DNA from: Thermoplasmata archaeon
GTDB lineage: Archaea > Thermoplasmatota > Thermoplasmata > Halarchaeoplasmatales > Halarchaeoplasmataceae
Direction: 5' to 3'
Assembly (NCBI GenBank): GCA_003552585.1
Contig: PUNK01000071.1
Location: 1-64,000 of the forward strand
Length of the DNA: 64,000 nucleotides
Made by a program: the position numbers and the translations under genes. Positions 1 to 64,000 of the stretch are shown here, piece after piece. How positions within the stretch are numbered: position 1 is the stretch's first letter; the number at the start of each line of letters is the position of its first letter. Under the pieces are notes generated by a model, which searched no databases, was not told the origin of the DNA, and was given only the letters and a program-made list of their open reading frames with translations.

Positions 1-352
1 ACCTCCTCATCTTACTTTCATCAGCTACTCCACTCTGGGACAGTAGATATTTGAGTATAGTTTTAACTTTTAGCTCATCGTACATCCCAAAATCTCCAGG
101 AAGATATCCCGTTCTTTTACGTATATCGATAGAATCCTGGTGAGAGTCTAAACCAAATATCTTAACGTCTCCTTCAGTCTTCTGTAAAAGTCCTAAGCAT
201 GCTCTTATAGTGGTTGTCTTACCGGCACCGTTAGGACCCAAGAAACCCATTATCTCCCCGGGATAGACATCTAAATCTAGATCTTTTATACCGACAACAT
301 CTCCATATAATTTAGTAAGGTTCCTGATCTTCAATACAGGCTTTTTATTCAT
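1..352 (-). CDS. ABC transporter ATP-binding protein, partial (runs off window edge)
   Basis: Minus-strand translation MNKKPVLKIRNLTKLYGDVVGIKDLDLDVYPGEIMGFLGPNGAGKTTTIRACLGL contains Walker A GPNGAGKTT; start at 352 overlaps the TetR stop. Confidence 0.9.
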   Translation of the reverse strand, partial: MNKKPVLKIRNLTKLYGDVVGIKDLDLDVYPGEIMGFLGPNGAGKTTTIRACLGLLQKTEGDVKIFGLDSHQDSIDIRKRTGYLPGDFGMYDELKVKTILKYLLSQSGVADESKMRR

Positions 353-1007
353 CTCGATCACCCCTTCTTGCTTTTTCGATAAATTCGTATATCTCATCAT
401 CATATCTATCATAAAATTCGCTAAGGAACGGTTTTTTAGTACCTAACAAACGTTCCAGCATGAAAGCCTCAGCTTTTAGATCATCCAATAACCCTTCATT
501 GAGTAACCCATCTTCGTTCATAAAGAACATCCTCCCGTTGAGCCAGAATCTGATAGTCTGTTCAGGATATTCTGTATTGAAAATCCCTTCTTTTATTCCT
601 TGTTCTACGATCTCCGTCAGATACGGGGTGGTCATCCCCACGGTTTTGTTAAATAACTGGTAATAGACCTTAGGATCGTTTTCTTTGTTATAATAAGAAA
701 CCATGTAGGGCTTTTCTCTTTTACTTTGAAATGCAGTTGACATAAATCTTAAGAACTTCTCATCGGCCCGAAGATCAGTATCACCCACGATCTCAGCTAA
801 TATGTTTTCTAGTTCATGGATCATCCTATTCGTAATAGCTTCGATGATCTCCTCTTTCGTTTCAAAATAGTAATAGAAAAGTCCGTGGGCTACGCCTACT
901 TCATCACAGATGTCGTCAACCGAAGTATTTGAGTATCCCTTTTCAGAGAACTGCCTCTCAGCTGCATCGACTAGTTCTTCTTTCTTACTCACTTCCCCGC
1001 TCGTCAT
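345..1007 (-). CDS. TetR/AcrR family transcriptional regulator
   Basis: N-terminal HTH (AAERQFSEKGYSNTSVDDICDEVGVAHGLFYYYFETKEEI); adjacent to ABC transporter. Confidence 0.92.
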   Translation of the reverse strand: MTSGEVSKKEELVDAAERQFSEKGYSNTSVDDICDEVGVAHGLFYYYFETKEEIIEAITNRMIHELENILAEIVGDTDLRADEKFLRFMSTAFQSKREKPYMVSYYNKENDPKVYYQLFNKTVGMTTPYLTEIVEQGIKEGIFNTEYPEQTIRFWLNGRMFFMNEDGLLNEGLLDDLKAEAFMLERLLGTKKPFLSEFYDRYDDEIYEFIEKARRGDRDE

Positions 1008-1018
1008 CGTTCCTCTCC

Positions 1019-1035
1019 TGACTGACTGTCAGTCA
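1019..1035. promoter_or_regulatory. Perfect palindrome TGACTGAC-T-GTCAGTCA, putative TetR operator
   Basis: 8+1+8 inverted repeat 11 nt upstream of the TetR start codon. Confidence 0.7.
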
Positions 1036-1137
1036 ATAAGATGTTTAACATCATATAAAGTTATCGGTGTATCAAATCACAAACGATAGATTAACTCAAA
1101 AATGATTGAAAAGAAACGGATTCTAAAGAATGTAGTC

Positions 1138-1153
1138 AGTGACATATGTCACT
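1138..1153. promoter_or_regulatory. Perfect 16-bp palindrome AGTGACATATGTCACT
   Basis: Read directly; intergenic between GyrI-like gene and TetR gene. Confidence 0.5.
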
Positions 1154-1179
1154 CAGAATCCTCCTATGGCTCTAATATT

Positions 1180-1196
1180 TTGAGCAAATTGCTCAA
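1180..1196. repeat. Perfect inverted repeat TTGAGCAA-A-TTGCTCAA overlapping the stop of the GyrI-like gene
   Basis: 8+1+8 inverted repeat read directly. Confidence 0.5.
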
Positions 1197-1708
1197 TCGA
1201 TTGGCATGATAGGTAGGTATACGGTAAGAGTAGATTCCTCTATCATATCTATGCCTTTAAACAACTTTTCATCAAAGCACTGGATGTGATAGAGATGTCT
1301 CTTATGTGGCCTTATATCATATCCAGAATCAGGGAGCCACTTCTCTAGAACTGTAGACTCCCATTTAACTATCTCCTTTCCTTCAAAAGTAAATCTGGCA
1401 AATTCCCCCCCAGGTAACACTTTACTCACGAGTTCAAGAGGCATCCCCTCTAAACTTTTAACTTCAATACCCACGAATATATGAAAAACTCCTATCGTTT
1501 CAATTTCTTCCTCGTTCCATATGTGTACTTCGTAGGAAAGATCCTTTCCTTTTACCTCATGTTCGAGAAGATTCCAATTCTTTTGTGTGAAGTCAGAAAA
1601 CATTTCCCATAGTATCTCTGCAGGATTTTCCCTCTCCTCTCCTGCGGGTCCATAGTAATCCATCCCGAGCATTTTCATACTGTCTTTTTCAACAATTTCT
1701 ACGTCCAT
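1193..1708 (-). CDS. GyrI-like / effector-binding-domain protein
   Basis: 171 aa, resembles AraC-type effector-binding (GyrI-like) domain pattern. Confidence 0.55.
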   Translation of the reverse strand: MDVEIVEKDSMKMLGMDYYGPAGEERENPAEILWEMFSDFTQKNWNLLEHEVKGKDLSYEVHIWNEEEIETIGVFHIFVGIEVKSLEGMPLELVSKVLPGGEFARFTFEGKEIVKWESTVLEKWLPDSGYDIRPHKRHLYHIQCFDEKLFKGIDMIEESTLTVYLPIMPID

Positions 1709-1803
1709 GTCAGAGTAAATGAAAATAAAGCTACAAATAATTTATCTTTTTCAACATCAATTATTTAATCCATGACTTTTTATGAGACTTAGATGTGATA
1801 TTC

Positions 1804-2541
1804 ATGTGTTTCAACATTTCACTACACAAGGATCCAGGATATATCGAAGATCGATTCAAAGTTTCATTTCCCGCGAATTCAGAATTCAAGTCATTTTATC
1901 ACGTTTCGGCTATCTCAAATCCTGCACTCCCAGTTATAAGTAGTGAAAATAAAGGGGAGGTCAGTTTTTATGAGTGGGGCTTGATACCATATTGGGTTAA
2001 AGACGAAAAGATGGCTGAAAAAATCAGAAAAAAAACAGTAAATGCTCGATCTGAAAGTATCTTTGATAAACCCTCCTTCAAAGTACCTATAAAGGAAAAA
2101 AGATGTCTGGTCTTGGCAGATGGCTTCTTTGAATGGAGAGAGGTAAAGGGTAAAAATTATCCGTATCACATCAGATTAAAGGATGACGAAGCCTTCGCAT
2201 TTGCTGGTATATGGGACAAGTGGCATCACCCATATAAAAAGAAAACGGTTCAAACTTTCTCAATAATTACTACCAAAGCAAATCCTCTCCTATCAAAGAT
2301 ACATAATAAAAGGAAAAGAATGCCGGTCATACTTGAGAGGGATAATGAAAAGAGGTGGTTAAATTCAGATATGTCCGAGGAGGAAGTTCGAAGAATGCTC
2401 ATACAATACGATGAAGATCTGATGGGAGCTTATCCTGTAAAAAGACTTATTACGAAAAAAGATGTCGATGATGATGTGCCTGAAATTATCGAACCATACG
2501 ATTATGAGGAGTTAAATTTTGTACAAGAAACTTTGTTATAA
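1804..2541 (+). CDS. SRAP (SOS response-associated peptidase; YedK/HMCES) family protein
   Basis: Starts MCFN... so Cys2 would be the catalytic residue; CLVLADGFFEWRE motif. ORF-track start 1795 moved to 1804 so Cys follows Met1. Confidence 0.88.
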   Translation: MCFNISLHKDPGYIEDRFKVSFPANSEFKSFYHVSAISNPALPVISSENKGEVSFYEWGLIPYWVKDEKMAEKIRKKTVNARSESIFDKPSFKVPIKEKRCLVLADGFFEWREVKGKNYPYHIRLKDDEAFAFAGIWDKWHHPYKKKTVQTFSIITTKANPLLSKIHNKRKRMPVILERDNEKRWLNSDMSEEEVRRMLIQYDEDLMGAYPVKRLITKKDVDDDVPEIIEPYDYEELNFVQETLL

Positions 2542-2560
2542 CTACATCACTTCGATGTGT

Positions 2561-3505
2561 TCAAAAGAAGATATATCCAACTAAAAAAGTTAACCCAGCC
2601 GCTGTGAAAAATGCCATTATCCAAGCTAGTATTGTAAATGTTAATTTTTTTGTACCAACATTTGTTTTTCCCACTACAAGACCACTTCCTATGATAGATG
2701 CAATAATAGCCTGATTGAATGATATTGGTACCCCTATAAATACTCCAACCTGTGCTAGTAATGCTGCAGTTACCAATGCAGCCGCAGATCTTCTCGGACC
2801 AATGTTTGAATAATCAAATGAAACGGCATTGATGATCCTTGGTGAAAGGAACCATGCACCTAATAATATGGAAACTCCTCCTAAGATCAAAAGGGTGATC
2901 ATGGGTATGTTCAAGGGTGCCAGGGGCCCTACCGCCTTTCCTACCGAGTTCGCACCTGAGGTATATGCAACAAAAAGACCGAGCAACATAAGAGGATACT
3001 TGAATTTTTTTCCGGTTTCCTCTATTGGAATGTACTTCCTTAATATTCGAGATACCGAGTACCCTATAGCTATTGATAGAAAAGGGATGGCTAACCAGTA
3101 TCCAACTATCACGTAAACGGATGACCAGGATATCACGTTACCAAAACCTAATCCACTTCCTATCACGGCCCCAACGATCGTGAAGGCGGTGGGCATGGGG
3201 TAATCAGTAATAACGCTTATGATGACAAGTATAGACGCAACTAATAAAATTATAAAGCTTTGAGCCAATATGATTTCGCCACCGAGTATATTTGTTCCGA
3301 CAGTAGTTGTAACTCTCCCGCCTTGAACCACAGCTCCTACCATAGCCGCTATCCCTGCTAAAAGTGCTGCTTTTAAGATACTTAAATATCCTGAAGATGT
3401 GACCGGAGCAAAGGCTGGAGCTACAGCTGATGCACCAACGGAAATTCCTACAAATATCGACGCACCAACGGTGGCAAAAATAGCAATGGTTTGAAAATCT
3501 AGCAT
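2561..3505 (-). CDS. PiT-family inorganic phosphate permease
   Basis: Multi-TM protein with duplicated GANSVGKAVGPL-type signature. Confidence 0.85.
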   Translation of the reverse strand: MLDFQTIAIFATVGASIFVGISVGASAVAPAFAPVTSSGYLSILKAALLAGIAAMVGAVVQGGRVTTTVGTNILGGEIILAQSFIILLVASILVIISVITDYPMPTAFTIVGAVIGSGLGFGNVISWSSVYVIVGYWLAIPFLSIAIGYSVSRILRKYIPIEETGKKFKYPLMLLGLFVAYTSGANSVGKAVGPLAPLNIPMITLLILGGVSILLGAWFLSPRIINAVSFDYSNIGPRRSAAALVTAALLAQVGVFIGVPISFNQAIIASIIGSGLVVGKTNVGTKKLTFTILAWIMAFFTAAGLTFLVGYIFF

Positions 3506-4092
3506 TAACTTCCTTCCTTCAATGTCATTTTTAAACTATCCCTGATATCTTTATCAGTTACATTGATATTTAAAGTACATTTACCATTATTTCTAACTAA
3601 AAGGTTGAGGGAGAAGTCCCTGGTGTCAAAATAATGAGGGTTGAGTTGTAGCATGACATTCTTATATATGCTTTTTTCTGCCTTCCTGATCGAGTTAATT
3701 GATTTATACCTCATATATCTGTAAACTTTTTTAGAAGCATTTTTCATCTCTAATCTAGGTGATTCTAGACGCATTAATTTATTTCCTGCTTCAGCTATAT
3801 CCCTAGATGCCTTTTTGATCTCGCCTTCAGGATTATCGCATTCTTTTTCCTTCCCCTCTGTTCCTAAAGAAGCCTCTCTTGCTGTTTTTTCCTTGAGATC
3901 ATCCGTTGACTCATTTTTTCTTGGCCTCCAGTTATGAAGCTTTTTAACAGAATTCTCATTGACATCTATATCCTGTAGTGTGTTTTCTAAATCTTTTGTA
4001 AAATTGCAAACGTCGTTCCAGTCCCCCTCGAACTTCACTCCGGTTAAAGTGGTTTCGTAGTGGGTTTTAGTCATATTGTATCTCCTCACCAA
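3505..4092 (-). CDS. Hypothetical protein abutting the phosphate permease
   Basis: 195-aa ORF whose stop touches the permease start. Confidence 0.6.
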   Translation of the reverse strand: MVRRYNMTKTHYETTLTGVKFEGDWNDVCNFTKDLENTLQDIDVNENSVKKLHNWRPRKNESTDDLKEKTAREASLGTEGKEKECDNPEGEIKKASRDIAEAGNKLMRLESPRLEMKNASKKVYRYMRYKSINSIRKAEKSIYKNVMLQLNPHYFDTRDFSLNLLVRNNGKCTLNINVTDKDIRDSLKMTLKEGS

Positions 4093-4200
4093 ATATTGGG
4101 GTATATATAGTTTTTGGTCGACTTCGATAACAATTTATCAGTTACTACTTGACATATCAAATATCACTCTGACAATATGTGTGTTTAAAAAAATACAAAA

Positions 4201-4800
4201 TCATATTAAGTAGGGAGAATCTCCACCTGCGAGTGTTATTGCAAAGGCATAGATAGTTTCAAACTGAAAACTTTTTTCCTTTTGTTCAAGGATGGAATAT
4301 CCCGCTTCAATTGAATTGTAGATACGTGTTAGTGGAGATTTGTCAGAGCAGGTAAAGTATATTCGTCCATGAGGTTGCAAGTACAAGAAAGCCTTATCAA
4401 GGAACTTTAAAATAACCTCATCTCCTCTTACCCCTCCATCCCATCTTGAGTCATAAGTTAGTGATGGGATATGGGACAAGTATGGCGGATTAAAAATGAT
4501 CACATCCCAAACCCCATCGACATTGGAAAAAATATCACTCCAGTGGATGTCTTCAAAATCAACATCATTTTTTTCAGCATTCCTACGAGTAAGTTCTATC
4601 GCTTTTTCATTTATATCGACTGCAGTAACCACTGCACCATTTAAAGCACAGTGAAGAGATATTATTCCAGTTCCACAACCGATTTCTAAAACATCTTCAT
4701 TTTTATCCACTTCTATCAGTTCAATGAGTAAATAAGTATCGTCTGAAGGAGAGTAAACGTCTTTAGATTCCTTAATATCTAAACCGCTGATCACATCCAC
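4201..4800 (-). CDS. HemK/PrmC-like class I methyltransferase
   Basis: DVLEIGCGTGIISL SAM motif and NPPY motif. Confidence 0.85.
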   Translation of the reverse strand: MDVISGLDIKESKDVYSPSDDTYLLIELIEVDKNEDVLEIGCGTGIISLHCALNGAVVTAVDINEKAIELTRRNAEKNDVDFEDIHWSDIFSNVDGVWDVIIFNPPYLSHIPSLTYDSRWDGGVRGDEVILKFLDKAFLYLQPHGRIYFTCSDKSPLTRIYNSIEAGYSILEQKEKSFQFETIYAFAITLAGGDSPYLI

Positions 4801-4803
4801 AAG

Positions 4804-7521
4804 TCATTCCGCCATATTTTGCATCTCTTCTTGGTATTCTTTAAGATATTTTATACTTTTTTCGATATCTTCTTGGTTTTCCTTCAATTCTACCTTTCGC
4901 AATAGATAAATTGCTTTAGAAACGTTTTTGCCAGATAACTTTGCCTCCTTTATTTCTTCCTGGGCATTTTTAATAATTTTTTTTAATTTATCGGGCAATC
5001 TTTTGAAAACGTTCCTTTGCAGCTTCTGGGTTTTTTCTTCAGCTTCTTTTACTTTCCCCTCATCTAATACACTATTTATAACTTCTAACTTTGAGAATGC
5101 CTCATCAACCTCTATTCCCAACTTTACAGAGTCATCCAATAAGTTTTTCAGTTCGTTTATTTTATCTTTGAGTCTAGCTTCAGGACCTTTTTCTTCCTCT
5201 GCTAATCTCAAAGCTTCAGACATTGTCGAAAAAGCTTTTGCCGTATCACCTTCTTTTAAATGACAGTTTGCTTTTTTCACTAGGTTTTCAATATGGGGAT
5301 GCTCTTGTTCTATTTCATCAAGGATCTCGTTTATTCTGTTCTCACTTTCCTTTATTTTATTTTTCATCGAAGAAAGCAAAAATACTTTACCCTTTTCTAG
5401 GAAAGAAAAGGCTTCTTCATATCGGTCGTTATTATTACTAATCAAAGCTTTATTAATCATCTCTCCAGCCTTTTCTACACCAATATTCTGTCCCCTGGCG
5501 GACACAATTAGACCTTTTAGATCTGACATAGATTTTTTGACCTTTTCTTTATATTCCTCTTCAGAATATTCTTCATTTTTAGAAGTTGATTTTTTTAGTA
5601 TTTTAAAAAATATTTCTTCAGCCGACTCAAAATTACCATCATTTGCTTTTTCAATACCCTTTTCTAATTCTTTTTTGTATTCTTCTGGTAAATCATCAAT
5701 AGACTCTTCTATTCTGTTATAGATTTTTTTTAAATCTTTTAGTTCATCTATCTTATTTTCGGCATCTTCTAATAAATTAACGGTTTTTTCATCCTCATCA
5801 GCGGACTCTGCTTTTTTTATTATTTTTCTTACGTATTCATACCCTGGCACTTTTTCCTCTAGTTCATCAAGAAGTTTTTGCACTTTATCCAACTTATGTT
5901 GATATGAAACTTTTTCTTTATCATAAAATTCTTCTTTAATAGAACTAAAGACATCATCAGCGAGTTCATAAGCGTTTTCAAAATCACCTTTATCTGCCGT
6001 TTGTTTTACCTGCTTTAACTCCTCGAGATGGTGCTCATATTTTAGTCCTTTCTCTTTCATTTTTAGTAGGAGTCTTTTACTATCTTTCACATGTTGAAAT
6101 ATATCTAGTACTAGATCCGAATTTAGACTGACCCTCTCCAGATTTTTGATAGCCTTCTTGTATTCACCGCTTTTTTTTGCCTTCAATCCGTTCTTCATAT
6201 CTTTTTTTATGCTGTCTATCTTAATTTTAGCCTTTCTAGCCTTGGCGAGCTTTCCTCTGGCCTTGTCTATCAATTCGTCTACATCTTTTTCTTTGTCTTT
6301 TGGTAAAGAAGTATCGTTTTCTAGGGCAACTACAACTTTTTCATCTGCCTCCTCCTCAAGAATCTTATCATCTTTTTTGGTTTTTTCTAGAAGAGAATCA
6401 AACTCTCCAATCAATTTTTTTGATTTTTTTTCAGCTTTATCTAAGTCACCTTCATCTGTCAAATCTATAATTTGTTGAAAACGTTCTTTTAGCTCTGAGT
6501 CCTCGGGAAGTTTTTCAATAGAAGACCTTTCTTGAAGTATTGGGAGTAAATATTTCTCTATTCTTCCTACTTTATTTATAATTGACTCGGCTTTATCCAC
6601 AGCATCTTCACGATTGTCCTCTACCCTTGCTTTAGAAGCCTCCTCGAGCTCAGTACGGATTGACCTTAATCTAATCCTTTTGCTGGATAAGCGAGAGATA
6701 AGATATCTAGCTCTGCTTACTTTCTCTTCAACCTCTTTTACATCTACAGCTTGATCCTGTTCAGCAATAACCTTCTTTTCAGAGTCACCAAATTGATCCT
6801 CCAATGTTTCCATGCCTGGAAACCCTTCAACTCTAAAATCAACAGCGATTTTATATGCTCTTGTTGCTTCTTCCATCTTACCAAGTTTCATGGCCAACCT
6901 TGCTTTAGCATTCCATATATGTTCGTACAAAGGATCGTATTCGATAACTTTGTCATATGACTCATATGCTGCCTCGTACGCCCCGATGCTTTCAAGTATT
7001 GCTGCTCTACCAAACCAAATGTCTTCATCAGAATTCCCTTCCATGATTTCTATTTCATACTGAGCTAATTTTTTTAGAGGTTTTTCCAAAACGACTCCAC
7101 CAGGTAGAAATACTTGTTCTTCCATATCAGAAAAACGAGTTTCACACTCAGGACAAATATTGGTTGAAATAGACAAAATAACTCTACATTCAGGACACCT
7201 GATCTCTTCACTTATGTCCCGTGCCTCCGTTCTAGAACCGAGCAGCTCTTCCTTTATATCTTTGATTTTCTTTTCACCCAACCCTTCCAATTCTGATAAT
7301 TCTTTTTCATCTGAGTCATTTAACGAACCCAAGTCTGAGAAACCATTTTTTATCAGAAGTCTAGCAGTCAATTCTCCAATAGACGGAACAGTCATCAATT
7401 CAGCTATTTTTTTACTTTTAACAAAATCATTGTTTTCTTCCATATGGATTCCTCTTACCGAATTCTTGGGTTGGTTAGCAACACCGTAATATACTGTGTT
7501 AAGATATTTGGTGTACTTCAT
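4804..7521 (-). CDS. Large HhH + zinc-ribbon + TPR + coiled-coil protein (real start may be 7443, MEENNDF)
   Basis: HhH segment SIGELTARLLIKNGFSDLGSL...LEGLGEKKIKDI; CPEC-x11-CPEC ribbon; TPR; ~650 aa of helical repeats. Confidence 0.8.
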   Translation of the reverse strand: MKYTKYLNTVYYGVANQPKNSVRGIHMEENNDFVKSKKIAELMTVPSIGELTARLLIKNGFSDLGSLNDSDEKELSELEGLGEKKIKDIKEELLGSRTEARDISEEIRCPECRVILSISTNICPECETRFSDMEEQVFLPGGVVLEKPLKKLAQYEIEIMEGNSDEDIWFGRAAILESIGAYEAAYESYDKVIEYDPLYEHIWNAKARLAMKLGKMEEATRAYKIAVDFRVEGFPGMETLEDQFGDSEKKVIAEQDQAVDVKEVEEKVSRARYLISRLSSKRIRLRSIRTELEEASKARVEDNREDAVDKAESIINKVGRIEKYLLPILQERSSIEKLPEDSELKERFQQIIDLTDEGDLDKAEKKSKKLIGEFDSLLEKTKKDDKILEEEADEKVVVALENDTSLPKDKEKDVDELIDKARGKLAKARKAKIKIDSIKKDMKNGLKAKKSGEYKKAIKNLERVSLNSDLVLDIFQHVKDSKRLLLKMKEKGLKYEHHLEELKQVKQTADKGDFENAYELADDVFSSIKEEFYDKEKVSYQHKLDKVQKLLDELEEKVPGYEYVRKIIKKAESADEDEKTVNLLEDAENKIDELKDLKKIYNRIEESIDDLPEEYKKELEKGIEKANDGNFESAEEIFFKILKKSTSKNEEYSEEEYKEKVKKSMSDLKGLIVSARGQNIGVEKAGEMINKALISNNNDRYEEAFSFLEKGKVFLLSSMKNKIKESENRINEILDEIEQEHPHIENLVKKANCHLKEGDTAKAFSTMSEALRLAEEEKGPEARLKDKINELKNLLDDSVKLGIEVDEAFSKLEVINSVLDEGKVKEAEEKTQKLQRNVFKRLPDKLKKIIKNAQEEIKEAKLSGKNVSKAIYLLRKVELKENQEDIEKSIKYLKEYQEEMQNMAE

Positions 7522-7661
7522 ATATATAATTTGGTACGATTTTCGAAATGTTATAAGTAAAAGAACAAAAAATCATCGAAATAAAATTAGACCAAGCCTC
7601 TGCAAAAAATAGTTATACCATGGCCTTTGTAAACAGTAGTATCTAAACATGGAGACAAAAG

Positions 7662-8948
7662 ATGTCTAGAAAAGCCATAACACTCTTAATAATTGGGATC
7701 TTGCTTGTTGCACTAATACCTGTTTCGCAAAGTCAGGGTAACGATTCCCCTCATCCGTGGCCTACTATAGGGAATGACTTAAAAAATACAGGGAGAAGTG
7801 AAATAGACACATCTCATACCAATGGAACAGTGAAATGGAATGCCACTCATGTCCCCGATGTTCAAGTTTCTCCTTCCCCAGTAGTTGATGACCAGGATAC
7901 TGTATATATATCAAACATTGCTTTATATGGCTTTTCAGAGGGAGAAGTGGTCTTTAAATTCACCCCTGATGATGATATGACTACTTCACCACCAGCTATC
8001 GGTGATGATGGAACTATTTACGTGGGAAGCAGTCATGGATATCTCTATGCTTTCGATCGTAATACAGAAGAAATTTTATGGAAATTTGATGCAGGCTCCA
8101 CCATCAGGACTCCACCCAAAATTGGCTCTGGTGGCGAGATTTATTTTGGGACTAATGACGGTATTTTATTCGCCATCCATGACGATGGGAGCGAGATGTG
8201 GAGCTTTGATATAACAGATATAAATCAACCGGAAGAACGGTCGGATATAGTCACCTCTATAGCAATGGATGACCACGGGAATATATATTTTGGTTCACTT
8301 GATTATCACATCTACTCGGTGGATAGTGCTGGTGGATATAGATGGAGTACTTCTACCGATTTTCAAGTATGGTCTTCACCAACAATAGCAGAAGATGGGA
8401 CAATATACGTTGGTACGTTTGTTGGACTACTAGCTTTAAATAGTCAGGGAGAAGTTAAATGGGAGTATGAGGTGATAACCGAGGGAGAAGCTGGTGAGGA
8501 GTATAGAGGTGTCATGGGTTCACCGGTTCTAGATGAGGATGGCACAATCTATTTCGGTGCTCTCGATAATGAATTGTATGCCCTTTCCCCCGATGGAGAA
8601 CTTGAGTGGACATTCAAAACCGACGGAATAATCGTTTCTTCCCCAGCACTTGGAGATGATGGAACATTATATTTTGGGTCCTACGATACAGCTTTTTATG
8701 CTCTCGAGGCAGATTTTGATAGGAATCTACGATGGTATTTTAACGAAACTATGGCTCCTTTCTCAGCGTCACCTGCCATCGGTTCTGATGGTACCATCTT
8801 TATAGCAGATGATATGGGCATTGTTTATGCCTTTACAGGAGAGCACGAAGAGAGGAGAACCCCAGGTTTCTCCTTATTAGCTCTAATAGGTGGCACAGCT
8901 ATAGCAATGATGATTTACTGTAAAAAGATCAATCCCAAAACTTCTTAG
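7662..8948 (+). CDS. Secreted PQQ-like beta-propeller protein with C-terminal PGF-type tail
   Basis: Signal peptide, repeated DDGTIYFGS-type blades, C-terminal TPGFSLLALIGGTAIAMMIYCKK. Confidence 0.85.
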   Translation: MSRKAITLLIIGILLVALIPVSQSQGNDSPHPWPTIGNDLKNTGRSEIDTSHTNGTVKWNATHVPDVQVSPSPVVDDQDTVYISNIALYGFSEGEVVFKFTPDDDMTTSPPAIGDDGTIYVGSSHGYLYAFDRNTEEILWKFDAGSTIRTPPKIGSGGEIYFGTNDGILFAIHDDGSEMWSFDITDINQPEERSDIVTSIAMDDHGNIYFGSLDYHIYSVDSAGGYRWSTSTDFQVWSSPTIAEDGTIYVGTFVGLLALNSQGEVKWEYEVITEGEAGEEYRGVMGSPVLDEDGTIYFGALDNELYALSPDGELEWTFKTDGIIVSSPALGDDGTLYFGSYDTAFYALEADFDRNLRWYFNETMAPFSASPAIGSDGTIFIADDMGIVYAFTGEHEERRTPGFSLLALIGGTAIAMMIYCKKINPKTS

Positions 8949-11673
8949 TTCTTGCATACTGGATCTCTGCATCTAATAGGGCTTTCAGGAAATCATCCTC
9001 TTCCCTATAATCCATCGATAGTATTCGAGCTGCTTTGTCGTGCCCAACCCCACGGGCTGCGATAGCCATAGCCGCCCTTTTGCCATACACCCTTGCAAGA
9101 TCGGCGAGTTTGAAATATTCTCTAAGGGTACTTTTTTCCTCCTCCGACAATGATCCTTTGTCCACTATGCTTTCATCCTGATATGGAAGTAGAGTTGCGA
9201 CCATTCTTGAACCACATGAGGGACAAGAAGGTCGATTTATGTCTTTCACCCTCCTGCGCCTGCTGTTACCACATTTCAAGCATTTTAATGTGAGTGTTTC
9301 AGAATAAAGTCTGTCTTTAAAAGATGATAGAACTGCTCGGCTCACTTTACTGGTGTCAAGCATCTCCTTATGTTTCTGAAGTCCAGCTTCACCTACTGGT
9401 GAGAGTCCGAAAGTGGATATCTTCACCTTTATGCCCCCTCTCTTTATCATATCCATAACATGTTTCGAGGTTTCTATATCCATATTATCTCTGAACACTT
9501 TTTCCAGAGCCTCTTGATACATAGGGGTTGATCTATAAGCATCCATCAACCTTTTCAATGATATAGAGCGATAATCGATATCTTTTTTCACCGCCCCATA
9601 CTTTTTAGCTACGTGTAGAAACCTCCATCTGAAAAAAGAAGAATTAACCACTGCTTTTCGCAGTATGCCTTCCAAGTGTTCAGGATCTGTTCCCTCTAAA
9701 GCCTCTTTTATCATGGAAGGAGTTACTCTTCTCGAGATCTTCATCATCATCCTATATGGATCAGTTTGTAAACCGACGCTCTCACCTGTTCTAGCGGATA
9801 ATAATGTTGCAACAAATCTTCCCAATGTTTCGTTTACCATGCTGCCAAAAGAAGCGTTTATAACTACTGTATCTCCCTCTTTTTCTATTATAATATCTTT
9901 ATCGGTGGCGATCGGGGCAGTACCCTGCTCTTTCAGAAAGGCATAAAAAAATTGCTGGGTTTTCTTATTTACTTTATATTTATCATTCAAACCTATTTTC
10001 CTTATTTTCCCAACTTCCTGTGCGACTTCAAAAGGAACTGGTATATCTTCACCTGTCCAGTCCGGTATCTTTCCTAGGTCACCGACGGGAGAAGCGACAA
10101 CTTCCTCTTCCTCTATATCTATTACACGCCAAGCCTTTCCTTGAAGAGTAATCACTCCTCCAAGCTCCACATTACTGGCGACAAAACTTTCATCCAATGT
10201 CCCCACAATACTGTTTTTCGAAAGGTCCCTAAGAAGGAAAGTCTTTTCGTCAGGTATCATAGAAATGTTTTCGTAAAAATAGGTCAGTGAAGCCCGTCTT
10301 TTTCCAACAACATCTTCATCCCTCCACAGTACTCTTATTTCTGATAGTTGAGCAACAGTTTTTTCGTATTCTTCAAAAGTTAAGTTTCTAAATGGATATG
10401 CTCTACGAACCATTTCGAAGAATTTATAGATATTTACTTTTCCTTCAGAATGAACGGTGGAAATGAGTTGATTGGCGAGGACACTCATCGGTTTTTCAGG
10501 TATGTCTGTTTTTTCTAGATCTCTTATCAGTGAACGACGAGCTATAACAGCCGATTCAGCAATATCATCATGTGTAGTGGCCAATATGATGCCTTTAGAA
10601 GTTTTTCCTATACTGTGTCCGGACCGCCCTACCCTCTGGACCAAGCGAGTCACTTGCCGGGGGGATTGATACTGTATAACTAGGTCTGTCTCTCCAAGGT
10701 CGATACCCAGTTCCATAGAAGAAGTACATATCAACGCTTTTAAATCACCATCTTTAAACCGATCTTCAACATCCATTCTTGCTTCTCTATAGAGAGAGCC
10801 ATGGTGTATCCCAATAGGGTAATTGGGATCCCATAGATTGAAACTTGACGCTAGCGACTCGGCCGCATCCCTCGTATTCACAAATATTAATGTAGATTGG
10901 TGTTTGTCTATAAGCTCTTTACAAATTCTTACACAGGCAGCCTTCTCAACATCGCTTCTCAATGTTTCAGCCAACTTTTCATCTGACTTTTTTATATCCG
11001 GTTTGGTCACTTCAAGGGTCATCTTACCCTGCCCTTCTATCTCTATGATTTTCCCTTTCCTCTCTGATCCAACTAAGAACTGAAGTACCTTTTCCGGACT
11101 ACCAACGGTGGCAGAAAGGCCTATGCGTTGAAAAGAACCATTTTTAAGCCTTTCTAGGCGCTCCAAAGCTAATGATAGTTGTGTTCCTCGTTCATCAACA
11201 GCTAGTTCATTAAGCTCATCTACGACTACAAATCTTACATTCACCAAAGCACTCCTTAACCTATGACCTGTAAACATGATTTGAAGAGTTTCAGGAGTAG
11301 TAATCATAAAATCGGGCGGATTGAGGGATTGCCTTCTCCTCTCCTTTCGTGATGTGTCACCATGTCGCACAGCGACACTGAAATCTAGTCTTTCAGCGAA
11401 AAATTCTATCCTACGAACCATGTCCCGGTTCAAAGCCCTTAAGGGGGTTATGTACAATACTTTAAAACCAGGGCCCTCTTCACCATGTATTTCTTCTAAT
11501 ATGGGTAATACAGCAGCTTCCGTCTTGCCTACACCTGTAGGTGCAATCACCAAGGTATGCTCTCCCTTCATAATGGGTGGTATAGCTTGTTCTTGTGCCC
11601 TGGTTTCATTCTCTATACCTAGTTCAGCTAAAACACTCAGTACATCTTCAGTTAAGAGATCAAATGCAGCCAA
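8929..11673 (-). CDS. lhr: Lhr-type large ATP-dependent helicase
   Basis: Walker A APTGVGKTEA, DELNEL, QRVGRSGH motif VI, C-terminal CxxC zinc ribbon. Confidence 0.93.
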   Translation of the reverse strand: MAAFDLLTEDVLSVLAELGIENETRAQEQAIPPIMKGEHTLVIAPTGVGKTEAAVLPILEEIHGEEGPGFKVLYITPLRALNRDMVRRIEFFAERLDFSVAVRHGDTSRKERRRQSLNPPDFMITTPETLQIMFTGHRLRSALVNVRFVVVDELNELAVDERGTQLSLALERLERLKNGSFQRIGLSATVGSPEKVLQFLVGSERKGKIIEIEGQGKMTLEVTKPDIKKSDEKLAETLRSDVEKAACVRICKELIDKHQSTLIFVNTRDAAESLASSFNLWDPNYPIGIHHGSLYREARMDVEDRFKDGDLKALICTSSMELGIDLGETDLVIQYQSPRQVTRLVQRVGRSGHSIGKTSKGIILATTHDDIAESAVIARRSLIRDLEKTDIPEKPMSVLANQLISTVHSEGKVNIYKFFEMVRRAYPFRNLTFEEYEKTVAQLSEIRVLWRDEDVVGKRRASLTYFYENISMIPDEKTFLLRDLSKNSIVGTLDESFVASNVELGGVITLQGKAWRVIDIEEEEVVASPVGDLGKIPDWTGEDIPVPFEVAQEVGKIRKIGLNDKYKVNKKTQQFFYAFLKEQGTAPIATDKDIIIEKEGDTVVINASFGSMVNETLGRFVATLLSARTGESVGLQTDPYRMMMKISRRVTPSMIKEALEGTDPEHLEGILRKAVVNSSFFRWRFLHVAKKYGAVKKDIDYRSISLKRLMDAYRSTPMYQEALEKVFRDNMDIETSKHVMDMIKRGGIKVKISTFGLSPVGEAGLQKHKEMLDTSKVSRAVLSSFKDRLYSETLTLKCLKCGNSRRRRVKDINRPSCPSCGSRMVATLLPYQDESIVDKGSLSEEEKSTLREYFKLADLARVYGKRAAMAIAARGVGHDKAARILSMDYREEDDFLKALLDAEIQYARTKKFWD

Positions 11674-11686
11674 TATATCAGCCTTC

Positions 11687-13717
11687 TTATTGAGGCGTGG
11701 GTCGGTCCCTTGCAGGGATAGGTATACTCTTGATCTCTAAAAGGGACGCTAGTTTTTCTAAAAGTTTCTTTTTGTTTTCTCCGACCAGTGCATTTTCCAG
11801 CACTTCACCCAAATTATCCACTGGTATGATTTCCACCATATCTTCATATCGGTTTTCCAACACAACATCTTTGAGGTTGGCTCTAGGGATGATGATCCTT
11901 TTGACTCCGCTCTCTGCAGCCGCTTCAATCTTTGAAGTAACTGCACCTACTGGTAGCACCTGTCCTCTCACGCTAAGAGAACCGGTCATAGCTATTTTTT
12001 GATCTATAGGGATACCTTCGAGTGCTGATATAACTGCAGTTGCGACGGATATCGATGCAGAGTCTCCTTCCACACCTTCCTGCGTCCCGATAAATTGGAT
12101 ATGGACATCGTATTTCGATATATCTTCTCCCGTATACTTTTTGATAAGTGCAGAGACGTTTTGTACAGCCTCTTTAGCAATCTCACCTAGTTTGCCTGTG
12201 GCGACAATCTTTCCTTCGTCACGAGAATGTGCCGGAGTTACCTCAGCGGCTATAGGGAGAACGATCCCGGAATATTCAGATATACCTTCCTGTTCACCAC
12301 CGAGAGCTGCAAGACCGTTGACCAAACCAACGCTAGAACCTTCGGTTTCGAATGTTTTGTATTCCTTCCTCCTTTTAATATATCGATCAGCCACCTGTTG
12401 TTCCAAAGAACGGGCTATATTCTTCGCTTCGACCACATCTTGAGCGGTCGCTTGTTTATTTCCCTTTTCTACGGCAAGATCTCCAGCCACCCTTACTAAT
12501 CCACCCAGCTCTCTGAGTCTAAGTGTAAGTTGACCTCTCTTATTTGCTCTTCGCTGAGCTTCACGAAGGATTTCAGCTATGGCTAATTTATTGAAATGAG
12601 GTATCTTCATCTTGTCCTTTTCTATCTCTTGAGCTATGAACCTTATAAGTTTGATGCGATTTTTATGGGTATCTTCTATTGTGTCGTTGACATACACCTC
12701 ATAACCGTATCCTCTTATCCTTGATCGGAGTGCTGGATGCATACCCCCATGGACTGAACCTCTTTCATCTTTAGCACCGTATATTGAGTCTAGATTTCCT
12801 GCAGCAACCAAAACAAAATCGGTTGGTACTGGTTCAGATTTTACCATAGCACCGCTGCTCCGTTCACTCTGTCCAGTAATTGAAAACTCCTTTTCCTGCA
12901 TAGCGGTAAGTAAGCTCTGCTGGGAAGACATTTTTAGCATGTTTATCTCATCAATAAACAGCACTCCCTTGTTCGCCTCGTGTATGGCCCCTGTCTCAAC
13001 TCTTTGATGGGCAGGTGTTTCCAATCCCCCGCTCTGGAAAGGATCGTGTTTCACATCACCTAGTAATGAACCAGCCTGGCTACCAGTAGCATCGACGAAT
13101 TTTGGTTTATCTCCCGGTTTATAACCTATAAGCAATTTTGGAATCTCCTTTTCGACCTCTTTAGTACCCATGCCGCCCATAGGCGAGGCTCTCATAGCTA
13201 TGAGAAGCATAGCCGCTGCAATTATGCCGAAAAACATAATGAGATATTGTCCTGTGAATATGGATAACATTATGGCTGCGGCGACTATGAGTACTAGGAT
13301 TATAACCATGCCCTGACTTTTTTGTTGAATCTTGCGGGATGCCTGCTTTCGGTGTGCATCCACTATTTCTTTGCCTTTACCTGCAGGGACGCTCCTGACT
13401 TTAGGATTATTTTCATCTTCATCGTTTGGAAAACAGAGTACATCTTCCAATTCACTGCTAGGCAGGAAATCGATCATAGCCTGTGCGAGCATAGATTTAC
13501 CAGTTCCGGGAGGCCCTATTAGCATTACATGACGATGTTGTTTAGCTGCTTTCTTCACCACACTGACTGCTTCATCCTGGCCTATAACCTGATCCAACAG
13601 TAGATCGGGAACTTCAACATCAGCAGTAGTCTCTACATCGACTTCTTTTATCCATTGATTTACAGGAGGTAATTCACCATTATCCTGTTGTCCGTCTACT
13701 TTGGATTCTGTTTTCAT
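11687..13717 (-). CDS. lonB: Archaeal membrane-anchored Lon protease (LonB)
   Basis: Walker [11 protein letters not shown], two TM helices inserted in AAA domain, Lon protease domain with GDSASISVA catalytic Ser. Confidence 0.93.
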
Positions 13718-13779
13718 TCACAGCACCGTTAAGCCCGAAATCATGTGCCCCCCTTCTACATAAACTTTTGGTTAACCAT

Positions 13780-14505
13780 TCAACTCCTCTGCATCAGTAT
13801 GTCCATGAAGTTTACGAGATGAGATGCCAATGCAGGGTTATTAGTATAACCACATGCTTCAAAATCAGGGGATGCAAGTAGAGCTCTCGTTCCATCACTG
13901 ATCAGATCAGTTGCGATCAACCCCTCTCTTCTCTCCACCTTTGCCCAATCTAGAACCTTTTGTCCTGATTCGGTTATTATCGTCATTTCTACTCCCCTTT
14001 TTTTAGCCGATACGAAATCCGGTTCTAGGGAATCAAGCAATTGTGAAAAATGGGGGCAGGATATGATTATCTCATGGGTCGTCTTCCTTAAAACTTCACC
14101 GACCTTGTCCATCACTCTATTTTTTCCATGGATCGTGTATATCACTTGGGGCTCTCCTTTCTCTGCTAGGGCCTCTGAGAGGGTATTCAGTCTCCCAAAT
14201 ACCTTGTCAAGTTTGTTTGTGATCCGTGATTTCAACTCCAATGGTTCTGCAGGCCGGTATATCCGAGGACGTCCTTGACTGACAACGACATATCCCATTT
14301 CATGTAGACCATCTAGGGCTTTATATACCGATGTACGTGGTATTCCAGCCGTATTTGCGATGGTATCCGCTTCGGCAACACCGTGGGCGACCAGGGCTGT
14401 ATAGGTACGGGCCTGATACTCTGTTAACCCAAATGTTTGGAGGTCTTTGGATATCAATTCGTATTCCTCTTCAAAATCAATTTCTTCCTGCATATTTGAG
14501 ACCAT
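13780..14505 (-). CDS. TrmB-like transcriptional regulator
   Basis: N-terminal TrmB HTH (FGLTEYQARTYTALVAHG...IPRTSVYKALDGL) and C-terminal PLD-like effector region. Confidence 0.88.
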   Translation of the reverse strand: MVSNMQEEIDFEEEYELISKDLQTFGLTEYQARTYTALVAHGVAEADTIANTAGIPRTSVYKALDGLHEMGYVVVSQGRPRIYRPAEPLELKSRITNKLDKVFGRLNTLSEALAEKGEPQVIYTIHGKNRVMDKVGEVLRKTTHEIIISCPHFSQLLDSLEPDFVSAKKRGVEMTIITESGQKVLDWAKVERREGLIATDLISDGTRALLASPDFEACGYTNNPALASHLVNFMDILMQRS

Positions 14506-14527
14506 TTGTAGCTTCCACCGCTACAAA
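14505..14527. promoter_or_regulatory. Inverted repeat TTTGTAGC-N7-GCTACAAA, putative operator between TrmB-like gene and lipid operon
   Basis: Perfect 8-bp arms; followed by TATA-like TATTTAAG (~14528-14535) upstream of the 14569 start. Confidence 0.65.
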
Positions 14528-14568
14528 ATATTTAAGTCTTTCTTCTATTCTCATAATGCCTGATAACC

Positions 14569-16158
14569 ATGGTAATACAAGATTCGCAATTGAAAAAGGG
14601 TTTACCCAAAAAGACGGAATCCCTTTGTCCTGAGTGTAAAAGTGTGATTCAAGCCAAGTTGTTAGTAGATGATGGAAAAGTGATCATGAAGAAAAGGTGT
14701 CCGGAACATGGTGTTTTTGAAAGTGTATATTGGTCTGATGTAAATATGTTCTATAATGCGGAAAAGTGGGCTTTTGACGGAACAGGTGTAGATAATCCCG
14801 CTATTCCCAATGCTAAATCATGTCCTGACGATTGTGGGCTTTGTGATCTTCATCTCAGCCATACCTGTCTTGCGAATTTAGATCTAACCAATAGATGTAA
14901 CCTTACTTGTCCAATTTGCTTTGCAAATGCCAATGCTAGTGGTTATGTTTATGAACCTTCTTTCGAGCAGGTTGTGAAGATGCTAAAAGTTCTCCGAGAG
15001 GAGAAACCTGTTCCAACCACTGCGGTTCAATTCTCTGGAGGCGAACCTACAGTTTATCCTCATTTTTTTGATGTCTTAAAAAGAGCTTCGGAGATGGGTT
15101 TTGCCCAGATACAGATAGCTTCAAATGGGATCAAACTGGCAAAGGATCCTTCTTTCGCACAGAAATGTGTTGATGCAGGATTACATACAGTTTATCTCCA
15201 ATTTGATGGTCTGAAGGAGGAAAATTACATACAAGCTAGGGGGAAACCTCTTTTAGAAGTGAAAAAACAGGCTATAAAAAATTGTCTTAATACAAAACCT
15301 AGACCCCTTGCCACCGTATTAGTACCTACCATCGTAAAGACGATTAACGATGATCAGGTTGGAGACATATTACAATTCGCGATAAACAATCGTAAAGTCA
15401 TTCTAGGAGTAAATTATCAACCTGTATCTTTTACTGGAAGAATATCCCAAGAGGAGAGAGAAAAACAAAGATATACCCTTCCAGATTTGGCTAAAGGCCT
15501 TGAAGAGCAAACAGGTTTTGTGAGTAGAGATGATTTCTATCCGGTCCCCTTCGTCAGTCCGGTTTCACAACTCGTTTCTATTTTAAAGTCAGAACCAAAA
15601 GTTGCTTTCACCTCCCATCCTCACTGTGGACTTGCTACTTATTTGATTATAGACGATGATGGTAGGGTTTCTCCTATAACCGATTATGTTGATGTTGAAG
15701 GACTGATGGAAAAAATGCTCGAGAAATCAGGAGAGTGGGACAATCTTCTTTTCAGAACTGCTCTTAAAGTGGGAGATAAGCTAAAGAGCGAAGAAGGAAA
15801 GAGGAAGAGCATATTAAAGAACTTTATGAAAAACTTTGGTGAATTTTTGGGAAAAGACGAACTCCCCGGCGGGATGACACTTGATGAGATATTTGAACAG
15901 CTGTTAACAAAGGGCGATAAAGATTCCATAAGAGAGTTTTCATGGAGAACGATGTTCATAGGCGGTATGCACTTTCAAGATGATTACAACTATGATATAG
16001 AGCGGTTGAAAAGATGTACGATCCATTATGCTGTTCCAGATGGAAGGATAATACCTTTCTGTGCTTACAATGGAGGTCCGACTTACCGAAAAGAGATCGA
16101 GAAAAAATATTCAATTCCTTTAGATGAATGGAGGAATAGAGATGAAGCCAGAAGTTGA
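14569..16158 (+). CDS. tes: Radical SAM protein, tetraether lipid synthase (Tes)-like
   Basis: 529 aa, N-terminal Cys-rich part, radical SAM CNLTCPIC; resembles the MJ0619/MA_1486 family. Confidence 0.75.
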   Translation: MVIQDSQLKKGLPKKTESLCPECKSVIQAKLLVDDGKVIMKKRCPEHGVFESVYWSDVNMFYNAEKWAFDGTGVDNPAIPNAKSCPDDCGLCDLHLSHTCLANLDLTNRCNLTCPICFANANASGYVYEPSFEQVVKMLKVLREEKPVPTTAVQFSGGEPTVYPHFFDVLKRASEMGFAQIQIASNGIKLAKDPSFAQKCVDAGLHTVYLQFDGLKEENYIQARGKPLLEVKKQAIKNCLNTKPRPLATVLVPTIVKTINDDQVGDILQFAINNRKVILGVNYQPVSFTGRISQEEREKQRYTLPDLAKGLEEQTGFVSRDDFYPVPFVSPVSQLVSILKSEPKVAFTSHPHCGLATYLIIDDDGRVSPITDYVDVEGLMEKMLEKSGEWDNLLFRTALKVGDKLKSEEGKRKSILKNFMKNFGEFLGKDELPGGMTLDEIFEQLLTKGDKDSIREFSWRTMFIGGMHFQDDYNYDIERLKRCTIHYAVPDGRIIPFCAYNGGPTYRKEIEKKYSIPLDEWRNRDEARS

Positions 16159-16315
16159 TAATGATATCTGTATGCATTGTGGGGCGTGTGTAGGGACATG
16201 TCCTGTCAATGCTATTTTTTTGAAGGAAGTTTCTGTAGAGATCAGTGATGATTGTGCAGAATGTGGGCTTTGTGTAAAGGCTTGTCCGGTGGCGGCTTTA
16301 AAAGGAGGTATATGA
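16142..16315 (+). CDS. 2x[4Fe-4S] ferredoxin
   Basis: CMHCGACVGTCPVNAI and CAECGLCVKACPVAAL; start at 16142 (MKPEVDND) overlaps the upstream stop. Confidence 0.93.
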   Translation: MKPEVDNDICMHCGACVGTCPVNAIFLKEVSVEISDDCAECGLCVKACPVAALKGGI

Positions 16316-16316
16316 T

Positions 16317-17522
16317 ATGCTCGTGTCAGAAGGAGATGTTCTAGAGTACGATGTAGTTGTTGTAGGAGGCGGACCGACCGGTAGTACTACTGCTAGATTT
16401 GCCGCTCGTCAAGGTGCAGATGTTTTAGTTTTGGAAAAACGACAAGAAATTGGATCCCCTGTTAGATGTGGCGAGGGAGTTTCCCTCACTTGGTTGGATG
16501 AACTGGAAATAGACGATTATAAAAAATGGACTAGCCAAAAGGTTGTTGGAGCACGTTTGTATTCTCCTGCAGGAAATACTCTTGAGATCACCGAAAAGAT
16601 GGCTGGTGATGAGGTAGGAGTAGTTTGTGAAAGGGATATATTTGACAAAGAGATGGCAAATCTTGCAGCACGAGAGGGAGCGGACTTCATGGTCAAGACT
16701 AGCGCACTCGGATTGATAAAAGATGATGGCATGATAAAAGGAGTAAAGGCTCGTAGCATGGGAAAGAATTTCGAGATACATTCTGATATAGTGGTCGGTG
16801 CAGACGGATTTGAATCTCAGGTTGGTCGATGGGCAGGACTTTATGGGGCAATATCACCAAACGACATAATGACCTGTTTCCAATACCGGATGGCTGATAT
16901 CGAATTCGATTCAAGATATACCCATTTTTTCCTGGGAAGTACAGCTCCTGGGGGATATGTATGGGTTTTTCCAAAAGGCGAAGGCATCGCGAATGTAGGC
17001 TTGGGTATTCAGGTAAGTAGGTTAGATGGGAGTAAAACACCCAAAGATTATCTAGATGAATTTATATCATCACGCAAGGAGTTCGAAGATGGTGAAGCGA
17101 TAGATATGGTGGCTGGAGCTGTTTCGGTAGCCCCCCCTGCGGAAAAAACTACTACTGACGGTCTGATATTAGTGGGTGATGCTGCCAGAGTCGTGGATCC
17201 GATGACCGGTGGTGGTATAGTCAACGGTTTAAAGCAGGCTAAGATAGCAGGCGAGGTCATTGGTGAATGCATAGAGGAAGGACGATTCGATGATGAATTT
17301 TTACAGCTTTACGAAAAAAGATGGCGAGATAGACTGGAGAATAAATTGTGGCGTAATTATATGGCGAAAGAGAAAGCCATGACACTTGATGATAAAACCT
17401 TTGATAAGGTAATAGACGCACTCTCCGATCTAGGACTTGAAAAAATGAGCGTAGGAGCAATTTTGGAGGGTGTGTATGAGAGGTATCCTGAACTAATAAA
17501 GGAATTTGAAGATATGTTATGA
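16317..17522 (+). CDS. Geranylgeranyl reductase family (archaeal lipid saturation)
   Basis: GGGPTGSTTARFAARQGADVLVLEK FAD motif; GDAARVVDPMTGGGIVNGLKQA. Confidence 0.92.
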   Translation: MLVSEGDVLEYDVVVVGGGPTGSTTARFAARQGADVLVLEKRQEIGSPVRCGEGVSLTWLDELEIDDYKKWTSQKVVGARLYSPAGNTLEITEKMAGDEVGVVCERDIFDKEMANLAAREGADFMVKTSALGLIKDDGMIKGVKARSMGKNFEIHSDIVVGADGFESQVGRWAGLYGAISPNDIMTCFQYRMADIEFDSRYTHFFLGSTAPGGYVWVFPKGEGIANVGLGIQVSRLDGSKTPKDYLDEFISSRKEFEDGEAIDMVAGAVSVAPPAEKTTTDGLILVGDAARVVDPMTGGGIVNGLKQAKIAGEVIGECIEEGRFDDEFLQLYEKRWRDRLENKLWRNYMAKEKAMTLDDKTFDKVIDALSDLGLEKMSVGAILEGVYERYPELIKEFEDML

Positions 17523-17848
17523 ATCTCGGATGTCATGGAAAAGAAGAAAGATGTTTCCATATATACGGTAGACCTCTTCCAGTATGTTCTCGTTGTTTAG
17601 GTGTTTACATGGGACTAGGATGCGGTTTTCTATCAGGTTTGATTTTATCACCTGAGTTTATAGGGATAACAGCTTTCTCTCTGATCATCTTGACTTTTTT
17701 AGCCATAATACCTCTGGCTCTTGATTCTTTTTTCCAAGAGTATTTTGGTATTGAAAGCACAAATGAGAGGAGATTGATAACTGGGTTATTTACTGGTGCA
17801 ATGCTTGGTTTTAGCATTTGGTGGATGCTGGCAGAGTTATTTTATTGA
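17519..17848 (+). CDS. DUF2085-like small membrane protein
   Basis: CHGKEERCFHIYGRPLPVCSRCLGVYMG signature; overlaps upstream stop. Confidence 0.8.
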   Translation: MNLGCHGKEERCFHIYGRPLPVCSRCLGVYMGLGCGFLSGLILSPEFIGITAFSLIILTFLAIIPLALDSFFQEYFGIESTNERRLITGLFTGAMLGFSIWWMLAELFY

Positions 17849-17894
17849 GGAAGATACCAATATCGATAAATAGTGTAACTTCTATTCGACGCCC

Positions 17895-18863
17895 ATGACG
17901 GTGATAGTTACAGGAAGCGCAGGATTCATAGGATACCATGTCGCACGCAGACTCCTAGACATGGGAGAGGACGTTATCGGTATCGACAACGTGAACGAGT
18001 ATTATTCACCTGAATTAAAGTGGGAACGAAATTCGATCTTGGAACAATATGATGATTTCACATTCTACCATATAGACATCTGCAAATATGAAAAAATGTT
18101 AGATATCGTCACAGACAACGATGTTGATCGTATATGCCACCTAGCCGCTCAAGCAGGGGTAAGGTATTCGATTGAAGATCCATTCACCTATCAGAGATCA
18201 AACCTAGAAGGATTCACAAGTATGCTGGAAGTTGCTAGGCATGGTGAAGTGGCAAATCTCGTCTTCGCCTCTTCCTCAAGTGTGTATGGGGGGAATGAGG
18301 AAATACCTTACTCTACGGACGCAGACATAACTAGACCTGTTTCATTCTATGCTGCCACAAAGGTATCAAACGAGGTGATGGCACATTCTTATCATCACCT
18401 ATATGATGTGCCTATAACCGGTCTCCGCTTCTTTACCGTTTACGGGCCCTGGGGTAGACCTGACATGGCTTTGTTTAAGTTCACCGACAGGATAGTCAAG
18501 GGAGAACCAATAGATGTTTTTAATCATGGTGATCTTAGACGAGACTTCACATACATAGACGATATCGTGGATGGTGTGATCGCTGCAATCCAGAACACCT
18601 TCGATTTTGAAATATTCAACTTGGGTAGTCATGATCCAGTGGAGCTGATGTACTTCATAGAAGTTTTAGAGGATGTTCTAGGCTGTGAGGCTGAGAAAAA
18701 CATGCTGCCTATGCAACCTGGAGATATGAAGGAAACCTATGCGGATATTGAAAGATCCAAAAAGAAGCTAAATTTTGAACCCAAGGTTTCTATAGAGGAG
18801 GGAATAAGGAAATTTGCGTCTTGGTATGGAGATTATTATGATGTGGAAATACCTTTGAAATGA
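17895..18863 (+). CDS. NAD-dependent nucleotide-sugar epimerase (UDP-glucuronate 4-epimerase-like)
   Basis: TGSAGFIGYHVARRLL; SxxxYxxxK as SFYAATK region; DNVNEYYSPELKW. Confidence 0.88.
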   Translation: MTVIVTGSAGFIGYHVARRLLDMGEDVIGIDNVNEYYSPELKWERNSILEQYDDFTFYHIDICKYEKMLDIVTDNDVDRICHLAAQAGVRYSIEDPFTYQRSNLEGFTSMLEVARHGEVANLVFASSSSVYGGNEEIPYSTDADITRPVSFYAATKVSNEVMAHSYHHLYDVPITGLRFFTVYGPWGRPDMALFKFTDRIVKGEPIDVFNHGDLRRDFTYIDDIVDGVIAAIQNTFDFEIFNLGSHDPVELMYFIEVLEDVLGCEAEKNMLPMQPGDMKETYADIERSKKKLNFEPKVSIEEGIRKFASWYGDYYDVEIPLK

Positions 18864-18919
18864 ATTTAGAATCTTAATGAAGGAAAATTATTATAGGCCG
18901 TACTCTATCATCCTCTAGC

Positions 18920-19690
18920 ATGGAGATTGGGAATGTAGGTCTAGCATTTATCTTAACGATTCTAGCAGGCTTGTCCACAGGTTTAGGCGGTATAATCACA
19001 TATTTTATAAAGAAACCAAAAACGATTTATCTATCTCTATCACTTGGCTTTGCTGGTGGAGTAATGATTTACATATCTTTCATAGAACTTCTGCCCGAGG
19101 CCTTCGAAGATGCTGGCGAGGGTATAGCGGTTTTAGCGTTCTTTTTGGGTATAATATTGATAGGGATCTTTGATTATTTTACTCCGGAGAAAGGTTCTTA
19201 CGAGATATCACCTATTGCTGATAAAGATAAAGAAGAAGAAACGAATTTACTAAAAACTAGTAAACTTACAGCCTATGCGATCGCAGGACATAATTTTCCA
19301 GAAGGAATGGTTACATTTTTTACAGCCCTAGTTGATATAAGATTGGGTGTGATAATCGCAATAGCAATAGCGATACATAATATCCCCGAAGGTGTAGCTG
19401 TTGCAGTCCCCTATTACTATGCGAGCGGGAATAAGTTTAAAGCATTTCTTCATTCCCTGGGAGCAGGGATTGCTGAACCTATGGGAGCACTTGTAGCATT
19501 TCTAATATTATGGAATTTTTTAACACCGGCATTAATAGTAAGTATGCTCGCTTTTGTTGCAGGTATAATGGTTTATATCTCTTTTGATGAACTTCTACCT
19601 TTAGCACAGGATTACAATACATCTCACTCCGCTATCTTTGGCATCGTTTTAGGAATGCTCGTGATGGCTGTAACCCTTCTAGTAGTGTAA
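18920..19690 (+). CDS. ZIP-family metal transporter (ZupT-like)
   Basis: GHNFPEGMVTF and IHNIPEGVAVAVP motifs, multi-TM. Confidence 0.92.
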   Translation: MEIGNVGLAFILTILAGLSTGLGGIITYFIKKPKTIYLSLSLGFAGGVMIYISFIELLPEAFEDAGEGIAVLAFFLGIILIGIFDYFTPEKGSYEISPIADKDKEEETNLLKTSKLTAYAIAGHNFPEGMVTFFTALVDIRLGVIIAIAIAIHNIPEGVAVAVPYYYASGNKFKAFLHSLGAGIAEPMGALVAFLILWNFLTPALIVSMLAFVAGIMVYISFDELLPLAQDYNTSHSAIFGIVLGMLVMAVTLLVV

Positions 19691-19692
19691 AA

Positions 19693-19716
19693 TTTTCAAT
19701 CTTTCCGCATTGAAAA
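19693..19716. terminator. Hairpin TTTTCAAT-N8-ATTGAAAA between convergent genes
   Basis: Perfect 8-bp stem in the convergent intergenic gap. Confidence 0.4.
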
Positions 19717-19743
19717 AGAACGATTTAGGTAAAAAAAGAATGA

Positions 19744-19968
19744 TTACATTTGTGATCCGAGTTCCATGATCTCTTCCCATGCATCGAGACTTTCTTTTGC
19801 TTCTTTTTCATCAAGTTTTTGTATTGCATAGCCTGCATGGACAATGACATATTCCCCTTCTGAAGCCTCTACCAGTGATATGTTCGCCTTTCTGGTGACC
19901 CCTCCAAAATCTATAAGGGCTTCATCGCCATCGACTTCCATCACTTTTCCAGGTACGGCAAGACACAT
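19744..19968 (-). CDS. hypC: HypC/HupF hydrogenase maturation chaperone
   Basis: MCLAVPGKVMEVDGDEALIDFGGV; track start 20001 trimmed to the MCLAVPGK methionine. Confidence 0.92.
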   Translation of the reverse strand: MCLAVPGKVMEVDGDEALIDFGGVTRKANISLVEASEGEYVIVHAGYAIQKLDEKEAKESLDAWEEIMELGSQM

Positions 19969-20190
19969 ATTCCTTCTTAGATATGTTGGAAATATAAACA
20001 TTGTGCATGTATTTTGGAGACTTTTTATTATCTTCGGGATCTTTGACCTTGGCAGCAGAGAGATATTGAGCCGGTGTTTTTATCGGAGGGAGATCAACCA
20101 CCATTTCCGAATAAAATACAAAGTGTCGTATTTTGGACACAGTTATGGAAAAGTTATTTATAGAACCTCTAAAAATCTCAAAATGATAAT

Positions 20191-21846
20191 ATGAACGGGG
20201 AAAAGCAGCCTATCTTGGTATTGAGTGAGGACTCTGAAAGACAGAAAGGCAGGGATGCCCAAACTAACAATATTTCAGCAGCAAAATCATTGGCAGATAC
20301 GGTAAAAGCAACACTTGGTCCTAAGGGTATGGACAAGATGTTAGTCGACAGCATCGGAGACGTAACCATTACAAACGACGGTGTTACAATGCTCAAGGAG
20401 ATGGACATAGAACATCCTGCTGCAAAGATGGTTGTAGAAGTTGCAGAGAGCCAGGATGAAGAATGTGGCGATGGAACGACCTCTGCTGTTGTTTTAGCCG
20501 GTGCGCTACTAAAAAAAGCAGAAAATATGATCGAAAGTGGAATTCATCCTACTACGATAACGAGGGGATACAGGCTTGCATCTAACAAAGCAATTGAGGT
20601 ATTAGAAGAGATAAAGACCGAAGTGGATCCGAATAAAAAAGAGACGCTTAAAAGGATAGCAGAAACAGCTATGACCGGGAAAGCGATAGAAATGGATAAG
20701 GAATCGTTGGCAGAAATTTCTGTAGATGCTACGAGCAGGATAGTTACGGAGACCGATGGAAAAAAGGAAGTGGACGTTGATAATATAAAAATAGTAAAGA
20801 AGGCAGGTGCTTCAGTTTTAGAAACTGAACTTGTTGAAGGTTTGATATTAGAAAAGGAACGAGTTCATGAGGGCATGCCAAACGATATAGATGATGCTAG
20901 AATCGCTTTATTGAACTCAGCCATAGAGGTGAAAGAAACAGAAACAGATGCGGAGATAAAGATCACAGACACTGAACAAATGCAGAATTTCATTGAGGAA
21001 GAGGAAAAAACTTTACAGGAAATGGTCAAGAAAATAAAGAAAGTCGGTGCCAACGTGGTACTATGTCAGAAGGGGATCGATGACCTGGCTCAGCACTACA
21101 TGGCAAAGGAAGGGATATTCGCCATCAGAAGGGTCAAGAAATCGGACATGAAAAAGCTCGTCAAGGCTACCGGGGCAAATATCGTAACTAGTATTGAGGA
21201 CTTGGACCCCGTAGACTTAGGTCGGGTAAAAATGGTTAGTGAGAAAAACATAGGAGATTCACGCATGACATTTGTGGAGAACGGTGATAGAGGTAAAGCA
21301 GTTACACTCCTTTTACGAGGTGGTAGTGAACATGTTGTGGATGAATTGGAACGAGCTTTGAACGACGCTCTTAAGGTAGTAGCTATAACTATTATGGACG
21401 GTTACATCGTACCAGGTGGAGGCGCACCAGAAATAGAACTTCATACTAGAATGCAAGACTTCGCATCCACCATAGAGGGTAGAGAACAGATGGCTGTAAA
21501 AGCATTCTCGGAGGCAATGACCGAGATTCCCAAGACATTAGCCCAAAATGCTGGAATGGACGGAATGAATGTACTCATGCAACTGCGTGCCCTACATGAA
21601 AAAGACGGGCTCAAAAATCACGGAATTAATATTGAAAACGAAGAGTTCGAGGACATGCTAGAGAATGGTGTTGTTGAACCTCTTAGGATAAAAACACAAG
21701 CCATAAGCTCCGCCTCTGAGTTATCGGAGATGATACTTATGATAGACGATATCATAGCGGCCAAGGGAGATCACGGAGAGGGCGCACCAGAAGGAGCACC
21801 ACAACCCGGTGGTGGCATGGGGGGAATGCCCCCCGGCATGATGTAA
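20191..21846 (+). CDS. Thermosome subunit (group II chaperonin)
   Basis: [26 protein letters not shown]-terminal [11 protein letters not shown]. Confidence 0.97.
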
Positions 21847-21907
21847 ATTAAACCCTTTTTCTTTTACTATTTATATCAAAAATACCCTTTTTTACAGATA
21901 ATTTTTT

Positions 21908-21961
21908 AATAACCTATACATAGTTGGTAGCAAACCAACTATCTGTCTGACAGAGGTTATT
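21908..21961 (+). promoter_or_regulatory. Structured leader (three-way-junction-like) directly upstream of the Mrp operon
   Basis: AATAACC(21908-21914)/GGTTATT(21955-21961) enclosing TAGTTGGT-AGCAA-ACCAACTA(921-941) and TCTGT-CTG-ACAGA(942-954); ATG at 21966. Confidence 0.6.
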
Positions 21962-21965
21962 TCAT

Positions 21966-22535
21966 ATGTCGATATCAGAATGCAATGAGAATAGTACTAA
22001 AGGGCATTATGTATTACTTGATTTGCTGCTTCTATCATTCTGGTTCCTTTTTTCAGGAATAATTATTTCATTATTCATAATGGATGGATTGACCATTTAC
22101 AGCACGATAGCTGGACTGGTATCTACCGCAATCGTTAGTTCAATATCCCACAAATTCATACTTCATGGGAATGAGGCATATAAAAAATCTATAAAAACGA
22201 TAATGTTTAATCTTAGAGATTTTTTAATTTTGTTTTTTGATGTGGTTTATAATCTTATAATTGCAAATGCGATGTTGATATATCAAACGATCACTAAAAA
22301 AATCGAACCTAAGATAGTTTCTATCCCCGTTGATTTAAGATCCAAAGCTGAAGTAACCCTTCTATCTTCAGTGATAACCATGACACCGGGGACTATGGTT
22401 ATGAACCTAGATGAAATTGAAACAGGATACATTTTGAAGATACATTTCTCTTATCTACGATCTGAAGATATGGAAGAAAATATAGAAAGAACGATCAAAC
22501 GTTGGGAGTCCTTGATAAGGGGGATGTTCACATGA
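21966..22535 (+). CDS. mnhE: Mrp/Mnh antiporter subunit E (MbhA-like)
   Basis: Position in operon; TMs plus TLLSSVITMTPGTMVM motif. Confidence 0.88.
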   Translation: MSISECNENSTKGHYVLLDLLLLSFWFLFSGIIISLFIMDGLTIYSTIAGLVSTAIVSSISHKFILHGNEAYKKSIKTIMFNLRDFLILFFDVVYNLIIANAMLIYQTITKKIEPKIVSIPVDLRSKAEVTLLSSVITMTPGTMVMNLDEIETGYILKIHFSYLRSEDMEENIERTIKRWESLIRGMFT

Positions 22536-22792
22536 GTTTGCTGGAGATCATCGCCGCCATACTGATTTTGATAGCTTTATTGTCCTCCTACCGTGTTTTC
22601 ATTGGTCCAACAGTATACGATCGTTTGATCGCTCTCAACGTAGTAGTGGTTGTTGTAGTCGTGATATTTACAGTCATAAGTGTAGATTGGGGAATAGGAT
22701 ATTTTTTGGATATAACTATATCATTTTTATTGTTAAATTTCTTGGCTACCTTAGCCTTTATCAGGTATCTTGAAGGTGGTGATTTTCATTGA
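22532..22792 (+). CDS. mnhF: Mrp/Mnh antiporter subunit F (MbhB-like)
   Basis: YRVFIGPTVYDRLIALN motif; start trimmed to 22532. Confidence 0.88.
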   Translation: MSLLEIIAAILILIALLSSYRVFIGPTVYDRLIALNVVVVVVVVIFTVISVDWGIGYFLDITISFLLLNFLATLAFIRYLEGGDFH

Positions 22793-23121
22793 TCTATGAT
22801 ATAGTCGTACTTTTCTTATTATCTCTTGGCACGGTGATTCTTTTCTTTTCTGCATTGGCTTTATTGAGATTTGAAGATGTATACATGAAGATTCATGCAA
22901 GTTCCATGGCGACATTTGGAGGTTCTTTATCGCTCCTTGGATTGATCGTTAAGGAAGGATTTAGTGAAACATCAGGCATGATTTTATTATTGCTTGTCAT
23001 TGCCATGTTAACATCTCCTATTGTTGGCCATGCCTTTGGTTGTGTTTCTCTTTCAAATAAGATCGATACAGAAAAAATAGAAAAACTGGAGTATCCTGGG
23101 GGTGAAAAAGGTTGCTCATAG
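22789..23121 (+). CDS. mnhG: Mrp/Mnh antiporter subunit G (MbhC-like)
   Basis: RFEDVYMKIHASSMATFGG motif. Confidence 0.9.
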   Translation: MIYDIVVLFLLSLGTVILFFSALALLRFEDVYMKIHASSMATFGGSLSLLGLIVKEGFSETSGMILLLLVIAMLTSPIVGHAFGCVSLSNKIDTEKIEKLEYPGGEKGCS

Positions 23122-23360
23122 ATCTATTTTTGATCCTTTTCCTGGGCGCTGCGGTGTTAGTAGTGCTAGAAAAAGATCTATTGAGGGCGTTGATTTTTCT
23201 ATCGATGCTTTCTGTTTTCATAGTTATATTGTCATACCTCTATAAGGCCCCGGCTGTTACTGTAACAGTAGCAGTAGTTAACGCTGCAGCCACGTCTATG
23301 ATTTTCCTTGTTATAATGAACAAAATCGGTTTGCTAAATAGAGGTGAAAAGTGTGATTAA
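23112..23360 (+). CDS. DUF4040/MbhD-like subunit (MrpA C-terminal-like)
   Basis: LEKDLLRALIFLSMLSVFIVILSYLYKAPAVTVTVAVVNAA. Confidence 0.8.
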   Translation: MLIDLFLILFLGAAVLVVLEKDLLRALIFLSMLSVFIVILSYLYKAPAVTVTVAVVNAAATSMIFLVIMNKIGLLNRGEKCD

Positions 23361-23625
23361 GAAGATTATAACATTGTTCTTGGTGCTCACTATCGTATTA
23401 TTGATCATCACTGGTCTCAATCTGGAATATGAAGATAAAGAAGAATCTCCGTGGGATCAATTTGTTAAAGAAAATTACGAAGAAACTGGTGCTGTCAATT
23501 TGATAGAAGCGGTCCTTCTTGATTTTAGAGGATACGATACCTTCGGCGAAGTGATGATATTGTATATTGCCATCTCAGGTGTGATAATAATCGGTAAAGA
23601 AATGAAAAAAGGTGATAGCAAGTGA
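23344..23625 (+). CDS. MbhE-like subunit
   Basis: VNLIEAVLLDFRGYDTFGEVMIL motif. Confidence 0.8.
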   Translation: MKSVIKKIITLFLVLTIVLLIITGLNLEYEDKEESPWDQFVKENYEETGAVNLIEAVLLDFRGYDTFGEVMILYIAISGVIIIGKEMKKGDSK

Positions 23626-24023
23626 AGTCGGTCATTGTTAGAACTGCAAGCAGAGCATTAGCTCCATTTTTACTACTTGCAGGGCTCTACATGGCAACTC
23701 ATGGCTTCTTGCTTCCTGGAGGAGGCTTCCAAGGCGGAGTATTGTTGGCTTCAGGGGTCATATTGATATTATTGACCCATGGACGGGAAAAGGTCATCAG
23801 ATTGGAGGAAGATATTGATTGGTTCGAGGCTTTTGGGGCTGTTGTGTTTCTCGGTGCCGGTCTAACAGCTATAATAATGGGAAAACCCTTTCTTACCAAC
23901 TTGTTTCCCGGAACACCTATTTGGTGCATAGCTCTGGACATCGTGGTATCATTGAAGGTATTTGCAGGGACAGTGGCTTTATTTGTTTATCTTTTCGGCA
24001 TGAGGGCGGTGAGAGAATGTTAA
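23622..24023 (+). CDS. mnhB: Mrp/Mnh antiporter subunit B (MbhF-like)
   Basis: GFLLPGGGFQGGVLLASG motif. Confidence 0.92.
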   Translation: MKSVIVRTASRALAPFLLLAGLYMATHGFLLPGGGFQGGVLLASGVILILLTHGREKVIRLEEDIDWFEAFGAVVFLGAGLTAIIMGKPFLTNLFPGTPIWCIALDIVVSLKVFAGTVALFVYLFGMRAVREC

Positions 24024-24349
24024 ATGGCATAAATGTGGGATTAATCACCATCTTTATCGGCTTGTATGGTATAACCATAACAAAAAATGCCATAAAAATA
24101 ATGATGTGCCTAGGAGTCATGAGTAGTGGGGTTATAATCCTTTTTGTTTCAGTGGCCTACACCCCTGGTTATGGGGCACCTATAGTTGGAAATCCTGGCT
24201 TGATGGTCGACCCAATTCCCCAGAGTGTTATGGTCACAGCAATTGTAATAGAGCTTGCCACTGTTGCCCTCGGATTAGCGATGGTGCACTATTTATACAA
24301 GAGTTATGGAACATTAGATACCACTTGTTATGAGGAGGAGGTGATATGA
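24017..24349 (+). CDS. mnhC: Mrp/Mnh antiporter subunit C (MbhG/NuoK-like)
   Basis: GLYGITITKNAIKIMMCLGVMSSGVIILFVS; start trimmed from 23819 to ATG 24017. Confidence 0.9.
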   Translation: MLNGINVGLITIFIGLYGITITKNAIKIMMCLGVMSSGVIILFVSVAYTPGYGAPIVGNPGLMVDPIPQSVMVTAIVIELATVALGLAMVHYLYKSYGTLDTTCYEEEVI

Positions 24350-25995
24350 TACTTGAACATGCTCCTGCACTGATAGTTCTTTCTCCGCTAACAGCTGGCC
24401 TTACTATCAAAGTTATGTCCCGGTTCCCCCATTCAAAAGCTAGCCGCGATTTCATTGCCTTTTTCGGACTGTTAATACCGATCTTATTCTTATTCTTTGT
24501 ATCTAGAAGAAGTGTCATCATATATGAGATGGGGGGTTGGCCAGCACCATATACAATTACATTAATATTGGATGGACTTTCGATCAGCATGGCATTGATT
24601 ACGGGGATCATAACTTTATCAACATTTGTTTATTACGTCGAAACGCTTGATATAAGGAAAGACGCTGATGATTATCATTTCCTTTTCCTTTTCATGACTA
24701 CCGGCCTCTATGGTGTGTTTTTAACTGGAGACCTTGTTAATCGTTTCGTCTTCTTCGAGATAACAATATTGACCACCTACGTTCTGCTGACATTTATAGG
24801 TACGCGGGAATCGCTGAGAGCTAGTTATCGTTACCTTGTTATCGGCAGTATAGCCTCGGTGATGTTTTTGGCGGGTATAGCTCTGGTTTACTTCCACACT
24901 GGGCATTTAGACCTCTATGCTCTTTCCGCTCTAATACCAGAGTTTCCTGCGCACACTAAAAATATCATTTTCATTTTCTTTTTGGTGGCAGTAGGGATTA
25001 AACTAGGGATCATCCCCTTTCATACATGGTTAGCAGATACTCATGTTCATGCTCCAACCCCCATGACTGCCATACTTGCTGGTTTAACCGTAAAAACTGG
25101 AGGGTATATTATGTTAAAACTTTTCCACATCGGCTTTGACACCATCTTGATAAGATATATGGTAGTTGGTTTAGGTGCTTTTACTGCTATTTTTGGGGCA
25201 GCGATATCTTTAAAATATTTTGATATGAAAAGGATCTTAGCATGGCTCACGATCAGTCATATGGGTGTAATAGCTTTAACCCTAGCTATTTGGACTCCAG
25301 AGAGCGTAGCTTCATCTCTATTATATCTTGTAAACCATTCTTTTTACAAAGCTCTCCTATTTCTAGGGGTTGGTGGACTTGCATATTTATATGGAACTTC
25401 TGACATCCGTGAACTTCCGATCATGAAAAGTAATGTATTACTCTCCAGTTCAATATTTATAGGACTACTCGCACTTGCAGGGGTGCCTCCCTTTAATGGA
25501 TTTTACTCTCGATGGTTAATATTGGATACTGTCCAAGATCCTGTTATTTATTCAGTGATAGTGATAACAACCATCCTTACTGTTTCTTCAGCATTACGGA
25601 TCTTGCTACTCGCTAATAAATCAGTGGTTGGGAAAAACAAGAATTTGACTGGGGGTATGCTTTTACCGATTGTGATACTTGCAGGACTTTGCTCATTTAT
25701 AGGCCTAACCACTTCTCTGGTCGGTAGAAATTTGATAGAACCTGCAGTAGTTTCAATATTTGGAGAACCAGGAACTGTGTTAGTACCTATGGGCATAGAG
25801 ATACAGTCCCTTATTTCTTTCCATGGGATGATTATTTTCATTTCTATATTCATTGGTTATGCCCTTTTCTTGGCTGTAGAAAGTATACATCCCGATTGGA
25901 TAGAGGGGTTACTATCCAATGTTTCTATCAGTAATTCTGTGAGATATATCATCTTGATATTGGCAATATTACTTTTACTGAATGTATTGTTTTGA
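24346..25995 (+). CDS. mnhD: Mrp/Mnh antiporter subunit D (MbhH, proton-translocating antiporter-like)
   Basis: 549 aa, 14 TM-like; KLGIIPFHTWLADTHVHAPTPMTAILAGLTVKTGGY. Confidence 0.95.
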   Translation: MILEHAPALIVLSPLTAGLTIKVMSRFPHSKASRDFIAFFGLLIPILFLFFVSRRSVIIYEMGGWPAPYTITLILDGLSISMALITGIITLSTFVYYVETLDIRKDADDYHFLFLFMTTGLYGVFLTGDLVNRFVFFEITILTTYVLLTFIGTRESLRASYRYLVIGSIASVMFLAGIALVYFHTGHLDLYALSALIPEFPAHTKNIIFIFFLVAVGIKLGIIPFHTWLADTHVHAPTPMTAILAGLTVKTGGYIMLKLFHIGFDTILIRYMVVGLGAFTAIFGAAISLKYFDMKRILAWLTISHMGVIALTLAIWTPESVASSLLYLVNHSFYKALLFLGVGGLAYLYGTSDIRELPIMKSNVLLSSSIFIGLLALAGVPPFNGFYSRWLILDTVQDPVIYSVIVITTILTVSSALRILLLANKSVVGKNKNLTGGMLLPIVILAGLCSFIGLTTSLVGRNLIEPAVVSIFGEPGTVLVPMGIEIQSLISFHGMIIFISIFIGYALFLAVESIHPDWIEGLLSNVSISNSVRYIILILAILLLLNVLF

Positions 25996-26050
25996 GAAAT
26001 GATCTTCAAATAGATATGTTCATAAATCAATACATGATATATCTGTAATC

Positions 26051-26758
26051 TCAATAACAAATTGGTATTTCTCTTTCATAGTATAATGTTCTAGAATCAT
26101 ATCTAAAACGTAGCGGATACACCTTCACCCCTGCATCTACCGCTTCCCAGAATGCATCTGTAAAAGCTGGGTCTCTTCGAGTATGGGGCAAAAAACATTT
26201 TGCATCACTTCGGAAAACTAGGATCATCAATCCTGCTTTATCGCCTTTTTTTACCGCATCTGTTAACTCATTTAAGTGTTTCGTTCCTCTGGTGGTAGGG
26301 GCATCGGGAAATAATGCTATATTGTTTTTAGCGAGTGTGCAACCCTTAACCTCGACCCAAAATTTCTTTCCATCATTTTCATTTAAAAAATCTATACGGC
26401 TTTCTCCTAACTTCTTTTCTGCTTGCCAACCTTCATCTATTGTGAAAGGATTCACATCGGAATTATTGAGAATCCAACGAGCTATTCTCCGGTGAAAACC
26501 AGAATTTATCAAGATCCACATGTTCTCTACCCTTCCCGCAATAAGATCCCATTCTGTTTTTCTATTTGGATTATTTGCCTCGGACAATAGAACTTGATTC
26601 CCACGGTAAAGTATCTCTTCGAGTCTTCCTGGATCTCTAACATGTACTTTTACCCTTCCTCTTTTTCCAATATCTACCGTTGCTAAAAATCTGTTATCTC
26701 TTTTTATAAAGGTTCCCGATACGTCGTATGTTAAATCAAATACAGGTATCGATTTCAT
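26051..26758 (-). CDS. sfsA: SfsA-family protein
   Basis: VHVRDPGRLEEILYRGNQVLL; SRIDFL; FWVEVKGCTL. Confidence 0.93.
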   Translation of the reverse strand: MKSIPVFDLTYDVSGTFIKRDNRFLATVDIGKRGRVKVHVRDPGRLEEILYRGNQVLLSEANNPNRKTEWDLIAGRVENMWILINSGFHRRIARWILNNSDVNPFTIDEGWQAEKKLGESRIDFLNENDGKKFWVEVKGCTLAKNNIALFPDAPTTRGTKHLNELTDAVKKGDKAGLMILVFRSDAKCFLPHTRRDPAFTDAFWEAVDAGVKVYPLRFRYDSRTLYYEREIPICY

Positions 26759-26774
26759 AAGTGTACGTTCTCCC

Positions 26775-27206
26775 TTATTTTACTTTCTCAAGTAGTATAG
26801 CTGGACATAACCTTTTTACACCGGGTACTGATGCGATTTTCTTTGATAAAAGGTTTTGAAGATCTTCTCCGCTTTTGGTCCAGACTTCAGCCATTATCAT
26901 GTGGTCCCCAGTAGATTTAGCCACCCATTTGACTTCTTTAAATTTTTTCAGTTCCTGAATGGCTGCTAGGTAGTCTTCTGGGTCGGTATCTACACCTAGA
27001 AGGGTTATCGTTTTATACCCTATTTTTATTGGATCGATTTCGGTAGTGTACCTTCTTATAACCCCTTTTTCTTCCAATCGTGAAATCCTGCTTCGTACAG
27101 TACTTTCGCTCATATCTAGCTCGTTTGCTATCTCAGTGAATGGAGTGCGTGAATTCATCTCAAGAATTTTGAGTAATTTTCGGTCTATTTCGTCTATATT
27201 AGCCAT
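26775..27206 (-). CDS. Lrp/AsnC family transcriptional regulator
   Basis: IDEIDRKLLKILEMNSRTPFTEIANELDMSESTVRSRISRLEEKGVI; start trimmed to MANIDE. Confidence 0.92.
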   Translation of the reverse strand: MANIDEIDRKLLKILEMNSRTPFTEIANELDMSESTVRSRISRLEEKGVIRRYTTEIDPIKIGYKTITLLGVDTDPEDYLAAIQELKKFKEVKWVAKSTGDHMIMAEVWTKSGEDLQNLLSKKIASVPGVKRLCPAILLEKVK

Positions 27207-27310
27207 TTTATTGCAACCTATGTACCTAATACCGCGATCATAACCGCTCTTTTCGTGCAAAAACTTAATATATTCGTACTATATAAGGTTATTCCCCAAA
27301 GGGTTATATC

Positions 27311-27418
27311 ATGAAAACTAACACCGAAAGAATAAAATCACACGAAGTTTATCACATTGTTAAGGGAGATTTGCCCTTTGAGAATACGAGAATAAGGAGT
27401 GATATAGATGAATATTGA
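27311..27418 (+). CDS. Possible small protein (35 aa), leaderless
   Basis: MKTNTERIKSHEVYHIVKGDLPFENTRIRSDIDEY; ATG lies ~30 nt after TATA-like ACTATATAAG; overlaps next start. Confidence 0.4.
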   Translation: MKTNTERIKSHEVYHIVKGDLPFENTRIRSDIDEY

Positions 27419-27908
27419 TGGAATGAGTTATAGAGAATTACTAATTGCGGCAGCAAAAGCAGAAGTCAATAGTAGGGAAGTTTATGAATACTTGTCAGAA
27501 AACACCAAAACTTTCGTGGTTAGCGATAGATTTCGTTTTTTAGCTGACGAGGAGCAGAAACATGAGGAATTCATACGTACTTTATATCAGAAAATATTCG
27601 ACGGATCTGATATGAATTTGGATGAAGAAACCCCTCTCCCAATACCGTTTATCAAGTACGATGAACAATCTGATGAATCAGAGATCATAGAACAAGCTAT
27701 GGAGGCGGAGATCGCTGCAAGAGACTTTTACCTAAAAATTGCAAAAAAAGCTGAGGATGAAAGATATGAAGATGAGGTAGTCCAGACGATGAAATACCTT
27801 GCAGGGATGGAACAAAACCACTATTACATCTTAGAATCCGAACTGGAAAGAATAAAGGAGTTCGAAACGTTCGATGAATATTTCCCTCAGATGCACATGG
27901 GACCTTGA
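27408..27908 (+). CDS. Ferritin-like/rubrerythrin-domain diiron protein
   Basis: Two EExxH-type repeats (DEEQKHEEF; AGMEQNHYYIL) in four-helix pattern. Confidence 0.85.
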   Translation: MNIDGMSYRELLIAAAKAEVNSREVYEYLSENTKTFVVSDRFRFLADEEQKHEEFIRTLYQKIFDGSDMNLDEETPLPIPFIKYDEQSDESEIIEQAMEAEIAARDFYLKIAKKAEDERYEDEVVQTMKYLAGMEQNHYYILESELERIKEFETFDEYFPQMHMGP

Positions 27909-27923
27909 AGGAGATTTGATATT

Positions 27924-28085
27924 ATGACAAAATGGAGATGCTTAGTTTGTGGATATGTTTATGATGAAGAAGAAGGGGACGCAGAATATAATATAGAACC
28001 TGGAACGAAGTTTGAGGAACTGCCCGACGATTGGGTGTGCCCGTTGTGCGGAGCACCGAAGGACCAGTTCGAGAAGGTCGAATGA
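27924..28085 (+). CDS. Rubredoxin (53 aa; below ORF-track cutoff)
   Basis: [53 protein letters not shown]: CxxCG...CPLCG. Confidence 0.97.
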
Positions 28086-28095
28086 GGGAGATTAT

Positions 28096-28554
28096 ATGAC
28101 TGAAGAAGTTAAGGTCGGAGATCATGGAAAAGATTTCGTTCTTGAATCACATACGGGAGAAAAGGTCAAACTTTCTGATCACAGAGGAAAGAAAGTCCTG
28201 CTGTCGTTTCATCCCTTGGCTTGGACCAAGATATGCGGCGACCAGATGAAGTCTTTGGAGGAGAACAAAGAAAGGTTCGATGAGTTGGATGCCGTTGCAT
28301 TCGGTATAAGCATCGATACCGTACCGTCCAAGAAAGCTTGGGCCGAGGAATTAGGTATAGAGAACACTTCACTTCTGTGTGATTTCTGGCCCCACGGCAA
28401 GATGATAAAAGACTACGGCCTTTTCAGGGAAGAGGACGGTTTTTCCGAGAGGGCGAATATCATCATCGATGAAGAAAGTAAGATAATCTTCAAAAAACTG
28501 TATCCTATAAGGGAGTTACCCGACATAGAAGAGATAATCGAGGAAATGAGGTGA
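28096..28554 (+). CDS. Peroxiredoxin (AhpC/TSA, redoxin)
   Basis: FHPLAWTKICGDQM peroxidatic Cys motif; start trimmed to 28096. Confidence 0.92.
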   Translation: MTEEVKVGDHGKDFVLESHTGEKVKLSDHRGKKVLLSFHPLAWTKICGDQMKSLEENKERFDELDAVAFGISIDTVPSKKAWAEELGIENTSLLCDFWPHGKMIKDYGLFREEDGFSERANIIIDEESKIIFKKLYPIRELPDIEEIIEEMR

Positions 28555-28943
28555 ATAAAATGGAAGAGATGTACCAGAAAGATGATTGGAAAACCGAGAA
28601 GCACGTACCGGTGATAGAGATAAAGGGCGAAGCGAAAAAGGGCGAAAAGATCAAAGTGATAGCGTCCGTGGGAAAGGAGATAGAGCATCCCAACACCACG
28701 GAGCATCACATCGAGTGGATAGAGCTGTACTTCCATCCGGATGGGGAAAACTACCCGTACGAGATAGGACGATACACGTTCAAAGCTCATGGAGCATCGG
28801 TCAAAGGTGCTGATACGAGCACGATATACAGCGAACCGTTGATCAAAGCGGTGTTCAAGACAGGAAAACCTGGAAAATTGATAGCGAATTCGTACTGTAA
28901 CATCCACGGGCTGTGGAGTAACGAAGAAAAAATAGAGTTATAA
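28551..28943 (+). CDS. Superoxide reductase (neelaredoxin-type)
   Basis: [24 protein letters not shown] and CNIHGLW Fe-site motifs. Confidence 0.95.
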
Positions 28944-28947
28944 ACCG

Positions 28948-29616
28948 GTGAAAGATATGGAAGAAAAAAAGATGCCTTTGATAGGGGACAAGTTTCCTGA
29001 GATGAAGGTACAGACGACGAAAGGGACGAAACAACTACCGAAGGAATACGAAGGTCAGTGGTTCTTACTGTTCTCACACCCGGCTGATTTTACACCGGTA
29101 TGCACGACAGAATTCTACGCATTCCAGACCAGGTACGACAAGTTCAGAGAATTGGACACGGAGCTCATCGGATTGAGCGTAGATCAGGTGTTCAGTCACC
29201 TGAAGTGGGAAGAGTGGATAGAAGAGAACCTCGGTGAAGAGATCGAGTTCCCGATAATCGCCGACGGTATGGGTCAGGTAGCCAACCGGTTGGGACTGAT
29301 ACACGGAGGATCCGCATCCACGACTGTCAGGGCGGTCTTCATAGTTGACCCAAAATCAACTATCAGAGCGATATTGTACTATCCCGCTGAACTCGGTAGG
29401 AACATGGACGAGTTCCTGAGGATGATCAGAGGATTCCAGAAGGCCGATAAAGAAGGTGTAGCTATACCAGCCAACTGGCCAGAGAACGAACTGATCAAAG
29501 ACAGGGTCATAATGCCTCCCGCCAACAGCACCGAAATGCTCAAGAAGCGCCGGAAGCAGGAAGAAGACGGCGAGATCGAGTGCTACGACTGGTGGCTGTG
29601 CCATCGGAAACCCTGA
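28948..29616 (+). CDS. Peroxiredoxin, Prx6 type
   Basis: [15 protein letters not shown]; long C-terminal region. Confidence 0.95.
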
Positions 29617-29653
29617 AAACCCTCTTTCTTTTTATTTATGACGAGGTGGATAG

Positions 29654-30038
29654 ATGACAAAATTGTTACAAATATACCGGTGTGATGTCTGCGGTAACGT
29701 AGTCGAGGTCCTTCACACCGGCATCGGAACTTTAGTGTGCTTGCGGTCAGCCTATGGAGTTGAAGGATGAAAAAAGAGAAGAAGAGGGTACGGAGAAACA
29801 CCTACCAGTGGTAGAGTCCACTGAAGAAGGGATAAAAGTCACGGTGGGTTCGGTACCTCACCCTATGGAAGACAAGCACTACATCGAGTGGGTCGAAGTT
29901 ATAACCAGGAAGACCGAAAGGACCTATAAAACATTTTTATCACCGGGTGATACACCTGAAGCTGTGTTTCCGGTGAATGAGAAGGACGTTCTCTTCGTTA
30001 GGACGTATTGTAATATACACGGATTATGGAAATATTAG
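29654..30038 (+). pseudogene. Desulfoferrodoxin (desulforedoxin + superoxide reductase domains) split by one-base frameshift near 29741
   Basis: Frame A MTKLLQIYRCDVCGNVVEVLHTGIGTLVC then stop at 29770; dropping one T gives ...GTLVCCGQPMELKDEK... joining ORF 29754-30038 with CNIHGLWKY. Confidence 0.85.
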
Positions 30039-30049
30039 GAGTGATATAT

Positions 30050-30553
30050 ATGGGAAAAATGACAGATAAATCGTTAGAGGAAGCCTTCGCAGGAGAGTCT
30101 CAGGCGCACATGAAATACCTGATCTTCAGCGAGGTGGCAGAAAGAGAAGGAATGAAAAACATTGCAAGACTCTTTGAGGCGATAGCGTATGCTGAGAAGG
30201 TCCATGCAACAAACCATGCAAGACAGCTCGATATGATAGGTAATACTTCAGACAATTTACAAGCTGGTATAGATGGAGAAGACTTCGAAGTACATTCGAT
30301 GTACCCTGCATACCACGCTATCGCACACCTTGAAGAGGATAAAGGTGCTCAGCAATCTATACACTATGCATTAGAGGCTGAAAAGATTCATTCTGATATG
30401 TACAAATCTGCACAAAAAGTATCCAAGAAAGGAAAGGATATAAAATTGGACACACTTTACATATGTCCGGTGTGCGGTTATACCCATGAAGGTGAGCCTC
30501 CGGAGAAATGTCCTGTATGTGGTATATCCAGCGATCAATTCAAGGATTTCTAG
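30050..30553 (+). CDS. Rubrerythrin
   Basis: EEAFAGESQAHMKYLIFSEVAEREG; C-terminal rubredoxin-like CPVCGYTHEGEPPEKCPVCG. Confidence 0.96.
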   Translation: MGKMTDKSLEEAFAGESQAHMKYLIFSEVAEREGMKNIARLFEAIAYAEKVHATNHARQLDMIGNTSDNLQAGIDGEDFEVHSMYPAYHAIAHLEEDKGAQQSIHYALEAEKIHSDMYKSAQKVSKKGKDIKLDTLYICPVCGYTHEGEPPEKCPVCGISSDQFKDF

Positions 30554-30564
30554 TGGTGTTATAA

Positions 30565-31074
30565 ATGATAAAAGAAAAAGTAGCCGAAGCGATCAACGAG
30601 CAGATAAACGCGGAGATGTACTCGGGTTATCTATACCTCTCCATGGCTGTTGATTTCGCAGAGAAGAACCTGGACGGATTCGAGCATTGGATGCGTCTTC
30701 AGGCACAGGAAGAGTTGGACCATGGCATGCGTTTCCTGAATTATCTGCAGGAACGAGGTGGCCAAGTTGAGCTGGAAACCATCGAGAAGCCCGATGTGGA
30801 GTGGGAAACTCCTCTAGAGGCATTCGAGTACGTTTACCAGCACGAATGCAAGGTAACAGACATGATAAACGATCTTGTGGACCTTGCAGAGAAGGAAAAG
30901 GATCGTGCAACGGTGAACATGCTGCAGTGGTTCGTTGATGAACAGGTGGAGGAAGAAGATTCTGCCGATGAGATCGTGCAGAAGCTGCAGATGGTCGGCG
31001 ATAACCCCAGCGCTCTTTTGATGATGAACGAGAAGCTAGCAGAGAGACCTATTTCGGAAGAAAATAAAGAATGA
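30565..31074 (+). CDS. Ferritin (non-heme, bacterial FtnA-like)
   Basis: EQINAEMYSGYLYLSMAVDFAEKNLDGFEHWMRLQAQEELDHGMRF. Confidence 0.95.
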   Translation: MIKEKVAEAINEQINAEMYSGYLYLSMAVDFAEKNLDGFEHWMRLQAQEELDHGMRFLNYLQERGGQVELETIEKPDVEWETPLEAFEYVYQHECKVTDMINDLVDLAEKEKDRATVNMLQWFVDEQVEEEDSADEIVQKLQMVGDNPSALLMMNEKLAERPISEENKE

Positions 31075-31094
31075 GGTGTAAACCTACAAAATGA

Positions 31095-31115
31095 GGGGGA
31101 CGAACTTTCGCCCCC
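31095..31115 (+). terminator. GC-rich hairpin GGGGG-a-CGA-actt-TCG-c-CCCCC after ferritin
   Basis: Inverted repeat read directly, followed by TTT. Confidence 0.45.
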
Positions 31116-31148
31116 CTTTGAAACCCTTTCCTAAAAGGAGTTGATGAT

Positions 31149-32837
31149 ATGGGATCTAAAGATGACCTAAAAGCTATGGACGAAGATCTATTCACGGTGA
31201 TAATAGGTGGTCAGGCCGGACAAGGTGTTAAAAAGGCTGGTGAGGCCGTGTCTAAATTTTTCTTGGAAAAAGGTAGATATGTTTTTGAGATGGACGACTA
31301 TCAAAGTTTGATACGAGGAGGGCACAATTTTGCCTCAGTTAGCTCTTCCACCGAAGAATTATTTAGCCATCACATGGGGGCCGATGTTGTGGTGAATCTT
31401 GACAAGACCAGTTATGAGATGCACAAGGAAGATCTTACACCGGACGGACTGAACTTTTACAACTCCGATGAGATAGAAAACGGAGATGGGATAGGACTTC
31501 CTTTGACCTCTATGAGCAAGGAGTTCCAAAGACCGAAGTTGATCCTGGGTGTTGCCGGTATTTCGATACTAGCCGCTGTTGTGGGTGAAGACAAAGATTC
31601 CTTGGTCTCTTTGGTGAACAGTGTATATCCACGTGGAAAAGAGGATAATACCGCTTTCTCAGAGATGGTTTATGATGAAGTTGTGGATAAAGTAGAATCC
31701 ACCTTGGATCTGAAAGAGGGAGACTGCCGGAATAGGATGTTCCCAGGCAACCACGTTATAGCTATGGGAGCAGCTTCCGCAGGATTGGATATCTATTTTG
31801 CATATCCTATGACTCCAGCGTCATCGATACTTCACTTTTACGCATCACATGGCGACAAGTTAGGAGTTACTGCTGTACATCCGGAGAGTGAGATAGCCGT
31901 TGCTAACATGGCAATAGGAGCTACCATCGCAGGTGCAAGGTCCATGGTGGGTACTAGTGGAGGTGGATTCGCACTCATGGCCGAAGCCTTTTCTTTGGCA
32001 GGTATGGTCGAATCACCCGTTCTTTTTGTACTCTCATCGAGACCCGGACCAGCTACGGGTGTTCCCACATACACCGAGCAGGGAGACCTAGGTTTTGCTT
32101 TACATCAGGGTCACGGCGACTTCCCGAGGATAGTCGCTTCACCGGGAGATATGGAGGAAGCCTTCTATCTAACAGCGGATATGCTTTCCTTGTTGTGGAA
32201 ATATCAGACTCCCGGCATAGTTCTAACTGAAAAACATCTATCGGAGAGCTCGATGTGCATGGATGTCGATCCTTCCAAGGTAAGAACCGTTGAACCGCGT
32301 ATGCATGAAGAGGATACGGGATACAAAAGATATCTATTTACAGAGGATGGTGTTTCTCCACTCAAGTTCCCCCCCTCCAAAGAGGCGATAAAGTGGAACG
32401 GTGAGGAACACGATGAATACGGTATAACCACTTCCAGATCTGAAGAGATAGCTGCGATGCACGAGAAGAGGCATAAGAAAGAAGTAGTTATCATAGAAGA
32501 TCTAAAGGACCGACACACCGTCAACGTTTACGGTTCAGGTGAGAACGTTATATTCACCTACGGTTCTACCACCCTCAGCGTAAGAGAGGCTCTGCGATGC
32601 TCAGGCATAGAGGCAAAAGTTGTTCAACCTATATACTTGAAACCATTACCTACCTGGGAGCTAAAAAAGCATGTGAATGATAGATCCATAGTTGTTGAAC
32701 AGAGTGTAGCCCAACAATTCAGCACTCTGCTAGAAGATAAGATCGGATTAGAGCCCACATCAGTTATCAAACGATATGATGGGAGGCCTTTCGATCCCAT
32801 GGAGCTAGCTGAAAAGATAGAGGAGGCGATAAAATGA
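31149..32837 (+). CDS. 2-oxoacid:ferredoxin oxidoreductase gamma-alpha fusion subunit
   Basis: GGQAGQGVKKAGEAVSKFFLEKG gamma domain; YPMTPASSILHF alpha domain. Confidence 0.92.
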   Translation: MGSKDDLKAMDEDLFTVIIGGQAGQGVKKAGEAVSKFFLEKGRYVFEMDDYQSLIRGGHNFASVSSSTEELFSHHMGADVVVNLDKTSYEMHKEDLTPDGLNFYNSDEIENGDGIGLPLTSMSKEFQRPKLILGVAGISILAAVVGEDKDSLVSLVNSVYPRGKEDNTAFSEMVYDEVVDKVESTLDLKEGDCRNRMFPGNHVIAMGAASAGLDIYFAYPMTPASSILHFYASHGDKLGVTAVHPESEIAVANMAIGATIAGARSMVGTSGGGFALMAEAFSLAGMVESPVLFVLSSRPGPATGVPTYTEQGDLGFALHQGHGDFPRIVASPGDMEEAFYLTADMLSLLWKYQTPGIVLTEKHLSESSMCMDVDPSKVRTVEPRMHEEDTGYKRYLFTEDGVSPLKFPPSKEAIKWNGEEHDEYGITTSRSEEIAAMHEKRHKKEVVIIEDLKDRHTVNVYGSGENVIFTYGSTTLSVREALRCSGIEAKVVQPIYLKPLPTWELKKHVNDRSIVVEQSVAQQFSTLLEDKIGLEPTSVIKRYDGRPFDPMELAEKIEEAIK

Positions 32838-33679
32838 GCGACGATCTGGATACCGGTGCGGAAAACACATGGTGTACCGGGTGTGGAAACTTCGGGATAC
32901 TAGCAGCAGTGAAGAAGGCTGTAAAAAAGTTAGAAGAGAACGGCCTATCAAAGGAGAATTTGGTGATATCGACCGGTATAGGATGTCACGGGAAGATATT
33001 CGATTACTTAAATCTCAGTGGGATATATTCATTACACGGCCGTGAAGTGGCAAGTGCCGAAGGTATCAAATTGGGAAACCCTAAATTAAAGGTGGTTGCT
33101 TTTGGGGGAGATGGGGACTGCTACGGTGAGGGACTAGCACATCTTCTCTTTGCAGCCAAACGAAACATGGATATAACGGTTATAGTGCATAACAACGGTG
33201 CATATGCACTTACTACTGGACAGGCTTCTCCTACGAGTCCAAAAGGGTTCAAAGGTCCAGCGACACCGAAGGGAAGTGTTGAACGCCCGATAGAACCTTT
33301 AACTTTATTATTGTCAGCTGGTGCTACGTTTGTTGCAAGGGGGTATGCAGGAAGAGTAGATCACTTATCTAAGTTGATAGTGGAAGGAGTCAAGCATCCC
33401 GGTTTTGCACATATAGATGTTCTTCAACCTAGTGTTGTATTCACAGATTATTATGATGAATACAATGAATTAGTGAAGAAGTTGGAAGAACCAGAAGAAA
33501 CTATATCTAAAGCAATGCAACTTGCAATCAAAACAGATGTTTTGCCTATAGGAATATTTTACAGGGAAGAGGCACCAGTCTATCATGAGGAGTTGATGGG
33601 AGATATGAATCCGGTAAAGGATAGATATAAGAGAGAAAAAAGAATAGAGCTTATAGAGGACATGTTAGGGGTCGAATAA
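32834..33679 (+). CDS. 2-oxoacid:ferredoxin oxidoreductase beta subunit (TPP-binding)
   Basis: WCTGCGNFGILAAVKKA; FGGDGDCYGEGLAHLLFAAKRN. Confidence 0.95.
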   Translation: MSDDLDTGAENTWCTGCGNFGILAAVKKAVKKLEENGLSKENLVISTGIGCHGKIFDYLNLSGIYSLHGREVASAEGIKLGNPKLKVVAFGGDGDCYGEGLAHLLFAAKRNMDITVIVHNNGAYALTTGQASPTSPKGFKGPATPKGSVERPIEPLTLLLSAGATFVARGYAGRVDHLSKLIVEGVKHPGFAHIDVLQPSVVFTDYYDEYNELVKKLEEPEETISKAMQLAIKTDVLPIGIFYREEAPVYHEELMGDMNPVKDRYKREKRIELIEDMLGVE

Positions 33680-33680
33680 A

Positions 33681-34238
33681 ATGGATTTGAAAGAGGTGAT
33701 CAAAAAAAGACGGGCTTATCGAGCTTTAGAGAAAACCGATATAGACGATGAGATAATCGAAGAGCTAGTTGAGGCTGCAAAACTATCTGCTTCCTGTTTT
33801 AATAACCAGCCTTGGAATTTTGTATTTGTAAGGGATATAGACATGTTAGAACATCTTCAAGTGGCGATCTCGAAAGGTAATGAATGGACAAAGCAAGCAT
33901 CTTTGATAATAGCAGTGTTTAGTAGGGAAGAGGATGACTGTGTAATAAAAGATCGAAAGTATCATCTATTCAGCACAGGATTAGCTACTGCCCAATTGGT
34001 ACTTCGTGCTACAGATATGGGACTTGTAGCTCATCCGATTGCAGGGTACAATGAGTCCAAGGCCAAATCAATACTAAATATACCTGAAGATTATCGGCTT
34101 ATTACTCTGGTGGTTGTAGGAAAACATTCAGATGATATCGATAGCCTACTATCCGAGAAAAATGCAGAAATAGAAAGAAAGAGACCCGAGAGAAAACCTA
34201 ATGCCGAATTTGTTTATATGGATAGATGCAACAAATAA
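33681..34238 (+). CDS. Nitroreductase family protein
   Basis: LKEVIKKRRAYRALEKTDIDDEIIEELVEAAKLSASCFNNQPWNFVFV. Confidence 0.92.
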   Translation: MDLKEVIKKRRAYRALEKTDIDDEIIEELVEAAKLSASCFNNQPWNFVFVRDIDMLEHLQVAISKGNEWTKQASLIIAVFSREEDDCVIKDRKYHLFSTGLATAQLVLRATDMGLVAHPIAGYNESKAKSILNIPEDYRLITLVVVGKHSDDIDSLLSEKNAEIERKRPERKPNAEFVYMDRCNK

Positions 34239-34485
34239 TTGGATCTTGAACAAAATATGCGGTCATATTTCCCTCTTTTATCATCTATGAACTTATAACT
34301 ATATAGATGCAAACTTTTTCTTGATACTTATGTGGTGTAATATCTGATAGAACGGATTGATTTTTATGGCATTTCAATATCAATTAGTAAAAATATATTG
34401 TAATCAACCGAAGATTTTATATCCAAAATGTACATTATCTTTTTAAACACATATCTACTGGTAAAGTTGGAAAGGAGATAATAAA

Positions 34486-35928
34486 GTGGCGTTTGGAAAG
34501 AGTAAAGAAGAGAAAGTTTATGACGAAGTAAATGAAATCCTCAACGAAGCTAAGGAGAACATAAAAGAAGGTCAAAATCTCAAAGCCACCTATAAATATA
34601 GACAAGCGATCAGATTTTTAGTTGATAAAGAGGATGTCGTTAATTCTTCTCCCGACAAGTTTGCTAATATATACCTAGATATTGGTAAGGGGCTTTATAA
34701 TTCTGAGGAACATGATCAGGCAATTGAATGTTTTGAAACAGCCCTTAATCTCAGACCAAACAGTGTTGATGCTTGGTTAAATAAAGCAATGACTTATATT
34801 AGTATGAATGAGATGAATGAATATGCCCTACTTTGCTTGAACGAAGCTCTTAAACTGGATCCAGATAATCAAAAAGCTTTATTGAATAAAGCCAATGTGC
34901 TGCGCATTTTGGGCAGGATGGATGAGTCCCTTGAAACCTACGAAAAACTATTGGAGAAAGACCCATCGAATGTGAAACATATTCATAAAATGGTAAAAAG
35001 AAGACCAGATGATCCTAATCTATGGCATCTTGAAGCAAAATATTTTAAAATGGTTGGGAAAAAGGATAGAGTGGCAAAAGCATATGAGAAAGTATTGGAA
35101 CTGAATCCAGAGGATGATGTCGCACTCAAAGAGCTAGCGAATTTGAGACCTCATGATGAACGATTTGTACTAAAACAAGCTGAAGATATGCTAGATAAAG
35201 GTAAAAAAGAAGAGGCGTTGGAACTTTTAATGAAATCACTCGATGGCGATTTAGAGAATATTGAGATAATGGAAAAAATACTCGAGATCGATGAAACGAA
35301 TATAGATGTATTACGTATGAAGGCAGAACTTCATGAAAAAAAAGGAGAAAGACCATTAGCTTTGAAGACTTACAAGAAAATTCACGAACTCGATCCCTCT
35401 GATATAGTATATTTCAATAAAGCTTTAGAAGCTAATCCTGCGAATAAAAATCTTCTTTACAGAAAAGGAGATGCTTTGTATAATGCTGAAAAGTATAAAG
35501 GAGCTCTAGAAACCTATAATAAACTTCTCAATTTGGGAGAAAACAGTACAGATCTTTGGCATAATATAGGGGCATGTCATTATCAATTGGGAGGGTACAG
35601 TGATGCTATTGTAGCTTTTAGTAAAGTTTTAGATGAGAATCCTGGAGACATATCGGCATGGTTAAGTAAAGGTGCATCTCATTATCAAAATGACGAATAT
35701 AAAGAGGCTATGGATGCCTTCAACGAAGTTGTTAAAAGAGAACCAGATACCCCACCTGCATGGTATTATAAAGCCAAAATAGCCGCAAAGCAGGACAACA
35801 TCAAATTGCTGAAACCCATACTTGAGAGAGCTATAAAATTAAACGATGAGTACCGAGAAGATCTTATGCAGGATGAAGCCTTTGATGGAATAAGGGATCG
35901 ACCTGAGTTCCAGGAGATCATATCCTGA
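34486..35928 (+). CDS. TPR-repeat protein (GTG start)
   Basis: Multiple 34-aa TPR units. Confidence 0.9.
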   Translation: MAFGKSKEEKVYDEVNEILNEAKENIKEGQNLKATYKYRQAIRFLVDKEDVVNSSPDKFANIYLDIGKGLYNSEEHDQAIECFETALNLRPNSVDAWLNKAMTYISMNEMNEYALLCLNEALKLDPDNQKALLNKANVLRILGRMDESLETYEKLLEKDPSNVKHIHKMVKRRPDDPNLWHLEAKYFKMVGKKDRVAKAYEKVLELNPEDDVALKELANLRPHDERFVLKQAEDMLDKGKKEEALELLMKSLDGDLENIEIMEKILEIDETNIDVLRMKAELHEKKGERPLALKTYKKIHELDPSDIVYFNKALEANPANKNLLYRKGDALYNAEKYKGALETYNKLLNLGENSTDLWHNIGACHYQLGGYSDAIVAFSKVLDENPGDISAWLSKGASHYQNDEYKEAMDAFNEVVKREPDTPPAWYYKAKIAAKQDNIKLLKPILERAIKLNDEYREDLMQDEAFDGIRDRPEFQEIIS

Positions 35929-35929
35929 C

Positions 35930-36661
35930 ATGGAAATGAAAGAAATAATTCCTGATATTTTTCTAACTTCACATCTATGTGTTTGGTATAGATCAGAAAA
36001 TACCGTCATAATTGCCGATATTCATCTGGGGTACGAGTCATCATTGGCTGACGAAGGTATAACTGTTCCAAGGGTGCATAAAAAGAAGATATTAAATAGG
36101 TTGTCGACCATTTTAGACAGGTATTCTCCTAAAAATCTGATTATTGCTGGTGATTTAAAACACGAATTTAGTAAGAACCGGGATCAGGAATTCAGAGAGA
36201 TTTTTGAGATAATTGATTATATTCAGGAACGGACACATCTTTCTATTGTCAGAGGAAATCATGATAATTTCTTGAGAACTATTACCGAATCAGCCGGTGT
36301 TCCCTTGTATGAAGAAAAAATTGATCTAGGTGAAATCAGGGTAACACATGGTCATCGGATGGTCGACAATGAAAAAATTCTCCTGATGGGTCATGAACAT
36401 CCCTCGTTAAAGATTAGAGATGAGATAGGTGCAACTTTCAAGCTACCTTGCTTTTTATATCATCCAACTGGTGTTATTGTATTACCCGCTTTCTCTCCTT
36501 TGGCTTATGGTAGAGATATGATCCGTGCTCACAAATTTATATCAAATGCTCTAGAGGGTATCCCTCTTCCAGAATTCCATGTCTACGGTGTATCTGATGA
36601 AGGACTAATCTCTCTTTCAACTTTGAAAAATTTGAGGGAGAGTATTCCCGATATTATTTAG
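35930..36661 (+). CDS. Metallophosphoesterase (ICC-like, COG1407-type)
   Basis: IADIHLGYES, IAGDLKHEF, RGNHDN, THGH motifs. Confidence 0.88.
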   Translation: MEMKEIIPDIFLTSHLCVWYRSENTVIIADIHLGYESSLADEGITVPRVHKKKILNRLSTILDRYSPKNLIIAGDLKHEFSKNRDQEFREIFEIIDYIQERTHLSIVRGNHDNFLRTITESAGVPLYEEKIDLGEIRVTHGHRMVDNEKILLMGHEHPSLKIRDEIGATFKLPCFLYHPTGVIVLPAFSPLAYGRDMIRAHKFISNALEGIPLPEFHVYGVSDEGLISLSTLKNLRESIPDII

Positions 36662-36733
36662 AAATTCAGTTCTTGCAGAGGTGATCAACAATAATAGGAA
36701 AAAGATATATAGTTATCAGAACGTAATTATATT

Positions 36734-37255
36734 ATGAAAAAGGGTAAGGTTAGAGGGGATGTACTAAGGGGCTACTTGAAATATATAAAAAGAACATGGG
36801 GTAAGGAAGGTATAGATTCCTTTGACTCCTATAGTGGTATCGAATCTGAACGGTTAAAGGATAAAATATGGTATGATTCAGACATATTAAAAGATGTTCA
36901 TCACTGGTTGGCTGATAAAGGGGAAAAGCATGTTGAATTGGCTGCGGGATACACTATTCGAAATCTAGGTCTGTTGTCTTATCTTGTTAAATTTCTTAAT
37001 GTAAAGACGTTGCTTGACAAAGCTCCCAAGAATTTCTCTGAAGGGTTTTCTTATGGGGATTGCATTGTCGAAATAAAAGATAAAAGTGCTATAGTTAAGT
37101 TTAAAGACATAATGATAGATGAGTACGTCTGTGATGCTTGGAAAGGTGTACTGAAAGGAATTCTCAAGGCTACAAATACAAAAGGTAAGATCAAACCTTT
37201 AAACACTCCTGATAAAGGCGATAAAGATTGTTTTTATAAGATGGAATGGGAGTGA
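36734..37255 (+). CDS. Hypothetical protein
   Basis: 173-aa ORF ending 1 nt before the convergent PurL stop; weak similarity in style to heme/NO-binding or V4R-like folds only. Confidence 0.6.
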   Translation: MKKGKVRGDVLRGYLKYIKRTWGKEGIDSFDSYSGIESERLKDKIWYDSDILKDVHHWLADKGEKHVELAAGYTIRNLGLLSYLVKFLNVKTLLDKAPKNFSEGFSYGDCIVEIKDKSAIVKFKDIMIDEYVCDAWKGVLKGILKATNTKGKIKPLNTPDKGDKDCFYKMEWE

Positions 37256-37256
37256 A

Positions 37257-39584
37257 TCACCCCATCTTGTTGCCGAGGGAATTTTTCCATTTATCTCTAA
37301 GAGATTCTATCGAAACATCTATTAATTTCTTACTGTTATAGTCGATTATCAATCTCTTACCTCCTGTCTTACCAATCTTTCTAACAGGAACAGAAAAACA
37401 TTTTTCGAACTCTTCTTCGTTTTCCTCATCAACTTCTACCAACCATCTCGTGTTACTTTCGGAAAATAAGTACTTGTCTCCTCTTATTTCATCTTCTATT
37501 GTTATTTCTGCACCTATATCACCAGCGATGCACATTTCCGATATGGCTACTGCTATTCCACCTGATGAGATGTCATGACAACTCTTGGTAAGTTTGTTTG
37601 AATGTGCGCTGAGCATATCTTCGATACTGGAACTTAGGAGTTCGATTTTTACTTCCGGCACTCTTGGACTTTCTGCATCCATCATCTCGTAGTATTCTGA
37701 TCCGCCCATCTCGTCTTTGGTTTTGCCGATTAAATAAAGTGTGTTTCCTATTCCTTTTATATCCATCGTTACTGCTTCTCTCACATCCTCTATCAGTCCA
37801 CATGCCAATATAGAAGGAGTTGGTTTAATCGAGCCCTGCTTTGTTTCATTATAAAAGCTGACATTGCCTGAAACAAAAGATATATTGAGATGTCTAGCTA
37901 TCTTTTCTAATCCTTTAGCTGTTTGTTCAAAGTCTCCCAAACGTTTTGGTTTCTCTGGATTTCCAAAGTTCAAGCAGTCTGCGAAAGAATGTGGCATAGC
38001 TCCAACGGCTACCAAATTTCTTATGGATTCATCAAGTGTTGCCATCGCACCTTTATAAGGATGTAGATAGACCATCCTTGGATTTACATCTGTTGTTATT
38101 GCAATCCCTTTAAACGAATGTTCTAGAGGTTTAATAACCGCAGCATCACCGGGTCCTTCTTTTCCGATTACACCCTGCAACGGTTTAAGGACTGTGTTAG
38201 CTCTGACCTCGTGATCATATTGTCTGATCACCCATTCTTTACTGTTTATGTTATTTCTACTTAACATTTCAAGCAATATTTTGTTATGATTGTCAGGTTC
38301 CTCAGGTTCTTTTTCAGTTATATTTTTAGTCTTATCTATTATTTCTACAGGTCTACAATATGAAGGTCCACCAGTTTGGAATTCAAGATCCAAGTTCATT
38401 ATCATAATGTTGTCGAAATAAACCTTTATGTTCGGTTCTTCAATAACTCGACCGATGACCGTTGCTTCCACATCCCATTTCTCGCATCTTCGCAGTACCT
38501 CGTCAACATTTTCTGGTTTTACTGCATACATCATACGTTCCTGACTTTCGGAAACCCATATCTCCCAAGGAGCCATATCCTCTTCTTTAAGAGGGACTTT
38601 ATCGAGCTGTATCTCTGCACCATAACCTGCGGCAAGGGACATTTCTCCAGCTACACACGACAAACCACCACCGCCAAAATCTTTCATACCCTGCAGAAGA
38701 CCAGCTCGATTAAGTTCTAAGCTCACGTGTATAAGTGGTTCCTTAGTTATGGGATCGCCGAGTTGCACTGCGCCTATGTCTTCCTCTTCAGACTCTTCGT
38801 GGAGTTCATCTGATGCAAAAGTCACACCGTGAATGCCATCTCGTCCCGTTCTTCCTCCCGCCATTATGAATACATCACCAGATTCTTTAACTCTACTCCT
38901 TATCAGTTCATCTTTTTTAGCTATCCCCACACATCCTACATTGACCAGGCAATTGGAAGTGTAACTGTGGTCGAAGTAAACCATTCCTGCCAAAGTGGGT
39001 ATTCCCAATCGATTTCCATAATCTCTTATACCTTTGACCACTCCGTCGAAGAGGTATCGTGGATGTTTAGTACCCTGTGGTATATCGCTTTCAGGCAAGT
39101 CTAGCGGACCGAAGAAAAGCGGATCAACGAATGCAAGTGGTTGAGCACCCATACACACTACATCCCTGACAATCCCTCCTATTCCTGTGGCCGCTCCACC
39201 ATATGGTTCTATAGCTGAAGGATGGTTATGACTTTCTAGAGCTACAACGTAGGCATGGTCATCGTCAAATTCAACAACACCTGCGTCTTCCTCTATAACA
39301 TAGATGTTTTGAGGAGCATCAATATCGAAAACAGTGTCTTTCAAAATACATTTTGAAGATTTATAACAACAATGTTCCGACCATGCCTGACCTATCGCTT
39401 CCAATTCTAGATCGGTCGGATTGCGACCAAGGTCTTTGAAATATTTTTTCACCATCTTCATCTCGCCTTTACTCAGACCGATACCACTCTCCCTACTTAT
39501 CGATTCCAGGTCCTGTTCATCAGCATCTAATATGTTCACTTCATGCAGCTCGAATGGAACATCTTTACGGATATAATATTCCAT
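37257..39584 (-). CDS. purL: Phosphoribosylformylglycinamidine synthase II (PurL)
   Basis: QAWSEHCCYKSSK, GVGGIVRDV-like GIGGIVRDVVCMGAQP, tandem AIRS domains. Confidence 0.97.
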   Translation of the reverse strand: MEYYIRKDVPFELHEVNILDADEQDLESISRESGIGLSKGEMKMVKKYFKDLGRNPTDLELEAIGQAWSEHCCYKSSKCILKDTVFDIDAPQNIYVIEEDAGVVEFDDDHAYVVALESHNHPSAIEPYGGAATGIGGIVRDVVCMGAQPLAFVDPLFFGPLDLPESDIPQGTKHPRYLFDGVVKGIRDYGNRLGIPTLAGMVYFDHSYTSNCLVNVGCVGIAKKDELIRSRVKESGDVFIMAGGRTGRDGIHGVTFASDELHEESEEEDIGAVQLGDPITKEPLIHVSLELNRAGLLQGMKDFGGGGLSCVAGEMSLAAGYGAEIQLDKVPLKEEDMAPWEIWVSESQERMMYAVKPENVDEVLRRCEKWDVEATVIGRVIEEPNIKVYFDNIMIMNLDLEFQTGGPSYCRPVEIIDKTKNITEKEPEEPDNHNKILLEMLSRNNINSKEWVIRQYDHEVRANTVLKPLQGVIGKEGPGDAAVIKPLEHSFKGIAITTDVNPRMVYLHPYKGAMATLDESIRNLVAVGAMPHSFADCLNFGNPEKPKRLGDFEQTAKGLEKIARHLNISFVSGNVSFYNETKQGSIKPTPSILACGLIEDVREAVTMDIKGIGNTLYLIGKTKDEMGGSEYYEMMDAESPRVPEVKIELLSSSIEDMLSAHSNKLTKSCHDISSGGIAVAISEMCIAGDIGAEITIEDEIRGDKYLFSESNTRWLVEVDEENEEEFEKCFSVPVRKIGKTGGKRLIIDYNSKKLIDVSIESLRDKWKNSLGNKMG

Positions 39585-39587
39585 GGT

Positions 39588-39833
39588 TCACCCCTCTATG
39601 GATATTTGATAGGTTTGTATCACAGGGTTGGATAGTATACGTTTACACATAAGTTCTACCTCTTCTAAAGCCTCTTCCTCTGTAACGTCCTCTCCAAAAT
39701 CTATTTCGTATAACTTACCTGATTTAACATCATTGACATCCCAACCGAGGAGATTCAATGCCTTTTTAGTGTTCATACCTTCCGGGTCCGCAACTCCCTT
39801 CTTTAGTTCTATCTTGACTTCAACAACTACCAT
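39588..39833 (-). CDS. purS: Phosphoribosylformylglycinamidine synthase subunit PurS
   Basis: VKIELKKGVADPEGMNTKKALNLLG; adjacent to purL. Confidence 0.93.
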   Translation of the reverse strand: MVVVEVKIELKKGVADPEGMNTKKALNLLGWDVNDVKSGKLYEIDFGEDVTEEEALEEVELMCKRILSNPVIQTYQISIEG

Positions 39834-39923
39834 GAAACCACGTGAGGGAGATTACGTATTCCCTTATTATTGTTTTGCAGGGAGGACAAGTTTTATTTAC
39901 CTCGAACGTCAAGTATACATGGT

Positions 39924-40445
39924 ATGGTGAGAATGAGATACTTAAGGATCATATCAGTGGTGTTGGCGGCATCCGTTTTATCAGTACCTCTTTCCGCAGA
40001 TGGTTCCTTTCCCGATTGGGAACAGATGGAGGATGAAGGTATTTACATCGATCTTGAGGAAGATGTGTACGAGCAAGGTGAAACCGTAAAGATAGCACTG
40101 AGAAACGATCAAAATATTACAAACCATCCCATGAAAAGACACGTGAAGATATTCAACATGGAGACCGATGAGCTAGTTTACGATGGTAGTGTTATCGAGG
40201 TGACATTACCACTAGTTCCCACAGAAGAAGTATTTGAATGGAACCAAACATATATGGATGGTGAACAGGTTTCCTCCGGGCGATACAGTGTGATATTTCA
40301 AGCAAGGCACGGTGCTAATTTCACAATAGAAGATAACGATCAGGTAAATGAAGAGAGAGATACCCCACTGCCAGTCATGCTATCATTTACGGCTCTGGCA
40401 ACAGCTCTTGTAATTCATGCTTTAACTAAAAAGCTAAAGCGGTAG
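39924..40445 (+). CDS. Secreted/membrane-anchored protein with BsuPI-like domain
   Basis: Signal-like N-terminus, C-terminal TM with KKLKR, PTEEVFEWNQTYMDGEQVSSGRYSV; start trimmed to 39924. Confidence 0.65.
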   Translation: MVRMRYLRIISVVLAASVLSVPLSADGSFPDWEQMEDEGIYIDLEEDVYEQGETVKIALRNDQNITNHPMKRHVKIFNMETDELVYDGSVIEVTLPLVPTEEVFEWNQTYMDGEQVSSGRYSVIFQARHGANFTIEDNDQVNEERDTPLPVMLSFTALATALVIHALTKKLKR

Positions 40446-41000
40446 ATACCAAATCAAGCAGACCTCGTTTTCAAACTCAGGATAAGCATGAAGATCGATT
40501 GTACCCAAATAACAGCCCTGCTTTGCATAGAACTTGCATGCGGGAACATTGATGTTCTGGGTTTCTACCTTCATGAATCTACAGTATCTTTTTCTTGACC
40601 ATTCAGCAGCATAATTGAAAAGTTTAGTTCCTATTCCTTGACCCCTATAAGAAGGATCGACCCTAATATCCCATAGAACAGTTATATCATCTCTACCTTG
40701 CAGCATGTTAACATTTTTAGAGTCGAATGCAACAGTGGCTGCACCTACTTTTTTATCATCTTCTATGGCAAGTAAGAAAACCCATTTGCTCGTATCGAAC
40801 TTATTTTTCCAGTCGATTATCGGCTCGGATTCATCATAATCTTTTGCAAAAGGGGGATCTACATCCCTTAGTTTCAAATCAAATCCACCGAGACCCTTGT
40901 TTTTCAGTTTGACTGCAAAATACTCTTTAACCTCGAATCGAATTGGTATCTGGGCGTACTCCTCAAGGATCTCAGAACTGTGTTCTTGGATTATAACCAT
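40434..41000 (-). CDS. GNAT-family N-acetyltransferase
   Basis: DPSYRGQGIGTKLFNYAAEWSRKR acetyl-CoA motif. Confidence 0.92.
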   Translation of the reverse strand: MVIIQEHSSEILEEYAQIPIRFEVKEYFAVKLKNKGLGGFDLKLRDVDPPFAKDYDESEPIIDWKNKFDTSKWVFLLAIEDDKKVGAATVAFDSKNVNMLQGRDDITVLWDIRVDPSYRGQGIGTKLFNYAAEWSRKRYCRFMKVETQNINVPACKFYAKQGCYLGTIDLHAYPEFENEVCLIWYLPL

Positions 41001-41070
41001 ATGCAGTATTATATGTTTAAAGGTAATAATCCTTACTGAGTATCAAACATTAAGACATCGATATTATTCC

Positions 41071-42225
41071 TCAGCCTACTACGGAATATTCTTTCTCTAT
41101 ATCCATATCTTCAAATCTAGTGATGCTAAGATCGCTTATATCCATGGAGGGTGTTTCACCCAGTATTAGCTCGGCTGTGACTTTATCCACGACCGGTGAG
41201 ACCATGAATCCATGGCCGCTGAATCCATTGACTTGATAGAATCTTTTCACTTCTGGTACAGGTCCTAGAACTGGTTGTGCATCAGGTGTCGTATCATACA
41301 AACCTGCCCATTGACGCAACATGTTCATACCTTTAAATCGTGGTACAAACTCAACCAATGTTTTAGCCATTGTTTTCAGGAACCAAAGACTAGCTCTCTG
41401 TTCGATACCTTCGGTCTCGTTTGGATTACCAATACCTCCCACGATGTTTCCATGTTCACTTTGACTGAAATATATGCCATGATGAAATGATATTACCATC
41501 GGGTCTAAGAAGGGAGCATAAGGTTCCGTGACCATAATCTCATGTCTATAGGGTTTATTAGGTAGATCTACTTGCAGCATCTCTGCAACTTTTTTGGACC
41601 ACCCCCCTGCAGCATTGACTACTGTATCTGTTTTAATAGTTCCCTTATTCGTTTTGACTGCAGTGATCTCATCTCCATTTTTTTCGATGTCTAGAACTTC
41701 TGTATGTTCACGTACATCGATCCCCATCTCTTTTATGGCCTTGGCATAACCATGAACAACCTTGAAGGGATAGATCGTTCCATCGGTTTCATTGAATGTG
41801 GCCCCTTTTACTTTAGATATATTAAGCTCAGGCACTAACTCTTTAGCTTCTTCTGGATTGATGAATTTAGAGTCAAGACCCATCTCGTTCTGTATCGATA
41901 CATTCTTTTTGAATTGTTCTACTTCCTCCTCTGTAAAAGCCAACACTAAATATCCTCCCTGTTTAAACTCTAGATCAGTATCTAACTCCTTCTGAAGCTC
42001 CTCGAACATCCGTGTGCTTTCTATAGCAAGTTTGATGTTTTCTTTGGTACTCCACTGTTGTCGAATTCCTCCTCCGTTTCTTCCCGATGCTCCTGAACAT
42101 ATGTAGGATTTCTCAAGTACGATCACGTCGGTATACCCCTTCTTTGCTAGGTGATAAGCTATCCCTGTACCGTTGACGCCTCCTCCTATTATTACCACAC
42201 CAGCACTATCAGTCATCTCCATCAC
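41071..42225 (-). CDS. pdhB: FAD oxidoreductase; dye-linked L-proline dehydrogenase beta subunit-like
   Basis: DAO fold GGGVNGTGIAYHLAKKG; gene order and sizes match Thermococcus pdhAFXB. Confidence 0.78.
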   Translation of the reverse strand: MMEMTDSAGVVIIGGGVNGTGIAYHLAKKGYTDVIVLEKSYICSGASGRNGGGIRQQWSTKENIKLAIESTRMFEELQKELDTDLEFKQGGYLVLAFTEEEVEQFKKNVSIQNEMGLDSKFINPEEAKELVPELNISKVKGATFNETDGTIYPFKVVHGYAKAIKEMGIDVREHTEVLDIEKNGDEITAVKTNKGTIKTDTVVNAAGGWSKKVAEMLQVDLPNKPYRHEIMVTEPYAPFLDPMVISFHHGIYFSQSEHGNIVGGIGNPNETEGIEQRASLWFLKTMAKTLVEFVPRFKGMNMLRQWAGLYDTTPDAQPVLGPVPEVKRFYQVNGFSGHGFMVSPVVDKVTAELILGETPSMDISDLSITRFEDMDIEKEYSVVG

Positions 42226-42475
42226 CTACCAGCAAACCGAAAGGTACTTGTCTAGATGGTGGTCTTGCAGTTGGTTCATCCATATCCTCTGATCCCTTTC
42301 CTAGTTCACGGGCAAGGATTCGTTCTACTAATAGTATACACGTTTTCCCTTGACAAGGGCCCATACCGAGCCGAAGATGTCTTTTTATTTTTTCTATCTC
42401 TGTGTATCCTTCAGATATGGCTTCAAGTATGTCTTCCTCGGTAAGGTCCTCACATCTACAGATCATGATAGTCAT
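42209..42475 (-). CDS. pdhX: BFD-like [2Fe-2S] subunit (pdhX/delta-like)
   Basis: ICRCEDLTEEDILEAISEG...GMGPCQGKTC. Confidence 0.75.
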   Translation of the reverse strand: MTIMICRCEDLTEEDILEAISEGYTEIEKIKRHLRLGMGPCQGKTCILLVERILARELGKGSEDMDEPTARPPSRQVPFGLLVGDGDD

Positions 42476-42942
42476 TCTATCACCTTAAGTCCTCTGACTT
42501 TCCATATATTCTCTTTATCAACGGCCAGAGTTATTCCATATGTCTTTCCCGAGTGTCTTACACCTAGAACTTCTGATTTTTGAACCGGATCACCTTTTCT
42601 GTCCAAGGCGAGAACTATATCTCCTTTTTCAGGAACAGGTTTAAACTCGTATGGAATCGTTACTGAACATCTTTCTCTGGAGCAGTCCACGGCGAATATA
42701 GCTAACCCAGGACATTCAGTTACACAGAGTGCACAACCTATGCAGTCTTCAAAGTCTATGTCAGGTAGGTCTGTAATCTCTTCCATAGATATCGCTTCTT
42801 TTGGACAGGCAGCGACACATGGATCACACGGGATGTTTTCCACACATTCTAATATCACAACTGGACCTTTTTTTAATCTTTCTTCATCAGGTAATTTGAT
42901 GTCATCTTTATTCAGTATACCTGTTTCCCGATAATCTGACAT
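42472..42942 (-). CDS. pdhF: 4Fe-4S ferredoxin-type subunit (pdhF/gamma-like)
   Basis: CDPCVAACPKEAI and CIGCALCVTECPGLAI. Confidence 0.78.
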   Translation of the reverse strand: MSDYRETGILNKDDIKLPDEERLKKGPVVILECVENIPCDPCVAACPKEAISMEEITDLPDIDFEDCIGCALCVTECPGLAIFAVDCSRERCSVTIPYEFKPVPEKGDIVLALDRKGDPVQKSEVLGVRHSGKTYGITLAVDKENIWKVRGLKVIE

Positions 42943-44376
42943 TCAACAGACCTCCTCGTCGATGGTGCAAACTTTTACACCTCTTCGTGGCATTTGACCA
43001 TATGGCCCCTTTCTCATCTGTTCGATACCTTCTCTTGCCTTCTCTTTCTCTTTTTGGGTATCTTCCGAGGTGCCGTAAAGCCTTTGTATTATTGCTGCTC
43101 CAGCCAATCTTCCTTCTAAAACAGCCACAGTAGCCTCTTCTATACCTGCTGCATCTCCTGCAACAAATATACCCTCTACAGTTGTTTCCATGTCCTTGTT
43201 CCTGATTGGAACAAAACCTCCCAACTCACGGACGAATTCTATATCACAGCCTGCTTGTCTAAGAAAGTGATTATCCGGTTGAAGTCCTACAGCAATACAT
43301 ATTATGTCACATTCGATCTCCCTTTCTGTACCAGGAACTGGGTTCCAATCTTCGTCCAATTCCTGGATGATAGCACTTTCTACTTCGTAATCACCTTTGG
43401 CTTTGACTATTGTATGTCTTGTATTTATTGGGACACCAGCTCTTCTTATCTTGGATGCATGGACCTGATATCCTCCTATATGTGGCATTGCCTCTACCAC
43501 CTCAACGACATCTACACCGGCTTGAAGAAGTTGATAACTGACTATCAGCCCTACGTTTCCTGATCCCACCATCAGCACTTTTCTACCGGGTATTATACCT
43601 TGTTCATTCATCAATGTCTGTACTCCGCCTGCACCATATATGCCTGGAAGATCGTTATTTTCAAAGGCAAGGTAATTTTCTATCGCGCCTGTTGCATATA
43701 CGATACCTTTTACATGATATATTTCGAGCTTTCCACCAGCGTCCACCGTCAATGTCATCTCGGGATAATAACCTAAGACTGTAGCATTGTGGTGTATTTT
43801 TACACCCATCTCTTTTGCTTTTTCAAGGAGATCAGTTCCTATGTCTATACCCCTTGTTCCTGCTTCTGCTTTATGACTTCCAAAGAACTGGTGAGTTTGT
43901 TTAACAAGCTGGCCTCCAAGAGAATCTCCTTCGTCAAACAAATGAACATCTCCTCCAAACTCTGCAGCGACTATTGCTGCAGATAGACCAGCGGGCCCTC
44001 CTCCAACGACCGCGATTTCAACTTCTTTTTCTTCTGGCTCAGGATATGGTTCAGGTTCGATTTCGGGGATCTCGGGTTGAGCACTATGACGTTCAACCTT
44101 CATACCCTCTTCTACGGGAGTGATACATGTTCTTACATGTGGTATACCGTTTACCTTCATTATACAGGAAGAACATTTACCGATAGCACAGAAGAAACCC
44201 CTTGGTCTATGCATCTTTTTACTCTCTGTGAATTGATGAATGCCATTTGCATAGAGTGCAGATGCTATAGTTTCTCGTTCATACGCCTTGATTTTTTTAC
44301 CTTCAAACTCAAAATAGATCTCTTTTCCCCGATCAAAATCCAGAACTGGGTGTTCTTTTATTCTGTTATCTGGCAT
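42943..44376 (-). CDS. pdhA: FAD/NAD oxidoreductase with N-terminal [2Fe-2S] domain (pdhA/alpha-like)
   Basis: RGFFCAIGKCSSCIMKVNG; VVGGGPAGLSAAIVAAEFG. Confidence 0.78.
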   Translation of the reverse strand: MPDNRIKEHPVLDFDRGKEIYFEFEGKKIKAYERETIASALYANGIHQFTESKKMHRPRGFFCAIGKCSSCIMKVNGIPHVRTCITPVEEGMKVERHSAQPEIPEIEPEPYPEPEEKEVEIAVVGGGPAGLSAAIVAAEFGGDVHLFDEGDSLGGQLVKQTHQFFGSHKAEAGTRGIDIGTDLLEKAKEMGVKIHHNATVLGYYPEMTLTVDAGGKLEIYHVKGIVYATGAIENYLAFENNDLPGIYGAGGVQTLMNEQGIIPGRKVLMVGSGNVGLIVSYQLLQAGVDVVEVVEAMPHIGGYQVHASKIRRAGVPINTRHTIVKAKGDYEVESAIIQELDEDWNPVPGTEREIECDIICIAVGLQPDNHFLRQAGCDIEFVRELGGFVPIRNKDMETTVEGIFVAGDAAGIEEATVAVLEGRLAGAAIIQRLYGTSEDTQKEKEKAREGIEQMRKGPYGQMPRRGVKVCTIDEEVC

Positions 44377-44517
44377 TCTACCACTTAAAGCGAGGATATA
44401 ACAGAGGAATAAAAAGCTTCTGCCAATTCGCTAAACAACCCCCTTATTTTTACCAATTGATCAATTCAAGAAAAGGCGTACAACAAATAACATATATCAA
44501 GAAGGCTATATTTCTTT

Positions 44518-44811
44518 ATGCCGCGTAGATACATCTGTCGAGATTGTAAACGTGTCGAGCGGAGAAGCAAATCTTGTGACTTCTGTGGGAAAAAGATGGA
44601 GGCACTTGAATACGATCCGACTAAGTCTACATATCTACCCTATATCTTTGCAGGCATTGCAGCACTTATTTTATTGATGTCCTTTTTACTTGATATTGTT
44701 TTACTGATTTGGTTCACTTTCCCCCTTATAATCCTCGGACTTATTCTTGATTATATCTATCAAAAGGATCTTGATAATAAGGCAGAATATGAGATAAAAA
44801 AGGGGCTGTAG
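44518..44811 (+). CDS. Small zinc-ribbon membrane protein
   Basis: CRDCKRVERRSKSCDFCG plus two TM helices. Confidence 0.7.
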   Translation: MPRRYICRDCKRVERRSKSCDFCGKKMEALEYDPTKSTYLPYIFAGIAALILLMSFLLDIVLLIWFTFPLIILGLILDYIYQKDLDNKAEYEIKKGL

Positions 44812-44957
44812 ATAGTTGGTTTTTTAAGCGAGATACTTTTATATCCAGAACCTTTGGAAAGATTAATATACCCTTGAAACATGGGGTTTTACGTATACAT
44901 GTGGAATGGTTCCATTGTAGGGATGCACTTTCAATGTGCCATTTAATAGTAGAATAG

Positions 44958-46895
<1,938 letters not shown>

Positions 46896-46906
46896 GGGAT
46901 TAGAAT

Positions 46907-49417
46907 ATGTCAGAAGTTGATTTTGCGGATGAGGTTAGGGAAATAACGATTGAAGAAGAGATGCAGGACTCTTACATTAATTACGCGATGAGCGTCATAG
47001 TAGGGAGAGCTTTACCCGATGTGAGAGACGGGTTGAAACCAGTTCATCGACGCATCCTTTACTCAATGCATCAAGAAGGTCTTAGTTCTAAAAAGAGTCA
47101 TAAGAAATCCGCCAGGGTGGTTGGTGATGTTCTTGGTAAGTATCATCCACACGGAGATCAAGCCGTTTATGACACCCTTGTAAGGATGGCCCAAGATTTT
47201 TCTTTGCGGTATCCATTGGTCGATGGCCAGGGAAATTTTGGATCGATCGATGGTGATTCCGCTGCAGCAATGCGCTATACAGAAGCAAGACTCCAACCAC
47301 TTGCAGAAGAGATCTTGGAAGATATAAAGAAGGACACGGTCGAGTTTCGTGATAACTATGATGGATCACTCGAAGAGCCCACAGTGATGCCTTCTAAAGT
47401 TCCAACACTGATGCTCAATGGATCTTCAGGTATCGCGGTTGGAATGTCAACTAATATACCCCCTCACAATCTTAATGAACTAGTGGAGGGAATCATAGCG
47501 ATAATAGATGATCCAGATATAGAACTGATTGACTTGATGGAATACATACCAGGCCCAGATTTCCCTACTGGGGCTATAATTTACGGACACGAAGGGGTCT
47601 ATCAAGCTTATAAAACAGGTCGAGGCAAGATCAAACTCAGGGCGGACGTGAGCATAGAGGAGATGGGATCTGGAAAATCACGATTGATCGTAAATGAGAT
47701 ACCATATCAGGTGAATAAGTCTACTTTGGTTGAAAGAATTGCCTCCCTGGTTAAGGATGATGTGATATCTGAGATATCTAATTTAAGAGACGAATCGGAT
47801 CGTGAAGGTATAAGGATAGTCATAGAACTCAAAAGAGATTCCATCCCAGACGTAGTTTTGAACAAGCTTTTCAAACACACACAGATGGCGGTTACATTCG
47901 GAGTGCTGAACTTAGCACTTGTCGACAATGAACCGGAGATTTTGCCTCTCAAAGATTCGCTTCAACATTTCATAGATCACAGGGTAGATGTGGTCAAAAG
48001 AAGGACAAAGTATGACTTGGATAAAGCTGAAGAGAGGGCACACATACTAGAAGGCTTGCTAACTGCATTAGCCAATTTGGATGATGTGATTAAGATAATA
48101 CGTGGTTCGGATGACCAGTCTGAGGCTAAAACGAAATTGATGTCAAAGTTCCTTCTAAGTGATAAACAAGCTCAGGCCATACTCGACATGAGACTCAGAA
48201 GATTGACGGGCCTTGAACGGGATAGGTTACAGGAAGAGTCAGAAGAATTGCAAGAACAGATAAAGGAATACAGAGATATACTAGCCAGTGAGGAGCGAGT
48301 ATTGGATATCATAAAAACGGAACTAAGAGAACTGGTTGATAAGTACGGCGATGAAAGAAGGACTTACATAGAGAAGGATGCCGTAGAGGTGGAGAACGAG
48401 GATTTGATCCCTGTTGAAGATTATGTTGTCACGATGACCCAGAAGGGATACATTAAAAGACTGACGGTAGACACCTATAGAAAACAGAGACGAGGTGGAG
48501 TAGGTTTGATCGGCATGGATACGAAGGACGAGGATTACGTGGTGGACCTCTTTGTGACCAATTCTCATAATTACCTACTCTTTTTCACGAATAAAGGTAA
48601 AGTGTACTGGTTGAAAGCCTACCAACTCCCCAAAGGCAGTCGAAGGTCGAGGGGCAGGCCGATAGTGAATTTACTACCACGGTTGGAACCCGATGAGAGA
48701 GTTCGGGATTTGATACCTGTTAGCGAATTTTCTGAAGAAAAATACTTATTGTTCGCTACGAAAAAGGGTAAGATAAAGAAGACAGCACTTTCTGCTTACA
48801 GCAGACCCAGGGTGACTGGCATCTGGGCCATTCGGTTGCAGGAAGAAGATGAGCTGGTGGATACGAAGTTGTCTGGCGGCAGTAAGGACATTCTTTTAGC
48901 CACCAAAAATGGCAAGGCCGTGAGGTTTGACGAGGAAGAAGTTAGAGCCACCGGACGTTATACCATGGGCGTAAAGGGGGCGGACGTTGAAGGAATCAAT
49001 GAAGTTGTGAGCATGACCCTGGTTGACGATAACGATATTCTACTTAGCCTTACGGAGAATGGATACGGTAAGCGGACCGAAGTTAGCAGATATCGGAAAA
49101 CTCATCGTGGTGCTAAAGGTGTAATCACCATCAAGACGAACGAAAGGAACGGAAACGTGGTTTGCGCTCGGGTTGTGCAAGATGACGATGAGATCATGCT
49201 TATGAGCAAGAAAGGTATGGTTATACGTACCATCGCTAATGAGATCAGTCTGCAGAGCAGGAATACCATGGGGGTAAGAGTGATGAGATTGAAAAAGGAC
49301 GATAGGCTTATCGCCATGTCAAAGGTAATCGGTGAGGAAGAGGAAGAAGATATAGTCGAGGGCGAGGAGGATGAAATATACCATGAGGAAGACCTCAGCG
49401 AAGATATAGAGGAATAG
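46907..49417 (+). CDS. gyrA: DNA gyrase subunit A
   Basis: [66 protein letters not shown] catalytic Tyr; GyrA-box-like QRRGGVG. Confidence 0.98.
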
Positions 49418-49529
49418 AAAAATTCTTTATTGAGGTATATATGGTAGTTCACTCCGTCGGAATAAGCCAATATATAAATTTCCAAATGAACACTTCCTTG
49501 ATATGAAAACCATATGCAGTAAACAACGT

Positions 49530-49604
49530 GGGCGCGTGGCCTAGCTCGGACATGGCGCTGGCCTTCTAAGCCAGACATCACGGGTTCGAATCCCGTCGCG
49601 TCCG
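49530..49604 (+). tRNA. tRNA-Arg(TCT)
   Basis: Acceptor GGGCGCG/CGCGTCC, anticodon loop CTTCTAA, T-arm ACGGG-TTCGAAT-CCCGT. Confidence 0.95.
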
Positions 49605-49761
49605 TCACATTATTTTTTCATAATTGAGGGATAGTTAGACAGCGTAAGCTTTCTGATGAGTCCGTTATATCATCTTAGATTATCTAGACCAATTATTTTA
49701 TATGGTGAAGATGTTAGTTTGATCATGGTATGTACAGTCCGACAACATACAGGATGATAGG

Positions 49762-50517
49762 ATGGGTTGGAATATAGGTAAAAAATTATGGTTCGTTCTT
49801 TTGCTCGTTGTCTTTTTGATACCTTTAGCCATAATTTCAACTGTATCCGGTCTTTTCTTTCTCATGATGCTAGGTGTAGCTGGTGGTTCGATCAGCTGGT
49901 ATTTTGTGGGTAGGTTAACCCCTAGATTTATAACGTGGTATCTGAAAATACACCAGACATTTCTTCGCAGGCTTGGGAGTGATAGGAAAATAGTTGCCCT
50001 TCATAATCGTAGGTACCTAGGAAATGATAGGTGGGATGTTTTTTATCGTTCTCTATCTGATTCCTTTTTCCCAACGGTAATCACCTTCACAGTCATAGGG
50101 ATGGCTCTGAGAGATACAGGTGATCCAACCAGTGGGATTGTATTCCTTGTTCTTTTTTTTGCCCCTGTGATAGTATCGATAACGGTTCCTATCAGGATCT
50201 TGACCGATAGTAGACTTTATTATATAGACAAGAAAAGTAAAGAGATCATTTCCTTAGGCCAGGAAGCTAATACCAGACTGAAATCGGTTGGCGGCTTTCT
50301 AGCATTCCTATTGTTTTTATTCACGCTGTACGGTCTGATACAGGATCTTGGTGCTGTTTTAGAGAATCTTCTCGTTTACTTCTCTTTCATCTATCCGACG
50401 ATCACATTAACTTCTTTTGTCTACTTCGAGAGGTGGCACGATGATTTTACTCGAAAGACCGCCACTCGTGCCTTGCGCTCTGGAACACGTGCGGTAACTG
50501 TAGGTTTGTTACATTGA
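49762..50517 (+). CDS. Multi-spanning membrane protein, function unknown
   Basis: 251-aa ORF with hydrophobic segments. Confidence 0.75.
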   Translation: MGWNIGKKLWFVLLLVVFLIPLAIISTVSGLFFLMMLGVAGGSISWYFVGRLTPRFITWYLKIHQTFLRRLGSDRKIVALHNRRYLGNDRWDVFYRSLSDSFFPTVITFTVIGMALRDTGDPTSGIVFLVLFFAPVIVSITVPIRILTDSRLYYIDKKSKEIISLGQEANTRLKSVGGFLAFLLFLFTLYGLIQDLGAVLENLLVYFSFIYPTITLTSFVYFERWHDDFTRKTATRALRSGTRAVTVGLLH

Positions 50518-50627
50518 CAGAATTAAAGAATACATTGGGCTAATATTTAGGGTGAATGTCTTATCCATTACTAAGTAATCCAAAAAGTCTAAAAAGGAAA
50601 GCACTTATGCTATCATCCTATCCCTTT

Positions 50628-50813
50628 GGGGGTATAGGGTAACTCGGCATCCTCACGGGCTCCAGTTACGAGGAATGATCGCCAATCGGGTTTGCTGACC
50701 GGTTTTCATCGGTGTGATGAATAACTGGAGCGGTGACACCGTGATTGGAAACGGTGGGTCGCTCCCTCCGTTGAAGAAACCCGTTGATCGGGGTTCAAAT
50801 CCCCGTGCCCCCA
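50628..50813 (+). tRNA. tRNA-Trp(CCA) with ~110-nt intron in the anticodon loop
   Basis: Acceptor GGGGGTA(50628-50634)/TGCCCCC(50806-50812), anticodon stem ACGGG(655-659)/CCCGT(780-784), CT-CCA loop (660-664), T-arm CGGGG-TTCAAAT-CCCCG. Confidence 0.92.
50675..50736 (+). ncRNA. Intron-encoded C/D box guide RNA targeting tRNA-Trp positions 34 and 39
   Basis: Degenerate box C ATGATCG (675-681), D' CTGA (695-698), C' GTGATGA (714-720), variant D GTGA (733-736); guides CTGGAGC and CGGGTTT pair with pre-tRNA, N+5 falls on C34 and C39. Confidence 0.75.
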
Positions 50814-50997
50814 TTTTTCTCCGAAAAATGTGTGCACTACACGGAAGGAAACCTTCCGCTCGCACACAAATTTTATCAAATTTGTGCACTACGTGGAAAT
50901 CGCAGATTTCCACTAGCCCACTCGAAAAGCTTCGCTTTCCTGCGGGTACCGAGTGTTCACGAGAAGTGAACCGAGGTTGAAGAGGAAGAATTCCTCT
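50812..50997. repeat. Run of about seven short hairpins downstream of tRNA-Trp
   Basis: CATTTTTC-tcc-GAAAAATG; CGGAAGG-aaa-CCTTCCG; CACAAATTT-tatc-AAATTTGTG; GTGGAAATC-gca-GATTTCCAC; CACTCG..CGAGTG; GTTCAC-gagaa-GTGAAC; AGAGGAA-gaa-TTCCTCT. Confidence 0.85.
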
Positions 50998-51000
50998 GGG

Positions 51001-51011
51001 TCCCCGTGCCC
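51001..51011 (+). repeat. Partial direct duplicate of tRNA-Trp 3' end (TCCCCGTGCCC; also 50800-50810)
   Basis: Identical 11-mer read directly. Confidence 0.6.
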
Positions 51012-51030
51012 ACTTATAAAATTCTCCAAA

Positions 51031-51078
51031 TCATAAGAAACCTTTAAGTTTTCTCAAGACGTATCTTTTTGGAAGATT
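51031..51078 (+). promoter_or_regulatory. 48-bp promoter/leader, identical copy at 57260-57307
   Basis: TCATAAGAAACCTTTAAGTTTTCTCAAGACGTATCTTTTTGGAAGATT, TATA-like TTTAAG 36 nt before ATG. Confidence 0.8.
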
Positions 51079-54000
51079 ATGGAAGCCGGGTATGTAAACG
51101 TCTCTTTCAAACCACCGCTTACAGGTAGAGATGAGGAGATAAGCAAGTTGATGTCCTTTTGGAAGCGTGCCCAAGAAGGTAAAGGCTCAACTGTTTTTAT
51201 ATCTGGTGAAGCTGGTATTGGTAAAACTCGTCTTGTAAATGAGTTGATTGACCGAGTTGACGAGGAGGTAAAAATAGTAAAAGCTTGGTGTCTAGCTGAT
51301 AATCTAGAACCACTGATGCCGTTCAAAGAGGGGTTTAGAGACGCAGAACTATCTCATATCATAGCCGAAAAACCGCCCCCCAAAGTCATTTCTACTTATC
51401 TGATAAACAAAGGTGGTTTGTTGATAGCGAAGGCAGAGCGAGATAAAGCCGAACTTGACTCAGATATATTCGCAACTATGCTAGATGCAGTAGGAAATTT
51501 TGTAAAAGATTCTTTGAGAATGATGGGAGAGGACGAAGGAAGTAATTTGAATGCGATCGGGTATGGAGAATACGATATTTTAATTCAAACTCTTGAGAAT
51601 CTATCACTTACCGCGGTGATAAAAGGTACAAAAGATGAATTTTTGATAGAAGATATGAAAAGAACCCTTCAGAACATCGGAAATCAATTTGATTATTGGG
51701 ACGGGGATATTGAAGCTACAGAAAAAGTGATACCGGATATAAGATGGTTTATAGATTCAGAAAAATATGATGGTACACATATAGTAGAGGACCCTAAGAT
51801 AAAACAGGAAAATCTTTTCGATAAAGTTCTTCTAGGCCTACAAAGAGTTTCAGAAGAAAAAATTGTTATCTTATTTTTAGACGACCTGCAGTGGGCAGAT
51901 CCAACGAGCTTGAATTTGCTCCATTATCTCTCTAGGAATACCAGAAACCATAGGATATTTATTGTTGGAACTTACCGTCCAGAGGATATTACCAAGTTCG
52001 ATGATAGTAAAGTTCATCCTTTAAAAACTACCATGCAAAATATGGGACGAGAAGAGTTGTTTCATGAGATGGATTTGAAACGTTTAAATCGATCGTCTGT
52101 AGAATCTTTTATGACCAAAACCTTGGAAAGTGCAGAGCTTGAAAGAAAATTCATAAGGAAAATTTACAAAGAAAGTGGGGGAAATCCATTTTTTCTGCTA
52201 GAAGTTCTTAAAATGCTGGCAATAGAAGGATATCTGGTTAAAGAGGGTAATAAATGGAAACCGAGTAAAGACCTGAAAGAGTTCGAAGTACCTTCTAAAA
52301 TATATGACATAATTGTCCGCCGGTTGGATAGGTTGATGGAAGAGCATAGAGAACTCCTTGAATGTGCGAGTGTGGTAGGTGAGGAATTCGAGAGCAGTAT
52401 TGTTGGCAGTATGACCGGATCTAACAGAATCAAGCTTTTGAAGAATTTAAACCATATCGAGAGAACCCACAACCTGATACGTTCTATAAAGAAGAGATAC
52501 ATATTTGATCACAGCAAAATCAGAGAAGTCTTGTACAACGGTATTAACGAGGAATTAAGACAAGAATATCACAAGATAGTTGCTGAAACCTATGAGGACT
52601 CAAAAAAGGATTTAGGGAATATCATTTACGATTTAGGAACACATTGGGAAAAAGGAGGGATACCTGATAAGGCTTTTAAGTACTATAAAAAATGTGCTAA
52701 AAAGGCTAAAGGGTCCTATGCTAATGACCTGGCCATAGAGTGCTATGATCGTTTATTGGACCTTATCCCATTATTAGAGTCCTGTGAAGATAGGGAGGAA
52801 ATAAAAATTGATTGTCTGACACAGAAAGGTGACTGTTTGAAAACCATTTGTGAGTGGGATCATGCTGAAGAATCATATAAAAAAGCTCTTCAAATGGCTG
52901 AAAAGATGAAAGATAGTACTAAAATAGCAGAATGTACGATCCTGATAGGAGACATTTGCAAATTAGAAGCTAAGTATAATGAGGCTTTAGACCTTTATTT
53001 TGAAGCTTGCCAGATTTATAAAGATATGGGTGACAAGCAGGGGTACTGTAGATCTTTAGGGAGGATCGGATCGGTATACACAAACATGGCTGAATACGAC
53101 AAATCTATGGTTTATTTAGAGGAAATGCAGCAGATAGCTGAAGAACTAAAAGATAATGGATTATTGAGTAGATTGTATGGGAATATAGGGAGTACCCATT
53201 ATGGGAGAGGAGAATTGAAAGAGGCTATGGAATATTTTAAGAAAAAATTAAAACTCAAAGAAGAACAAGGAGATTTGTTAGAAATAGGTTATACTTTAGT
53301 TAACTTGGCAAGTATATATGTGAGACTTAAAGACTATGAACATTCTAGGGAGGCCTGTAATAAAGCATTGGAGATAGTTGAAAAAACTGGAGATAAATTG
53401 ATGGAACAGAATGCACTAGGGAAGCTCGGTATCGCCTATACTGAAGAGGGAGAATACACTAAAGGATTAGAATATTATAAGAAAAAATTGTCTTTGTCTG
53501 AAAAAATGGGGGATAGACGAAGTATAGCCTATGTCGCAAATAACATCGGGGAACTATATAAGGAGAAAGGGGAGTACGACAAAGCACTCAGGTATTATCA
53601 GAAAGATGTTGATATTTCAAAAGATCTTGCCGATAAAAGAGGTTATGCAATAACGATAGGTAATATGGGCAACCTTTACAAATTAAAAAGTGATTTTCAT
53701 AAAGCCGAAGAATTATATGACGAAGCTCTCCATATCGCAAGAGAACAAGATACCAAAGACGTCTTGAGCTTTTTTCTATCCTGTAAAGCTGATCTGTACT
53801 TTCAAAAAGGTTTGATAGAAAGAGCTGGTGTCTTGAACAAAGATGCTCTAGAGATAGCTGAAAAGATCGATATGCAGCAAACAATTTTCTGTGCGAACTT
53901 ATTAAAAGCCAAGATATTGTCTAAAGAAAATAAAGAAAAAAGTATTCAGATACTAAAAAAGATGTTGGAAGCGAACAACAGTGCCCCAGAAGAAGCTAAA

Positions 54001-54132
54001 CTTGTTTATGAACTATACAAAATATCTGGTGAAGACGATCATAAAAAGAATGCCCTAGATTTTTATAAAAAGATATATGAAAAAAATCCTTCCACACGTT
54101 ATAAAGAAATTATAGAGGAGTTGACAGATTGA
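51079..54132 (+). CDS. Giant P-loop (STAND/MalT-like AAA) ATPase with TPR repeats, paralog 1
   Basis: Walker A GEAGIGKTRL, Walker B ILFLDDLQWAD, GTYRPEDI, C-terminal TPR array; 1017 aa. Confidence 0.88.
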   Translation: MEAGYVNVSFKPPLTGRDEEISKLMSFWKRAQEGKGSTVFISGEAGIGKTRLVNELIDRVDEEVKIVKAWCLADNLEPLMPFKEGFRDAELSHIIAEKPPPKVISTYLINKGGLLIAKAERDKAELDSDIFATMLDAVGNFVKDSLRMMGEDEGSNLNAIGYGEYDILIQTLENLSLTAVIKGTKDEFLIEDMKRTLQNIGNQFDYWDGDIEATEKVIPDIRWFIDSEKYDGTHIVEDPKIKQENLFDKVLLGLQRVSEEKIVILFLDDLQWADPTSLNLLHYLSRNTRNHRIFIVGTYRPEDITKFDDSKVHPLKTTMQNMGREELFHEMDLKRLNRSSVESFMTKTLESAELERKFIRKIYKESGGNPFFLLEVLKMLAIEGYLVKEGNKWKPSKDLKEFEVPSKIYDIIVRRLDRLMEEHRELLECASVVGEEFESSIVGSMTGSNRIKLLKNLNHIERTHNLIRSIKKRYIFDHSKIREVLYNGINEELRQEYHKIVAETYEDSKKDLGNIIYDLGTHWEKGGIPDKAFKYYKKCAKKAKGSYANDLAIECYDRLLDLIPLLESCEDREEIKIDCLTQKGDCLKTICEWDHAEESYKKALQMAEKMKDSTKIAECTILIGDICKLEAKYNEALDLYFEACQIYKDMGDKQGYCRSLGRIGSVYTNMAEYDKSMVYLEEMQQIAEELKDNGLLSRLYGNIGSTHYGRGELKEAMEYFKKKLKLKEEQGDLLEIGYTLVNLASIYVRLKDYEHSREACNKALEIVEKTGDKLMEQNALGKLGIAYTEEGEYTKGLEYYKKKLSLSEKMGDRRSIAYVANNIGELYKEKGEYDKALRYYQKDVDISKDLADKRGYAITIGNMGNLYKLKSDFHKAEELYDEALHIAREQDTKDVLSFFLSCKADLYFQKGLIERAGVLNKDALEIAEKIDMQQTIFCANLLKAKILSKENKEKSIQILKKMLEANNSAPEEAKLVYELYKISGEDDHKKNALDFYKKIYEKNPSTRYKEIIEELTD

Positions 54133-54204
54133 TGGTGAAAAACCAATTTCGTGAAAAGTTAAGAAAGTTTTAAATTCTTTAAAAACTTATGTGGCTTGAA
54201 CTTT

Positions 54205-57200
54205 ATGAAAGAAGGAGTATCATATACCTCCTTCCAGCCAGCGCTTACAGGAAGGGATAATGATATAAGCAAGTTGGAGTCTTTTTGGACACGTACTAAA
54301 GAGGGTAAAGGTTCAACCGTTTTTATATCTGGTGAAGCTGGCATTGGTAAAACGAGGTTGGTATCTGAGTTTATGGATATGGCTGAAGAGAGAGAGACCA
54401 TGATCATTAAAGGCTGGTGTCTATCAGAAAGTTTAGAACCCTTATTGCCCCTACGAAATGGATTTCTTGATGCTGGCATTCCCCAGCTTATATCTGAAGA
54501 TCCTCCTCCAAAAGTTATATCAACCTACCTAATTAAAAAAGGAGGAATATTGGTGGCTAAATCTGAAAGGGAAGATACCGACCTTGATTCAGATATTTTT
54601 GCAACTATGTTGAGCGCAGTGAGCAACTTTGTCACCGATTCCCTTAAAATGATGAAAGAGCAGGGGACAGGAGGGTTAAACACCATCGGTTACGGAAAAC
54701 ATAATATATTGATACATTCGAGAGGTGATCTATCATTAGCTACGGTTATCGAAGGGTCTAATTATGAATTTTTAATAGACGATATGAATAACACTCTTGA
54801 TGAGATCGGAAATACTTTCGATGATTGGGATGGCGATATGAACTCAGCTGAAATAGTTAAACCTAAAATATCTTGGTTCATAGATTCAAGAAAGTATGAA
54901 GGTAGATATCTAGTGGATGACCCCAAGATAAAGCAGGAAAATTTGTTCTATAAAGTGCTGCTCGGGTTGCGTAGACTTTCAGACCGAGAGCCAATCATTC
55001 TTTTCATAGATGATCTTCAGTGGGCTGATCCTACTACTTTGAAATTAATACATTATCTGTCTAGGAATACAAAAAATAACAGCATCCTTATCTTAGGAAC
55101 TTATCGACCTGAAGATATAGTTGCAAGTGATGATGGTAAAACCCACAACCTTAAAACCACCATGCAGAACATGAGCAGGGAGAACCTTTACGAGGAAATA
55201 AAGCTCATGAGACTGGACAAAAAGTTTGTAAAGAAATTAATCGAAAGTACTTTAAGAAAAATCGATATTGGTCATGGGCTGGTAAAAAAGATATATGGGG
55301 AATGTGAGGGTAATCCTCTCTTTCTTCTTGAAATCATAGAGATGATGGTTGCAGAGGGATATTTAACTAAAAAAAACGATTTCTGGGAAGAACGGAAAGA
55401 TATTGATGAAATCAATATACCATCTAAGGTATATGATGTCGTGATGAGAAGGTTAGATCGATTGATAAGCGATCAAAGAAATTTGCTGGAATGTGCGAGT
55501 GTGATCGGGAAGGAGTTCGAGAGTGAAATAATCGGTGAAGTGACGGGCATAAATCGTATAAGAATTCTAAAAGATCTTAACGAAATCGAGAGGACTCATA
55601 ATTTAATCCATTCTATCAAAAAGAAATATCGATTCGACCACAACAAGTTCCGTGAAGTCCTATACAATAGCATCAATGAAGAATTACGAGAAGAATATCA
55701 TCTTATGATTGCAGAAAGTTATGAAAAACTGTATCCAAACAATATCGATAAAGTAGAACCTCTGTTAGCTCATCATTATTACAAAGCAGAGGATGAAAGA
55801 GCAATAGAATATCTCCTGAGCACAGGTGATAAGGCTAAAGAAAGATATGCAAATGATGAAGCTTTGGTCCTATATGATAACGCAATATCACTTGCAAAAG
55901 AAAAAGATATAGATGTGCCCACTAAAGCACTTGAAGGACTTGGAGATGTTTATAATGTTATAGGGGATTATGATAAAGCTTTGGAGAGTTATGAAGAAGC
56001 TCTAGACATTGTAAAAGATAAAGAAAAGGCAGTCGTATACGGAAAGATAGCAAATATCTTTGAAAAAATTGGAGGTTACGAAGATTCTCTAGAATATGCT
56101 GAAAAGGGGATATCTCTGGTAGATCCAGATGACATAGAGATGTGTAGTTTGTTGAACGTCAAGGGATGGGGTTTGTTAAGGAAGGGAGAATATGATGAGG
56201 CGATAAAAGTATTCAAGAAGAGTGAAGAAAAAGCAGATATGCTTGACCGGAAGTTAGATAAGGGACAAGCTCAGCATAATCTAGGAACTATTTATCTTCG
56301 AAAGGGAGAGTTTGATGAGGGAAAGGAATATCTAGAAAAGGCTATCAAGCTTAGGGATGATTGTGAAGATATTAATGGACTTGGAGTTTCCTACAACAAT
56401 ATGGCTCTCATCTACTGGAATAAGGGGGAACTAGAGCATGCACTTCAATATTTTACACAATGTATTGATATCTTTGAAAATATTGGTCATAAGTTTGGTG
56501 TGGCCACGGCTTTGAACAACATAGGTGTGATAAAATGGATCAAAGGAGAACTCGATAGTGCACTAGATCATTATAAAAGAAGCCGTTGCATCCAGGAGGA
56601 GATCGGAGATAAACTGGGTATCGCTACATCACTTCACAATATAGCAGCGATATACCGGGATAAAGGTGATCTAGATACATCACTCAATTTCTTCAAAAAG
56701 AGTCTGAGTAATGTTGAGGAGATCGGAGATAAATGGGGGATAGCAAAGTCTCTAAGTAATGTTGGAGTAGTATACAGTTTAATGGGCGAGTTGGATAGAT
56801 CTATTGATTGCCTTGAACATAGCCTTCAAATTCGTGAGGAGATGGGTGATAAAACAGGTATAATTGAAAGCCTGTGTGGGATTACGGAAACGTATATTAA
56901 AAAAGAAGAGATCATGAAAGCTGAAGAAAACGCTAGAAGAGCATTACAAATCGCTATTGAAGTCGGAGGAAAGAATGAGATGACGATGAGCCATAAATTA
57001 CTAGGTATGGTATACAGGGAGCAGGAAAGGTGGGATGAGTCTAGAGCAGAATTTGAAAAAGGTATAGAAATGTTGGATGGCAAATTGGATAAAAAAGATC
57101 TTTCCATAGCTTATTATGAATATGGTTTGATGTGGAAGGAGATGGGTGAAAAAAAGAAGGCAAAAGAATACCTAGAAAAATCCCTTGAGATCTTCGAGGA

Positions 57201-57255
57201 TATAGGGATGAAACTAATGGTAAAGGAGGCGAAAGAGGAGTTAAAGTCTATTTAA
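54205..57255 (+). CDS. Giant P-loop ATPase-TPR protein, paralog 2 (start revised from 54196 TTG to 54205 ATG)
   Basis: Walker A GEAGIGKTRL, ILFIDDLQWAD, TPRs; ATG 54205 gives the same 36-nt TATA-to-ATG spacing as its paralogs. Confidence 0.88.
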   Translation: MKEGVSYTSFQPALTGRDNDISKLESFWTRTKEGKGSTVFISGEAGIGKTRLVSEFMDMAEERETMIIKGWCLSESLEPLLPLRNGFLDAGIPQLISEDPPPKVISTYLIKKGGILVAKSEREDTDLDSDIFATMLSAVSNFVTDSLKMMKEQGTGGLNTIGYGKHNILIHSRGDLSLATVIEGSNYEFLIDDMNNTLDEIGNTFDDWDGDMNSAEIVKPKISWFIDSRKYEGRYLVDDPKIKQENLFYKVLLGLRRLSDREPIILFIDDLQWADPTTLKLIHYLSRNTKNNSILILGTYRPEDIVASDDGKTHNLKTTMQNMSRENLYEEIKLMRLDKKFVKKLIESTLRKIDIGHGLVKKIYGECEGNPLFLLEIIEMMVAEGYLTKKNDFWEERKDIDEINIPSKVYDVVMRRLDRLISDQRNLLECASVIGKEFESEIIGEVTGINRIRILKDLNEIERTHNLIHSIKKKYRFDHNKFREVLYNSINEELREEYHLMIAESYEKLYPNNIDKVEPLLAHHYYKAEDERAIEYLLSTGDKAKERYANDEALVLYDNAISLAKEKDIDVPTKALEGLGDVYNVIGDYDKALESYEEALDIVKDKEKAVVYGKIANIFEKIGGYEDSLEYAEKGISLVDPDDIEMCSLLNVKGWGLLRKGEYDEAIKVFKKSEEKADMLDRKLDKGQAQHNLGTIYLRKGEFDEGKEYLEKAIKLRDDCEDINGLGVSYNNMALIYWNKGELEHALQYFTQCIDIFENIGHKFGVATALNNIGVIKWIKGELDSALDHYKRSRCIQEEIGDKLGIATSLHNIAAIYRDKGDLDTSLNFFKKSLSNVEEIGDKWGIAKSLSNVGVVYSLMGELDRSIDCLEHSLQIREEMGDKTGIIESLCGITETYIKKEEIMKAEENARRALQIAIEVGGKNEMTMSHKLLGMVYREQERWDESRAEFEKGIEMLDGKLDKKDLSIAYYEYGLMWKEMGEKKKAKEYLEKSLEIFEDIGMKLMVKEAKEELKSI

Positions 57256-57259
57256 CAAG

Positions 57260-57307
57260 TCATAAGAAACCTTTAAGTTTTCTCAAGACGTATCTTTTTG
57301 GAAGATT
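57260..57307 (+). promoter_or_regulatory. Second copy of the 48-bp promoter/leader
   Basis: Identical to 51031-51078. Confidence 0.8.
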
Positions 57308-60300
57308 ATGGAAGCCGGGTATGCAAACATCTCTTTCAAACCACCGCTTACAGGTAGAGATGAGGAGATAAGCAAGTTGATGTCCTTTTGGGAGCGTGCC
57401 AAAGAAGGTAAAGGCTCAACCGTTTTTATATCTGGTGAAGCGGGTGTCGGTAAAACTCGTCTGGTAAACGAGCTGATTGAAAGGCTCGACAAAGATGTAA
57501 AAATTATCAAATGTTGGTGCCTATCGGAGAGCTTAGAACCACTGATGCCGTTCAAACAAGGCTTTAGAAAGGAGGACTTATCACATATAATATCTGAAAA
57601 ACCGCCTCCCAAAGTCATCTCAACATACCTGATTGACAAGGGTGGACTGCTGGTGACTAAAGCAGAAAGATCGGATACGGACCTAGATCCTGATATTTTC
57701 GCATCAATGCTCGATGCAGTAGGTAATTTTATCAAAGACTCTCTCTCCATGATGGGAGAAATGCAGGGAGGAGAACTGAATACCATCGGATATGGAAAAC
57801 ACAGTATATTGATTCAATCTAATGAATGTCTGTCGCTAGCTTCAGTGATAGAAGGAGAAAGCAGCGAGTTTTTGATAGATGACATGAGAAAAACACTGGA
57901 AAATATCGGAGACAGGTTCGCTTCCTGGAACGGTGATATGGAAAGTTCAGAAAAAGTCAGACCCTATATAGAATGGTTCATCGATTCGAGAAAGTATAGT
58001 GGCAGATATTTGGCTAAAGACCCTAAATTAAAACAGGAAAATCTATTTGATAAAGTACTCCTGGGACTCCAAAGAATCTCATCTGAAAGTCCCGTTGTAT
58101 TATTTTTAGACGATTTACAGTGGGCAGAATCAACCACTTTGAAACTACTTCACTATCTTTCTAGAAATACTAAAAACGATAGAATATTGATCATAGGTAA
58201 TTACCGTCCAGAGGATGTTATCAAATCTAAGGAGGGAGATCCTCATCCTTTTAAAACTATCATGCAGAACATGAGTAGAGAACATCTATTTCAAGCACTC
58301 CAACTTCAGCGGTTGGATGAAAACTCAGTAAAAAATCTTATGATTCAGACTTTAGAAGATGAAGAAATCTCTGAGGACCTTATAGACGAGATGTACACAG
58401 GGAGTGATGGGAATCCCTTTTTTCTTTTAGAAGTGATGAAAATGCTTGTCTACGAGGGACATCTGATAGATCAAGAAGGAGTTTTGAAGCTTAAAGAGGA
58501 TATCCAAGAGATAAAGATACCTTCAAAAGTATATGATTTGGTGGTGAGAAGGCTAGATCGATTAGTTGATGAGCAAAAAGATATTTTAGAATGTGCTAGT
58601 GTAGTTGGGGAGGAGTTTGAAAGCCGGGTTATTGGTGAAATTATCGGTATTAGCAGGATGAAACTCTTGAAAAATCTCAATGAGATCCAGCGTCTACACA
58701 AATTGATAATATCTATAGAGAAGAAGTATCGATTTGAGCACCGGCAGATAAGAGAGGTATTGTATTTTGATATTAACGATGAATTGAGGGAAGAATATCA
58801 TCGTTTGGTCGCTGAAAGTTATGAGTTGATCTATAAGGGAAAAATGGAAGAGTATTCGAAACATATCGCATATCACTTCTTCAAAGCTAAAGAAGAAAGG
58901 GCTGTAAATTATCTTTTAAAATTAGGTGGAAAAGCAAAAGATGAATATGCAAACGAGGAGGCCCTAAGATTTTACAAAGATGCTTTGTCTCTGGCTGTTC
59001 ACAAGAGTGATTTGAAAGAAATTCATGATGGACTAGGTGAAGTATTCAATATTATTGGAAAGTATGAAAAATCCTTAGAACATTATGAAAATGCTTTGGA
59101 TAATGTTGAAAACGAATTGGATAGTTCTAGGTTGCATGGCAAAATAGCAGAGGTTCTGAACAATCAAGGTGAATATAAAAAAGCTCTTGAACAGATCGAG
59201 ATCGGTATTGAATTGTGTGAGGAGAACAATAATTTACGATGTAAACTCTTTAATATAAATGGATGGGTTTTTATGTTGCAGGGTTTATACGGTCGATCCA
59301 TCCAAATTTTCAACGAAGAAATCAAATTAGCTAGAGAATTAGATGATACAAAAAGTATTGGTCGAGCATTACACGACCTTGGAACTGTATTGATTCGAAG
59401 AGGAGATTACGGAGAAGCTGAAGAACTACTGAAAGAATCGGTAGGATTTAGAGAAGAATGCGAGGATATAGAAGGCCTCGGAGATACATTTAATAGCATA
59501 GGAGTCGTACATAAAAACAAAGGAGACATGGATCGAGCTTTATATTATTACAATAAAAGTATGGAAATAGAGAGGGAGATAGGTAGCAAGAACGGAATCG
59601 CAAGATCTCTTAACAATATAGCCACTATTTACTGGTATAAGGGAGAACTTAATAAAGCATTAGATAATTATGAAAAATGTCTTAAAATAGTAGAGGGGAC
59701 TGGGAACAAAGGGGGTATTGCTTTGGCATTGAGTAATATAGGTAACATTTACGCTGATAAAGGGGAAAGAGAAACTGCCCTGACTTATTATGAAGAAAGT
59801 ATGAAGATAAGAGAGTACACTGGAGATCAGCAAGGTATAGCAATATCACTCAACAATATTGGAAATATTTACATAGATCTATACGATCTCGATAAAGCAT
59901 TAGAGTATCATAACCGGAGTTTAGAGATTGAAAGTGAGATAGGAGATAAAGCTGGAATCGCTTATTCTTTGAATAGTATAGCACTCATTCATCAATATAA
60001 AGGAGATATCTCTGAGGCCATAGATCACTATGAAAGAAGTCTCGAAAAGGCTACAAAAGTCGGAGAAAGTACGATATCAGTTTACAATCTCTGTGGATTA
60101 GCAGAGTTATGCCTTAAAAACGATATTATTGATAAAGCTATGGAATACGCAGAGAAAGCCCTTCAAATATCTTTAGACACTGATGGGGAATCAGAGGAGG
60201 GGACATGTTATCGTATTTTGGGAATGGTGTTTGGAAAGTTGGGAACAAAAGAAAAGGCGATAGAACATTTTGAAAAGTCTATAAATGTTTTTGAAATGAT

Positions 60301-60460
60301 AGGAGATAAACGGGGATCATCAAGGACTCATTACGAGTACGGTATGTTTTTAAGGGGAGAGGAGGGTGAAGAATTCCTTAGAAAGGCATTGGATATGTTT
60401 GAAAGGATGAATCTAGTTTTTTGGGTTCAAAAAGCAAGAAATGAATTAAAAAAGGGATGA
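57308..60460 (+). CDS. Giant P-loop ATPase-TPR protein, paralog 3
   Basis: Walker A GEAGVGKTRL, VLFLDDLQWAE, TPRs with GDKxGIAxSLNNIGxIY pattern; 1050 aa. Confidence 0.88.
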   Translation: MEAGYANISFKPPLTGRDEEISKLMSFWERAKEGKGSTVFISGEAGVGKTRLVNELIERLDKDVKIIKCWCLSESLEPLMPFKQGFRKEDLSHIISEKPPPKVISTYLIDKGGLLVTKAERSDTDLDPDIFASMLDAVGNFIKDSLSMMGEMQGGELNTIGYGKHSILIQSNECLSLASVIEGESSEFLIDDMRKTLENIGDRFASWNGDMESSEKVRPYIEWFIDSRKYSGRYLAKDPKLKQENLFDKVLLGLQRISSESPVVLFLDDLQWAESTTLKLLHYLSRNTKNDRILIIGNYRPEDVIKSKEGDPHPFKTIMQNMSREHLFQALQLQRLDENSVKNLMIQTLEDEEISEDLIDEMYTGSDGNPFFLLEVMKMLVYEGHLIDQEGVLKLKEDIQEIKIPSKVYDLVVRRLDRLVDEQKDILECASVVGEEFESRVIGEIIGISRMKLLKNLNEIQRLHKLIISIEKKYRFEHRQIREVLYFDINDELREEYHRLVAESYELIYKGKMEEYSKHIAYHFFKAKEERAVNYLLKLGGKAKDEYANEEALRFYKDALSLAVHKSDLKEIHDGLGEVFNIIGKYEKSLEHYENALDNVENELDSSRLHGKIAEVLNNQGEYKKALEQIEIGIELCEENNNLRCKLFNINGWVFMLQGLYGRSIQIFNEEIKLARELDDTKSIGRALHDLGTVLIRRGDYGEAEELLKESVGFREECEDIEGLGDTFNSIGVVHKNKGDMDRALYYYNKSMEIEREIGSKNGIARSLNNIATIYWYKGELNKALDNYEKCLKIVEGTGNKGGIALALSNIGNIYADKGERETALTYYEESMKIREYTGDQQGIAISLNNIGNIYIDLYDLDKALEYHNRSLEIESEIGDKAGIAYSLNSIALIHQYKGDISEAIDHYERSLEKATKVGESTISVYNLCGLAELCLKNDIIDKAMEYAEKALQISLDTDGESEEGTCYRILGMVFGKLGTKEKAIEHFEKSINVFEMIGDKRGSSRTHYEYGMFLRGEEGEEFLRKALDMFERMNLVFWVQKARNELKKG

Positions 60461-60720
60461 TAGGAGGTAATCCCTTCTTCTTTATCGGAGTAACTAATAC
60501 AATCTAGTCTTGATTATAGTAAATATCTATGGATCCGTGAGTATCCTACGTTGAAGCAAACCAATACCCTGCTGAAGATAGGTGACATCCTCTCACATGG
60601 TGGAGCCGTGGGGCTTCTCTACTGACAGGACGATATACACTCATACAGAAAAGGCTATACCCGGCTTCGATCCATCGCTCAAAGAATTTGTTTACGATGG
60701 AAAAATAAATTTTTTATTCG

Positions 60721-60846
60721 TTATTCCTTGACCACTGCTACTGTACAGCCAGCATGTCTAAGGACACGGTCAGTTATACTGCCCATAAAAAGTTCCTTGA
60801 AACCGGAGCTTCCATGGGATGCCATCACAATGATATCGTTTTTTCA
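60721..60846 (-). pseudogene. UspA-family universal stress protein, C-terminal remnant
   Basis: Minus translation *KNDIIVMASHGSSGFKELFMGSITDRVLRHAGCTVAVVKE*; in-frame stop immediately upstream. Confidence 0.8.
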
Positions 60847-60965
60847 GCGTACTCTGAGATTTTTATAAAGGGTACCTTTTAATCAGTATTAAATTTTATA
60901 AAAAAAATTTTGTTAATTAATAACTATCAATAAGTTATTAAAAAAGAATTGCATTATACAATAAT

Positions 60966-61709
60966 ATGCCTTATGAAAGACATTTGGAAGGAAAAACAGC
61001 AATCATAACAGGAGCAAGTTCTGGCATTGGAAAAGAGATATCATTGAAGCTGGGAGAAGAAGGATGTAAGTTAGTGATCTGTGCTAGAAGCGAAAATAAA
61101 CTTAAAACGCTGAAAGATAAACTTGACAATAAAATGGATGTATTGGTGGTTCCCACCGATGTTAGGGTAGAAGAACAGGTCAAGACAATGGTCCAGGATG
61201 CTGCAAAATATTTTGGAGATATAGATATATTAATTAACAATGCAGGTGTAATCCGATATGGCGAGATAGAACATTTTTCAACTGAAGATTACAAAACTGT
61301 GATGGAAACCAACGTTGATGGAACATTTTACGTCACTAGGGAGGCGCTGCCTTACATCAAGAAAAGGAAGGGAAACATAGTTTTCGTAGGAAGCTTCGAT
61401 TCGAATCATCCTCGTTCTCTTAACCCGATATATGCTGCATCTAAATGGTGGGTAAAGGGTTTTGCTCACAGTATAGAAGCTGTGTTTGGACAAGAAGGTG
61501 TAGGTGTTACACTTATAAATCCTTCTGAAGTAAGAACGGGAATACCTGCTGAAGATGGTTTGAGTTACAAGGAAAAATTCAAAGAAGGCGAGGTCATCGA
61601 ACCGGAAGAGATTGCAGAAATTGTGGCTTTCTCTCTCAAACGCTCAGCGTCCACAACACTAAGTCAGATAGATATCTACAGACGAAATAAATTAAGCGAC
61701 TTCTTTTGA
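60966..61709 (+). CDS. Short-chain dehydrogenase/reductase
   Basis: GASSGIGKEI; NNAGV; YAASKWW. Confidence 0.93.
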   Translation: MPYERHLEGKTAIITGASSGIGKEISLKLGEEGCKLVICARSENKLKTLKDKLDNKMDVLVVPTDVRVEEQVKTMVQDAAKYFGDIDILINNAGVIRYGEIEHFSTEDYKTVMETNVDGTFYVTREALPYIKKRKGNIVFVGSFDSNHPRSLNPIYAASKWWVKGFAHSIEAVFGQEGVGVTLINPSEVRTGIPAEDGLSYKEKFKEGEVIEPEEIAEIVAFSLKRSASTTLSQIDIYRRNKLSDFF

Positions 61710-61739
61710 GAAATTAATATCTTTTTATTCGACCAAATA

Positions 61740-63647
61740 TTACTTTCTTTCCTTCGTCGCTCCGATATCTTCTGCAACATCCTGGAGATCAAGCCTTTTG
61801 AGAGTGTTCTTCAACGGGATCCCTTCCTCGTCCCAGCCTCTTACGTCATAGTACCTGTCGAGTTCTTCTTCGAACTCCCTTCTTGAGAGGGTTTCTCCCT
61901 CGGTCGGCCCGTATAAAACCTTGTCTTCGAAGAACCGGTCTGGAAGTCGATCGTCCTTGCGTCCGAACCCTTCTCTGATGTTGAAAGCTTTGGAGAGGTT
62001 GTAAACTCTTTCACCGGCTTTTAAGAACTCGGAAAGATCCATATCAAAACCAGTAACTGCATTGACCAGTTCCAGTTGACCCTCATCGACCATCAAACCT
62101 CTTGAGAATTTACAAAGACCGGTCATATCGTAAAGGGTCATCAAATCCTCCATGGACTTCAGTGCGAAGGCTTTCCCCCTCAATTTTGTGCGGTCGTAAT
62201 CCTCGAAGTTCCAGTAGTCGCCTCCCATCTCGAGGGCGTATAAACATGAGGTCAGATGATCTGCACCTCTCGGAGCGACTGCGAAGGCTAGGGCCATACC
62301 TTTCACTCCCCGTACTTCGAAACCCGCAGGTGGCATACCCTTCACATGTATAGCGAACTTCTCAGAACCCTGGCCCACTTTTTTGCAGGCTTCATAAACA
62401 CCGTCGCCTAAAAGTTCTCCCAGTTCACCTTCTTTGTAAGCCAACCTTCTAAGGGCTTCCAACATGGCTTCGGCGTTACCGAATACCAGATCCAAGTCCG
62501 TGTCAATCATACCTTTTTCGTACGCCTCCATGGCCCATGCGATGGCGATCCCGGCAGATATCGTATCCAATCCTAAATTGTCGCACATCTCATTGGCTTT
62601 CGCAACGGCTTCTATAGAATCGACCTCACAAGCGCCTCCGAAGGAGTAGAGCGTTTCATACTCTGGTCCATCGACCTCTATATCTCCATAGGGTGTATCT
62701 TCTGCCACAAAGTACTGACTGCAGGGCTTGGTACAGAATGGACAGGGTCTCCTTCCCTGTCTGTACTCGTGGACCCAGTAGCGTGGGTTCAACTCGATCC
62801 TCCCTTCGGGATCCTCCAGTCTATCGTAAGCTCTTTTGAAGTAACCCGCCTGCCAGTTCCTGGTCGGGAAGCAGCCGTAAACTTTGTTCTTGGCCGCCAT
62901 GGCTTCTCCGGTACCGTAATTCATTTGGTCTTCCGGGCTGAAGCTATCATCGGCAGTTTCACCCTTTCCAGTGGTTATCTTCCGCCATTTTTTGTTCAGT
63001 TCATCCAGCTCGTCTTTGTTCTCGACGGGAACTTCCTTCGTTCCTCTTACTGCGATAGCCTTCAGGTTCTTTGAACCCATGACCGCACCTCCACCTCCCT
63101 TTCCTGCCTGTCGATCCTCGCACTCTATGGACGATATCTTTGAAAGTTTCTCTCCGGCTGGACCGATGACTGCAGTAGAAAATCTTTCGTATTCTTCCTT
63201 GATCTTCTTATCGGTTTCTCGGTTATCGAGACCCCACAGATGCTCAGCATCGACCAACTTTACATCGTCATCTTTGATCACGATCATTGTGGGCTTCTCT
63301 GCTTTACCTTTGACCACCAACACGTCGTATCCCGCTCTTTTTAGATGATTGCCCAGCTTTGCCCCCACTATGGTTTTACCGTATCCTCCTGTTTGTGGTG
63401 CCTTAAAACCGAAGGTGGTTTTAGAGCCCGTGGGTATCTTCGGTCCTACGAGGTTGCCCGGTGCGACCACCAGAACGTTATCCGGTCCCAGCGGGTCGGT
63501 GCCCGGCTCGATCTCATCGTAAATTATCTTGGTTGTAAAACCAGCCCCCCCTATGTATTTTCTAAGAAAGTCATCGGATAGTTCTTTTATTTTTATCTCT
63601 CCGTTGGTCAAATCAACTTCTAGAATTTTTTTCCAGTATCCCGACAT
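61740..63647 (-). CDS. Aldehyde:ferredoxin oxidoreductase family tungstoenzyme
   Basis: GYWKKILEVDLTNGEIK; RQAGKGGGGAVMGSKNLKAI; CPFCTKPCS; C-terminal domain DMTGLCKF. Confidence 0.95.
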   Translation of the reverse strand: MSGYWKKILEVDLTNGEIKIKELSDDFLRKYIGGAGFTTKIIYDEIEPGTDPLGPDNVLVVAPGNLVGPKIPTGSKTTFGFKAPQTGGYGKTIVGAKLGNHLKRAGYDVLVVKGKAEKPTMIVIKDDDVKLVDAEHLWGLDNRETDKKIKEEYERFSTAVIGPAGEKLSKISSIECEDRQAGKGGGGAVMGSKNLKAIAVRGTKEVPVENKDELDELNKKWRKITTGKGETADDSFSPEDQMNYGTGEAMAAKNKVYGCFPTRNWQAGYFKRAYDRLEDPEGRIELNPRYWVHEYRQGRRPCPFCTKPCSQYFVAEDTPYGDIEVDGPEYETLYSFGGACEVDSIEAVAKANEMCDNLGLDTISAGIAIAWAMEAYEKGMIDTDLDLVFGNAEAMLEALRRLAYKEGELGELLGDGVYEACKKVGQGSEKFAIHVKGMPPAGFEVRGVKGMALAFAVAPRGADHLTSCLYALEMGGDYWNFEDYDRTKLRGKAFALKSMEDLMTLYDMTGLCKFSRGLMVDEGQLELVNAVTGFDMDLSEFLKAGERVYNLSKAFNIREGFGRKDDRLPDRFFEDKVLYGPTEGETLSRREFEEELDRYYDVRGWDEEGIPLKNTLKRLDLQDVAEDIGATKERK

Positions 63648-64000
63648 GCTATCTACCGAGACTGTGAACTGTTATGGTATATTTAAAATCGATGGATAAA
63701 CATGTCGACATATTTTTCTAACCATAGCATGTTTTGTTTACTAGAGGATGGTCATCAACTTTTCAGTTGAAGATATCCATATTGTAGCTCAAGTTGTTAA
63801 ATTTTATTTTCAAAATAATTATAAATACTCCCATCTCTATGTAGTAAATATGAAACAAAACAGCAGAATTGTAAGAACCGCATACGACCTCTCAAGCCTT
63901 CTGTCAACCTATGGGGTTTGCTAAGAGAGTAGATAGAAACCTTGAAACCATTTCCTTTTTTAAATTTTATTATCCTCACTAAACGAATCATTTTGTATTA

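What the first reader, a model, noticed from the sequence alone, without database searches (positions are those of the whole stretch)
51079..60460. Tandem triplet of ~1000-aa ATPase-TPR paralogs with a conserved domain inserted between Walker A and Walker B
Seen: three back-to-back paralogs (1017, ~1016, 1050 aa) each read: P-loop (GEAGxGKTRL), then ~150 conserved residues (PPPKVISTYLIxKGGxLxxKxER..DxDIFAxMLxAVxNFVxDSLxMM...LNxIGYGxxxILIxxxxxLSLxxVIxG...WFIDSxKYxGxx), then FLDDLQWAD, GxYRPED, winged-helix-like region, and TPRs to the C-terminus. Known: STAND-type NTPases with TPR sensors act in signalling and defence and usually carry an effector or HTH at one end. Here no recognisable effector is at either end; the insert is the obvious candidate sensor/effector (it has a roadblock/longin-like look, inference). 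Triplication, a neighbouring tRNA gene and decayed genes alongside suggest an accessory locus.
Basis: partly seen in the sequence, partly recalled or inferred. Interest (0 to 1): 0.72.

Follow-up and report, generated by a model that had tools for sequence, protein, structure and literature searches.

The report
GTPase-docking domain inside archaeal NTPase switch
Three neighbouring genes of a salt-lake archaeon encode NLR-like ATPase switches with an extra roadblock/longin-type domain built into the nucleotide-binding part, and genome evidence says that this domain works together with Ras-like small GTPases, which would link two switch families that were not known to be wired together.

Summary
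Confirmed: window 51079-60460 holds three tandem STAND-type ATPase-TPR genes (1017, 1016, 1050 aa), each with about 130 extra residues between Walker A and Walker B. The insert is a true extra domain: related STANDs of the same genome lack it (Walker A-B spacing 97-148 residues against 210-231). AlphaFold (pLDDT 89.6) plus Foldseek place it in the roadblock/longin superfamily (Ragulator LAMTOR2, MglB, TRAPP). No Pfam model covers it. In a model of the ATPase it sits between the ISM helix and H2, where PH0952, the solved archaeal TPR-STAND, has the ISMb helix that its TPR sensor clamps at rest. The same domain is the cytosolic tail of large surface proteins and part of soluble scaffold proteins across Thermoplasmatota. 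It co-occurs almost perfectly with Ras-like GTPases (17 genomes both, 1 domain only, 0 GTPase only, 127 neither), and its genes neighbour Ras-like genes far above chance; insert-less STANDs do not. Best explanation: a GTPase- or receptor-controlled STAND switch whose TPR sensors diversify (22-40% identity) while insert and ATPase stay conserved. Insert fold and Ras link are well supported; the gating mechanism is inferred. Nothing supports a defence locus. New variant of a known kind.

The parts
51079..54132 (+). p1: STAND ATPase-TPR protein with roadblock/longin-type insert, 1017 aa
54205..57255 (+). p2: second paralog, 1016 aa (ATG start aligns with p1 and p3; TTG at 54196 possible)
57308..60460 (+). 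p3: third paralog, 1050 aa
51205..51228 (+). p1 Walker A / P-loop GEAGIGKT (residues 43-50)
   Evidence: sequence
51370..51774 (+). p1 insert: roadblock/longin-type domain, residues 98-232
51874..51900 (+). p1 Walker B FLDDLQWAD (residues 266-274)
   Evidence: sequence
54502..54903 (+). p2 insert
57602..58003 (+). p3 insert
51027..51078 (+). 52-bp 5' flank of p1, up to its ATG, nearly identical to the p3 flank (TATA-like CCTTTAAGTTTT inside)
57256..57307 (+). 52-bp 5' flank of p3, which is the whole p2-p3 gap; 98% identical to the p1 flank; the similar tract continues about 180 bp into the coding sequence

Best explanation
The three genes encode STAND (NLR/MalT-type) ATPase switches with TPR sensors in which a divergent roadblock/longin-superfamily domain is inserted between the ISM helix and helix H2 of the nucleotide-binding domain. 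The domain belongs to a Thermoplasmatota family that also forms the cytosolic tail of surface proteins and parts of scaffold proteins, and that works with Ras-like small GTPases. Most likely mechanism: at rest the TPR arm and sensor clamp the tip of the ATPase domain as in PH0952/MalT, and the insert occupies the clamped place (ISMb). Binding of a Ras-like GTPase in one nucleotide state, or pairing with a roadblock-type partner (another STAND or a surface-protein tail), changes this contact and so gates ADP/ATP exchange and assembly. The divergent TPRs give each paralog its own input. Shown here: fold class, insertion point, conservation pattern, shared domain, co-occurrence and gene linkage with Ras-like GTPases. 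Inferred: physical binding, which nucleotide state binds, direction of control (GTPase acts on STAND, or STAND acts as GAP/GEF), and output.
For: Fold: AlphaFold of the insert from 62 sequences, pLDDT 89.6, pTM 0.85, beta-beta-alpha-beta-beta-beta-alpha-alpha; Foldseek PDB top hits Ragulator LAMTOR2/p14, MglB, Mon1-Ccz1, TRAPP, AP sigma, Asgard roadblock, E 2e-5 to 3e-4, probability 1.00; hhalign to the lineage's own Robl_LC7 proteins 85-87% in full register. Place: model of p1 1-560 puts ISM at 80-88, insert 102-226, H2 239-260, Walker B strand 262-268; best match 6MFV; the PH0952 paper describes ISMb wedged in the TPRs and activating MalT ISMb mutations (PMC6468293). Partner: 61 class genomes, domain/Ras 45 both, 1 domain only, 2 Ras only, 13 neither; copy numbers rho 0.89, 0.87 after genome size, 0.92 on 21 family means; 145 genomes of the phylum 17, 1, 0, 127. 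Linkage: Ras among immediate neighbours of domain genes 7 of 111 and, in a second set, 3 of 40 (expected 0.3-0.8 and 0.1-0.3), several 5-113 bp away on the same strand; insert-less STANDs 0 of 64; other classes 5 within 1 kb, 0.7 expected. In the window's family: Ras, beta-propeller, surface protein with the domain as tail. Sensors 22-40% identical, insert 62-68%.
Against: The window's triplet has no Ras-like gene beside it; the genome's Ras genes found lie on contigs C42, C10 and C35. Most domain genes are not next to a Ras gene. A first adjacency test on a truncated match list showed no excess for STANDs. Co-occurrence is confounded by phylogeny. The fold match is moderate (TM about 0.5-0.6) and sequence-level roadblock hits are insignificant apart from one relative at E 1.9e-4. 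Some roadblock/longin domains do not regulate GTPases (PMC10933270). No complex was modelled.
Confidence: 0.62

Rival explanations
1. Homotypic hub: the insert only pairs with other copies of the same fold (STAND with STAND, or STAND with surface-protein tails and scaffolds), like dimerising roadblock domains; Ras-like GTPases act elsewhere in the same network.
For: Roadblock domains dimerise in their known members (PMC10933270); the same domain is present as cytosolic tail and in soluble proteins of the same genomes; the window genome has both forms (C42 tail protein and STANDs).
Against: Does not by itself explain Ras genes directly beside STAND-insert genes, or the near-perfect co-occurrence with Ras.
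Confidence: 0.2
2. Antiviral STAND (Avs/NLR-like defence proteins) in an accessory locus.
For: STAND-TPR architecture, tandem duplication with diverging sensors, tRNA genes nearby.
Against: No effector domain, no defence neighbours, PADLOC only generic TPR hits; no viral contig hit; the domain is shared with surface proteins across the phylum.
Confidence: 0.08
3. A transcription regulator of the MalT/PH0952 kind that lost its DNA-binding part; the insert is a passive enlargement of the ISM region.
For: Closest solved relative is PH0952, with an N-terminal DNA-binding domain; the two insert-less STANDs of contig C33 have an N-terminal winged-helix-like region.
Against: The insert is 62-68% conserved while the sensors are not, occurs as a domain in its own right elsewhere, and goes with Ras genes whereas insert-less STANDs do not.
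Confidence: 0.1

Closest known systems
PH0952 of Pyrococcus horikoshii (PDB 6MFV) and MalT: STAND ATPases with a TPR sensor
   Same: NBD-HD-WHD-arm-TPR order; best fold match of the p1 model; Walker A/B and ISM helix
   Different: They have a short ISMb helix where p1-p3 carry a whole ~130-residue roadblock/longin-type domain, and they have a DNA-binding effector, which p1-p3 lack
MglB and the roadblock/LC7 family; Ragulator LAMTOR2/3; TRAPP and Mon1-Ccz1 longins
   Same: Predicted fold and topology; gene coupling and co-occurrence with Ras-like GTPases
   Different: No significant sequence-family match; the domain is built into an ATPase or hung on surface proteins rather than being a small free protein; GAP/GEF activity unknown
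Actinobacterial conservons (GTPase CvnD, roadblock protein CvnB, histidine kinase CvnA, CvnC)
   Same: Small GTPase and roadblock protein coupled to a signalling module in repeated loci (PMC4316618)
   Different: Signal part is a STAND ATPase or a large surface protein; other lineage; no CvnA/CvnC-like genes seen
RuvBL1/RuvBL2 AAA+ ATPases
   Same: They appear among the fold matches; from memory they too carry a domain inserted between Walker A and Walker B
   Different: Their insert is an OB fold (from memory), and they are not STANDs

Membership tests
STAND NTPases with TPR sensor | Walker A and Walker B of the AAA/STAND type, ISM helix, HD and winged-helix domain, arm | tested here: met
   Motifs conserved in 52 sequences; model order; best fold match 6MFV; AAA_16
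STAND NTPases with TPR sensor | C-terminal TPR sensor | tested here: met
   TPR_12, TPR_MalT above cut-off
STAND NTPases with TPR sensor | Effector domain at one end (HTH, nuclease, death-fold or similar) | tested here: not met
   ATPase starts at residue ~14; no other Pfam domain. The insert may take this role (inference). Other STANDs without a fused effector exist among relatives
STAND NTPases with TPR sensor | Nucleotide-controlled assembly | not testable with these tools
   needs biochemistry
Roadblock/LC7 - longin superfamily (insert) | beta-beta-alpha-beta-beta-beta-alpha fold | tested here: met
   AlphaFold and Foldseek, probability 1.00, TM about 0.5-0.6
Roadblock/LC7 - longin superfamily (insert) | Sequence-profile match to the family | tested here: inconclusive
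   Pfam Robl_LC7 0.13, longin models ~0.055; one relative 1.9e-4, under the curated cut-off; hhalign 85-87%
Roadblock/LC7 - longin superfamily (insert) | Coupling to Ras-like GTPase genes | tested here: met
   not for the window triplet itself
Roadblock/LC7 - longin superfamily (insert) | Dimerisation and GTPase binding, GAP or GEF activity | not testable with these tools
   no complex prediction or biochemistry available
Antiviral STAND (Avs) defence systems | Effector plus STAND plus phage-protein sensor, in defence neighbourhoods | tested here: not met
   no effector; PADLOC generic TPR hits only; no defence genes in the neighbourhood; no viral contig hit

The most novel reading that the evidence does not exclude
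Thermoplasmatota archaea run a receptor network in which surface proteins, scaffold proteins and NLR-like STAND ATPases share one roadblock-type docking domain read by an expanded set of Ras-like GTPases. In the STANDs the docking domain replaces the autoinhibitory ISMb element, so the small GTPase directly sets the STAND switch: a prokaryotic coupling of two great eukaryotic signalling NTPase families, NLRs and Ras.
Probability: 0.4. Interest if true: 0.87.

Novelty: new variant of a known kind. Interest (0 to 1): 0.72.

Why it matters
STAND/NLR switches and Ras-like GTPases are each central to signalling, but I found no paper in the searched library that joins STAND NTPases with roadblock domains. 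A roadblock-type domain placed exactly where TPR-STANDs are held shut gives a concrete, testable route by which a small GTPase could control an NLR-like switch. The phylum-wide domain family, uncovered by Pfam, also gives handles on how Thermoplasmatota sense their surface and on what the many Ras-like GTPases outside Asgard archaea do.

Tried and rejected
A domain alignment mixing all contexts had no stretch conserved enough for collection scans; a closer set worked. Sequence profiles against PDB chains found neither roadblock nor STAND relatives; only fold comparison did. The first Ras adjacency test gave 2 of 93 STAND inserts within 10 kb, 3.05 expected; it used match lists truncated at E about 4e-33 and was replaced by profile scans of fetched loci with an insert-less control. 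Independent insertions: the ATPase tree has four insert types in separate clades and the domain tree needs four STAND/free changes, but AU tests do not reject a single origin (p 0.185; 0.09 and 0.33), so the number of insertions stays open. Considered and rejected: insert as an ordinary AAA subdomain, housekeeping gene, phage-borne.

Full report
Observation. The window is contig C14 of a Thermoplasmata MAG (91% complete). Three tandem + strand genes, 51079-54132, 54205-57255 and 57308-60460, are STAND ATPase-TPR paralogs. Each has about 130 residues between Walker A and Walker B that no Pfam model recognises.

It is a real insertion. Of 84 STAND proteins from this and related genomes, 71 carry the domain, with 210-231 residues between Walker A and Walker B; 13 lack it, with 97-148. 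The genome itself has both kinds: insert-less STANDs on C33 (two, with an N-terminal winged-helix-like region), C36 and C25, and another insert-bearing one on C25.

What the insert is. AlphaFold from 62 homologous inserts gives a confident beta-beta-alpha-beta-beta-beta-alpha-alpha domain. Foldseek finds Ragulator LAMTOR2/p14, MglB, TRAPP, Mon1-Ccz1, AP sigma and Asgard roadblock structures. Profile-profile comparison with the lineage's own roadblock proteins gives 85-87%. Pfam roadblock and longin models give only insignificant hits, except one relative at 1.9e-4. I call it roadblock/longin-type, a divergent family.

Where it sits. A model of p1 residues 1-560 shows the normal STAND order with the insert between the ISM helix (80-88) and H2 (239-260). 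Its best structural match is PH0952, then CED-4; MalT and Apaf-1 also appear. In PH0952 this place holds ISMb, which is wedged into the TPR sensor at rest; MalT mutations there activate the protein (PMC6468293). The insert therefore occupies the autoinhibitory contact point. That is geometry from a prediction plus a published structure, not a demonstrated contact.

Where else the domain occurs. It is the C-terminal tail right behind the transmembrane helix of large Ig/PKD-type surface proteins (C42 of this genome: signal peptide, helix 1203-1221, domain 1227-1352), part of small membrane proteins, and repeated in soluble coiled-coil proteins. It occurs in 46 of 61 class relatives with the p1 query and in 18 of 145 genomes sampled over the phylum, up to 25 copies. 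A scan of the GTDB genome collection with STAND-type patterns returned only records labelled Thermoplasmata, Thermoplasmatota, Methanomassiliicoccales, DHVE2, Aciduliprofundum, Proteinoplasmatales, Haladaptatiplasma, Saliniplasma or Euryarchaeota; viral contigs gave none.

The Ras link. Domain and Ras-like GTPases co-occur: 45 both, 1 domain only, 2 Ras only, 13 neither in the class set; copy numbers correlate (0.89; 0.87 given genome size; 0.92 on family means). In the phylum sample the counts are 17, 1, 0, 127. P-values treat genomes as independent and so overstate. Canonical roadblock proteins are less tightly tied: they also occur in genomes without such GTPases. Gene linkage: 7 of 111 immediate neighbours of domain genes encode Ras-like GTPases of about 270-300 residues (the L137 ORF, as called, is longer), confirmed by Pfam; a second set gives 3 of 40, all same strand, 29-68 bp away. 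Insert-less STANDs give 0 of 64, Fisher p 0.027 against 10 of 151. Other classes give 5 domain hits within 1 kb of a Ras gene, 0.7 expected. In the window's family a conserved cluster has a Ras-like GTPase, a beta-propeller protein with an N-terminal hydrophobic stretch and the surface protein with the domain tail, with a second Ras gene divergent and, in the window genome, a DUF835 gene behind it. One of the seven first-set hits is next to a scaffold protein rather than a STAND, and two are from related DHVE2 genomes.

Paralog pattern. ATPase and insert are 54-80% identical among p1-p3, the TPRs 22-40%: common core and docking domain, diversified sensors. p1 and p3 share a nearly identical 5' tract from -52 to about +180, which suggests gene conversion or recent partial copying.

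Reading. I take the insert as the docking platform by which Ras-like GTPases, or partner roadblock-type domains on surface proteins, control these STAND switches. Direction of control and output are unknown; the window's own triplet has no GTPase gene beside it. Defence is not supported.

Novelty. No paper in the searched library holds both 'STAND NTPase' and 'roadblock'. Coupling of small GTPases to roadblock proteins by gene proximity is established for MglA/MglB (PMC4316618). The STAND-embedded form is a new variant of known kinds.

Noticed in passing
window 50627-50814 (+): tRNA-Trp(CCA) with a 113-nt intron in the anticodon loop at 37/38, with box C/D-like motifs; missed by the default tRNA scan and the Rfam scan.
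   Followed up: yes
window 51027-51078 and 57256-57307: 52 bp before p1 and p3 are 98% identical and the similarity runs about 180 bp into both genes: shared promoter and a likely conversion tract.
   Followed up: partly
window 50815-51000: Hairpin-rich stretch between the tRNA-Trp gene and p1; no second copy found in the genome.
   Followed up: partly
L153 2423-10959 (G000 contig C42) and L158: Conserved cluster: Ras-like GTPase, PQQ-type beta-propeller, giant surface protein with the roadblock-type tail; divergent second Ras and, in L153, a DUF835 gene. Looks like a transmembrane signalling system of its own.
   Followed up: partly
L068 4291-10806; L117 926-5671: Soluble coiled-coil/CARDB-like proteins with three and two copies of the domain, repeat unit about 460-505 aa; the L117 protein has a Ras-like gene 105 bp away.
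   Followed up: partly
L066-L067, L129, L131 (UBA147): Array of about eight tandem insert-bearing STAND genes with a Ras-like gene at its end.
   Followed up: partly
L113 2492-5299 and 9 other STAND-seeded loci: A ~936-aa secreted GLUG-motif protein recurs near STAND-insert genes in 10 of 62 loci.
   Followed up: no
G000:C36 and relatives (L065, L171-L179): A separate STAND-TPR group of ~800-850 aa without insert or HTH, with a Gly/Leu-rich 'MGLVGIG'-like segment in the same ISM region.
   Followed up: no
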